39,192 nt of DNA from Oscillospiraceae bacterium (GTDB lineage: Bacteria; Bacillota; Clostridia; Oscillospirales; Ruminococcaceae). Of this stretch, positions 1 through 39,192 are shown piece by piece; the first letter of the stretch is position 1, and each line of letters opens with the position of its first letter. Location of the stretch: assembly GCA_015067025.1 (NCBI GenBank), contig SVNC01000003.1, positions 154,383 through 193,574 on the forward strand. Direction: 5' to 3'. The notes beneath the pieces were generated by a model. It did not search any database. It worked only from the letters and a program-made list of their open reading frames with translations, and was not told the DNA's origin. A program made the translations under genes and the position numbers.

Positions 1-5
1 TCACT

Positions 6-58
6 GCCGAAGGCTGCATCACGCACGAAGTGTGCATCACGTTCCGCGCGAGCGGAAC
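6..58. repeat. Row of three short hairpins
   Basis: Three consecutive inverted repeats are visible: GCC-gaa-GGC (6-14), CGCAC-gaa-GTGTG with one G-T pair (22-34), and GTTCCGC-GCGA-GCGGAAC (41-58). They are separated by near-identical spacers containing 'atcac'. The loops are purine-rich and small, and the last is a GNRA tetraloop on the plus strand. The array lies just beyond the tRNA-operon terminator and continues off the left edge. A single hairpin of the same style (GCTTTGC-gga-GCAAAGC) occurs at 38920-38936. Function is unknown. Confidence 0.6.
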
Positions 59-66
59 ACATCGTT

Positions 67-108
67 CCAAACAAAAAAGCACTGCTCTCGCAGTGCTTTT
101 TTGTTTGG
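67..108 (-). terminator. Intrinsic terminator of the tRNA operon
   Basis: A perfect 19-bp inverted repeat (67-85 with 90-108) closes on a four-base loop, GAGA in the transcript. The 3' arm ends in six U residues followed by GUUUGG. The outer pairs use the encoded CCA of tRNA-Cys (106-108), so the tRNA 3' end is part of the full stem. The symmetric A and T runs would also let it stop plus-strand transcription. Confidence 0.9.
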
Positions 109-179
109 AGGCGCCACCCAGATTTGAACTGGGGATCAGGGAGTTGCAGTCCCATGCCTTACCACTTGGCTATAGCGCC
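106..179 (-). tRNA. tRNA-Cys (GCA)
   Basis: The minus strand folds as a 74-base cloverleaf including an encoded CCA. The acceptor stem GGCGCTA pairs with TGGCGCC, the discriminator is U, and the anticodon loop CTGCAAC carries GCA. The T loop has the usual TTCAAAT. It is the last gene of a five-tRNA operon and runs directly into the terminator. Confidence 0.95.
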
Positions 180-188
180 ATAAAAAAA

Positions 189-264
189 TGGAGCGGATTA
201 CGAGGCTCGAACTCGCTACCTCCACCTTGGCAAGGTGGCGCTCTACCAGATGAGCTAAATCCGC
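189..264 (-). tRNA. tRNA-Gly (GCC)
   Basis: A 76-base cloverleaf with acceptor stem GCGGATT/AATCCGC, discriminator U and encoded CCA. The anticodon loop TTGCCAA carries GCC and the T loop is TTCGAGC. It is fourth in the tRNA operon, nine bases upstream of tRNA-Cys in the transcript. Confidence 0.95.
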
Positions 265-268
265 ATTT

Positions 269-292
269 AAAGAAACGCTTTTGCGTTTCTTT
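269..292. repeat. Perfect 10-bp hairpin between tRNA-Gly and tRNA-Phe
   Basis: AAAGAAACGC (269-278) and GCGTTTCTTT (283-292) pair perfectly around a four-base loop. It occupies almost the whole spacer between tRNA-Phe and tRNA-Gly. No U-run follows it in the direction of transcription, so it is more likely a processing or spacer structure than a terminator. Confidence 0.6.
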
Positions 293-367
293 GGTGCCTC
301 CGGTCGGAATCGAACCAACGACACGGGGATTTTCAGTCCCCTGCTCTACCGACTGAGCTACAGAGGC
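292..367 (-). tRNA. tRNA-Phe (GAA)
   Basis: A 76-base cloverleaf. The acceptor stem GCCTCTG/CGGAGGC has one G-T pair, the discriminator is A and CCA is encoded. The anticodon loop CTGAAAA carries GAA between GGGGA and TCCCC arms. It is third in the operon. Confidence 0.95.
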
Positions 368-387
368 GTACTTAAGAAATTAAGTAA

Positions 388-464
388 TGGCGACCTGGAT
401 GGGACTCGAACCCACGACCTCCGCCGTGACAGGGCGGCGTTCTAACCAACTGAACTACCAGGCC
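388..464 (-). tRNA. tRNA-Asp (GTC)
   Basis: A 77-base cloverleaf. The acceptor stem GGCCTGG/CCAGGTC has one G-T pair, the discriminator is G as expected for Asp, and CCA is encoded. The anticodon loop CTGTCAC carries GTC. It is second in the operon. Confidence 0.95.
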
Positions 465-474
465 GTAGGAGTAA

Positions 475-550
475 TGGTGGAAACTATAGGGCTCGAACCT
501 ATGACCCTCTGCTTGTAAGGCAGATGCTCTCCCAGCTGAGCTAAGCTTCC
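475..550 (-). tRNA. tRNA-Val (TAC)
   Basis: A 76-base cloverleaf with acceptor stem GGAAGCT/AGTTTCC, discriminator A and encoded CCA. The anticodon loop CTTACAA carries TAC. It is the first gene of the tRNA operon, about 46 bases downstream of the promoter. Confidence 0.95.
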
Positions 551-596
551 GTGGTCTCCGTTTGCCAATCACCTAATCTCTTCAAGCGACTTTTAT

Positions 597-625
597 ATTA
601 TACACTTTTCATCATCGTTTGTCAA
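597..625 (-). promoter_or_regulatory. Promoter of the tRNA operon (exact sigma-A consensus)
   Basis: On the minus strand TTGACA (620-625) is followed after exactly 17 bases by TATAAT (597-602). The region around it is very AT-rich. The position fits the tRNA-Val start about 40 bases further on. Confidence 0.9.
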
Positions 626-654
626 GTGTTTTTTAAAATTTTTTTAAATAATTT

Positions 655-996
655 TTATTCCCAGCTTTTCCACACCTCTGGGCAGTAGCCTACAGTCGCC
701 TGTCTGCCGTTTCTGACAATAGGTGTTTTGAACATTGCAGGGGTATCCATAAGTTTTTCTATTCTGTCTTCCTCATGAGCAAGATACTTCAGCGTACTGT
801 TTTCATAAGCCTTTGATTTTTCATCTATAAGCTTTTCATAACCGCCTACTGCACTGCTTACACTGTTGAATTCGCCTTTACTAAGCCCCTTGCTCATTAT
901 ATCCACGAGCTGATATTTTATGCGTCTTTCCTTAAAATATCTTTCTGCCTTTTTGGTATCAAAGCATTTTGATTTTCCGAAGATCTGAATATTCAT
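655..996 (-). CDS. ArsC/Spx-family thioredoxin-fold protein
   Basis: This 113-aa protein has the ArsC/Spx fold signature. A beta strand (NIQIFGKSKC) leads to a single cysteine at residue 11, and near the C-terminus TPIVRNGRQATVGY followed by a Trp matches the cis-Pro and 'iG...W' region. It has one N-terminal Cys (C-F-D-T), not the CxxC redox switch of Spx, and lacks an obvious arsenate-reductase Arg triad. Arsenate reduction is therefore uncertain. A good ribosome binding site (AAAGGGAG) precedes the ATG. It is the last gene of the minus-strand core block, 13 bases after plsY, with no terminator hairpin seen before the tRNA promoter. Confidence 0.8.
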   Translation of the reverse strand: MNIQIFGKSKCFDTKKAERYFKERRIKYQLVDIMSKGLSKGEFNSVSSAVGGYEKLIDEKSKAYENSTLKYLAHEEDRIEKLMDTPAMFKTPIVRNGRQATVGYCPEVWKSWE

Positions 997-1009
997 ATAT
1001 ATTCTCCCT

Positions 1010-1612
1010 TTAGTGCTTCCAGAACATTTTTACCGTGGTTTTTTCTCTTTCTTCAGGAACAGTCAGCATTTTCATCGAAACCGCTGTTGAAATAAACACC
1101 ATACCTATTCCTATCGTCATATCGACAAAGAGCAACGTATTGAGCGTTGTCAGTATGTAGGAAAGTATCGTTCTGTAGCAATGTGGTGTTATTCTTATCA
1201 CAAGTGTAAACAAAAGGAAGAAAAAGCCTAATGTAAGTGCAACCTTCCAGTCAGGGAAAAAGCCCATAAGACTGCCAAAAGTCACCGCAATCGCTTTACC
1301 GCCTTTAAATCTTGCAAATATCGGCAAAATATGCCCGATAACGGGAGCAACCATTACAAATGGCAGGAAAAAACCTTGATAGTCATTTGAATGTATGTAA
1401 AGGAATACCGGCAGAAATCCCTTTGCAAGATCGCAAAGAAGTGTGATCGCTCCGCAAAGAAAGCCGCCGTAGCGGTAGGCATTAGCCGTACCGAAATTCT
1501 TATCGGGACTGTCGGATATAATATCCTTATGAAACAGCTTTGCCACTATTCTTGCAAATAATATACTGCCCATAAGGTAACCCGACAGCATAAAGAACAA
1601 AGCCGTAAGCAT
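1010..1612 (-). CDS. plsY: PlsY-family glycerol-3-phosphate acyltransferase (divergent)
   Basis: This 200-aa multi-pass membrane protein shows the three PlsY blocks: a Gly/Asn/Arg loop (NFGTANAYRYGG) near residues 39-50, LCDLAKGFLPVFL near 60-72, and GHILPIFARFKGGKAIA near 93-109. In the family these bind acyl-phosphate and glycerol-3-phosphate and make lysophosphatidic acid at the membrane. The first motif departs from the usual GSGNPGATNVLR, so this may be a clostridial paralogue and not the main enzyme. plsX, which makes acyl-phosphate, is encoded in the same block at 13942. Confidence 0.78.
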   Translation of the reverse strand: MLTALFFMLSGYLMGSILFARIVAKLFHKDIISDSPDKNFGTANAYRYGGFLCGAITLLCDLAKGFLPVFLYIHSNDYQGFFLPFVMVAPVIGHILPIFARFKGGKAIAVTFGSLMGFFPDWKVALTLGFFFLLFTLVIRITPHCYRTILSYILTTLNTLLFVDMTIGIGMVFISTAVSMKMLTVPEEREKTTVKMFWKH

Positions 1613-1636
1613 ATTAACACTCCCTTTCCTTTTATT

Positions 1637-2707
1637 TTATACTACTGTAAGTGATTTTGTCGTATTTGTGAGATTTATACATCCCTCTTCGGTGACATAT
1701 ACCATATCTTCAATTCTTACGCCGAATTTACCTGAAATATATACACCCGGCTCAATTGTTAAAATCATACCCTCTTTAAGTGTATGTGTGGAACTTCTGG
1801 AAGATGTCGGTCCTTCGTGAATTTCAAGTCCTACACCGTGTCCAAGTCCGTGACCGAAGTAATCTCCATAGCCCCAGGCATCAAGAGTACTCCTTGCAAC
1901 GCTGTCAGGAATTTTTCCGCCAACTCCTGCTCTTACTGCTCTTATGGCGTCAAGATTTGCCGAGTAAACTGCACTGTACATCGTTCGCATTTCATCGGTA
2001 GCACCGCCTATTGCTATGGTTCTTGTCATATCGGAATGATAGCCCTTGAAGGTCGCTCCAAAGTCAAGTGTCAGAAATTCATTAGCCTTGAGCTTTTTAT
2101 CGGTAGGCACTGCGTGGGGTGAAGCAGAATTTATACCCGATGCCGCTATAGTATCAAAGGATACTCCGTCAGAGCCGTATTCAGCCATATAGTAATCAAG
2201 TAATGCAGCCACGTGTTTTTCGGTCATGCCAACCTTTATATCTCGTAACAGCCTTTGATATGCTTTTTCCGCAATTCTCTGGGCAGTAACGATATATTTA
2301 AGCTCTTCCTTGCTTTTTATGATACGCATATCGAGTATTGTATCAGACAAGAATGACGACGTATCGAACTGAGCAAAGGCGTAATTATCCTTATATCTTG
2401 CAAGCTCTGCTAAAGTTACCTTATCATTTTCAAGATAGACGGTTGATATAGCGTGGGTTATGAGAAGGTCAAGAAGCTGTTCTCGTGTGTTTGTCAAAAG
2501 CACAACCTCGCACTCTTCACTTGCCTCCTGCTTTGCTTTATCAAAATAGCGAAAATCTATAAGCAGATAGCTTTTTTCCTTTGTTATAAGCAGTACACCT
2601 GCCGACGACCTGAAGTTTGTGAGATATTGACGACTCACATCTGAAGTAATAAGAGCCGCTTGCTTCACATGGGGCAGCTTATTCATAATATCTGCTATTC
2701 TACCCAT
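1637..2707 (-). CDS. pepP: M24B metallopeptidase, Xaa-Pro aminopeptidase type
   Basis: This 356-aa cytosolic protein has an N-terminal creatinase-like domain (about 1-125) and a C-terminal pita-bread domain. All five metal ligands of the family are visible: D215 and D226 (LDFG...HSDMTRT), H290 (GHGLGHGVG), E319 (TIEPG) and E333 (RIEDM). It should release N-terminal residues next to proline; PepP and PepQ cannot be separated by eye. The ATG is preceded by GAGAGGAAA. It is commonly next to aroQ and efp in Firmicutes; efp is not seen here. Confidence 0.9.
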   Translation of the reverse strand: MGRIADIMNKLPHVKQAALITSDVSRQYLTNFRSSAGVLLITKEKSYLLIDFRYFDKAKQEASEECEVVLLTNTREQLLDLLITHAISTVYLENDKVTLAELARYKDNYAFAQFDTSSFLSDTILDMRIIKSKEELKYIVTAQRIAEKAYQRLLRDIKVGMTEKHVAALLDYYMAEYGSDGVSFDTIAASGINSASPHAVPTDKKLKANEFLTLDFGATFKGYHSDMTRTIAIGGATDEMRTMYSAVYSANLDAIRAVRAGVGGKIPDSVARSTLDAWGYGDYFGHGLGHGVGLEIHEGPTSSRSSTHTLKEGMILTIEPGVYISGKFGVRIEDMVYVTEEGCINLTNTTKSLTVV

Positions 2708-2754
2708 ATAATTTCCTCTCCGTTTTATTTTAGCTTTAATTTTTTAAATAAATA

Positions 2755-3186
2755 TTAAAATTTATCTGTAAGTGCATAATTTAGTGCAAGAACGTAGCTC
2801 TGCTCACCAAAGCCGGCTATAACACCCTTGCATACAGGAGAAATAACAGACTTATGTCTGAACTCATCTCTGCTGTGTACGTTTGAAAGATGCACCTCTA
2901 TAACGGGTATTTTAATAGCAGCAATAGCATCACGGATAGCATAGCTGTAATGAGTATACGCACCCGCGTTTAAAATGACGTAATCAAATTCGGTTCGTGC
3001 CTCGTGAAGTTTATCGATAATAGCTCCCTCGTGATTGGACTGGTAAAAGTCGATCTCCGCACCTGCATTTTCTGCCTGTGTTTTCAGTCTTTCGTTGATT
3101 GCTTCAAGGGAATTATCGCCGTATACAGATGGCTCACGCTCGCCTAAAAGGTTAAGGTTAGGGCCATTCATTACAAGAATTTTCAT
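2755..3186 (-). CDS. aroQ: Type II 3-dehydroquinate dehydratase
   Basis: This 143-aa protein is full length for the dodecameric type II enzyme of the shikimate pathway. The N-terminal MNGPNLNLLG block, catalytic Tyr22 on the flexible lid (EPSVYG), the ILNAGAYTHYS loop and the EVHLSNVHSRDEFRHKS block with the catalytic His are all present. It dehydrates 3-dehydroquinate to 3-dehydroshikimate. The start ATG follows GAGGATGAG. It lies 14 bases after the endonuclease-IV-like gene, in the same direction. Confidence 0.96.
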   Translation of the reverse strand: MKILVMNGPNLNLLGEREPSVYGDNSLEAINERLKTQAENAGAEIDFYQSNHEGAIIDKLHEARTEFDYVILNAGAYTHYSYAIRDAIAAIKIPVIEVHLSNVHSRDEFRHKSVISPVCKGVIAGFGEQSYVLALNYALTDKF

Positions 3187-3200
3187 TTGCTCATCCTCCG

Positions 3201-4046
3201 TTATACTAAAAATCTGTCATATGCGGCTTTCATAGCACTTGCGTCCTCTGCCTGAGTGCCTGCCGATTCGCTGATTACAGTGCAATTCAAATTACGTTTT
3301 GCGAACAGCTCCATCAAAGGCTCGTAATCAGGGCCAAAGGTGGTGTCTTCAAAGGTAAGATGCCTTTTCTCGCCGCCTGCTGTATATTCTATCTTTGAAA
3401 AATGCACGTGCATTTCGGATAGTCTGTCAAAGCCTAACTTGTTTTCAATTTCATCAAAAATAGCCGCATAATCATCTATCGTCTTTATTCCGCCAAGGGT
3501 CCTTGCATTAAGATGTCCGAAATCCACACAGGGAATTATCGAGTCGTCAAGTGTGCAAAGCTCTATCACTTCCGACAATGTACCAAGTTGATTTATCTTG
3601 CCCATAGTTTCAGGACAGAAATGAGCCTTGATGTTCTCATTCTTCATAGCCTGCAGAGCCTTTATCACAGTGTCCTTTGCAAGTAAAAGTGCTTCTTCTC
3701 TTGTCATCTTTGCGCAAGAGCCTGAATGAACTACCACCTTTTTAGCCTCCAGCTTATCTGCGGCTCTCATAGCCTCCATTATATACTCTACGCTTTTTTC
3801 TCTTGTTTCTGACTTTTCTGAAGAAAGAGAAATAAAATAAGGTGCGTGAAGAGTTATCAGTATGTCGTTATCTTTTGCTATCTTAGGAAGATTTGCATAG
3901 GTAGCCTCTGATATACGTACCCCTCTGCCACATTCGATCTCATAACAATCAAGGGAAAAGCTCTTTAAATATTCTGCTATATCCTGCGGAAATTTTCTTT
4001 TGCCGAAGCTTTCAGAATTTCCACCCGGTCCGAATCTTACTGCCAC
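3201..4046 (-). CDS. Endonuclease IV-like TIM-barrel protein (AP endonuclease family 2)
   Basis: This 281-aa protein carries the metal-binding pattern of the Nfo/xylose-isomerase-like barrel. In order: LHAPY (H67), a VVHSGS His, PETMG Glu, VDFGHLNA Asp and His, MHVHFSK His and ISESAG Glu. Family members are abasic-site endonucleases or sugar isomerases; the spacing fits the endonuclease IV group best, so DNA repair is the favoured role. The start is GTG at 4046, supported by AAAGGAAG nine bases upstream. It lies between yqeG and aroQ. Confidence 0.78.
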   Translation of the reverse strand: MAVRFGPGGNSESFGKRKFPQDIAEYLKSFSLDCYEIECGRGVRISEATYANLPKIAKDNDILITLHAPYFISLSSEKSETREKSVEYIMEAMRAADKLEAKKVVVHSGSCAKMTREEALLLAKDTVIKALQAMKNENIKAHFCPETMGKINQLGTLSEVIELCTLDDSIIPCVDFGHLNARTLGGIKTIDDYAAIFDEIENKLGFDRLSEMHVHFSKIEYTAGGEKRHLTFEDTTFGPDYEPLMELFAKRNLNCTVISESAGTQAEDASAMKAAYDRFLV

Positions 4047-4064
4047 TATACTTCTTCCTTTCTT

Positions 4065-4565
4065 TTATTTTATCTCAAGCTTTGAATAATCTCTGTGGAA
4101 GAAGAGATTTTCCAGCTTTCTTTTCAGTCTGAAGGTCCAGGTCTTTTCAAGATGAAAGGGTTCTACAAGAACCGATATTGCTCCCTTCAAATTGCCCGCC
4201 ATAACGTCTGTGAATATCTGGTCCCCTATTACCGCCGTCTGTTTTTTAGGCACACCCATCAGCTTTATTGCCTTTGATACACCGAAGGTGAGAGGCTTAC
4301 AGCCGTTTGCACAATAGGGTAGCCCCAGCTTATCAGCAAGAGGTTTTACTCTTTTATTGGTGTTATTTGACACCACTCTCATAGGTATACCAAGCGTTCT
4401 CATAGAGTCGAGCCATTCGGGTATTCCGTTTTCTGCGGCGGGGTTGCCATGCATTGAAAGTGTATTGTCAAGGTCAAGGACAAGTGCCTTTATATTATGC
4501 TTGTCCAAAAATTCTTTATCTATATCAAGTACGTTTTTAATCCATATCTGAGGTTTGAAGATCAT
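4065..4565 (-). CDS. yqeG: YqeG-family HAD phosphatase
   Basis: This 166-aa protein has HAD motif I (LVLDLDNTL, about residues 29-37), motif II as VVSNNT, and motif III-IV as KPLTFGVSKA followed by GDQIFTDVMAGN. It is full length for YqeG, a HAD-IIIA group related to phosphatidylglycerophosphate phosphatases; substrate not shown here. In Bacillus yqeG sits with aroE, yqeH, yhbY, nadD, yqeK and rsfS. Here most of that set is also nearby, which supports the name. Confidence 0.88.
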   Translation of the reverse strand: MIFKPQIWIKNVLDIDKEFLDKHNIKALVLDLDNTLSMHGNPAAENGIPEWLDSMRTLGIPMRVVSNNTNKRVKPLADKLGLPYCANGCKPLTFGVSKAIKLMGVPKKQTAVIGDQIFTDVMAGNLKGAISVLVEPFHLEKTWTFRLKRKLENLFFHRDYSKLEIK

Positions 4566-4606
4566 ATATTACCCTTTTCTGACATTAAAAAATATACTGT
4601 TTACCG

Positions 4607-4640
4607 AAAAAAAGCGGACAAAAGTACAACCTTTGTCCGC
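4607..4640 (-). terminator. Intrinsic terminator after rpsU
   Basis: GCGGACAAA (4614-4622) pairs with TTTGTCCGC (4632-4640). In the minus direction the stem is followed at once by seven U residues (4607-4613). It begins 24 bases past the rpsU stop. Confidence 0.9.
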
Positions 4641-4663
4641 CTCTTATTCATCGTAAGTATTAA

Positions 4664-4840
4664 TTACTTAAACTTGCGCTTACGAGCAGCCTCGGATTTC
4701 TTCTTACGCTTAACCGAAGGTTTTTCGTAGTGTTCTCTTTTACGAACCTCTGCTAATACACCATCTCTGGCGCAGGATCTCTTAAAACGCTTGAGAGCTG
4801 TATCTAAAGATTCATTTTTACCTAAACGAACTTCTGCCAT
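4664..4840 (-). CDS. rpsU: 30S ribosomal protein S21
   Basis: This 58-aa, strongly basic protein reads [13 protein letters not shown], then [25 protein letters not shown] and a Lys/Arg-rich tail ending in KRKFK. This is the whole S21 family pattern. S21 sits on the 30S platform next to the anti-Shine-Dalgarno end of 16S rRNA and aids initiation. The ATG follows a GGGAGGGA ribosome binding site. It has its own exact-consensus promoter upstream and its own terminator, so it is probably a single-gene unit within the larger block. Confidence 0.97.
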
Positions 4841-4913
4841 CTATATCCCTCCCTTTGCCATACGGCACAGGTTATAATAATCTCATACAAATTTTTTAAA
4901 GATGTATGTTAGT

Positions 4914-4942
4914 ATTATACTACTTTATAATCTTTATGTCAA
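4914..4942 (-). promoter_or_regulatory. Promoter of rpsU (exact sigma-A consensus)
   Basis: On the minus strand TTGACA (4937-4942), 17 bases, then TATAAT (4914-4919). It lies about 70 bases upstream of the rpsU ATG, within the rsfS-rpsU gap, leaving an approximately 65-base leader. Confidence 0.9.
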
Positions 4943-4971
4943 TAGTTTTTTTAAATTTTCGGAAAAATTTC

Positions 4972-5331
4972 TCATTCCTCGCCCAAAAACTGCTCTACAT
5001 CTATAATTTCGCCATCCTGCCACAGTCTTTCAAGGTCATAAAACTCTCTTGTATCCTTATAAAATACGTGGAAGATAACATCTATATAGTCAAGCACTAC
5101 CCAGCTCGAGCCTTGCTTGCCCTCTATCTGCTTTGGCTGTTCGCCTGAAAGGCCTAACTGATAATCAACTTCATCAGCAAGAGCCTTCACCTGTGTCGTA
5201 CTTGTACCTGATGCAATTACAAAATAGTTTGCAAGGATGGTAAGATCCTTTACTTTTATTATCTTTATATCGTGTGCCTTTTTGGAGTCAAGTGCCTTGA
5301 CGCCGATTTTAAGCATTTCTATATCTGTCAT
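4972..5331 (-). CDS. rsfS: Ribosomal silencing factor RsfS
   Basis: This 119-aa protein shows the RsfS/Iojap pattern: a KAHDIKIIKVKDLT strand, then YFVIASGTSTTQVKALADEV and the SSWVVLDYIDVIFHVFYKDTREFYDLERLW block. The family binds uL14 on the 50S subunit and blocks subunit joining when nutrients are short. The start ATG lies three bases after the yqeK stop, with an AAGGAGAAAT site inside the yqeK end, so translation is probably coupled. Confidence 0.96.
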   Translation of the reverse strand: MTDIEMLKIGVKALDSKKAHDIKIIKVKDLTILANYFVIASGTSTTQVKALADEVDYQLGLSGEQPKQIEGKQGSSWVVLDYIDVIFHVFYKDTREFYDLERLWQDGEIIDVEQFLGEE

Positions 5332-5334
5332 TTT

Positions 5335-5940
5335 TTATTTCTCCTTAATCTTGTTAAATAATCTTGTGTAGAAATTATAAGCGTTTATAGTGCAGGGCGG
5401 AACAAGTCCTCCCTTTTCAAGCGTTTCACCAACCGAGTGTTTAAGTGCGTGGTACATTGCACTGTCAAGATCGTCAATGCTGTACTTTCTGTACTTTTCG
5501 ACATCCTTATAGGTTCTGTCCTCGCTTACTAAATCCCCTAAATAGACGATCTTCTGCAGCTTACTCATATCAGCATTACCTGCGGTATGATAACGGACCG
5601 CGAGTAAAATATCCTCATCCTCTATTTTAAGCTTTGTTTTAAGATAATATGCCGCCGCAGGTCCGTGCCATAAAGCGGGAGTTTCAAGCTCTTCAGTGCT
5701 TACGTCCATACCACTTAAAACTGCGAGGGATTTTTGTGCATTAGGAGTTTCTTCCTTTTTGATATCGTGAAGAAGTCCTGCAAGGTAAGCTTTTTCCTTA
5801 TCCCCACCGTGTTTTTCTGCCAATTCATAGCACATCTTTGCTACGTTTACACTATGGGTAAAACGTTTTTTTGAAAGAACGTCTTTAAGTATCTCTGTAT
5901 ATGAACTGTATTTTCGTTCTAAATCCTTTATATTACACAT
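5335..5940 (-). CDS. yqeK: YqeK HD-domain Ap4A hydrolase
   Basis: This 201-aa protein is of the HD superfamily. H29 (RFTHSVNVAK), H58-D59 (GLLHDIKKEE), a WHGP His and VRYHTAG His give the metal-binding set. The YqeK family symmetrically cleaves diadenosine tetraphosphate to ADP. It is usually encoded between nadD and rsfS, exactly as here. Its ATG overlaps the nadD stop by eight bases. Confidence 0.94.
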   Translation of the reverse strand: MCNIKDLERKYSSYTEILKDVLSKKRFTHSVNVAKMCYELAEKHGGDKEKAYLAGLLHDIKKEETPNAQKSLAVLSGMDVSTEELETPALWHGPAAAYYLKTKLKIEDEDILLAVRYHTAGNADMSKLQKIVYLGDLVSEDRTYKDVEKYRKYSIDDLDSAMYHALKHSVGETLEKGGLVPPCTINAYNFYTRLFNKIKEK

Positions 5941-6529
5941 ACAGATTATTTTCCTTTATGTATTTTTCAACTTCAGCAGGTAATAATCCCTCTGTGCTGT
6001 CACCGTTCTTTATCTTTTCTCTTATCTGCGTGGAGCTAAGCTCAGTGACGTTTAAATTAAGCACCTTTATTCTGCCCATCTCTGTAGCATATTCCACCAT
6101 ATCGCTGTATTCGGAGGTTTCTCTTGCCGCCGCTACTACCTTACATTCGCCAAGCAATGCTTCATATCTGTACCACTTATCAAAGTAGAAGAGCATATCT
6201 CCGCCTATTATGAGATAAAATACCGCATCTGACGGATAGCGTTTTTTAAGTTCTCTCACTGTAAGAATCGTATAGCTTGTGCCACCCATTTCCTGCTCGA
6301 TATCGCTTATCTCGAATTTTCCCTCTTCGATAAGATCTGCAAAGGCAAGTCTGCACATCTCGGCTCTGTGCTCAAAAGGAACAAGAGCTGTATCCTTATG
6401 GGGAGATTTGCAGGTGGGTATTATCAGCATTTTCTGTAATTTAAGGTCGGCAAAGGCTTCCTTTACCATATTTATGTGACCGTTATGAATGGGGTTGAAT
6501 GCACCACCGAAAATTCCGATTTTAATCAT
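5933..6529 (-). CDS. nadD: Nicotinate-nucleotide adenylyltransferase
   Basis: This 198-aa cytosolic enzyme has the nucleotidyltransferase signature GGAFNPIHNGH at residues 8-18 (H15 and H18 of the HxGH-type site) and the SSTQIREKIKNG block near the C-terminus. It joins ATP to nicotinate mononucleotide in NAD synthesis. It overlaps yqeK downstream and yhbY upstream by eight bases each, so the three are surely one transcript. Confidence 0.96.
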   Translation of the reverse strand: MIKIGIFGGAFNPIHNGHINMVKEAFADLKLQKMLIIPTCKSPHKDTALVPFEHRAEMCRLAFADLIEEGKFEISDIEQEMGGTSYTILTVRELKKRYPSDAVFYLIIGGDMLFYFDKWYRYEALLGECKVVAAARETSEYSDMVEYATEMGRIKVLNLNVTELSSTQIREKIKNGDSTEGLLPAEVEKYIKENNLYV

Positions 6530-6824
6530 TTAAATCTATTTTCCTTTTCTTAGGGTTCTTATTCTGTCTAAAAAGTACTATCTTTGTACCTATTACCTGC
6601 ACTACCATACTTTCAGTCTTTTCTGCAATTTCGCCTGAAATTTCCTTGGCACTGTAATCACAGTTTTCAAGCACCTTTATCTTTATAAGCTCTCTTGCTT
6701 CAAGTGCTGCGGAAAGCTGCTTTATAAGCTCATCGCTTATAGCGTTCTTACCGATCTGAAAAATCGTATCCTCTGTGCTTGCTATACTTTTGAGCTTTGC
6801 ACGCTGTTTGCTTGTAATTGTCAT
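6522..6824 (-). CDS. yhbY: YhbY-type ribosome-assembly RNA-binding protein
   Basis: This 100-aa single CRM (CRS1-YhbY) domain protein has MTITSKQRAKLKS, then IFQIGKNAISDELIKQL, ALEARELIKIKV and a VQVIGTKIVLFRQN end with a basic tail. The family binds 23S rRNA precursor during 50S assembly. I place the start at 6824, where TAGGAGACAAT precedes the ATG. A longer frame to 6857 would run into the upstream gene and lacks such a site. Confidence 0.92.
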   Translation of the reverse strand: MTITSKQRAKLKSIASTEDTIFQIGKNAISDELIKQLSAALEARELIKIKVLENCDYSAKEISGEIAEKTESMVVQVIGTKIVLFRQNKNPKKRKIDLND

Positions 6825-6832
6825 ATTGTCTC

Positions 6833-7123
6833 CTATCCTCTGTAAAATAAAAACCACACAGTAACTACTATAGCTATCTGAATAAAAAATATAACGGGTA
6901 TTCCTATCATAAAGCTTTTATGTTTTGTCTTATGATGGAAGAAAACCATAGAAAGATACATTGCAAGACTTCCGCCAAGTGCAGAAAATAAAAACAACGT
7001 TCTTTCCTTTATACGCCACTTTCCTTTTTTCGCCTTTTGCTTATCAACAATCGGAAGAATAAAGGAAATAACGCTTATCACGATTATGTAGACGAGAAGA
7101 ACTATAGGCAGTATATCCTTCAT
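6833..7123 (-). CDS. DUF1294 small membrane protein
   Basis: This 96-aa protein has three hydrophobic segments (about 4-24, 44-61 and 73-94). Between them is the DUF1294 core: DKQKAKKGKWRIKERTL, ALGGSLAMYLSM and an FFHHKTKH block. Function is unknown in the family. Its ATG overlaps the rdgB stop as ATGA, and yhbY follows eight bases after its end. Confidence 0.85.
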   Translation of the reverse strand: MKDILPIVLLVYIIVISVISFILPIVDKQKAKKGKWRIKERTLFLFSALGGSLAMYLSMVFFHHKTKHKSFMIGIPVIFFIQIAIVVTVWFLFYRG

Positions 7124-7701
7124 TTTGATAGCTCCTTTACAAGCTCTTCAAGTGCCTTTGCTCTGTGACTTATCTTATTCTTTTCCTCGGCGGGTATGCA
7201 TGCCATACTGACGTCATCATCTATCATAAATATGGGATCATAACCAAAGCCGTTATCACCCATAGGCTCTTCTCCGATAAAGCCGTGACATTCTCCACTG
7301 ACGCATATTTCCGTTTCCTCATCCTTTATAAAGTAGAGAGAGCAGACGAATTTAGCACCACGAAGGCTTTTATCAATACCCTCAAGCTCTTCTAAAAGCT
7401 TATTCATTCTGTCCTTATCGGTGGCGTTTTCTCCTGCATATCTTGCAGAATAAACACCGGGAGCACCGTCAAGAAAATCTACTGCAAGTCCGCTGTCATC
7501 AGCAAGAACGGGCATTTTTGCAATTTCGTATATAGCCTGTGCCTTTATTCTCGCGTTTTCGCTGAAGGTCTCGCCATCCTCAACGATATCTATTTCTATC
7601 CCTGCCTCCTTCATAGATACAGGCTCATAACCAAGAGGAGATAAAATCTCCTTCATCTCTCTGATCTTACCCTGATTATTAGAGGCAATAATAAGTTTCA
7701 T
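7120..7701 (-). CDS. rdgB: RdgB/HAM1-family dITP/XTP pyrophosphatase
   Basis: This 193-aa protein opens with LIIASNNQGKIREMKEIL and has the LADDSGLAVDFLDGAPGVYSARYAG core at 66-90, with D69 as likely general base. It ends with the GYDPIF and HRAKAL blocks. It removes non-canonical purine triphosphates (dITP, XTP) from the nucleotide pool. I use the ATG at 7701, preceded by GAGGAAGG; a longer frame to 7761 would overlap ftsY and lacks family homology. Confidence 0.95.
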   Translation of the reverse strand: MKLIIASNNQGKIREMKEILSPLGYEPVSMKEAGIEIDIVEDGETFSENARIKAQAIYEIAKMPVLADDSGLAVDFLDGAPGVYSARYAGENATDKDRMNKLLEELEGIDKSLRGAKFVCSLYFIKDEETEICVSGECHGFIGEEPMGDNGFGYDPIFMIDDDVSMACIPAEEKNKISHRAKALEELVKELSK

Positions 7702-7720
7702 TATAAGTTTTCCTTCCTCT

Positions 7721-8629
7721 TTATTCACTGAATAAAGCTTCAACATAATCCTGCGGTACAAAATCCTGAAGGTCGTCTATTTTTTCTCCGACACCCACAA
7801 GCTTTACGGGTATACCCAGCTCTTCCTTTATAGGTATTATTATACCACCTTTTGCTGTTCCGTCAAGCTTTGTAAGAACAATACCTGTAATTTCCGCAGT
7901 TTCCTTAAAGAGTCTTGCCTGATTTACCGCATTCTGTCCCGTTGTTGCATCAAGCACTAAAAGCGTTTCTACTCTGCTGTCGGGCAGATTGTTGCTGATG
8001 ATCCTTGCAATCTTCTTAAGCTCGTCCATAAGATTTTTCTTATTATGAAGTCTGCCTGCAGTATCGCATATAATGACATCTGCATTTCTTGCCTTACCTG
8101 CCTGAAGCGCATCAAAAACAACTGCGGCAGGATCAGCACCCTCGGCGTGCTTTATTATATCAACGCCTGCTCTGTCAGTCCATACCTGAAGCTGTTCAAT
8201 AGCCGCCGCACGGAAGGTATCAGCCGCCGCTACTACTACCTTTTTGCCGTCACTCTTAAGATTGTGGGCAAGCTTTCCTATCGTAGTTGTCTTTCCTGCA
8301 CCGTTTACACCGATTACAAGAATTACCGTTGGCTTTGTATCAAGATTTAAAGAGTTATCACCCTCTAAAATCTCTGCAATGATATTCTTCAAAAGTCCCT
8401 TTACTTCGTTAGGATCAGTAGCACCTGTACGCTTTACCTCTTTTCTGAGGCTTTCACAGATGTTTGCGCTGGTCACAGCACCGATGTCGGAAAGAATAAG
8501 AGTTTCTTCGAGCTCCTCAAAGAAATCCTCGTCAATCTTTGTAAAAGAATTTATTACGCTCTGAAGCTTACCGGAAAGAGCGTCCTTTGTGTTTTTAAGT
8601 CCGTTTTTTAATTTTTCAAAAAAGCCCAT
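7721..8629 (-). CDS. ftsY: Signal recognition particle receptor FtsY
   Basis: This 302-aa protein consists almost only of the NG GTPase domain. It has a short N-terminal helix, then G1 GVNGAGKTTT (107-116), DTFRAAAIEQL, G3 DTAGRLHNKK and G4 TKLDGTAKGG. The acidic A domain of E. coli FtsY is absent, as is usual in Gram-positives. It docks SRP-ribosome complexes at the membrane for Sec insertion. It follows smc by 22 bases. Confidence 0.97.
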   Translation of the reverse strand: MGFFEKLKNGLKNTKDALSGKLQSVINSFTKIDEDFFEELEETLILSDIGAVTSANICESLRKEVKRTGATDPNEVKGLLKNIIAEILEGDNSLNLDTKPTVILVIGVNGAGKTTTIGKLAHNLKSDGKKVVVAAADTFRAAAIEQLQVWTDRAGVDIIKHAEGADPAAVVFDALQAGKARNADVIICDTAGRLHNKKNLMDELKKIARIISNNLPDSRVETLLVLDATTGQNAVNQARLFKETAEITGIVLTKLDGTAKGGIIIPIKEELGIPVKLVGVGEKIDDLQDFVPQDYVEALFSE

Positions 8630-8651
8630 TTATTTATTTCCTTATTTTAAA

Positions 8652-11600
8652 TTATTCGAGCTCCATATCAAGATCGTCAACGATTTCCTGCTTTAACAGT
8701 CTTGAAACGCCCTTTTCCTGCATATATACACCGTAAAGCACGTCACAAAGCTCGATAGTACCTCTTCTGTGAGTGATTACCATAAGCTGTGTGTTTCTTG
8801 AAAAACGCTTAAGATATGTAGCATATTTTTGTACGTTGGCTTCGTCAAGAGCCGCATCCACCTCGTCAAGCATACAGAAGGGTGTGGGTCTGTGAAGAAG
8901 TATTGCAAGATATATAGTCAGTGCTACCATTGACTTTTCGCCGCCTGATAAAAGTGAAAGGCTTCTTATTACCTTTCCCGGGGGAGCCGCATATATCTCT
9001 ACGTCGGAATTCAGTACGTCGTCGGGATTTGATAGCTCAAGTCTTGCTTCACCACCGCCGAATATTTCGGAGAACAGATTACCGAAATGCTTATTGATAC
9101 TGTTAAAGCTTTCGGTAAATCTCTGCCTTATATCACGGATAAGATCAGCAATCAACTTTTCAAGCTCCGCCTTTGAGGTCTCAACGTCCGTAAGCTGAGC
9201 GGAAAGCTCAGAATACCTTACTGAAAGCTCTTCAAGCTCTTCAATAGAACTGTAGTTTACGTTACCAAGTGCAGATATTTTACGCTTGATATCCGCAAGC
9301 TCGTTCTTTGCGTCAATTACGTCAGGAAGCTCTTCTGCCTTGTCCTTAGCTTCTGTCTTTGTTATTTCATATCTGTCCCAGAGATTTGTTATTATCTTCT
9401 CTGTCTGCGCTTCACAGGACAGCTTTCTTTCTTCCTGTCTTGCAAGCTCTGTACTGAATTTTTCCTTAGCTTCAGTAAGCTCTCTTATGCTCTTTCCTAT
9501 TTCACTTATCTTCTGCTCAACGGCGTTTGTAAGAGAAATATTATCAGCAATTTCCTTTTCACTACCGCTTGCCTGCTCGGATATCTTTTCGCAAAGAGCA
9601 TTTTTCTCTGCAATCTGCTTTCTGATATCTTCTATTTCCTTTTTCTTTTCTTCGATAAGCTGAAGGCTTTCATCGCCGCCTGAAAGTAATGCCCTTTCAG
9701 ACTGTTCTATGCCGTCAATACGGATTTCAAGAGCTTCAATATCCTTTTCGCAGGTAAGTACAGCAAGATTGTTTTCAGAAATTTTATCTGCAATTTCCTT
9801 CTTGCCGCTATCAGCCTTATCAAGATTTTCTCTCTGCTTTTCAAGGATAGCTTCGTTTTCTGAAAGAGTCTTTTCAAGAGCTTCAAGCTCCTTATTAAGC
9901 TCCTGCTTTTGCTTTTTGCCGTCTGCCGCTGTGATATCCTGCTTATCAAGCAGTTCTTCATTCATATCACGCTGAGACTGAAGTTGTGATAAAAGGCTCT
10001 TTACACCATCTCTTTCAGCTTCAAGTCTGGCAATTTTGGGAGCACATTCAGCAAGTATCTGAGCAAAGCCCTCCATCTCAAACGCCATCTTATTTACTTC
10101 CGCCTGTAAAGGCTTTAACTGTTCAGTTTCGTCATTTATCTTAAGAGAAAGCTTTTCGATAACCTCTGAAAGATCCGTAAGCTCCTGCTTTCTTGAAATG
10201 ATACCTGCATCATTCTTAACGCTACCGCCTGTGAAAGAACCGCCTGCATTGATGATCTGACCGTCAAGAGTAACTATCTTGAAGCGGTATCCGTATTTCT
10301 TAGCGATAACCGATGCAACATCAATATCTTCAACTACTGCGGTCTTACCGAGTATTGACTTTACGATGCCGTCATATTCCTTATCATAGCTTATAAGGTC
10401 TGCCGCCATACCCTCAAAGCCGTCCTCGTTTTCGAGTCCGTCCACTTCAAGAGTTTTACCCTTTACGCTTGTAAGAGGTAAGAAAGTAGCACGGCCAAGG
10501 TTATTATCCTTCAAATAACGCATACTGCGTTTTGCGGCATCCTCATTGTCGGTAACAACGTTCTGCATAATACCGCCTAAGGCTATTTCTATAGCAACGG
10601 TGTATCGCTTGTCCACGCTTATGATATCTGCAACGGTGCCTCTGATACCACTGAGTCTGCCTTGCTTTGCCGCGGAAACTACCGACTTTACACTTGCCGC
10701 AAAGCCCGCCATATTCTTGTCAATGCCATCAAGCACGTCATAACGGGAACGCTTTGCGTCATAGTCCTTCTTAAGTCCTTCAAGTGTTCGGCTTTGATTT
10801 TTAAGCTTTTCAGATTTACTTTCATAAAGCTTTTTATAGCCTGTCATCTTGTTTTCGGTTTCGGACTTTTCTTCTTCAGCCTCTTCAAGCTCGCTTTCAG
10901 TTTCAAGGAGCTTTTTCTTCTGAGCGGATATTTTTTCGCTAAGTTCTTCCACTGCCTCCTTAAGCTCTTCGGAACGCTGTGCCGCTTCCTTTTCAGAAAG
11001 TCCTAATTGCTCTATACGAAGATTTATCTGCGTCTTTTTAAGATAAAGGCGACCCTGCTCTTCATCAAGCTTTCTATACTCTTCGTCAAGGGTGCTGTTT
11101 TCTGCACTCAGTCCCGCAAGCTTTTTCGTAAGCTCTTCCGATGACTTTTTAAGTGCTTCTATCTCATTTTTCTTTTCTTCTATCTGTAAAGAAAGTGCCT
11201 TTTTATCTTCGATAAGCTTTTCTCTGCCCTGCTTACTGTCTGCAATTCTTTCTTCAAGCTGAGCTATATTTTCTTCAGCGTGGTGAATATCGTTTTCAAG
11301 TACGGCAATTTCCTGCTTAATGCCGTTTATCTTTTCTCTTGCTTCGCTACCCTTGTCCTGAAGAGTCTGTAAAGCCGCACGGAGTGACAGCTTCTTTTCG
11401 TTATTTTCATTTTCTTCCTCTTCAAGTCTTTTAATATCTCTGTCCAGATTCTGAAGCTGAGCTTCATTTAAAAGAATCTTATCTTCAGTTTCCTTAAGAG
11501 TTTTTTCAAGATTTGCAAGCTCATATACGCTGACAGAGATATCAAGCTTTTCTTCTCTTTCTAAAAGCACCTTTGCCTTTTTTGCCTTTTCAGCCTGCTT

Positions 11601-12218
11601 TTCTAATACGGGGAGTCTTTCTTCAAGCTCCTTTGCAATATCTCTTATACGAAGAAGATTTTCTTCTGTGTGCTTTAATTTGTTTTCAGCGTCCTTTTTC
11701 TGAGCTAAGAATTTAGAAACGCCTGCCGCTTCTTCAAACACCTCACGGCGTTTGCTACCTGCGGATTCTACGATTTCGGACACCTTACCCTGACCGATAA
11801 CGCTGTAACCGTCTCTGCCAAGACCTGTACCCATAAAAAGCTCATGAATATTTTTGAGCAGGGATTTTGCACCGTTTATCTTATATTCACTTTCACCGCT
11901 TCTGTAAAGCTTACGGGATATTACTACCTCGTCGCTGTCAATACGCAGTGCTCTGTCAGAGTTATCAATGGTGAGTGCCACCTTTGCAAAGCCCATAGGC
12001 TTTCTTCTGACGGTACCGTGGAAGATGACGTCCTCCATCTTATCTCCACGCAGACTTTTAGCGCCCTGCTCTCCCATTACCCAGCGCAGTGCGTCACTTA
12101 TATTACTTTTGCCGTTGCCGTTACTACCGACTACGGCGGTCATTTTCTTGTCAAACGTCAGTATGGTCTTATCGGGAAATGATTTAAACCCGTATATTTC
12201 CATAGATTTAAAAAACAT
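8652..12218 (-). CDS. smc: Chromosome segregation ATPase SMC
   Basis: At 1188 aa it is full length. Walker A is GSNGNGKSN (31-39), slightly off the common GPNGSGKSN. Long coiled coils run about 165-500 and 670-1030 and flank a hinge near 515-650 (GRLSGIRGTVAD... to GGSFTGGSVK). The signature LLSGGEKSMVAL and Walker B FCMLDEVDAALDEAN are near the C-terminus. It forms condensin with ScpA/ScpB, which are not encoded in this window. Its ATG overlaps the radical SAM stop as TAATG, so it is translationally coupled. Confidence 0.98.
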   Translation of the reverse strand: MFFKSMEIYGFKSFPDKTILTFDKKMTAVVGSNGNGKSNISDALRWVMGEQGAKSLRGDKMEDVIFHGTVRRKPMGFAKVALTIDNSDRALRIDSDEVVISRKLYRSGESEYKINGAKSLLKNIHELFMGTGLGRDGYSVIGQGKVSEIVESAGSKRREVFEEAAGVSKFLAQKKDAENKLKHTEENLLRIRDIAKELEERLPVLEKQAEKAKKAKVLLEREEKLDISVSVYELANLEKTLKETEDKILLNEAQLQNLDRDIKRLEEEENENNEKKLSLRAALQTLQDKGSEAREKINGIKQEIAVLENDIHHAEENIAQLEERIADSKQGREKLIEDKKALSLQIEEKKNEIEALKKSSEELTKKLAGLSAENSTLDEEYRKLDEEQGRLYLKKTQINLRIEQLGLSEKEAAQRSEELKEAVEELSEKISAQKKKLLETESELEEAEEEKSETENKMTGYKKLYESKSEKLKNQSRTLEGLKKDYDAKRSRYDVLDGIDKNMAGFAASVKSVVSAAKQGRLSGIRGTVADIISVDKRYTVAIEIALGGIMQNVVTDNEDAAKRSMRYLKDNNLGRATFLPLTSVKGKTLEVDGLENEDGFEGMAADLISYDKEYDGIVKSILGKTAVVEDIDVASVIAKKYGYRFKIVTLDGQIINAGGSFTGGSVKNDAGIISRKQELTDLSEVIEKLSLKINDETEQLKPLQAEVNKMAFEMEGFAQILAECAPKIARLEAERDGVKSLLSQLQSQRDMNEELLDKQDITAADGKKQKQELNKELEALEKTLSENEAILEKQRENLDKADSGKKEIADKISENNLAVLTCEKDIEALEIRIDGIEQSERALLSGGDESLQLIEEKKKEIEDIRKQIAEKNALCEKISEQASGSEKEIADNISLTNAVEQKISEIGKSIRELTEAKEKFSTELARQEERKLSCEAQTEKIITNLWDRYEITKTEAKDKAEELPDVIDAKNELADIKRKISALGNVNYSSIEELEELSVRYSELSAQLTDVETSKAELEKLIADLIRDIRQRFTESFNSINKHFGNLFSEIFGGGEARLELSNPDDVLNSDVEIYAAPPGKVIRSLSLLSGGEKSMVALTIYLAILLHRPTPFCMLDEVDAALDEANVQKYATYLKRFSRNTQLMVITHRRGTIELCDVLYGVYMQEKGVSRLLKQEIVDDLDMELE

Positions 12219-13210
12219 TAATTAATCCTCTCTGCACGAAGCTTTGTGCCTTTTTCCTCTTTTATCTTAAAGGTTATATTTTTCCCCTGCAGGATATTAC
12301 GGTTATAGCCGCCCTGCCCTATTATTTTGCTGATATTGCTCTTATCGGTATAGAATACGTACTTGCCTCCGTTTTCAGTAACGGCTAACATCTTTTCTAA
12401 ATAAAGTCTGCTTTCCGCTATTTCACGAAGAGCGGGGTGATACACACCGCCCGTCATATTCTTTTCCACGTCATCACTTGCGTGAAGCCCCATTCTTATT
12501 ACCGGGATGCCCGCTTTATCGAACGTTTTTAAAAGCTCTGCACATAGATCCACAGTTTCATCAAAGCTAAAGGTTTTATATGTTCCCTTTTCACGGAGTT
12601 CATCAAGCTCCGTGCCCTTAAGTATAACCGTGGGATATATTCTTACCGTATCGGGAGAAAGCTTAATAAATTCTTCTGCCGTATACACACATCTATCGGG
12701 AGTATCTTTATACAGTCCCGTCATCATTTGCAGTCCAAGCTCAAAGCCGTAGGACTTTATAAGCTTTGCCGCCTTTCTGACGTCCTCAGCCGTATGACCT
12801 CTGCGGTTGGCACAAAGCACCTCGTCAGACATACTCTGTGCACCAAGCTCTATTGCAGTCATACCATAACTTTTTAGGATAGTCAGCACCTCATCATCTA
12901 TGCAGTCCGGTCTTGTAGAACAACGGATACCGCAGAACTGTGCAGGGTATTCCTTTACAAAATCTGACGCCACCTTTAAAAGACTGCACATATATTCTTT
13001 GTCTATAGCGGTAAAGCTACCGCCGAAAAAGGCTATCTGTGCTGTCTTTTCGGTCTTTTCAAGATGTGGCTGTTGCTCTTTTAAAAGCTCATACAAAGCA
13101 TCGGGAGTTATCTGCTCACTATGTCCGCTGATGGTACGCTGATTACAAAAGCTGCAGGTATTTTTGCATCCGTTATGCGGTATAAATACCGAAATGTTAG
13201 TTTGTTTCAT
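12218..13210 (-). CDS. Radical SAM protein, Elp3-like without acetyltransferase domain
   Basis: This 330-aa protein has the cluster motif C15-x3-C19-x2-C22 (GCKNTCSFCNQ). FFGGSFTAID follows, then CSTRPDCID, ELGAQSMSDEVL and GLQMMTGLYKDT, the order seen in Elp3-type radical SAM proteins. There is no GNAT domain. It is commonly found between rnc and smc in Clostridia, but the substrate is not known to me; tRNA or another RNA is a guess. The frame overlaps rnc by 14 bases. Confidence 0.88.
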   Translation of the reverse strand: MKQTNISVFIPHNGCKNTCSFCNQRTISGHSEQITPDALYELLKEQQPHLEKTEKTAQIAFFGGSFTAIDKEYMCSLLKVASDFVKEYPAQFCGIRCSTRPDCIDDEVLTILKSYGMTAIELGAQSMSDEVLCANRRGHTAEDVRKAAKLIKSYGFELGLQMMTGLYKDTPDRCVYTAEEFIKLSPDTVRIYPTVILKGTELDELREKGTYKTFSFDETVDLCAELLKTFDKAGIPVIRMGLHASDDVEKNMTGGVYHPALREIAESRLYLEKMLAVTENGGKYVFYTDKSNISKIIGQGGYNRNILQGKNITFKIKEEKGTKLRAERIN

Positions 13211-13877
13211 ATCCCATAAGGCTTATTGCCTCTCTTGCGGCGTTCTGCTCCGCTTCTTTCTTACTTTTGCCTGTGCCTGTTCCTATTATCTGACCGTTGA
13301 GCAGTACGTTTGCGGTAAACTGCTTATTATGTGCCTGACCGCTTTCTGCGGCTATTTCATAGGCGATCTTCTCTTCGGGGTTCTGCTGGATTATCTCCTG
13401 AAGTACAGTCTTGTAATCGCCCAGCAGGAATTTACCGTTTGCTAATTTTTCAAGAGGTGGTATAAAGGGGAGAATAAAGCTTCTTGCCGCTTCGATACCA
13501 CCGTCAAGATAAATTGCCGCTATAAGTGCTTCAAAAGCGTCTGCAAGAATAGAATGTCTGTCCCTGCCGCCTGTCATTTCTTCGCCTTTTCCCAGGAAAA
13601 TATACTTACCTAAATCTATTTTCCTTGCAAAAGGATAGAGTGCATTTTCACATACTACGCCTGCACGGATCTTTGTAAGCTGTCCTTCAGGCATATTTTT
13701 GAGATTTTCAAAAAGATATTTTGATACAACGATACTCAGTACGCTGTCGCCCAAAAATTCCAGTCTTTCATTGCTTTTAAGATGCTTTCCGTTTGTGAAG
13801 GAGGAATGTGTAAGTGCTTCCTCTAAAAGCTTTTCATTCTTAAAAGTGTAGCCTATCTTTTTTTGTAGCTCTTTCAT
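13197..13877 (-). CDS. rnc: Ribonuclease III
   Basis: This 226-aa protein has the catalytic signature ERLEFLGDSVL (37-47, E40 and D44), a second acidic cluster in ILADAFEALIAAIYLDGG, and a C-terminal double-stranded-RNA-binding domain ending KKEAEQNAAREAISLMG. It processes rRNA precursors and structured mRNA. I start it at 13877 with GAAAGGAAAAG upstream; the longer frame to 13919 crosses the hairpin at 13907-13931. Confidence 0.96.
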   Translation of the reverse strand: MKELQKKIGYTFKNEKLLEEALTHSSFTNGKHLKSNERLEFLGDSVLSIVVSKYLFENLKNMPEGQLTKIRAGVVCENALYPFARKIDLGKYIFLGKGEEMTGGRDRHSILADAFEALIAAIYLDGGIEAARSFILPFIPPLEKLANGKFLLGDYKTVLQEIIQQNPEEKIAYEIAAESGQAHNKQFTANVLLNGQIIGTGTGKSKKEAEQNAAREAISLMGYETN

Positions 13878-13906
13878 CTGACTTTTCCTTTCTGTAAAAT
13901 TTTTAT

Positions 13907-13931
13907 GAAGGGGACGCAAAAAGTCCCCTTC
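13907..13931 (-). terminator. Hairpin between plsX and rnc (weak or partial terminator)
   Basis: GAAGGGGAC (13907-13915) pairs with GTCCCCTTC (13923-13931) around a seven-base loop. In the minus direction the following bases are AUAAAAAUUUU, not a clean U-run. It may be a processing or attenuating structure that separates lipid (plsX) from RNA-processing (rnc) expression. Confidence 0.45.
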
Positions 13932-13941
13932 GGATTTTTAT

Positions 13942-14943
13942 TTATTCAGCCGTTTCAAGATTTGCAAGTGCCTTTGTCATTTCTTCAATAACGTTGCCCT
14001 CTACAAACTGCTTTGCCTGACGGATTGCGTTCTTGAACGCAAGGGCGTCACTACTGCCGTGTGCCTTGATAACAGGCTTTGCAGTACCTAAAAGGGGTGA
14101 ACCGCCTACTTCGCGATAATCCATCTGCTTAGAAACGGACTTGATGCCCTTCATGCAGAATAATGCGCCGACTTTTGAAAGTCCGCCACCGAAGATTCTT
14201 TCCTTCAGTGCCTTCTTCATAAACTTGCCCATACCTTCAACAGTCTTTAAGTACACGTTGCCTGTAAAGCCGTCTGTTACAACTACGTCAACAGCACCCT
14301 GTGCCGCATCTCTCGCTTCCACGTTACCTGTAAAATTAAGATCGCTGTTCTTTAAAAGTGCATAGGTCTGAAGTTCTAAATCTCTGCCCTTTTCTTCTTC
14401 TGCACCAACGTTTAAAAGTCCTACCTTGGGCTTTGCAATGCCCATAACCTTGTTCATATAAACACTGCCCATTACAGCAAACTGTCTTAACATATCAGGG
14501 CGGCAGTCCACGTTTGCACCACCGTCAAGCAGAATGTACAGATTATCAACGCCGGGCATTACAGGAGTTAAAGAAGGACGCTTTACTCCCTTTATACGTT
14601 TTACTATAAGAGTACCGCCCATAACGAGTGCCGCTGTACTGCCTGCACTTACCATAGCGTCAGCCTTACCCTCTGCCACCATTGTAAGAGCAACACCCAT
14701 AGAGCTGTTCTTCTTTTCCTTTAAGATCTTCTTAGGGTCATCCTCTATTTCAATAACGCCGTCAGCTTCGGCGTATTCGATGCCATCCTTTGAAAGACCA
14801 AGCTTTGCAAAGCATTCGTCAAGTTTTTTGGTATCTCCTGACAGAACGACTGTTACACCGTATTCCTTTACAGCTTCTACCGCACCCTTAACTACCTCGT
14901 CAGGAGCGTTATCGCCGCCAAAAGCGTCTACTACAATTTTCAT
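13942..14943 (-). CDS. plsX: Phosphate acyltransferase PlsX
   Basis: This 333-aa protein opens with IVVDAFGGDNAP, the PlsX signature. It continues with KKNSSMGVALTMVAEGKADAMVSAGSTAALV, LLDGGANVDC and VTDGFTGNVYLKTVEG. It converts acyl-ACP to acyl-phosphate for PlsY. In most Firmicutes acpP follows plsX; here no acyl-carrier gene lies between plsX and rnc, only a hairpin. Confidence 0.97.
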   Translation of the reverse strand: MKIVVDAFGGDNAPDEVVKGAVEAVKEYGVTVVLSGDTKKLDECFAKLGLSKDGIEYAEADGVIEIEDDPKKILKEKKNSSMGVALTMVAEGKADAMVSAGSTAALVMGGTLIVKRIKGVKRPSLTPVMPGVDNLYILLDGGANVDCRPDMLRQFAVMGSVYMNKVMGIAKPKVGLLNVGAEEEKGRDLELQTYALLKNSDLNFTGNVEARDAAQGAVDVVVTDGFTGNVYLKTVEGMGKFMKKALKERIFGGGLSKVGALFCMKGIKSVSKQMDYREVGGSPLLGTAKPVIKAHGSSDALAFKNAIRQAKQFVEGNVIEEMTKALANLETAE

Positions 14944-14961
14944 AAAAAAGTCCTTTCCGTA

Positions 14962-16266
14962 TTATAACTGAGCATCCAGTGCCGCTTTAAGCTCGCTAAG
15001 TCCTCTGTCAGCGATAGTGCGATATCTCAGTTTCTTATCCTTTATTCTTTCTTCTAAAGCCGGGAGAATGCCCATATTGGCACCCATCGGCTGAAAATCC
15101 TTATTTTCTGTGCTTATATGCTTTGATAAAGCCGCTGTCATACAGGTATCAGGTAAATTCAAAGGCTCTTTTCCCATAAGTCTGTGTGCTAAATTTATAC
15201 CTGCTACTATACCCGATGCCGCACTTTCAACATATCCCTCAACTCCTGTTATCTGTCCTGCAAAATAGATATTATCGCTGTCTTTCAGCATAAAGTTCTT
15301 GTCAAGAAGCTGAGGACCGTTTAAAAACGTATTTCTGTGCATAACGCCGTATCTTACAAATTCAGCGTTCTGAAGGCCTGTTATCATTGAAAATACTCTT
15401 TTCTGCTCGCCGAATTTCAGATTTGTCTGAAAGCCCACGAGATTATATAAAGTACCCTCATTATTCTCTTTTCTGAGCTGGACTACCGCATAGGGTCTTC
15501 TGCCTGTTCTGGGGTCAGTAAGCCCAACCGGCTTCATACATCCGTATCTTACGCTTTCTATACCACGCTTTGCAAGTACCTCAACCGGCATACAGCCCTC
15601 ATACACCTTTAAGTTTTCGAAGGTTTTCAGCGGTACGCTTTCGGCGTTTACAAGCTCGTTATAAAAGGCTTCATATTCTCCCCTTGTCATAGGGCAATTG
15701 ATGTAATCCGCTTCACCCTTATCGTATCTTGTGGCGAAAAAGGCAAGAGACATATCAATGCTTTCTGCAGTTACTATAGGTGCCGCTGCATCGTAAAAAC
15801 TCAGCTGTTCGCCGCATCTTTCCCTTATTTTTTCTGCAAAAGCATCGCTTGTAAGAGGTCCTGTCGCAATTATAGTATTGCTTTTAGGAAACTCAGTAAT
15901 CTCCTCTGATACTATCTCTATATTAGGATGATTTTTTATAGCCTCTGTCACAGCATCTGAGAAAAGCTCACGATTTACTGCAAGCGCTCCGCCTGCACTT
16001 ACCTTCGTCTTTTCCGCCGCCTGCATGGTAACAGAACCCATATATCGCATTTCTTCCTTTAACATTCCGCAGGCACTTGCCGTATCTGCAGATTTAAGAG
16101 AGTTACTGCATACAAGCTCTGCAAAGCCGCTGTATTTATGAGCAGGAGAGTACTTCTGTGGCTTCATCTCGCAAAGACGCACCTTAAAGCCTCTGTTTGC
16201 AAGTGCCCATGCCGCCTCACAGCCGGCAAGTCCTGCACCTATTACAGTCACCTGTTTTGTATCCAA
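14962..16266 (-). CDS. trmFO: tRNA uracil-54 methyltransferase TrmFO (folate-dependent)
   Basis: This 434-aa flavoprotein has the dinucleotide-binding motif VIGAGLAGCEAAWAL near the N-terminus. The family blocks FAELVCSNSLKS, YGCMKPVGLTDPRTG, LVGFQTNLKFGEQKR and FAGQITGVEGYVESAASG are all present. It makes ribothymidine at position 54 of tRNA using methylene-tetrahydrofolate and FADH2. The start is UUG at 16266, backed by GAAAGGGGAAAA. It is immediately downstream of topA, the usual Firmicutes pairing. Confidence 0.97.
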   Translation of the reverse strand: MDTKQVTVIGAGLAGCEAAWALANRGFKVRLCEMKPQKYSPAHKYSGFAELVCSNSLKSADTASACGMLKEEMRYMGSVTMQAAEKTKVSAGGALAVNRELFSDAVTEAIKNHPNIEIVSEEITEFPKSNTIIATGPLTSDAFAEKIRERCGEQLSFYDAAAPIVTAESIDMSLAFFATRYDKGEADYINCPMTRGEYEAFYNELVNAESVPLKTFENLKVYEGCMPVEVLAKRGIESVRYGCMKPVGLTDPRTGRRPYAVVQLRKENNEGTLYNLVGFQTNLKFGEQKRVFSMITGLQNAEFVRYGVMHRNTFLNGPQLLDKNFMLKDSDNIYFAGQITGVEGYVESAASGIVAGINLAHRLMGKEPLNLPDTCMTAALSKHISTENKDFQPMGANMGILPALEERIKDKKLRYRTIADRGLSELKAALDAQL

Positions 16267-16287
16267 TTATTTTTCCCCTTTCGGAGC

Positions 16288-18384
16288 TTATTTTTCCGTA
16301 CTTTCTTCCTCGGCAGGTCTTACGTATCCGCAACCCTCTGCCGCACAATATACCTGACCTGCCTTACCTGCCTTTTTAAAGAGCGTCTTGCCGCAATCGG
16401 GACAGATATCTGCAATGGGGGTATCCCAGGTCATATAGTTGCAATCCTTATAGTTTTCGCAACCGAAAAAGGGCTTGCCCTTCTTGGATTTCTTGGCAAG
16501 CATCTTGCCGCCGCAGTTGGGGCAGCTTCCGCCCGCCTCGTTTACAATACGCTTTGTATTCTTACATTCAGGGAAACCTGAGCATCCTAAGAACTTGCCG
16601 TAAGGACCGATTTTGATGACCATATTCTTTCCGCAAAGCTCACACACAACGTCGGTAGGCTCATCGGGAATTTTTACCCTCTTGCCCTCCATATTTGTTT
16701 CTGCCTTGCCCAGCATCTTATCAAAATCGCCGTAAAACTTCTGAAGTATTGCTACCCAGTCAGCACTGCCCTCTTCGATCTTATCAAGATTACCTTCCAT
16801 TTTTGCGGTAAACTTTGTATCTACTATCTGTTCAAAGTGATCCTTCATAAGCTCGGTAATTGCAATACCGAGGGCTGTAGGCTTAAGCTGTTTCGCCTCA
16901 CGCTCAACGTAATGTCTGTCTAAAATAGTAGCAATGGTCGGGGCGTAGGTAGAAGGTCTGCCTATGCCGTTTTCTTCAAAGGTCTTGATAAGACTTGCTT
17001 CTGTATATCTTGGTGGAGGCTGTGTAAAATGCTGATTACCTGAAAGCTCCTTAACCTTAAGCTTTTCTCCTGCTGTAAGCTTTGGTAATGCACCACCCTC
17101 TTCGTCATCCGTATCCTTACTTTCCTCGTAAAGTGCAGTAAAACCGTCAAACTTCACCGTATATCCGTTTGCCTTGAAAAGACAACCGTTGCATATGATA
17201 TCAACTGATTTTGTATCAAGCACCGCATTTTCCATCTGGCTTGCCATAAAGCGTTCCCAGATAAGCTTGTATAATTTATATTGGTCGCTTGTAAGAGTTG
17301 ACTTTACCATAGCAGGAGTTACTGTGATAATAGAAGGACGGATAGCTTCGTGTGCATCCTGCGCATTGTTCTTTGACTTATACGCCCTTGGCTTTGCAGG
17401 AAGATATTCCTTACCGTAGGTCTCTTCAATAAGCTTTGCCGCCGCCGCCTTTGCCTCATCGGATATACGAAGGCTGTCGGTTCTCATATAGGTGATAAGA
17501 CCTACTGCACCCATTCCCTCTACTTCAACACCTTCGTAAAGCTCCTGTGCCGCCTTCATTGTACGACGGGAATTGAAGGAAAGCTTTCTTGAAGCCTCCT
17601 GCTGTAACGTTGATGTTGTAAAAGGTGGAGCAGGAGTCTTTTTTCTGCTGGAATTCTTTATTTTATCTATTATAAATTCGCCGTTTTCAAGTCTTTTTAG
17701 TACCTTGTCCGTTTCTTCCTTTGTAGAGGTCTTGAACTTTTCTCCATCTACTTCAGTAAGCTTTGCAGGAAAAGCTCTCTTGCTTGAAGCTGATAACAGC
17801 TTTGCATCAATAGTCCAATACTCCTGAGGATCAAACTGTTCTATTTCCTTTTCTCTGTCAACTATAAGTCTTACCGCTACAGACTGCACTCTGCCTGCGG
17901 AAAGTCCTCTTCTTACCTTCTTCCATAAAAACGGACTCAATTTATAACCCACTATTCTGTCAAGAATTCTTCTTGCCTGCTGAGCATTGATAAGATCCAT
18001 ATCAAGAGTACGGGGATTTTTCATTCCCGTTTCAATACCGCTTTTGGTAATTTCGCTGAAGGTTACTCTTACAGGATCCGTATCCTTGATGCCAAGAATA
18101 TATGCTAAATGCCAGGATATAGCCTCTCCCTCTCTATCAGGGTCGGTTGCGAGGTATACGACGTCTGCTTTTTTTGCATCCTTTTTAAGCTCTTTTATAA
18201 GGTTTGCCTTGTCTTTTTTATTTTCATACTGGGGCTGAAAGCCGTTTTCCACATCTACGCCAAGCTTTGATTTGGGCAGATCTCTTACGTGACCTGCTGA
18301 AGCTACGACTACATAGTCCTTGCCGAGAAATTTGCCTATTGTTTTCGCCTTGTGAGGCGACTCCACTATAACAAGATTTGACAT
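16288..18384 (-). CDS. topA: DNA topoisomerase I (type IA)
   Basis: This 698-aa enzyme has a Toprim domain (LVIVESPHKAKTI start; ATDPDREGEAISWH at 79-92). The active-site region GLITYMRTDS places the nucleophile at Tyr299, with RPSTYAPTI beyond. Three C-terminal four-cysteine zinc ribbons follow (CELCGKN, CPNCGGK and CPDCGKT with their partners). It relaxes negative supercoils. The last ribbon ends CAAEGCGYVRP, close to the stop. Confidence 0.98.
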   Translation of the reverse strand: MSNLVIVESPHKAKTIGKFLGKDYVVVASAGHVRDLPKSKLGVDVENGFQPQYENKKDKANLIKELKKDAKKADVVYLATDPDREGEAISWHLAYILGIKDTDPVRVTFSEITKSGIETGMKNPRTLDMDLINAQQARRILDRIVGYKLSPFLWKKVRRGLSAGRVQSVAVRLIVDREKEIEQFDPQEYWTIDAKLLSASSKRAFPAKLTEVDGEKFKTSTKEETDKVLKRLENGEFIIDKIKNSSRKKTPAPPFTTSTLQQEASRKLSFNSRRTMKAAQELYEGVEVEGMGAVGLITYMRTDSLRISDEAKAAAAKLIEETYGKEYLPAKPRAYKSKNNAQDAHEAIRPSIITVTPAMVKSTLTSDQYKLYKLIWERFMASQMENAVLDTKSVDIICNGCLFKANGYTVKFDGFTALYEESKDTDDEEGGALPKLTAGEKLKVKELSGNQHFTQPPPRYTEASLIKTFEENGIGRPSTYAPTIATILDRHYVEREAKQLKPTALGIAITELMKDHFEQIVDTKFTAKMEGNLDKIEEGSADWVAILQKFYGDFDKMLGKAETNMEGKRVKIPDEPTDVVCELCGKNMVIKIGPYGKFLGCSGFPECKNTKRIVNEAGGSCPNCGGKMLAKKSKKGKPFFGCENYKDCNYMTWDTPIADICPDCGKTLFKKAGKAGQVYCAAEGCGYVRPAEEESTEK

Positions 18385-18446
18385 CGGTAATATTCCCTTT
18401 CTGTTCTGTTCTTAATTTATCTTAGTTTTCTTTAATTAACTACACA

Positions 18447-19238
18447 TTAATTCTTTCTGCTCTTACTTATCTCCCAGGCGATGATAGACGCCGCCACGGA
18501 AGCGTTAAGGCTTTCTGCACTTTCCATTGGGATGTAAAGCGAGTTACCGCAAAGAGCCGCCGTACTGTCAGTCACTCCGTTACCCTCATTGCCTATAACT
18601 ACAGCAGTCCTTTTGGGGAGCTTCTCTTCGCCTAACTTCTTTGCATTCTTATCAAGAAGTGCCGCGTATACAGTAAAATCACTTTCTTTAAGAGGCGGTA
18701 TGACCTCATCCATATCTGAAAAATATATCGGTACTCTGAAAACCGAACCCATAGTACTTCTCACAGTTTTGGGAGAAAAGGGGTCGGCACAGTCCCTTGA
18801 CATAATTATTCCGTCTATTTTAAAAGCGTCGCAGGTTCTTATAATGGTGCCCACATTACCCGAATCCTGAAGATTTTCAAGTATCAGAAAATGGGCACTA
18901 TTATTTATTGTACTTAAATTCAGAATTTTGTCAAGTAACTTTACTGTAATAAATATCCCCTGAGGTGTTTTCGTGTCGGAAATATACCCGGCAATGTCCT
19001 CGGTAATGGTTACTATATTACACTTTTCACTGATAAGCTTTACTGTATCGGGATACTTTTTCATTGCCGCTTCGGTAACAAAGGCGTCATCTCCGAGTGT
19101 GCAGCCTGATTTTACAGCTTCTTCGCATAGCTTACTGCCTTCGCAAGGAAAAAAGCCTTCTTCTCTCCTGCTTTTTCTGTCAGCCACAAGACTGCGGTAC
19201 TGCTTTATAAGGGGATTTTTTCTTGAGGATATTTCCAT
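18447..19238 (-). CDS. TrmH/SpoU-family RNA 2'-O-methyltransferase
   Basis: This 263-aa protein has an N-terminal substrate-binding part beginning ISSRKNPLIKQYRSL. The SPOUT domain follows with motif 1 LENLQDSGNVGTIIRTCDAF, motif 2 VIGNEGNGVT and motif 3 IPMESAESLNASVAASI. It resembles RlmB/TsnR-type enzymes that methylate rRNA ribose; the exact site cannot be told. A TGA-TATACT extended -10 lies upstream. The 62-base gap to topA holds no clear promoter or terminator. Confidence 0.92.
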   Translation of the reverse strand: MEISSRKNPLIKQYRSLVADRKSRREEGFFPCEGSKLCEEAVKSGCTLGDDAFVTEAAMKKYPDTVKLISEKCNIVTITEDIAGYISDTKTPQGIFITVKLLDKILNLSTINNSAHFLILENLQDSGNVGTIIRTCDAFKIDGIIMSRDCADPFSPKTVRSTMGSVFRVPIYFSDMDEVIPPLKESDFTVYAALLDKNAKKLGEEKLPKRTAVVIGNEGNGVTDSTAALCGNSLYIPMESAESLNASVAASIIAWEISKSRKN

Positions 19239-19269
19239 AATTACTCCTTAATATTGTCTTTATATAAAT

Positions 19270-19278
19270 AGTATATCA
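19270..19278 (-). promoter_or_regulatory. Extended -10 promoter for the TrmH-like gene
   Basis: On the minus strand TGA followed by TATACT (19270-19278) lies about 30 bases upstream of the ATG, with no good -35 box. It is read divergently from the promoter at 19301-19329. Confidence 0.5.
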
Positions 19279-19300
19279 TTTTAACTGTTATTTTACCGCC

Positions 19301-19329
19301 TTGACTTTTTTTATACGGTATGTTAAAAT
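19301..19329 (+). promoter_or_regulatory. Promoter of the 302-aa membrane protein gene
   Basis: TTGACT (19301-19306), 17 bases, TAAAAT (19324-19329), with an additional TG one base before the -10. The TTG of the -35 box is in frame with the gene, so a start there is a false extension. Confidence 0.8.
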
Positions 19330-19357
19330 TCTTCTATCGGCTGAAAGGAATGATAAA

Positions 19358-20266
19358 ATGATATTTTCTGAATTAAGATCAATCTGCAACGCCACAGGGC
19401 TTACCTATAATGACGAAACCGGTATTTTATCCGGCACAAAGCACGGCGTCAGTATTGCTGTTTTTGATAACAAGGCACAGCACAGATTTGATATAGTCTG
19501 CGGTGCTTTACTGGGCGATGAGCATATTGCTAAGATCACCTCAATGACGGATAGCTTTCCTAAAAAAACTCTGCTCGGAGTCGAAAACGCTGACGGTTGC
19601 GTTAAAGTATACTGCAAGGGCTATAATCTTATGCAGGAAAATCTGCCCCTGCTTATAAATTTTTTAGAAAAACTCACCGTTTATGCAAATAAAAAGAAAA
19701 TTTCTCTTACCGGCTTTGCGGATGAAGATATACTCTCTCTTGCAAACTATGCGGTTATAAGAAAGGGTACGCCTAAAAAGGAAGTTAAAAATAAGAAAGG
19801 AGAAACATCTCCCACAGAGGTAAAGGATACAGTAAAGGGTGTTTTGGGTGGACTTTTAGGCACCGCCCTTGGTTGCAGTATCTTCGTTCTCTTTATAATG
19901 CTTTCTGACATTCTGAGCTGGATAGGCGGCGTTATAATGGCGGCGGCGATAATTTCGCTCTACACCGTCTTTTCTCACAAGCTGAAAGCGGTCGACGTTA
20001 TCTTTTCCGCTATAATGGTGCTTTTCGGATGGTTTTTCTCAAACAGCTTCGCATTACTGTTCAAGATTTTCCTTCGTCAGCAGGAGGCGGGAGAAACTCT
20101 CAACCTCTTTGTTATAATGGATAATCTGAGCCACTATATCGGTAAACATACCGAGCTTGCAAATCTCTATTCCAACAGCCTTTTAGTCACCTTTGTCTTT
20201 GTTATCGCAGGTGCAATAGGCAGTTATTATTTCTACTACAGACATAATCAGAGAGATATGTATTAA
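19358..20266 (+). CDS. Membrane protein of unknown function
   Basis: This 302-aa protein is not recognised. Residues 1-125 form a soluble mixed alpha/beta part without known motifs. Residues 130-160 are a charged Lys/Glu-rich linker. The rest has four predicted membrane segments (about 165-185, 190-207, 215-240 and 275-295), followed by a short basic tail. The start ATG at 19358 has AAAGGA seven bases upstream. It stands alone on the plus strand, with its own promoter and a bidirectional terminator, between two minus-strand core operons. Confidence 0.75.
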   Translation: MIFSELRSICNATGLTYNDETGILSGTKHGVSIAVFDNKAQHRFDIVCGALLGDEHIAKITSMTDSFPKKTLLGVENADGCVKVYCKGYNLMQENLPLLINFLEKLTVYANKKKISLTGFADEDILSLANYAVIRKGTPKKEVKNKKGETSPTEVKDTVKGVLGGLLGTALGCSIFVLFIMLSDILSWIGGVIMAAAIISLYTVFSHKLKAVDVIFSAIMVLFGWFFSNSFALLFKIFLRQQEAGETLNLFVIMDNLSHYIGKHTELANLYSNSLLVTFVFVIAGAIGSYYFYYRHNQRDMY

Positions 20267-20285
20267 ACCGTAAAAATAAAAAATC

Positions 20286-20315
20286 ACACGCCCATATATA
20301 TGGGCGTGTTTTTTT
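20286..20315. terminator. Bidirectional terminator between the membrane protein gene and rplT
   Basis: ACACGCCCATAT pairs perfectly with ATATGGGCGTGT (20286-20309). Seven T residues follow on the plus strand, and on the minus strand GA then TTTTTTATTTTT. It ends both converging transcripts. Confidence 0.92.
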
Positions 20316-20317
20316 AA

Positions 20318-20671
20318 TTAAAGAGCTGCCTTTGCCTTTTCGCAAAGTGCTGTAAAGCCTTCGGGATCGCTGATAGCGATTTCAGAAAGCATCTTTCTGT
20401 TAAGAGCAATGTCAGCCTTCTTAAGACCGTTGATGAAAGAAGAATAGTTCATACCATTCATCTTGCAAGCAGCAGAGATTCTTGTGATCCAGAGTCTTCT
20501 GAAATCTCTCTTCTTTAAGCGTCTGCTGATATATGCGTACTGGCCTGACTTCCAAACAGCTTCCTTAGCTGTCTTGAAGAGTCTGCTCTTGCCGCCCCAG
20601 TAACCCTTTGCTAATTTTAATGTCTTATTTCTTCTCTTACGAGTTGCTAATGCACCTTTAATACGAGCCAT
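20318..20671 (-). CDS. rplT: 50S ribosomal protein L20
   Basis: This 117-aa basic protein has the L20 pattern: [24 protein letters not shown], then [31 protein letters not shown] and a C-terminal [20 protein letters not shown]20 is an early 50S assembly protein and in Firmicutes represses its own operon by binding the infC leader, where a candidate structure is visible. Confidence 0.98.
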
Positions 20672-20719
20672 CTTTATTTTCCTCCTGTTTTGTTATGTGC
20701 TTTTTACTGCAGCTTCTTC

Positions 20720-20926
20720 TTATTTGTAAGGGATAAGCTTCTTTACTTCTGCAACGTTTGTCTTATCGCAGTAGCCTGCTGCACGATTGATGCGCTTTCT
20801 CTTTGTAGCCTTCTGAGTTAATCTGTGACGACGGTTTGTCTTCTGATACTTGATCTTACCGTTCTTGGAGATGTTGAAACGCTTCTTAGCGCCGCTGTGG
20901 GTTTTGATCTTGATTTTCTTTGCCAT
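20720..20926 (-). CDS. rpmI: 50S ribosomal protein L35
   Basis: This 68-aa basic protein opens KKIKIKTHSGAKKRF, continues GKIKYQKTNRRHRLTQKATKRKR and ends AEVKKLIPYK, all typical of L35. It lies between infC and rplT, the conserved order. GGAGG precedes the ATG. Confidence 0.98.
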   Translation of the reverse strand: MAKKIKIKTHSGAKKRFNISKNGKIKYQKTNRRHRLTQKATKRKRINRAAGYCDKTNVAEVKKLIPYK

Positions 20927-20949
20927 TTTGGAATCCTCCTTATTTAATT

Positions 20950-21507
20950 TCAGCTGTTGTCAGCTTCTTTTTTTGCTTTCTTTGTGTTTCCCTGAGCCTT
21001 AGGAACAACAACTGCCATATAGTTCTTGCCCTCAAGCTTTGCAGGCTTTTCGGTACCGCCGTATTCAGCAACGGTTTCTAAGAACTTTGCCATCAGATCT
21101 TCACATAAATTCATGTGGGAAAGCTCTCTTGCACGTCTGAAACGCACCTTTATCCTTACCTTATCGCCGTTCTTCAGAAACTTTATTGCCTGATTAGCCT
21201 TTGTGTTGAAATCGTTGGTATCAATGTTAAGTGACATCTGAATTTCCTTGATTTCTGCCTGCTTCTGATTTTTTCTCGCTTCCTTTTCCTTTTTGGACTG
21301 TTCGAAACGGAACTTGCCGTAATCCATTATACGACAAACGGGGGGATTGCCCTGAGGAGCAATCAGTACAAGGTCGAGATTAGCTTCAATAGCTATTTCA
21401 AGAGCCTGTGCTGAAGACATAATACCGAGCTGTTCGTTATCGTTGCCGATTACTCTTACTTCCTTCTCGTCTATCTCTTCATTGATGAGCTGTTCTTTTG
21501 TGCTGAT
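20950..21507 (-). CDS. infC: Translation initiation factor IF-3, probable AUC start
   Basis: The 185-aa product (start at 21507) has the IF-3 N-domain (STKEQLINEEIDEKEVRVIG, then LGIMSSAQALEIA, LVLIAPQGNPPVCRIMDYGKFRFEQSKKEKE) and C-domain (KEIQMSLNIDTNDF, GDKVRIKVRFRRARELSH). No ATG lies in frame near the N-terminus. AAAGGCGG ends eight bases before an ATC codon that opens the conserved sequence. A GTG three codons earlier overlaps that site, and a TTG at 21558 sits in the leader hairpin. IF-3 commonly uses a rare AUU/AUC start for autocontrol, so ATC at 21507-21505 is preferred. Confidence 0.93.
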   Translation of the reverse strand: MSTKEQLINEEIDEKEVRVIGNDNEQLGIMSSAQALEIAIEANLDLVLIAPQGNPPVCRIMDYGKFRFEQSKKEKEARKNQKQAEIKEIQMSLNIDTNDFNTKANQAIKFLKNGDKVRIKVRFRRARELSHMNLCEDLMAKFLETVAEYGGTEKPAKLEGKNYMAVVVPKAQGNTKKAKKEADNS

Positions 21508-21551
21508 ATTAAGCACCGCCTTTCTGAAAACAAAAAGTTTTGGTTTTATGC

Positions 21552-21692
21552 AAAACAAAAAGCGTGAAAAACTGCATATAGGCAGATTCTCTCACGCTGT
21601 ACAAATATAACAGACGGATACACCGTCGGAAATTTCTGTAATTACCACATTGAACTACCATAGGGCGTAAATGGGTGAGAGTGCTTCTCTGC
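21552..21692 (-). promoter_or_regulatory. infC-rpmI-rplT leader with terminator and antiterminator (L20-type)
   Basis: AGCGTGA (transcript 21598-21592) pairs with TCACGCT (21567-21561) and is followed by a U-rich run, making a terminator ahead of infC. An upstream strand reads GCAGA (21692-21688) and CTCTCAC (21681-21675). It can instead pair with GTGAGAG (21595-21589) and TCTGC (21586-21582), opening the terminator. A further hairpin GACGG-CCGTC lies at 21613-21627. This is the logic of the L20 leader of low-GC Gram-positives; the match to that RNA family is inferred, not searched. Confidence 0.78.
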
Positions 21693-21721
21693 TTTTGTTT
21701 TACAATTTAATTTACCGTATG

Positions 21722-21750
21722 ATTATACAACATATTTCCACTGTTGTCAA
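21722..21750 (-). promoter_or_regulatory. Promoter of infC-rpmI-rplT (exact sigma-A consensus)
   Basis: On the minus strand TTGACA (21745-21750), 17 bases, TATAAT (21722-21727). The transcript would begin near 21715, giving an approximately 210-base leader before infC. Confidence 0.92.
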
Positions 21751-21776
21751 TAGGTATTTTGAAAAATTTTAATTTT

Positions 21777-22709
21777 TTATTCTTTTTTGTCCATTGCATC
21801 AAAAATAAGATTAGAAACACCGCAAAGAAGAGCGGCTACGGGATATGCTATCCAGCATATCTTCCACATATTAAAGACAAGTCCTAAAATGAGGAAAATA
21901 ATAGTTGCTATAATCATAAGCGAGCCACTGACAGCACCTGATATCTTTTCGTATTTTGACGGTGTCTTATTATACGCTTTGTTGTAGCTTTCGATATCAT
22001 ACTTACAGTATTGCATTCCTGCGTAAATATATATAGGTGCCGCAACGGTAATACTCATCATAAAGAAGGACACCACCCACACCTCAAACTGTTCCTTGAA
22101 GGGATCTTCTACGGGGAGCATCATACTGCATACCACAAGAGCAATAAGCCCCAAAAATACAATAAGGGTAGCCACGGCGATATATACAGGAAATTTTCTT
22201 TTAAAGGCTTTTATTTCCTCTGCTTTATAAAAAGGAGTGATTAAAGGGTTTTCCTTTACGAAATTACCGTGACGGATACCGCCTACTATAAATATCGCAG
22301 CTCCTATAGCTACAAAAAGCAGGAATGTACCTATAGCTATACCCGTCATAAATGGTGCTGTATATTTTTCTTCGGGTATGCCGAATAATCCAAACATAAA
22401 AAGCATCGCAGAAAGTCCGAAAAGCACTGTTGCAGTACCTGCACAGATAGCTTTTGTAAAGCTGTTTGCTTCCTTGTCATAGCCTGTTGTATCTGCTACA
22501 AAATCCTCTTCCGCATCACCCTTTATAAGAGTATCGACAGTGCAACCGAACATATCGCTTAAAGTAATAAGCTTATCAGTTTCGGGGTAAGCGGTGTCAG
22601 ATTCCCACTTTGAAATAGTCTGACGGGATACTCCCATCATATCCGCAAGATTTTCCTGGGTAAGCTCTTTCTTTTTTCTGTAAATCTGAATATTTGTTCC
22701 AAGACTCAT
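21777..22709 (-). CDS. XRE-family regulator with C-terminal membrane domain
   Basis: This 310-aa protein has a Cro/cI helix-turn-helix at 5-62 (NLADMMGVSRQTISKWESD) and a dimer-like tail ending near 70. The rest is a membrane domain of about six segments, with hydrophobic runs near 92-112, 120-145, 175-197, 210-230, 257-278 and 284-300. Membrane-tethered XRE regulators are common in Firmicutes; the ligand is unknown. A TTACA-N4-TGTAA palindrome in its own promoter suggests self-control. No terminator separates it from the infC promoter. Confidence 0.85.
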   Translation of the reverse strand: MSLGTNIQIYRKKKELTQENLADMMGVSRQTISKWESDTAYPETDKLITLSDMFGCTVDTLIKGDAEEDFVADTTGYDKEANSFTKAICAGTATVLFGLSAMLFMFGLFGIPEEKYTAPFMTGIAIGTFLLFVAIGAAIFIVGGIRHGNFVKENPLITPFYKAEEIKAFKRKFPVYIAVATLIVFLGLIALVVCSMMLPVEDPFKEQFEVWVVSFFMMSITVAAPIYIYAGMQYCKYDIESYNKAYNKTPSKYEKISGAVSGSLMIIATIIFLILGLVFNMWKICWIAYPVAALLCGVSNLIFDAMDKKE

Positions 22710-22759
22710 TTTTTCTTCCTCTGCTTTCTTTTTTCTTCAGGGGGTCACCCTGTGGCTAA

Positions 22760-22789
22760 AGCATACCACTTACATCGGTGTAAAGTCTA
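22760..22789 (-). promoter_or_regulatory. Promoter of the XRE gene with palindromic operator in the spacer
   Basis: On the minus strand TAGACT (22784-22789), 18 bases, TATGCT (22760-22765). The spacer contains TTACA-N4-TGTAA (22770-22783), placed where a bound regulator would block or twist the promoter. Confidence 0.55.
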
Positions 22790-22820
22790 CAAATTCTTCG
22801 TTGCTTTTAGGTTTTTTATT

Positions 22821-22860
22821 GCAAACTTTCAGTTGCATTCCTTTCGCAATGCGGGTTTGC
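22821..22860. repeat. Two-stem inverted repeat upstream of the XRE gene
   Basis: GCAAAC (22821-22826) pairs with GTTTGC (22855-22860) and encloses GCATT/AATGC. No U-run follows on either strand. It lies between the flippase terminator and the XRE promoter; no function is evident. Confidence 0.45.
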
Positions 22861-22895
22861 AGCTTTAAAAAAGAAAAGATTTTTCGAAAATTTTT

Positions 22896-22919
22896 CGCCG
22901 TATCTGATCAGATACGGCG
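22896..22919 (-). terminator. 24-base perfect palindrome after the flippase-like gene
   Basis: CGCCGTATCTGA pairs perfectly with TCAGATACGGCG. It starts 16 bases past the stop of the flippase-like gene. The following minus-strand bases are AAAAAUUUUC, so termination is likely but the U-run is short and displaced. Confidence 0.55.
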
Positions 22920-22934
22920 ATATTTATGTAGCTT

Positions 22935-24026
22935 TTAAACCTCGTCTCCCTTGATATCTTCAATATCAAGATTGGTAAGCTGGTGGTCATCCTCAGGAGT
23001 ACCCATCATTTTTCCGACAAAAAGCGACAATATAAGTCCCACGATTATTGGGAAGTAGAAGGTTAAAAATCTCCAGATAAAGGTTGAAAAGGAAGTGAAC
23101 TTGCCGAATATCTTACCAAAGAATGCCGCATAGCTTCCCTCTGCCGCACCCATAGCACCGGGGAGTGGCATAAAGGCAGATATCATCAGCACGAACGCCT
23201 GACAGGAGATTATAGTAAACAGATCCGTTCCCGACAGTCCGAAGCCGAGGAATATAACGTAGGATATTGCAAAATAAACAGTAAGTTGTAATACGGTGTA
23301 AAGCACCATACGGATTATAAGTCCGGGCTTTGACTTTATAAAGCAGAAGTTATCGTGATATTCTTCAATGGTTTTGTCAACCTGCTCTATTTTTTCCTGA
23401 ACACATTCTTCAGTTTTCAAAATCTTTATCTTTCCGAGCAGTCTTACAGCCCAGAATGCAAGCTTTTTGACGGGCTTTTTAGTAAACGCCACCATTAAAA
23501 GTAAAACTATTACAGCAGTGTTTATAATAAAGCCGAATACTACCAGTGCCATAAGCGGTGCAAATTCCTCTGCAAAGCTGTTGAAACGAAGTATCAGCAC
23601 CACCGCCGAGTATACAGTCAGCACAAACTGGTAAACTATAAACTTACTGAGCAGTGCCGTCATAGAGTGAGAAACGGGTGTGCCGAACTTTGCAAAGTAA
23701 TATACCTGCATAGGCTGACCGCCCGATGATGATGGAGTTATGCAGTTAAAATACTGACCGAGCATTGCTACCACCAACGTTTTCCAGAACTTCTGTTCAG
23801 GGTGTATCGTTTTAAGTGCCGCATGGAGTCCTACCGCTTCTAAAAGCCAGTATGCCACCATAAACAACGCCGCAATCAGTAAAAAGCCCACGTTGAACTG
23901 CTGTATGGAGCTTACCAGATTGTCTACACCATCAACAAACACGATATACAGAACCATTACTAAAAACGCTATACCGCAGATAATAAGGTTCAGCTTGTTT
24001 GATTTTTTCTTTTTCTTTTGCTTCAT
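22935..24026 (-). CDS. UPF0104 / lysylphosphatidylglycerol synthase-TM family membrane protein
   Basis: This 363-aa protein has about eight membrane segments and the family's features: GQYFNCITPSSSGGQPMQVYYF (about 91-112) and MISAFMPLPGAMGAAEGSYAAFFG near 282-305. It matches the membrane part of MprF and YbhN-like proteins, thought to move lipids or glycolipids, without the synthase domain. Its ATG overlaps the glycosyltransferase stop as ATGA, so the two probably act on one lipid. The N-terminus is very lysine-rich (KQKKKKKSNK). Confidence 0.86.
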   Translation of the reverse strand: MKQKKKKKSNKLNLIICGIAFLVMVLYIVFVDGVDNLVSSIQQFNVGFLLIAALFMVAYWLLEAVGLHAALKTIHPEQKFWKTLVVAMLGQYFNCITPSSSGGQPMQVYYFAKFGTPVSHSMTALLSKFIVYQFVLTVYSAVVLILRFNSFAEEFAPLMALVVFGFIINTAVIVLLLMVAFTKKPVKKLAFWAVRLLGKIKILKTEECVQEKIEQVDKTIEEYHDNFCFIKSKPGLIIRMVLYTVLQLTVYFAISYVIFLGFGLSGTDLFTIISCQAFVLMISAFMPLPGAMGAAEGSYAAFFGKIFGKFTSFSTFIWRFLTFYFPIIVGLILSLFVGKMMGTPEDDHQLTNLDIEDIKGDEV

Positions 24027-25081
24027 TTATTTGCCTTTCGTTTCTTTTTTTCGGGCAAAGAATTGTAAACCTTTGTATAATATTCGTCCCACATTTTCAT
24101 TACGTTTTCTTTGGAATAGAACTTGTTACCCTTTTCAGACATAGCTGAGGCGTTATCGTAATATTCCTTATCGGTGCGAAGTCTGTCAATACAGGAAATA
24201 AAGCCCTCCACATCCTTTTCCTTTAAGTAGAAGTCAAACAGGATGCCCTCATAAATAGGCAGGTCTCTTAAAAGGATAGGCTTATGAACGCACATACCCT
24301 CTAAAATGGTCATGGGGAATAATTCCTCAAAGGAAGCAAGGAACATAACATCGGCAATATTGAAAACCTCGTTCATATATTCTCTGTCAACTATTCCGAG
24401 GAATTTTACGTTTGCGGGGGGATTATCAAGCACCTTCTGAATTTCCTTGTAGCCATCGGTTATAGCACCGAAGGAAAAGCCTCCTGCCCACACAAACTGC
24501 ACGTCGGGCATCTGCTCAGCGATCTTAAGGAAATCGAAAATTCCCTTTCTCACCTGAAGCTGACCCGCACTCATTACAACAAATTTATCCCTGGGTATAC
24601 CGTACTTATCACGGAAAGCCATTCTCTCCTCCTCACTTACGGGGTGGAAGGTATCGCTTGATACAAAGTTCGGGATATAGGTTATTCTTTCTCTCGGAAC
24701 TTTATAGTGTTCGTTAAGCACGTCTATAAAGTAGGAGTTTACCGTTACGAGATGCTTCATGCTCTTGTAAAAGCGTATCATATACCAGTAAAATATCTTC
24801 TTTATAAGCCAGGGGAGCTTTAAACTGCTCTCAACTGTTTCAGGCACCATATGAACGTAGCCCACAGACGTTCCTTTAGACGTAAGCCAAGGCTTAAAAA
24901 GAAAGAAGGTAGGATTAATTGTATGATAATGTACTATAGGTGTACGCTTGTTGCTGTTTTCAAGCACGGTGTACTTATCGGACATTTCCTTTATAAGTCC
25001 CACCTGTTCAATGTAGGCTGAGCCTACACCCTGACCTTTTACAGAAGTCGCCTGGGATTTCATATTAATTTCTATTGGCAT
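24023..25081 (-). CDS. GT4-family glycosyltransferase, probably of membrane glycolipids
   Basis: This 352-aa GT-B protein has an N-terminal acceptor half. HYHTINPTFF and GYVHMVPETVESSLKLP (74-90) recall diacylglycerol glycosyltransferases of streptococci and lactococci. The nucleotide-sugar half has SAGQLQVRKG (171-180), LGIV (228-231) and the E253-x7-E261 motif in FEELFPMTILEG. The exact sugar and acceptor are inferred. I start it at ATG 25081 with GAGAGG seven bases upstream, not at the TTG at 25096. Its own consensus promoter lies just beyond. Confidence 0.82.
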   Translation of the reverse strand: MPIEINMKSQATSVKGQGVGSAYIEQVGLIKEMSDKYTVLENSNKRTPIVHYHTINPTFFLFKPWLTSKGTSVGYVHMVPETVESSLKLPWLIKKIFYWYMIRFYKSMKHLVTVNSYFIDVLNEHYKVPRERITYIPNFVSSDTFHPVSEEERMAFRDKYGIPRDKFVVMSAGQLQVRKGIFDFLKIAEQMPDVQFVWAGGFSFGAITDGYKEIQKVLDNPPANVKFLGIVDREYMNEVFNIADVMFLASFEELFPMTILEGMCVHKPILLRDLPIYEGILFDFYLKEKDVEGFISCIDRLRTDKEYYDNASAMSEKGNKFYSKENVMKMWDEYYTKVYNSLPEKKKRKANK

Positions 25082-25146
25082 AATAAAACCTCTCAATAAT
25101 ATTTTTTAAGGTATTTACTCATAGTCTCTATTCACAATTAACTAAA

Positions 25147-25175
25147 ATTATACCACATATGTACATTTTTGTCAA
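25147..25175 (-). promoter_or_regulatory. Promoter of the glycosyltransferase-flippase pair (exact consensus)
   Basis: On the minus strand TTGACA (25170-25175), 17 bases, TATAAT (25147-25152). It lies between the znuB stop and the glycosyltransferase. No terminator was seen after znuB, so some read-through from the zinc operon is possible. Confidence 0.9.
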
Positions 25176-25200
25176 TGACGGTAGCCTTTCGCCGCACTTC

Positions 25201-26016
25201 TTATCCCTTTCTTTGCCTACGGACAAAAAGTCCGACAAGAGCAAAGAGCAGGAACGCACCAAGATTAACGACCACTACGCTTGCCCCTGCAGGAAGATCG
25301 AAGTTATAGGTTACCTCCATACCGATTATATAGCATACCGAAGAAATAAGAGCAGAGCAGATCGTAACACCCTTAAAGCTTTTGAATACTCTCATTGAAG
25401 TCAGTGCAGGGAAAATTATAAGGCTGGATATTAAAAGTGCACCCATAATTCTCATACCTACCACCACAGTAAGAGCAGTAAGAAGTGCCAGCACCGTATT
25501 ATAGAGGTTTGCCTTTACGCCTGTTGCCTTAGAAAACCCCTCGTCAAAGGTAACGCCGAATATCTTGTTATAAAAAAGCACGAAGAGAGCGATTACAACT
25601 ACAGAACATATCACGCTTAAAACAAGGTCGTCATTGCTGATAGCCATAATACTGCCGAACATATAACTATTCATATCCGCACCGCTGTTACTCTTTGACA
25701 GAATTATTATACCTATTGCCATTGCACTGCTCGAAAGGAGTGCAATTGCCGCATCTCCCTTTATTTTGCCGCCGGAGCTTATTTTTATGAGTATAAAAGC
25801 AGCAAGCATAACAACGGGGATAGAAACGTGCAAGGGTGCAAGATTAAGTGCCGATGCTACCGCAAGAGCACCAAAGCCCACGTGAGAAAGTCCGTCGCCT
25901 ATCATCGAGTAACGTTTAAGCACAAGGCTGACGCCGAGAAGTGAAGAACATACAGCTACTAAAAGCCCTACTATAAGAGCACGGACAAGAAAATCATACC
26001 GGAGCATCTCAAACAT
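25201..26016 (-). CDS. znuB: Zinc ABC transporter permease
   Basis: This 271-aa protein of the ABC-3 family has about eight membrane segments. The family's landmark stretches are RYSMIGDGLSHVGFGALAVA (about 36-55) and MRIMGALLISSLIIFPA around 190-206. It forms the membrane channel for Zn(II), or possibly Mn(II), with ZnuC and ZnuA. I use the ATG at 26016, which overlaps the znuC end by eight bases. A longer frame to 26076 lies wholly inside znuC. Confidence 0.93.
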   Translation of the reverse strand: MFEMLRYDFLVRALIVGLLVAVCSSLLGVSLVLKRYSMIGDGLSHVGFGALAVASALNLAPLHVSIPVVMLAAFILIKISSGGKIKGDAAIALLSSSAMAIGIIILSKSNSGADMNSYMFGSIMAISNDDLVLSVICSVVVIALFVLFYNKIFGVTFDEGFSKATGVKANLYNTVLALLTALTVVVGMRIMGALLISSLIIFPALTSMRVFKSFKGVTICSALISSVCYIIGMEVTYNFDLPAGASVVVVNLGAFLLFALVGLFVRRQRKG

Positions 26017-26779
26017 TTTCTTCACCCGCTTTCTTCTGTCTTGCGTTATGGTGTTCGCAACAGCACTGGCAATCACAAGTGCTCATTTCGTGGAATATAT
26101 CAGTACTGCGGTACTCTTCGGTCGTGCCGAAATAATATTCGCCGCCCTCCATATGCAGTATTTTGTTTCCGTATTTCAATGCACCTTGCAGGTCGTGGGA
26201 TATCATTATTACAGTTACTCCCTCTTCCCTGTTAAGACGGCTGATTATTTCATACATCTCATTTGTTACCATCGGGTCAAGGCCTGATACCGGCTCATCA
26301 AGAAGAAGCAGCTTGCTTGTAGCACAAAGAGCTCTTGCAAGCAGTACCCTCTGCTGCTGACCACCTGATAATTCACGGTAACTTCTGCGGGCGATATGCT
26401 TTATACCAAGCAATTCGATGTTATCATTGCAAAGCTTTTTTTCCGCCTTGCTGTAAAAGGGAGAAATTCCGCTTCTGCCAAGACAACCGGACATTACGAC
26501 TTCCTTTACGGTAGCAGGAAAGTCTTTCTGTGCCGCTGTCTGCTGAGGCAGATAGCCTATCTCCTTTTGCTTAAGACCACCGCCAAATAATATTTCGCCC
26601 GATATTGCACTCTTAAGTCCTAAAATAGTTTTCATAAGAGTAGATTTGCCGCTTCCGTTTTCGCCTACTATACAAAGATAATCCCCCTGCTTTACGTCAA
26701 AGGACAGATTATTTATTACTGTCTGTCCTTCGTAGCCTGCAACAAGATCATTACATTTTATCAGATATTCCTCTGTCAT
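26009..26779 (-). CDS. znuC: Zinc ABC transporter ATPase with Cys/His-rich tail
   Basis: This 256-aa ATPase has Walker A GENGSGKST (39-47), Q-loop GYLPQQ (75-80), signature LSGGQQQRV (137-145), Walker B LLLLDEP (157-163) and the switch His in ISHDLQ (194-199). After the normal ATPase end it carries CDCQCCCEHH at 235-244: five Cys and two His in ten residues. This tail is not part of the usual ZnuC fold and could bind zinc on the cytoplasmic side. It is second after znuA in the zur-znuACB order. Confidence 0.94.
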   Translation of the reverse strand: MTEEYLIKCNDLVAGYEGQTVINNLSFDVKQGDYLCIVGENGSGKSTLMKTILGLKSAISGEILFGGGLKQKEIGYLPQQTAAQKDFPATVKEVVMSGCLGRSGISPFYSKAEKKLCNDNIELLGIKHIARRSYRELSGGQQQRVLLARALCATSKLLLLDEPVSGLDPMVTNEMYEIISRLNREEGVTVIMISHDLQGALKYGNKILHMEGGEYYFGTTEEYRSTDIFHEMSTCDCQCCCEHHNARQKKAGEENV

Positions 26780-26805
26780 TTTATACCTCGTTTATAAATA
26801 CTCAA

Positions 26806-27789
26806 TTACCCCTTAAGCACCTTTTCTATATTCTGAAGGTTCTGTCGCATAAGACTGACGTAGCTTTCGCCCTTTTCAAATTCTTCATTTGATACGTTGT
26901 GGCAGGTGTGAAGAGGATAAGCTACCGCTCCCGTTTCGTTACAGATATTATCCGCCACCTTTTTACTGCTGAACTGTAAATAGAACACCGCAGGAATTTT
27001 GTGTGCCTTTACTTCATCAATGATCATCGCAACCGTTGCCGCACTGGGTTCTGACTCGTCAGAGCAGGAAGAAAACGCCGCAAGACAGGTAAAACCGAAT
27101 TCCTTTGCAAAATAAGTAAAAGGAAATTTGTCAGCAAAAACGAGTATCTTTTCGCCTGTTATGTCAGCCGCCGCCTTGAAATCATTCTGAAGTGCGGTTA
27201 TCTCGTTTTCATATTTCTCTTTACTTTCTTTATAACTTTCACTGTTTTTTGCATCCGCTTCACAAAGGGCGTCACAGATTGCACTGAGCATTATTTTTGC
27301 ATTTTTCGGCGACGTCCATATATGCTGGTCATAGTCGTTTTCATTATGACTATGTTCGTCGCTATGCTCTTCGTCCTCGTGACTGTGTCCGCTGTTGGCA
27401 ATAGAAGGTGAAAGATCATCAATGTGATCAATCAGCTTTACCACCTTTACCTTTTCCCTATCAGTATCGGATAAGAGCTTTTCCGCCCATTCTTCATTAC
27501 TGCCGCCTATATATATAAATACGTCGCAGTCCTTTACCGCTATCATATCACTTGGAGTAGGATCGTAGTGGTGAGTTTCACTTCCTATCGGTAAAAGCAT
27601 CTTTATATCCGCTTTATCCCCTGCAATCTGCTTTGCAAAATCATAGGGAGGAAATACGGTAGTCACAATATTCAGTTTTCCGTTACTATCATTGCCGCTT
27701 TTATTTTCTGAGCAGGCAGTAACGCTCATTATCAAAGACGAGCATAACGCTATTGCAACTGCTTTTTTTGTAACATTTATAAATTTCAT
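26806..27789 (-). CDS. znuA: Zinc-binding lipoprotein of the ABC transporter
   Basis: This 327-aa protein has a lipoprotein signal with lipobox VTAC (C26) and is anchored outside the membrane. Metal-site regions visible are THHYDP (73-78) and DQHIW (155-159). Between them lies a His/Asp/Glu-rich loop at 134-149 (HSHEDEEHSDEHSHNE), typical of ZnuA-type zinc capture. The usual third ligand region reads FADKFPFTYFAKEFG, without the expected His. The start at 27789 overlaps the zur stop as ATGA; the frame extending to 27819 lies inside zur. Confidence 0.93.
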   Translation of the reverse strand: MKFINVTKKAVAIALCSSLIMSVTACSENKSGNDSNGKLNIVTTVFPPYDFAKQIAGDKADIKMLLPIGSETHHYDPTPSDMIAVKDCDVFIYIGGSNEEWAEKLLSDTDREKVKVVKLIDHIDDLSPSIANSGHSHEDEEHSDEHSHNENDYDQHIWTSPKNAKIMLSAICDALCEADAKNSESYKESKEKYENEITALQNDFKAAADITGEKILVFADKFPFTYFAKEFGFTCLAAFSSCSDESEPSAATVAMIIDEVKAHKIPAVFYLQFSSKKVADNICNETGAVAYPLHTCHNVSNEEFEKGESYVSLMRQNLQNIEKVLKG

Positions 27790-28196
27790 ATCTTTTCTCC
27801 TTCCTTCGCTAAAGCACATTCTTCACATATACCGTAAAATACGGTGCGTGAACTGTCAACTTTAAAATTGTGACGTGCATTTATATGAGTTTCGATTTCA
27901 GAAAGGTGGTCACATTCAAGGTGCAGAAGCTTATTGCAGCTTAGACACTTCAGATGAAAATGGCTGTGACAGGTGTTATCCCCGATATACTGATAGCAGG
28001 CACTATCACCCTCTTCAAGTATATATTTTCTCACCGCACCGTCACGGCAAAGCTTTTCTAAATGTCGGTATACCGTAGTCTTGCCTACGTTCTTACCACT
28101 GAGTGCCATTGCAATCTCATTTGCAGTCAGATGACTGTCGGAATTTTCTTTAAGATATTCCAGTACTATCTCACTTTGCTTTGTTTTATATGCCAT
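27786..28196 (-). CDS. zur: Fur-family zinc regulator (Zur-like)
   Basis: This 136-aa protein has the Fur winged helix (LTANEIAMALSGKNVGKTTVYRHLEKLC, 23-50) and a metal domain. The latter shows CHSHFHLKC (76-84), a structural pair C84/C87 and a C-terminal pair C124/C127. Linkage to znuACB and the CxxC pairs make zinc sensing more likely than iron or peroxide sensing. It is the first gene of the operon, with a palindrome in its 5' leader suggesting autorepression. Confidence 0.9.
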   Translation of the reverse strand: MAYKTKQSEIVLEYLKENSDSHLTANEIAMALSGKNVGKTTVYRHLEKLCRDGAVRKYILEEGDSACYQYIGDNTCHSHFHLKCLSCNKLLHLECDHLSEIETHINARHNFKVDSSRTVFYGICEECALAKEGEKI

Positions 28197-28216
28197 AACA
28201 GTTCCCTTTCTTCAAT

Positions 28217-28233
28217 TTGAAACTGAATTTCAA
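28217..28233. promoter_or_regulatory. Candidate Zur operator
   Basis: TTGAAA-CTGAA-TTTCAA is a perfect 6-5-6 inverted repeat. It sits between the -10 box and the zur start, near the predicted transcription start, a position suited to repression. Fur-family sites are usually AT-rich palindromes of this kind; the exact clostridial Zur sequence is not something I can confirm. Confidence 0.6.
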
Positions 28234-28250
28234 TTTCATATTACTATGGT

Positions 28251-28279
28251 ATTATACCCTTTTAGCGTTAAAAAGTCAA
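28251..28279 (-). promoter_or_regulatory. Promoter of the zur-znuACB operon
   Basis: On the minus strand TTGACT (28274-28279), 17 bases, TATAAT (28251-28256). It lies 55 bases upstream of the zur ATG. Confidence 0.88.
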
Positions 28280-28328
28280 GGAAAGATTGAAACATAAAAG
28301 AAAATATGGTAAAATTTTAAAAAAGACC

Positions 28329-28353
28329 GCAACCTTTTTATATTTTTTTCGTC
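28329..28353 (+). promoter_or_regulatory. ECF-type promoter of the sigma gene
   Basis: GCAAC (28329-28333), 16 bases including a T-rich tract, then CGTC (28350-28353). AAC-N16-CGT is the general pattern of ECF sigma promoters such as SigW/SigX. It lies about 37 bases before the sigma start codon, suggesting positive self-control. No sigma-A box of similar quality was seen nearby. Confidence 0.6.
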
Positions 28354-28390
28354 TATATAGATGAAAAGGAAAACCGAAAGGGTGATATAT

Positions 28391-28936
28391 ATGGATGACA
28401 AAAGAATAATAGAGCTATATAACCTCCGTGACGAGCAGGCTATAAAGGAAACGGATCTAAAATACGGCAGACTATGTACTAAAATAGCAGACGGAATACT
28501 GAAAAATCCGCCTGATAGTGAAGAATGTAAAAACTCCTCTTACTTTAAGCTATGGAACAGTATACCGCCGGAAAACCCCATTTCTTTCTGCGGATATCTG
28601 TGCAAGATAGTCAGAAACACCGCTATAGAGATGTACAGAAAGCTAAGCCGTGGTAAAAGCTATGACGTATACGAAGAATTAAAGGACACCTTTACCGATA
28701 ACGATAATCCCGAAAAAGCCTACGACAGAGTTATGATGATACGACAGCTCAATGAATTTTTAGAAAAGCAGGATAAGAAAAACCGTAAGATATTTGTGGC
28801 AAGATATTATTTCGGGCTATCACACAGGGCGATCGCTGATAATTTCGGGCTTACCGAGCAAGCGGTAAAATCCCGTCTGCTGAGAATAAAAGCGGCTTTA
28901 AAAAAGCATCTTACAGATAGCGGCATAACGATATAG
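28391..28936 (+). CDS. ECF-type RNA polymerase sigma factor
   Basis: This 181-aa protein has sigma region 2 at about 24-90, with the -10 recognition helix SEECKNSSYFKLWNSIPP (43-60) and the FCGYLCKIVRNTAIEMYR helix. Region 4 is at 115-172, with an HTH FGLSHRAIADNFGLTEQAVKSRL. There is no region 1 or 3, as in ECF factors. The start at 28391 follows GAAAGGGTGA; an upstream ATG at 28361 lacks a binding site. The next gene begins 15 bases after its stop and is the likely anti-sigma partner. Confidence 0.9.
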   Translation: MDDKRIIELYNLRDEQAIKETDLKYGRLCTKIADGILKNPPDSEECKNSSYFKLWNSIPPENPISFCGYLCKIVRNTAIEMYRKLSRGKSYDVYEELKDTFTDNDNPEKAYDRVMMIRQLNEFLEKQDKKNRKIFVARYYFGLSHRAIADNFGLTEQAVKSRLLRIKAALKKHLTDSGITI

Positions 28937-28951
28937 AAAGGAGAAAAGGGT

Positions 28952-31900
28952 ATGGATGAAAGATTTTTAGAAGATATCGTAAGCGGTATCGACGATGAGT
29001 ACATAAACGAAACGGCATCGGCACTTTATGAAAACGAAAGCCGTAACGTAACAAACTCCGACGATCTTATTATAGTGGAAAATAAAATCAAAAAATTCCC
29101 CTTTGCTCTTGTTTCTGCGGCAGTTACGGTCATAGCAATCGTTTCCGTTATAGCGGGAGTGGTGCTTTTTAACAGTCAGAATATAAACACCCTTGATAGC
29201 AGTCAGAATAAGGAATATCCCTTATTCCATGAAGAGATGCTGGCGATAAAAAAAGACGGCAAGTGGGGATATATAAATAAATCAGGCGAATGGGAAATAG
29301 AACCGCAGTTTGACGAAGCCTGTGCCTTTCAGAAAAACGGATATGCTATAGTCGGCATTGAAGCAAAGAACGACAAAGGCTCAGAAACAATGATATACGG
29401 TCTTATAGACAAAAGCGGAAGCTACGTAATAGAGCCGACTTATGATTTATTTTACCCCTTTGACGATAACGGGCTTGCTCTTATTAAAAACTATGGAAGT
29501 GCATGGTATATAGATATTTCGAACAATGTTCTGACAAAGCCCGGCTTTACCTTAAGTAAAACTACCAGATTCTGGTCAAATGACTATGCAGTTGTCGGCA
29601 ATCAGATATACGGCGGAATCAAAGTCGGCGTCATTGACAGCGAAGGAAAGTATATCATAGGACCACAGTTTGACAATGTTTTTATTTTAGAAAACGGCTG
29701 TTTTATGGTAGAAAAAAAAGACGTAACAGAAGGAACGGATACAGTGGCAACAGAACATCGTTACGGCATTATTGATAAAGACTACAACGTCATACTTCCT
29801 GTAGAGTATTATAGCATTCTCTGCGGTGACGACGGCATATATGCGGTAGAGCATTATGGCGATGCATACCACGTTGATAAAAACGGAAAACCTCTTTATA
29901 ATCAGCGTTTTAGCCACGTATCAGTCTTTAGCGAATACGGTGTGGCAGTAGCATGCACTAAAGATGATACGTACGGACTTATAGATAAAAACGGCAATTA
30001 TATTACAGAGCCTGTTTATGATCATATTATAAACCGGGGCAGTTTTGGAACTTACGTAGTAGAAAAAGACGGGAAGTACGGATTTATAAATTACAAAAAT
30101 CAAAAGATAACAGATATTATTTTCGAGCATGCTGAAATTTTCGAGGAAAACGGTCTTGCTATCGTTGTTAAGGACGGAAAATACGGCTGTATAAATAAAA
30201 ACGGTGAATTTGCAGTCCAGCCTGTTTATCTTTCAATCAGCAATTTTACAGACGGCGTTGCCGTAGCTGAAACCAAAGACGGCTTTATTCTGATAAACGA
30301 AAAGGGCGGGCAGATCACAAACAAAACCTACGGTTATCTCGGCAACATCAAAAACGAAAGAGTCGCATTCTATGACGGGGAAAGGACATTCGGCTATTTA
30401 GACTATAGCGGAAACGTGATTTTCTCGCAGGTGTTCGGAGAGGATGTAAGCCTGTGGGTAAATTCTTATTCAGACGACGGATACACCGTCGTATACAATC
30501 TTGATGACGAAGGTAAAATAAAAGGCCTCGGCGTTATAGATCACGAGGGTAATTTCATATCAGATCTATGCTTTGGCGAATATTACGCATACGAATACGT
30601 TGAGGAAATAATCGGCGATCGCGAACCTGATATAATAATTAAAATTTCTGAAGACGAAAAAAAGGACAATATCCCGATTGCCTTCCCCTCCTCTCCGGTA
30701 AACAATAAAATATACGCTCATTACGTAATCACGGAAAACATGGCAATAACCGCAGAAAACGTAGATACCTGGTTACCCTACTCATATGTCAGAGATCCCA
30801 ACGCACCGGATTGGTATATAACCAAAAACGAAAAAAATCAGATGATATTAAAATGCGGAAAAATATCATTACCTGCCGCACTCGGTGCCGCAACACCGGC
30901 TAATATCCACATTGGCGACGACAGTCTTGAGGATTATTCCCTCAGAATAAAATTCAGATTTGCAGAGGGTGAGGATATTTATTTTTCTCTCTACGAAACC
31001 ACAATGAGAGGCACTATACACCCTGATTACAATGTAGAGGACAAGGACGGTACAGGAACACCCACATGGTTTCATTTATCCGCTAACGGAAAGCTTTATA
31101 AGGAGTACACCTTTAATAACAGCGAGCTTATTCTCGACTTAGGAGAGCTTGACCGCAATGAATGGCACACATTGCTTATAGATAATATCGGCGGTAGTAT
31201 ACAGCTTGTTTTAGACGATGAAAATAAGGGAGAAATATATAAGGCTTCAACCAACGAATATGGCAGCTTTGCCTTTGGTGGATATGAAGGCGTTGAAATA
31301 ATGAGCATAAAGTTGCTTGATATTGACAACGAATATCTGCCCGTTTATAATTTTAGTTATCTGCCCGAAAAGCTCCGTAATGAGCTTGAAAAAGCAGGAC
31401 TTGGCAATGATATAAACGACGAGCACCAGATAGGTATGATTTCAGCCTTTGTGACCGGCGACACTTCCCTTTTACCGGAAGATACCGACGAAGACGTAAG
31501 ACGGGTTTTTGAAGAAATATACAGTACGATAGTTATAAAGGACTACTATATAGAAGAGCGTGACAACAGCCTTCATTTCACTGCAAGCTATCCGGGTAAA
31601 TCCAGCATAAAAGCAAACGAAGAATATGTAATATATGAGTTCTACCAAAGAGCAGAAAATCAAAACGATAATTATTTAAACAAAGCGTCAAGCGATGTCT
31701 ATTCTCTGCTCAGACTCAGCAACGATGGAAGACTGCCCGCAGATATAGATATCGACTTTATCAACAGCGACAAAAAGTACAATCAAGATCTGACAGACCT
31801 CATTATACGCGACCTTTACTATTATAGCAAATCTGATGGAGATATAGAGGACTTCCGCACTACAAAGCAGGAAATAACCGAATATGCAAAAGCCTACCTG

Positions 31901-32542
31901 GGAATAGATTATATCCCAATAGAATACGATTCTATTTTCGATGAAAACGGTAAGTTTAAAATCGACACCTGGCCCTTCGAAGATGAAAGAACTCCGTTTA
32001 AGTTTTTAAGGAAAAATTATAAGGACGATGGTACGATAGAAGAAGTATTCGTATACTATCAAAAAGGCGATTATCTGAATTTAGCCGAAGAACATATCCG
32101 TGTTTATATCCTTAAGGAAAATGAAAACGGGCGAAACACCGTAATTTCTATGGAGGAATACTGGCAGACAAAAACCGAAAGCGACCTCAGCTATGATTAT
32201 CTTGGCAGTACTGAGCTTACTCTGACTGCAGAAGATGTAATATATGCCTACGAAAAATATACAAACGAAAAGAACTGGGAGTTGCTGAACGTTCTGTGGT
32301 ACGGAAACGAAATGAAGTGGTGCGGTAGCAAGGGCGACGCAGAGAGTATGTTCAGTGATATGAAAATAACAAGCTGTAAAAACGTCACCGAGGAGGAATA
32401 TGCCGACCGTTTCAATATAAGAATAAACGAGCTTATATATCATATCACCTATGAAAGCGACTCTATGGGAGAAGGCAGTATGTTTATAAGGCTCAAGAAA
32501 GACGGTGCAAATTATTATATCAAAGAGACCTTTACCGGTTGA
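28952..32542 (+). CDS. Single-pass WG-repeat / LamG-like membrane protein, putative anti-sigma sensor
   Basis: This 1196-aa protein has an acidic cytoplasmic N-terminus (1-48) and one membrane helix (about 50-73). A rotor of roughly 12 WG-type repeats spans about 93-560, each with a pattern like DGKWGYINKSGEW...EPQFD. Then comes a concanavalin/LamG-like segment (about 580-790: WYITKNEKNQMIL, SLRIKFRFAEG, LGELDRNEWHTLLIDN). About 400 C-terminal residues are of no recognised family. The layout (cytoplasmic stub, TM, large outside domain) directly behind an ECF gene is that of a membrane anti-sigma factor. The WG and LamG parts suggest binding of a wall or sugar ligand. Function is inferred. Confidence 0.8.
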   Translation: MDERFLEDIVSGIDDEYINETASALYENESRNVTNSDDLIIVENKIKKFPFALVSAAVTVIAIVSVIAGVVLFNSQNINTLDSSQNKEYPLFHEEMLAIKKDGKWGYINKSGEWEIEPQFDEACAFQKNGYAIVGIEAKNDKGSETMIYGLIDKSGSYVIEPTYDLFYPFDDNGLALIKNYGSAWYIDISNNVLTKPGFTLSKTTRFWSNDYAVVGNQIYGGIKVGVIDSEGKYIIGPQFDNVFILENGCFMVEKKDVTEGTDTVATEHRYGIIDKDYNVILPVEYYSILCGDDGIYAVEHYGDAYHVDKNGKPLYNQRFSHVSVFSEYGVAVACTKDDTYGLIDKNGNYITEPVYDHIINRGSFGTYVVEKDGKYGFINYKNQKITDIIFEHAEIFEENGLAIVVKDGKYGCINKNGEFAVQPVYLSISNFTDGVAVAETKDGFILINEKGGQITNKTYGYLGNIKNERVAFYDGERTFGYLDYSGNVIFSQVFGEDVSLWVNSYSDDGYTVVYNLDDEGKIKGLGVIDHEGNFISDLCFGEYYAYEYVEEIIGDREPDIIIKISEDEKKDNIPIAFPSSPVNNKIYAHYVITENMAITAENVDTWLPYSYVRDPNAPDWYITKNEKNQMILKCGKISLPAALGAATPANIHIGDDSLEDYSLRIKFRFAEGEDIYFSLYETTMRGTIHPDYNVEDKDGTGTPTWFHLSANGKLYKEYTFNNSELILDLGELDRNEWHTLLIDNIGGSIQLVLDDENKGEIYKASTNEYGSFAFGGYEGVEIMSIKLLDIDNEYLPVYNFSYLPEKLRNELEKAGLGNDINDEHQIGMISAFVTGDTSLLPEDTDEDVRRVFEEIYSTIVIKDYYIEERDNSLHFTASYPGKSSIKANEEYVIYEFYQRAENQNDNYLNKASSDVYSLLRLSNDGRLPADIDIDFINSDKKYNQDLTDLIIRDLYYYSKSDGDIEDFRTTKQEITEYAKAYLGIDYIPIEYDSIFDENGKFKIDTWPFEDERTPFKFLRKNYKDDGTIEEVFVYYQKGDYLNLAEEHIRVYILKENENGRNTVISMEEYWQTKTESDLSYDYLGSTELTLTAEDVIYAYEKYTNEKNWELLNVLWYGNEMKWCGSKGDAESMFSDMKITSCKNVTEEEYADRFNIRINELIYHITYESDSMGEGSMFIRLKKDGANYYIKETFTG

Positions 32543-32554
32543 ATACAGTACAAC

Positions 32555-32592
32555 AAAGCCACTTCTGATTTTTTCAGAAGTGGCTTTTAATT
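32555..32592. terminator. Bidirectional terminator after the WG-repeat gene
   Basis: AAAGCCACTTCTGA (32555-32568) pairs with TCAGAAGTGGCTTT (32574-32587). TTTTAATTT continues on the plus strand, and the 5' AAA arm gives U residues on the minus strand for the DUF4363 gene end. Confidence 0.88.
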
Positions 32593-32596
32593 TACC

Positions 32597-32974
32597 CTAA
32601 AATACGTTTGCAAGTCTTGGCATCTGCTTGTCTATAAAAGAGTCAAGCAGGCTGTAAAGCACTCTGCATTCGGCATAGATATCATCACTTTTCTGTCTTG
32701 TCATTTCGGATATTCTTGCGAGAGTCATCTCTATTTCTATATCATTCTGAACGTCTTCAACAAATATCGTTCTGTCAGAAAGCTTGTGCCAGAGATTTAT
32801 TGCATTATCAGCCTTTTGTAAAGCAGTATCGAAATCTTCTTTTCTGAAATTTTCGGACACGCTTTCTATATTCTGCTTTATCTCTTCTGCCGTAGCCTTA
32901 CAGCTGTAAAAGGCATAAATGCTGAAAACAGTCATCAAAAGCACTAAAGAAAGGCAAAGTAATAATCTTTTCAT
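32597..32974 (-). CDS. DUF4363 family protein
   Basis: This 125-aa protein has an N-terminal membrane anchor or signal (about 4-22, LLLCLSLVLLMTVFSIYAFY) followed by an all-helical, charged outer part. It fits DUF4363, often encoded with DUF421 proteins in spore formers. Role unknown. Its ATG overlaps the DUF421 stop as TAATG. Confidence 0.78.
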   Translation of the reverse strand: MKRLLLCLSLVLLMTVFSIYAFYSCKATAEEIKQNIESVSENFRKEDFDTALQKADNAINLWHKLSDRTIFVEDVQNDIEIEMTLARISEMTRQKSDDIYAECRVLYSLLDSFIDKQMPRLANVF

Positions 32975-33651
32975 TATTTTTTCTTATCCTTTAAAATTAT
33001 ATTTATCCCTTTATCGTCTGAGTCGGTCATTATAAAAACCTCGTTTATCTTCGTCTTCTTTTCAGCAAGAATATTATATATCCTTTGCTCCCCGCCCTCC
33101 CATTTTTCTACGGCGGGGATATTTATTTCTCCATCTTTTACAAGCAGTGTCGGAGGGTTGCAATTGGTCTGTCTTATATCAAGGTCGCCCTTTTCTACGT
33201 TTCTGTAACAGCTTTTCTGATAGAAATTTATCTTACCCGTGGTTTCTACTATTGCATACTGCACCTCGGATAGATCGAATATCATACATTCTCTCATTGC
33301 TTCCATAAGCTCGTCTATAGTATATCTCAGCCTTTTCATTACCTGCTGGTCAATCTTACCATCTGAAATGATTATCTGTGGAGTACCCGTCACCATTTTT
33401 CTGATACCTGTGCTTTTAAGCATTATAAAGGACATAAAAACATCCATACTCACTATCATGAGAATAGGGATAACGCCGTATATCATCGGTACAGACAAGT
33501 CCTCTAAGGACAATGTTGCAATATTTGAAATAAGGATAGTAGTCACAAGCTCCGAAGGCTGAAGCTGGGCAAGCTGTTTTTTTCCCATAAGGCGAAGGGA
33601 CAGCACGATTATAAAATATAAAAGCACCGACCTTATTATAACGATAATCAA
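32974..33651 (-). CDS. DUF421 (YetF-like) membrane protein
   Basis: This 225-aa protein has three N-terminal membrane helices (about 1-80, including LRLMGKKQLAQLQPSELVTTILISNIA) and the cytoplasmic YetF-like domain (RKMVTGTPQIIISDGKID, LRYTIDELMEAMRECMIFDLSEVQYAIVE). YetF-domain proteins occur in the spore inner membrane and in the spoVA2mob heat-resistance operon of Bacillus. The start is UUG at 33651 with AAAGGG nine bases upstream. It is divergent from gerAA with a 105-base gap. Confidence 0.85.
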   Translation of the reverse strand: MIIVIIRSVLLYFIIVLSLRLMGKKQLAQLQPSELVTTILISNIATLSLEDLSVPMIYGVIPILMIVSMDVFMSFIMLKSTGIRKMVTGTPQIIISDGKIDQQVMKRLRYTIDELMEAMRECMIFDLSEVQYAIVETTGKINFYQKSCYRNVEKGDLDIRQTNCNPPTLLVKDGEINIPAVEKWEGGEQRIYNILAEKKTKINEVFIMTDSDDKGINIILKDKKK

Positions 33652-33756
33652 TAAATCACGCCCTTTAAAAATTTACCGACCTTATTATTTTCTTTTACGG
33701 ATAAAAAAATACATAAAGGGGAAAATATGAGCAGAACATAAAAAGGAGGAAGTAAT

Positions 33757-35286
33757 ATGAAGGACAGATTGCCTGATTTTTCCGAGCAGGCGGTAAATAA
33801 TACTCTGAAAGATATAAAGCTCTCTTCATCTCTTGAAGAGAACTGTGTAAATATAAGAGCAATGATGAATAACAGTACCGACCTTATTATAAAGTACGCC
33901 ACGTTAAAGGGATATAAAATAGCGGTGGTAACCTGTGAGGGTATGATAGATAAAATGAAACTTGCAGACCTTATCTATAGACCCCTTATGGAAAATCCGC
34001 CTGAGAACTGCTCTACCGCAAACGAGCTTTTCAATAAGGTTGCATCCACTATGCTTATTGCGGAGGAACAACGGCAGCTCTACACCTGTGATGACGTACT
34101 GCACGCCGCAATGTCAGGCTTTGCGGTGATACTCTGTGACGAAGTAAAGTATGCCATAGCGATAGGTATTCAAGGCTTTTCTCACAGAAGTATAGACGAA
34201 CCCAGCACTCATATAAACTTAAGAGCGTCAAGAGAAGGCTTTATCGAAGTTATCCGAATAAATATAGCTATGGTAAGGCGAAGGATGAAATCTCCTACCC
34301 TTAAAACTGAGCTTATGAAGATAGGAGAAAGAAGTAACACAGATATCTGTCTTTGCTATCTTACAGACAGGGCGGATGAAAAAATAGTTGCTGAAATAAA
34401 GGATAAAATAAAAAACATCCCGCTAAACACTATTTTAAGCAGTGAATTTTTACAGTCCTTTTTAGAGCAGAGCAATTCAAGTTTGTTTTCGCAGATAATG
34501 GTGAGCGAAAGGCCTGACGTATTCGTTTCAAAGCTCTATGAGGGGAGAGTCGGCATAATCGTTGACGGCACACCCTTTGCACTTATTCTGCCCTCTTTAT
34601 TTATCGAAAACTTTCACACTATGGACGACTATACCCATAAACCCTATTTTTCGGTGTTTATGCGTACTTTAAGATTTGTCGCCTTTATTCTTGCGGTGAT
34701 ACTGCCGGGACTTTATGTGGCACTATGTAATTTCAACCCCGAAATGTTAAGGAGCAGTCTGCTGCTGAATATCTATTCCTCGGTGCAGACTACAGCCTTT
34801 CCTGTTTTCGGGGAATGTCTTATTATGTATTCCCTTTATGAAATTATGAGAGAGGCGGGGCTGAGATTGCCGAAAAGTGTCGGTCACGCTGTCAGTATAG
34901 TGGGCGGACTTGTAATAGGTGAGATAACCGTTTCTGCAGGTCTTATGAGTGCCCCCGTAGTGCTTATCATTGCCGCTACGGGACTATGCTCCTTTGCAGT
35001 GCCCGACCTATACGAAAGCTCAATGATATTAAGACTTATATTCATTTTAGCAGGCGGCATATTCGGACTGTTCGGTATAACTGTGGCAGGTACTGTACTG
35101 CTCTTCAGACTTTGCTCTAAAAACGCTTACGGAGTTCCTTATATGGCACCCTTTGCACCCTTTACCTTAAGGAGTATACTTCGTGATACCTTCGTAAGAG
35201 TAAGCTGGCAGAGCCTTTCAAAATCTGACATCACGGTACAGCAGTTATCAGGCAAGGCAAAAAGGAATGAGAGAAAGGATAAGTAA
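33757..35286 (+). CDS. gerAA: Spore germination receptor subunit GerA type (A)
   Basis: This 509-aa protein matches the GerA family: an N-terminal hydrophilic half (about 1-290, with DLIIKYATLKGYKIAVVTCEGMIDK, the family's mid-part RPDVFVSKLYEGRVGIIVDGTPFALILPSLF), then five or so membrane segments (305-450) and a C-terminal soluble tail. With B and C subunits it forms the inner-membrane channel/receptor for germinants. AAAAGGAGG lies eight bases before the ATG. A sporulation (SigG) promoter is expected in the 105-base gap, but none could be read with confidence. Confidence 0.93.
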   Translation: MKDRLPDFSEQAVNNTLKDIKLSSSLEENCVNIRAMMNNSTDLIIKYATLKGYKIAVVTCEGMIDKMKLADLIYRPLMENPPENCSTANELFNKVASTMLIAEEQRQLYTCDDVLHAAMSGFAVILCDEVKYAIAIGIQGFSHRSIDEPSTHINLRASREGFIEVIRINIAMVRRRMKSPTLKTELMKIGERSNTDICLCYLTDRADEKIVAEIKDKIKNIPLNTILSSEFLQSFLEQSNSSLFSQIMVSERPDVFVSKLYEGRVGIIVDGTPFALILPSLFIENFHTMDDYTHKPYFSVFMRTLRFVAFILAVILPGLYVALCNFNPEMLRSSLLLNIYSSVQTTAFPVFGECLIMYSLYEIMREAGLRLPKSVGHAVSIVGGLVIGEITVSAGLMSAPVVLIIAATGLCSFAVPDLYESSMILRLIFILAGGIFGLFGITVAGTVLLFRLCSKNAYGVPYMAPFAPFTLRSILRDTFVRVSWQSLSKSDITVQQLSGKAKRNERKDK

Positions 35287-35289
35287 ATT

Positions 35290-36372
35290 TTGAGTAAGAT
35301 CAGCAGCAAACAGTTAGCTACTGCCTTTGTGGCATCCCGCCTTACAACTGAAATGATAATGATACCCGGTGAGCTTATCCGCTACGGCTCAGACAGATTT
35401 ATCGCAATCCTTATTGCAAAGCTTATGGTACTTCTTTTATATCTTCCTTTACTTTTACTGACAAGAAAATATAAAGGAGATAACTTTGTATCAGCGGCGA
35501 TCAGACGTAACCGTATATATGGGATCATCCTCAGTATCATTTTCGGTGTTGTGCTGACGTCGGTGACGGTAAATTCAGTGCTTAATTTACAGCTTTATAT
35601 CACCGATACGCTTCTTGGCGAGTTGCTTTTAATAAGCGGTGTTGCACTTATAACAGGTGCTTCGGTGTACGGTGCTGTAAAGGGCGTAAGTGCCGTTACA
35701 AGAACGGCGGTATTCGGCACTTCAATATTCGGCTTTTTAATAATTCTGATAATTATTACGATGTCTGATAAAATGGATTTTTCCTACCTCTACCCTGCTA
35801 CTATAGAGGACGGCAATTACTTTTTCAGAGCCTTTGTTTCAGAAGTAAGCTGTAATAGCGAAATTCTTATCTTTGCGGTGCTTTGCAAAAATATTGAAAG
35901 CAAGCCGAATAAAACGGTATACTATTCTCTTGCAGTGATATTTGTACTTTTAGAGCTTGTAAATTTAATCTACAATCTTATATTAGGACCGTATCTTAAC
36001 GAGCTTGAATATCCTCTTTACGTCATTTCATCACTTTCTGATATCGTGATATTCCAGAGACTTGACGGGATCGACGCTATCGTGTGGCTTTTATGCGGTA
36101 TTATCAAGATAGCACTGCTTTTTACTTCGATGAAGGAGATATACACAACTGCATCCAAAAAACCTAAAGCTATATGGTTTTTAATTATCTATGCTCTTTT
36201 AGTAACGTTTATCTGTATGATAACAGGCTCAGACAGAAGATATTACGACCTTTTGCAAACGGTACTGCACACTGCTGTGCCGCTTGTTATAGCAGGAACC
36301 GTTATCCCGCTACTGGTTTTATTCACAGGAAAAAAGAAGCCGCAAAAGGAGGAAAACTATGAAAAAGATTAG
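35290..36372 (+). CDS. gerAB: Spore germination receptor subunit B (permease-like)
   Basis: This 360-aa protein has ten predicted membrane segments and the GerAB/amino-acid permease pattern (ISSKQLATAFVASRLTTEMIMIPGELIRYGSDRFIAILIA at the start in family order). It is the germinant-binding subunit. The start is UUG at 35290, three bases after the gerAA stop, using AAAGGAT at the end of gerAA. It overlaps gerAC by 14 bases. Confidence 0.92.
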   Translation: MSKISSKQLATAFVASRLTTEMIMIPGELIRYGSDRFIAILIAKLMVLLLYLPLLLLTRKYKGDNFVSAAIRRNRIYGIILSIIFGVVLTSVTVNSVLNLQLYITDTLLGELLLISGVALITGASVYGAVKGVSAVTRTAVFGTSIFGFLIILIIITMSDKMDFSYLYPATIEDGNYFFRAFVSEVSCNSEILIFAVLCKNIESKPNKTVYYSLAVIFVLLELVNLIYNLILGPYLNELEYPLYVISSLSDIVIFQRLDGIDAIVWLLCGIIKIALLFTSMKEIYTTASKKPKAIWFLIIYALLVTFICMITGSDRRYYDLLQTVLHTAVPLVIAGTVIPLLVLFTGKKKPQKEENYEKD

Positions 36373-37561
36373 TCTGCTTTTAACTATAGCTATTACCTTA
36401 CCGCTTATTCTTTCCGGCTGTGTAAGATACGTGGAGCTTTCTGACAGAGCAATCGTGCAGGCTTTGGGGATAGATTATTTTCCCGATACGAACACCTACA
36501 GAATAAGTATGCAGTATTTCTCCCAGACCAGCGAGGGCGGACAAAATCAGATAGATAAGACTCAGCCAAACGTGCTGAAGTCTGTAGGCGAGGGTGACAG
36601 CATACTGACTGCCGCTAAAAACGCTTCTATACTATCAGGCAAGGATCTTCTGCTAAGCGAAAACAGACTTATCATTATAGGTTCAGAGCTTTGCAATTAT
36701 GACCTTATGAAAACATTACAGTTTTTTATTGCAAACTATCATTCCCACCCAAAGACCTACGTCTGTGCGGCAGAAAACACAGCAGAGGAGCTTATTGATA
36801 TCCGTTTTAAAGAGGGCTACGTTTCTTCTCAGCATCTTATTAATCTTATCGAAAACGCCTCCTCCGAGGGCAGAACTTTAGCCGATTATGCCTATCAGAT
36901 AATGGGACAGCTCTGCAATAAAACAGGTAGTGCCTATCTGCCAAAACTTAAAATATCCGAGCAGAAGACTGACGGCACGGTACCAAAGGAATCGGGTGGA
37001 GAAAAAAAGGGTGAAAGTAGTGAGCAAGAAACCGAAAAGACTATCGTTCTCGATGGTGGGGTTATCTTTTCCGATAAGCTGAAAAGCGGTGTGATAGATA
37101 ATGACAGTTGCATAGGGCTTCAATTTCTGTGTAACAGAATGGCTGAATATTCGGTTACTGTAGACACAGAGAATAATTATAAATCTACTATAACTTTTTT
37201 CAGCGTTCAGACTTCAATCACTCCGAAATTTGACCTTGACGGCAGATTTTATTTCGATATAAGGGTAAAGGCTGATGGAAGGTTTGACGAGCGTGGGGGA
37301 ATTTCTGAAACCGATACGGGAAAAATTATGAAGGTAAAACAAGATGCAGAAAACAAAGTCAAAATGCTGATAGAAAAGGCTATAGAAAAAGTGAGAAATG
37401 AATGTAAATCAGACGTATTCGGACTTGAAAAAGCACTCAGGCATCACTATCCCGATTATGCTTATCAGAACAGAGACAATATAACGGATATCATTCTTTC
37501 AGCCCCCTGCACTGTAAAGGTAGAATGCGATACCTTCAGCTTAGGGCTTGAAAGTTATTAA
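36359..37561 (+). CDS. gerAC: Spore germination receptor lipoprotein subunit C
   Basis: This 400-aa lipoprotein has a signal ending LILSGC (lipid-bearing C21) followed by the family opening VELSDRAIVQALGIDYFPD. A serine/Glu-rich stretch at about 200-230 (SGGEKKGESSEQETEK) splits the N- and C-terminal domains. The latter holds the coiled KMLIEKAIEKVRNECKSDVFGLEKALR end typical of GerAC. It sits on the outer face of the spore inner membrane. Confidence 0.93.
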   Translation: MKKISLLLTIAITLPLILSGCVRYVELSDRAIVQALGIDYFPDTNTYRISMQYFSQTSEGGQNQIDKTQPNVLKSVGEGDSILTAAKNASILSGKDLLLSENRLIIIGSELCNYDLMKTLQFFIANYHSHPKTYVCAAENTAEELIDIRFKEGYVSSQHLINLIENASSEGRTLADYAYQIMGQLCNKTGSAYLPKLKISEQKTDGTVPKESGGEKKGESSEQETEKTIVLDGGVIFSDKLKSGVIDNDSCIGLQFLCNRMAEYSVTVDTENNYKSTITFFSVQTSITPKFDLDGRFYFDIRVKADGRFDERGGISETDTGKIMKVKQDAENKVKMLIEKAIEKVRNECKSDVFGLEKALRHHYPDYAYQNRDNITDIILSAPCTVKVECDTFSLGLESY

Positions 37562-37571
37562 ATGGGAATAA

Positions 37572-37607
37572 AAAAATGCACTCTGAACAATGTCAGAGTG
37601 CATTTTT
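37572..37607. terminator. Bidirectional terminator between gerAC and cdd
   Basis: AAAAATGCACTCTGA (37572-37586) pairs perfectly over 15 bp with TCAGAGTGCATTTTT (37593-37607). U-runs occur at both ends, so it ends both converging transcripts. Confidence 0.93.
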
Positions 37608-37615
37608 ATGTTATT

Positions 37616-38011
37616 TTATATGCTGAAGCTGTCGGGCAGAAGCTGTGCAAGGGTGCGTGTTTCGTAATGCTCCCCGACGTCAATCATATATATCAGAAAA
37701 TCATCCTTGCAGAATTCTCTCATCACCTGACGACATACACCGCAGGGAGGGAATATTCCCGAAATAACTCCGTCCTTTCCACCGCATACCGCAATGGCGG
37801 TAAAATCACGATAGCCCTCGGAAACTGCCTTTGCAAAGGCGGTACGCTCCGCACATATGCTGGGGCTGAAAGCACCGTTTTCAATATTACAACCTGTAAA
37901 TACCGTTCCATCAGCACATAAAAGTGCCGCACCGACCTTATATCCTGAGTAGGGTGCATAGGCACGGGACATAGCTTCTACAGCGATTTTTATAAGCTCT
38001 TCGGGTTTCAT
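37616..38011 (-). CDS. cdd: Cytidine deaminase
   Basis: This 131-aa protein is of the small tetrameric type. Zinc ligands are C53 (in CAER), C90 and C93 (PPCGVC), with E55 as the catalytic acid; YSGYKVGAALL near the N-terminus and NIENGAFS complete the site. It deaminates cytidine and deoxycytidine for pyrimidine salvage. AGGAGG precedes the ATG. It has its own promoter and a shared terminator, so it is a single-gene unit. Confidence 0.96.
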   Translation of the reverse strand: MKPEELIKIAVEAMSRAYAPYSGYKVGAALLCADGTVFTGCNIENGAFSPSICAERTAFAKAVSEGYRDFTAIAVCGGKDGVISGIFPPCGVCRQVMREFCKDDFLIYMIDVGEHYETRTLAQLLPDSFSI

Positions 38012-38039
38012 AGCATACCTCCTGACGTTCGTTACTATT

Positions 38040-38068
38040 ATTGTAGCATATTTTAAAAGAGATTTCCA
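38040..38068 (-). promoter_or_regulatory. Promoter of cdd
   Basis: On the minus strand TGGAAA (38063-38068), 17 bases, TACAAT (38040-38045), with TG one base before the -10. The -35 matches only four of six, but the -10 is extended. Confidence 0.6.
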
Positions 38069-38076
38069 GTGGATTG

Positions 38077-38105
38077 TTGATTTTTGTTTTTGGTGGTGAT
38101 ATAAT
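38077..38105 (+). promoter_or_regulatory. Promoter of the 215-aa protein gene
   Basis: TTGATT (38077-38082), 17 bases, TATAAT (38100-38105), with TGA just before the -10. It is back-to-back with the cdd promoter, their -35 boxes nine bases apart. Confidence 0.8.
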
Positions 38106-38138
38106 GATTTTACTGCAATATATAAGGAGAAAGAAGCA

Positions 38139-38786
38139 ATGGAAGAATATATAAAGGGGTATTGTGAAGATTTTGAATTTTCACAGACAGAACAAATTTT
38201 CCAGACCGTCTCAGGAATTGATATTAATATTGATATATTTGAAGCGTGGAAAGAGATAAACGGGTTAAAACACTATAGAGAAAAAGCTTTTGTCGCTCTT
38301 ACAAAGGGAGAAAAGACTTATGAGTGTGTGTTTTATGATGAGCATAATTACAAATATTTATTTTTCTCTGTGACTATAAAAGAAAAATCCTATCTGCTTT
38401 TTCGTAAGACTTTATATGGTTTTACGCTTTTAGATACCGATACACTTACTGAAACGTATAATTATATACCTGAAAATATAAAGAACGGAGAAGAATCCTT
38501 TATTATAACAGGGGTGAATCAGCTTGGAGAATTATTGATATTTGACGGCTGTTACTGGGCAGCACCTTATGAATGTTATGTGTATGATTACGAGAAAAAG
38601 CTCTTTGCCAACGTCAGCACAGCTCTTGGGGTTGACTCACTTGAGGAAATCGAAATCAAGGATGATACACTTTATTTATCAGGTGATGTGTTCAGTGATG
38701 ATGACGAAAGTAAAAGAATACAAAAAACGGTTTCAGCAAAAGAACTCGATAAGCTGATTTCAGAAAACGGAGTGAAAGAAATATAA
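38139..38786 (+). CDS. Hypothetical acidic cytosolic protein
   Basis: This 215-aa protein is not recognised. It is acidic and aromatic-rich (many Tyr, Phe, Glu) and has no signal or membrane segment. It looks like an all-beta or alpha/beta protein in which strands such as YECVFYDEHNYKYLFFSVTI and SFIITGVNQLGELLIFDGCYW alternate with turns. Proteins of this style are often immunity or SMI1/KNR4-like scaffolds, but no motif proves it. AAGGAGAAAG precedes the ATG and a consensus promoter lies upstream, so it is probably real. Confidence 0.72.
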   Translation: MEEYIKGYCEDFEFSQTEQIFQTVSGIDINIDIFEAWKEINGLKHYREKAFVALTKGEKTYECVFYDEHNYKYLFFSVTIKEKSYLLFRKTLYGFTLLDTDTLTETYNYIPENIKNGEESFIITGVNQLGELLIFDGCYWAAPYECYVYDYEKKLFANVSTALGVDSLEEIEIKDDTLYLSGDVFSDDDESKRIQKTVSAKELDKLISENGVKEI

Positions 38787-38790
38787 CAAA

Positions 38791-38816
38791 AAGCAGTATC
38801 ATTTCTGATACTGCTT
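38791..38816 (+). terminator. Hairpin after the 215-aa gene
   Basis: AAGCAGTATCA pairs perfectly with TGATACTGCTT around a four-base loop, five bases past the stop. Only AAAATTG follows, so the U-run is missing on the plus strand; termination is possible but not certain. Confidence 0.5.
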
Positions 38817-38828
38817 AAAATTGTATAT

Positions 38829-38877
38829 GGACTACAAAAAAGATATTTTCGGCAGTTTTGCGTATGAATTCGAACTC
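38829..38877 (+). repeat. Direct repeat copy 1 (49 bases)
   Basis: This stretch begins GGACTACAAAAAAG and ends CGAACTC. It matches 39077-39125 at 46 of 49 positions, without gaps. It lies in non-coding DNA after the 215-aa gene. Confidence 0.85.
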
Positions 38878-38919
38878 ACCTCTGAATGTGTTATATCATA
38901 ATTCGTTATTCAAATCAAT

Positions 38920-39069
38920 GCTTTGCGGAGCAAAGCTACCTTCTCTTCTCTTTTCACTCTTATCTTTTCTCTGGAAACGACAATTTTAGAGAAGAGAGAA
39001 GAACGAATAGAGAAACGTGAAGAGAACAAAAGAAACGACAATCTTCTGTCGAAAATTGTCGTTTCTTTT
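38920..39069. other. Structured non-coding segment with alternative hairpins
   Basis: Between the two 49-base repeats is a GCTTTGC-gga-GCAAAGC hairpin (38920-38936). A pyrimidine-rich tract (38938-38972) and a purine-rich tract (38987-39034) follow and can pair in part. A perfect 15-bp inverted repeat (39028-39042 with 39055-39069) then ends in a T-run. The 11-mer GAAACGACAAT occurs at 38974 and 39032, and its complement at 39055, so the last arm can pair with either copy. No convincing gene is present in 38787-39192. Confidence 0.6.
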
Positions 39070-39076
39070 TGTGTAA

Positions 39077-39125
39077 GGACTATAAAAAAGATATTTTCGG
39101 CCGTTTTGCGTATGACTTCGAACTC
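39077..39125 (+). repeat. Direct repeat copy 2 (49 bases)
   Basis: This is the second copy of the repeat at 38829-38877, starting 248 bases later and differing at three positions. Beyond it lie AT-rich DNA and a GGTGG-TGAG-CCACC hairpin (39160-39173) near the right edge. Confidence 0.85.
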
Positions 39126-39192
39126 TCACAAAACATCTTGAGCTTTCTAATTTAGTGTGTGGTGGTGAGCCACCGTCAATCGATTAGTGGCT

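Follow-up and report, generated by a model that had tools for sequence, protein, structure and literature searches.

In the window, the stretch of 39,192 nucleotides from an Oscillospiraceae bacterium that was analysed here, an ECF sigma factor gene lies behind a candidate promoter and is followed by the gene of a large membrane protein. The features of this locus, in window coordinates, are as follows.

28329..28334, + strand: GCAACC, candidate -35 of an ECF-type promoter, with a T-tract after it (read in the sequence; identical in L093, L094 and L095)
28350..28355, + strand: CGTCTA, candidate -10 (read in the sequence; genome pattern search; comparison of L093, L094 and L095)
28391..28936, + strand: ECF sigma factor, 181 aa (the longest ORF, from 28361, has 191 aa)
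28937..28943, + strand: AAAGGAG, ribosome-binding site for the second gene (read in the sequence)
28952..32542, + strand: 1196-aa one-helix membrane protein, proposed anti-sigma factor (ORF, composition, Pfam)
28952..29095, + strand: residues 1-48, shared cytoplasmic domain, proposed sigma clamp (A3 and A6 profile matches beside ECF genes; ordered helices in the joined model)
29096..29170, + strand: residues 49-73, membrane helix (orthologue hydropathy; sequence)
29213..30619, + strand: residues 88-556, WG-repeat block (PF14903; BLAST blocks; missing in 4 of 8 homologues)
30647..31327, + strand: residues 566-792, laminin-G-like block (PF02210; BLAST blocks; duplicated in some homologues)
31991..32539, + strand: residues 1014-1196, conserved C-terminal region (homologue comparison; no family found)

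The first gene product is of the ECF type, with sigma-2 and sigma-4 only, a length of 181-191 aa within the usual range of about 180-200 aa, and a modelled fold that agrees with ECF structures; Sigma70_r2 and Sigma70_r4_2 scored above the Pfam cut-offs, and TIGR02937 matched at E 2e-20. The second ATG, at 28391, is the likely start, because a 1-nt frameshift precedes this position in the orthologues. The stop codon ends at 28936, and the gap of 15 nt to the next ORF start contains AAAGGAG. The ORF list and Pfam agree with the preliminary description of a 181-aa ECF gene standing 15 bases before a 1196-aa one.

The second gene product has the general layout of a membrane anti-sigma factor, being encoded directly behind the ECF gene and consisting of a cytoplasmic tail, one helix and an outside part. 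A cytoplasmic N-terminus of about 48 residues, a single helix and a large outside part had been proposed for it, and this topology is borne out by the sequence and by orthologue hydropathy: the membrane helix is predicted at residues 53-71 in L093 and L095 and at 54-72 in L094, and its position in the window protein is the same by eye. Outside the membrane, Pfam WG_beta_rep matched in 8 stretches with E 2.3e-43, and PF02210 stayed below the cut-off in the window protein; with E values up to 1 allowed, it was found in 5 of 11 rows (best 5.5e-4). The whole protein gave no match to PDB sequences at E up to 1. The best PDB match of the tail profile was 7ue2 (E 1.8e-6, four stretches), which we take to be a designed repeat protein and thus read as a chance match.

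The N-terminus had also been described as carrying no known anti-sigma motif, and this held for every family compared with the window protein. Residues 1-48 contain neither His nor Cys, and hence no Hx3Cx2C motif of the zinc anti-sigma factors (ZAS, class I); FecR, RsgI, RskA and RseA were not among the three Pfam families that match the 1196-aa protein (P0002) at E up to 10, NCBIfam had no match in it, and DUF4179 was absent according to Pfam. When 47 of 100 tails were scanned with both libraries, no FecR, RsgI, RskA or RseA model was among the first 25 of 30 Pfam families or the first 25 of 37 NCBIfam families. We found no Pfam or NCBIfam model covering the short shared domain of about 48 inner residues.

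Association of the cytoplasmic domain with ECF genes

The window sigma factor belongs to a subgroup of 14 ECFs in its own genome, the other 13 being 38-52% identical to it, and all 14 genes directly precede a one-helix membrane protein bearing the shared domain. Because the same layout recurs at 14 of 14 genes, the pairing of ECF and partner goes beyond chance. It also extends beyond this genome: when six further genomes of the genus were searched with the domain, all 20 of the 20 matches that reach the cytoplasmic part had an ECF gene directly upstream, and so had 16 of 16 such matches in nine genomes from as many other families. The search behind the latter count gave 56 matches, 30 of which were examined as loci, together with 7 further stretches (2 of them from the remaining motif-bearing matches); the matches without an examined locus either cover the helix only or belong to other pairs of the window's own genome. 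Among intermediate matches, which start at profile position 17-22, two (L236, L238) have an ECF gene upstream and three (L203, L235, L237) have none. Starting from the ECF side, 79 loci with 97 ECF ORFs were compared, and 92 of these ORFs have a neighbour with tail and membrane helix, the remaining five comprising one untestable case and four of another kind; 90 of the 92 neighbours match the tail profiles, some of the 92 having been used to build them.

As such, homologues of residues 1-48 do co-occur with this ECF subgroup, every examined match to the cytoplasmic part adjoining an ECF gene. The suggested ECF/anti-sigma pairing is well supported by its recurrence and by the joined model described below. 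The pair is one of 14 parallel pairs in the genome and a member of a class-wide family, and we reject the notion of a unique pair. Pairwise distances of ECFs and tails in the genome are correlated (r 0.77, 14 pairs, 0 of 5000 shuffles), but the nearest paralogues of ECF and tail agree in only 9 of 14 pairs, and they disagree for the window pair. Such correlated distances are also expected from inheritance as one operon.

For these comparisons, a set of 99 tails was used that leaves out L096, L098, L122, L150, L162, L111, L168 and L125 as well as rows whose helix begins after residue 72 or leaves the contig, and 7 more rows were removed before fold prediction. Alignment A5 was built without ECF-only rows, because a mixed alignment misplaced most tails; in A5, the tails fell on the tail columns in 92 of 92 rows.

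The outside part is far less constant than the tail. The WG block is missing in 4 of 8 homologues of the 1196-aa protein, as judged from BLAST blocks, and no ECF gene was found beside other WG-repeat proteins of the genus in the fetched stretches of 27 loci, 23 of which include 500 nt or more ahead of the frame start. Since half of the homologues lack WG repeats and other WG proteins lack an ECF nearby, the WG part is, on this sequence comparison, one interchangeable outer module. The preliminary emphasis on a WG-repeat partner is thus correct in that the block is present; it is the N-terminal domain that tracks the ECF gene, and WG repeats were rejected as the defining part of the pair. Further outer parts in the family, taken from a Pfam table of 63 of 95 neighbours (non-redundant and complete), include BspA-type LRR, beta-propeller, serpin, M23 peptidase and endopeptidase inhibitor.

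Candidate promoter

The candidate promoter is kept at the three orthologous loci L093, L094 and L095. The stretch flagged in the preliminary description begins at 28329, which is the first base of the -35 element GCAACC. The pattern GCAACC-N14-16-CGTCTA has a single match in the genome, namely the window operon; the pattern read backwards also gives 1 match, and therefore the single-match count alone is not significant. With one mismatch allowed, 4+4 matches were obtained vs 1+3 in the control. This genome search revealed no regulon beyond the operon's own candidate promoter. The strict pattern AAC-N13-17-CGT occurs upstream of 20 of 109 ECF genes, some of the occurrences lying too far or too near for promoters. 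Because related forms, namely GTCTTATA and ACTCTTATA, stand before other ECF genes (seen by eye, without statistics), the ECF paralogues seem to have promoters of their own.

Predicted structure of the sigma factor with the tail

Using AlphaFold, we modelled the ECF protein alone and fused to partner residues 1-51 by reading through the stop with a 6-residue linker, both runs using the same 12 ECF rows. Alone, the model reached a pTM of 0.46 and its linker was disordered, with residues 98-120 mostly at pLDDT under 50; joined to the N-terminus it was far more ordered (pTM 0.82), the linker being partly ordered, with residues 116-119 still under 50. The tail blocks had pLDDT values of 90, 97 and 84, and two helices were predicted in the tail (joined-model residues 200-208 and 212-233). 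Because the joined model is far more ordered than that of the ECF alone, residues 1-33 of the partner probably clamp the sigma factor. Both pLDDT and pTM are indirect measures of an association between ECF and tail.

A structure search (VIA) covered model residues 7-193, a range that excludes the tail. Its nearest structure was sigma-28/FlgM, at 5.7 A over 163 residues; measured across both sigma domains, the distance of the model is 8 A to SigE/ChrR and 12-15 A to the sigma factors in complex with RseA, RskA, RsiW, CnrY, NepR and RsbN.

Discussion

Taken together, the window pair very probably consists of an ECF sigma factor and the membrane anti-sigma factor cognate to it, which would work by clamp, sensor and release. 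Two short helices (residues 1 to about 33) are predicted to bind the sigma factor, and this clamp would hold sigma-2, linker and sigma-4 together and keep them off RNA polymerase. The outside part, with its WG block, laminin-G-like block and conserved C-terminus, would act as the sensor and the single membrane helix would transmit the signal. An outside ligand, perhaps a glycan, or a partner might bind and cause the inhibitor to be lost, probably through proteolysis in two steps, the last by an M50 site-2 protease, and the released sigma factor would then transcribe its own operon from the GCAACC/CGTCTA promoter. The genome has at least 14 such pairs in parallel, with a common proposed clamp and different putative sensors. 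M50 genes are present (four PF02163 matches), yet this lends the protease step little weight, since all 14 control genomes have M50 genes too.

Several known systems resemble this arrangement. CnrY, the class II anti-sigma factor of CnrH, has a short zinc-free tail and a membrane anchor. Its two helices have been described as lying on sigma-4 (first) and sigma-2 (second) (PMC7406223); for the window tail, two helices are predicted. However, CnrH lies 12.7 A from the model over both sigma domains, and NF033790 matches 2 of 47 tails at near chance level (best E 0.008); filing under CnrY was rejected on account of this weak match. RsgI/SigI of cellulolytic Clostridia, as portrayed in PMC6056542, comprise several parallel pairs per genome with an outside module, a membrane helix, an inner sigma-binding domain and own promoters, and SigI is stated there to be without sigma-4. 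The multiplicity of sigma/anti-sigma pairs in one genome is shared with the present case, whereas the window sigma factor is a true ECF and its partner has no RsgI domain. RsiV and BAS1627 (DUF4179, ECF30) are ECF anti-sigma factors that cross the membrane once and carry a sensor outside, as is proposed for the window protein; RsiV is reported to be cleaved by signal peptidase and then by RasP (PMC6066255). Short-tailed DUF4179 and RsiV-like proteins are likewise encoded behind ECF genes in the class.

It is nevertheless unlikely that the pair is simply an RsiV-like member of the DUF4179/ECF30 group. The layout of short helical tail, one helix and outside sensor is the same, DUF4179 clearly matches one of 63 scanned family members (E 1.1e-10), the shared tail occurs together with a below-cut-off match in two proteins from other families (L225, L227), and 3 of 47 tails match weakly (best E 0.031). 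Yet DUF4179 has no match in the whole genome despite its 14 pairs, the outside modules differ, and comparison with a profile of four DUF4179/RsiV-like neighbour tails, itself thin, aligned only 13 membrane-helix columns at a probability of 11%. With neither the window protein nor the genome matching and the tail profiles unlike, we rejected this assignment. A quite improbable reading is that the large protein activates the sigma factor or recruits it to the membrane, the tail binding without inhibiting: adjacency, co-inheritance and the joined model indicate association and not its sign, but one-helix proteins encoded right behind ECF genes, such as RseA, RsiW, RsiV and CnrY, are as a rule inhibitors, and the stiffer sigma-2, linker and sigma-4 of the joined model would fit sequestration. 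That a WG surface protein came to lie behind an ECF gene by chance is scarcely credible; the other WG-repeat proteins of the genus, with no ECF gene at any of 27 fetched loci, would suit such a view, but the association follows the N-terminal domain rather than the WG part (14 of 14, 20 of 20 and 16 of 16).

By its sequence, the sigma factor with its putative inhibitor is thus of an already known kind, ECF/anti-sigma, with an unnamed anti-sigma domain and swappable sensors. Neither a shared domain of this type nor WG repeats in an anti-sigma factor appeared among the full-text matches listed, as far as their titles and abstract openings go; the main ECF classification, reportedly an NAR 2021 paper, lies outside that scope, and the ECF group may be described there. 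On a tentative view, for which the chances are a little below even, gut Clostridia might possess a plug-in receptor system, in which the unnamed sigma-clamp domain and a membrane helix can carry nearly any outer sensor. Each such receptor would have an ECF and a promoter of its own, with a dozen or more per such genome, and the outer modules would change by gain, loss and duplication from one close relative to the next, the clamp being kept. If true, this would give these bacteria, next to two-component systems and RsgI/SigI, a further large platform for one-step transmembrane signalling.

ECF/anti-sigma pairs are among the principal ways by which bacteria take in external signals, and a large set of them in gut Clostridia seems to be without a domain model; therefore, such inhibitors go without an anti-sigma name in the searched libraries. 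With a profile of the clamp domain, inhibitors could be named genome-wide, pairs counted per species and likely cues predicted from the outer modules, and the window pair, with its WG and laminin-G-like parts as putative sensors, offers a testable case.

Layout and setting of the pair

Open reading frames, Pfam matches and the sequence itself bear out the layout put forward in the preliminary description, an ECF sigma gene followed after a short gap by a 1196-aa protein with a short tail and one helix:

28329-28334 (GCAACC), T-tract, 28350-28355 (CGTCTA): candidate ECF-type promoter
28361-28936: ECF sigma gene, likely start 28391, 181 aa
28952-32542: 1196-aa ORF with its own ribosome-binding site, beginning 15 nt past the ECF stop codon

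According to Pfam, the ECF protein contains sigma-70 regions 2 and 4, and the large protein eight WG-repeat stretches (E 2.3e-43) as well as a laminin-G match below the cut-off; NCBIfam gave no match to the large protein. Its residues 1-48 are free of Cys and His and are followed by a single hydrophobic helix. Divergent from the ECF gene, a Fur-family regulator, ZnuA and ABC zinc-uptake genes occupy 25201-28196 on the minus strand (Fur and ZnuA named via Pfam, the remaining genes by eye). In the orthologous loci L093-L095 the Fur gene likewise starts upstream of the ECF gene, and locus L184 retains both Fur and ZnuA there. The intergenic TTGAAACTGAATTTCAATTTCA resembles, by eye, a Zur/Fur box. 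Directly downstream of the pair (32597-37561) lie DUF4363 and DUF421 (YetF) genes and a GerA/GerAC-type spore germination operon.

The cytoplasmic tail is a shared domain linked to ECF genes

Within the window's own genome (2.41 Mb, 29 contigs), the large protein as query found one other WG protein and four proteins that align only at residues ~4-87, with different outside parts. The ECF protein as query found one subgroup of 14 (itself and 13 others sharing 38-52% identity with it), as well as a remote ECF at 26%. In 14/14 subgroup members a one-helix protein lies directly behind the ECF gene, and its tail aligns with the window tail, so that the tail is a domain shared among these proteins, with a core of approximately a-x-x-x-I-D-D-x-x-I-x-E-A. 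Tail length varies, from ~30-40 residues in some to others with an insertion ending S-D-E-L-I-x-V-E before the helix. Further ECF genes of a distant type were found at L181 (contig C15), L236 (C12) and L238 (C23), with E values of 6e-13 to 5e-9 to the subgroup profile; behind each lies a protein whose match to the tail profile falls mainly on the helix, and the genome thus contains more pairs than the 14.

The tail domain is linked to ECF genes, a co-occurrence that the preliminary description had put forward as a test. When the A3 tail profile was run on 21 genomes, an ECF gene lay directly upstream in 20/20 matches reaching the cytoplasmic part (profile start <=32 of 101) outside the own genome, in six genomes of the same genus, and in all 15 own-genome matches, one of which (contig C15) goes with a more distant ECF and lacks a clear motif. 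The wider A6 profile gave 56 matches in 41 genomes of the class, with an ECF gene directly upstream in 16/16 of those outside the own genome with a profile start <=14 (nine genomes, nine families). Among later-starting matches, ECF genes were found in 2/5 examined A3 matches limited to the membrane helix and in 4/14 examined A6 loci (start >=22).

Counting from the ECF side, across 79 loci of named genomes from the best 80 of 267 relatives (several sharing one MAG or array), 92/97 ECF ORFs have a neighbour between -120 and +50 nt whose membrane helix begins at residue 25-92; 61 of these 92 pairs overlap by 4 nt. The tail profiles, which part of these neighbours had been used to build, are matched from the first positions by 90/92. 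Of the five exceptions, one lies at a contig end, L096, L098 and L122 have no such gene, and L150 has a helix from residue 159. By title, the loci belong to Oscillospiraceae, Lachnospiraceae including Blautia, and one Erysipelotrichaceae MAG; L093-L095, the orthologues of the window pair, carry the label Ruminiclostridium sp. and are MAGs obtained from deer and goat colon. Pairs of this family stand in side-by-side tandem arrays at L099, L103 and L114 (three each) and L144 (two).

ECF and tail distances correlate among the 14 own-genome pairs (r 0.77, 0/5000 shuffles as high) and among 41 non-redundant pairs (r 0.32, 0/2000 shuffles), and the nearest paralogue is the same for ECF and tail in 9/14 pairs, the window pair not being one of them. 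The two genes thus travel as a pair, which by itself does not imply binding.

A modular outer part

The preliminary description had named homologues of the large protein usually lacking an ECF gene as evidence against the pairing. This holds for the WG part: leaving aside the orthologue (L035/L055), 0/27 loci with WG repeats show an ECF gene in the stretch examined, some of these loci being fragments of the same gene and 23/27 including 500 nt or more ahead of the frame start. It does not hold for the cytoplasmic tail. Another WG-repeat protein of the own genome (L010 3678-7715, contig C11; frame 1346 aa) combines a zinc-ribbon-like segment at its N-terminus with a membrane helix, and no ECF lies within the 10-kb stretch.

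The outside part is modular. Protein-level homologues are few (8 for residues 1-95, 9 for 560-1196, self included; P0004-P0011 were compared as protein sequences alone), and a large-protein match occurs in 21/60 genus genomes. In P0007, P0008, P0009 and P0010 the WG block (~88-556) is cleanly missing, yet their tails share 72-79% identity with the window tail. Two copies of the laminin-G-like block (566-792) stand in P0007, P0009, P0011 and L093, P0004 has the block again at its C-terminus, and in L095 most of what follows the block is missing. PF02210 matches to this block came from 5/11 homologue rows (best E 5.5e-4); matches confined to single rows were to a 3-keto-disaccharide hydrolase domain (E 0.0057) and to a xyloglucan-binding domain (E 0.0015). 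From these, a sugar-binding fold is a fair guess. Other family members carry LRR_5 (4/15 in the own genome, 9/63 elsewhere), a beta-propeller (1/15 and 2/63) or, elsewhere, a serpin (2/63), an M23 peptidase (2/63) or an IseA-like inhibitor (1/63), the last three hinting that proteases or cell-wall enzymes may be sensed. The IseA-like endopeptidase-inhibitor match was traced to L097 796-3981.

Predicted structure

Since both genes share one reading frame, a joined chain was modelled with the single stop codon read as Gln. The A5 alignment behind it comprised 92 tails, whose placement was checked, and 11 further in-frame pairs. AlphaFold2 gave pTM 0.82 and mean pLDDT 84, against 0.46 and 77 with a disordered linker for the ECF alone on the same 12 ECF sequences; linker pLDDT in blocks 101-110 and 111-120 was 78 and 54 joined versus 35 and 46 alone. 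On a contact between N-terminus and sigma factor, which the preliminary description had named as a test, the prediction bears indirectly, through the greater order on joining. In the model the tail is helical at residues 200-208 and 212-233 (pLDDT blocks 90, 97, 84), beyond which pLDDT falls below 50. DSSP assigns one isolated bridge residue in the linker (112) and another immediately ahead of the tail (197), which probably form a pair in the model. Taken together, the joined and ECF-alone scores suggest that, as predicted, the sigma domains are fixed relative to each other by the tail. Compared over both sigma domains, the model deviates by 12-15 A from most ECF structures with a bound anti-sigma factor, by 8 A from SigE/ChrR and by 5.7 A from sigma-28/FlgM.

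Relation to known systems and proposed mechanism

The window protein differs from the zinc, FecR, RsgI and DUF4179 anti-sigma types, whose membership tests do not assign it to any of them. Tails gave only weak or scattered matches among the Pfam and NCBIfam families listed. A clear DUF4179 match in 1/63 family members, with weak ones in two others, suggests that the two families may be related or have the stretch behind the helix in common. The window ECF's group may already be listed in the 2021 ECF classification.

The candidate promoter can be set beside B. subtilis ECF promoters, described with AAC and a T-tract at -35 (PMC6056542). L094 and L095 have it in identical form and L093 with a single change, in an aligned stretch that is 93% alike anyway. 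The GCAACC/CGTCTA site occurs once in the own genome, as does the backwards-read control pattern, and no further targets of this promoter were found there.

We propose that the predicted clamping by the tail would inhibit the sigma factor and that, by analogy with known anti-sigma factors, signal-dependent proteolysis would release it. For RsiV, cleavage is described as proceeding by signal peptidase, then RasP (PMC6066255); M50 protease genes are present in the own genome. CnrY and class I domains are described as touching sigma-4 and sigma-2 (PMC7406223). The system most likely works like RsiV, CnrY or RsgI, and the freed sigma factor would transcribe its own operon, a putative autoregulation.
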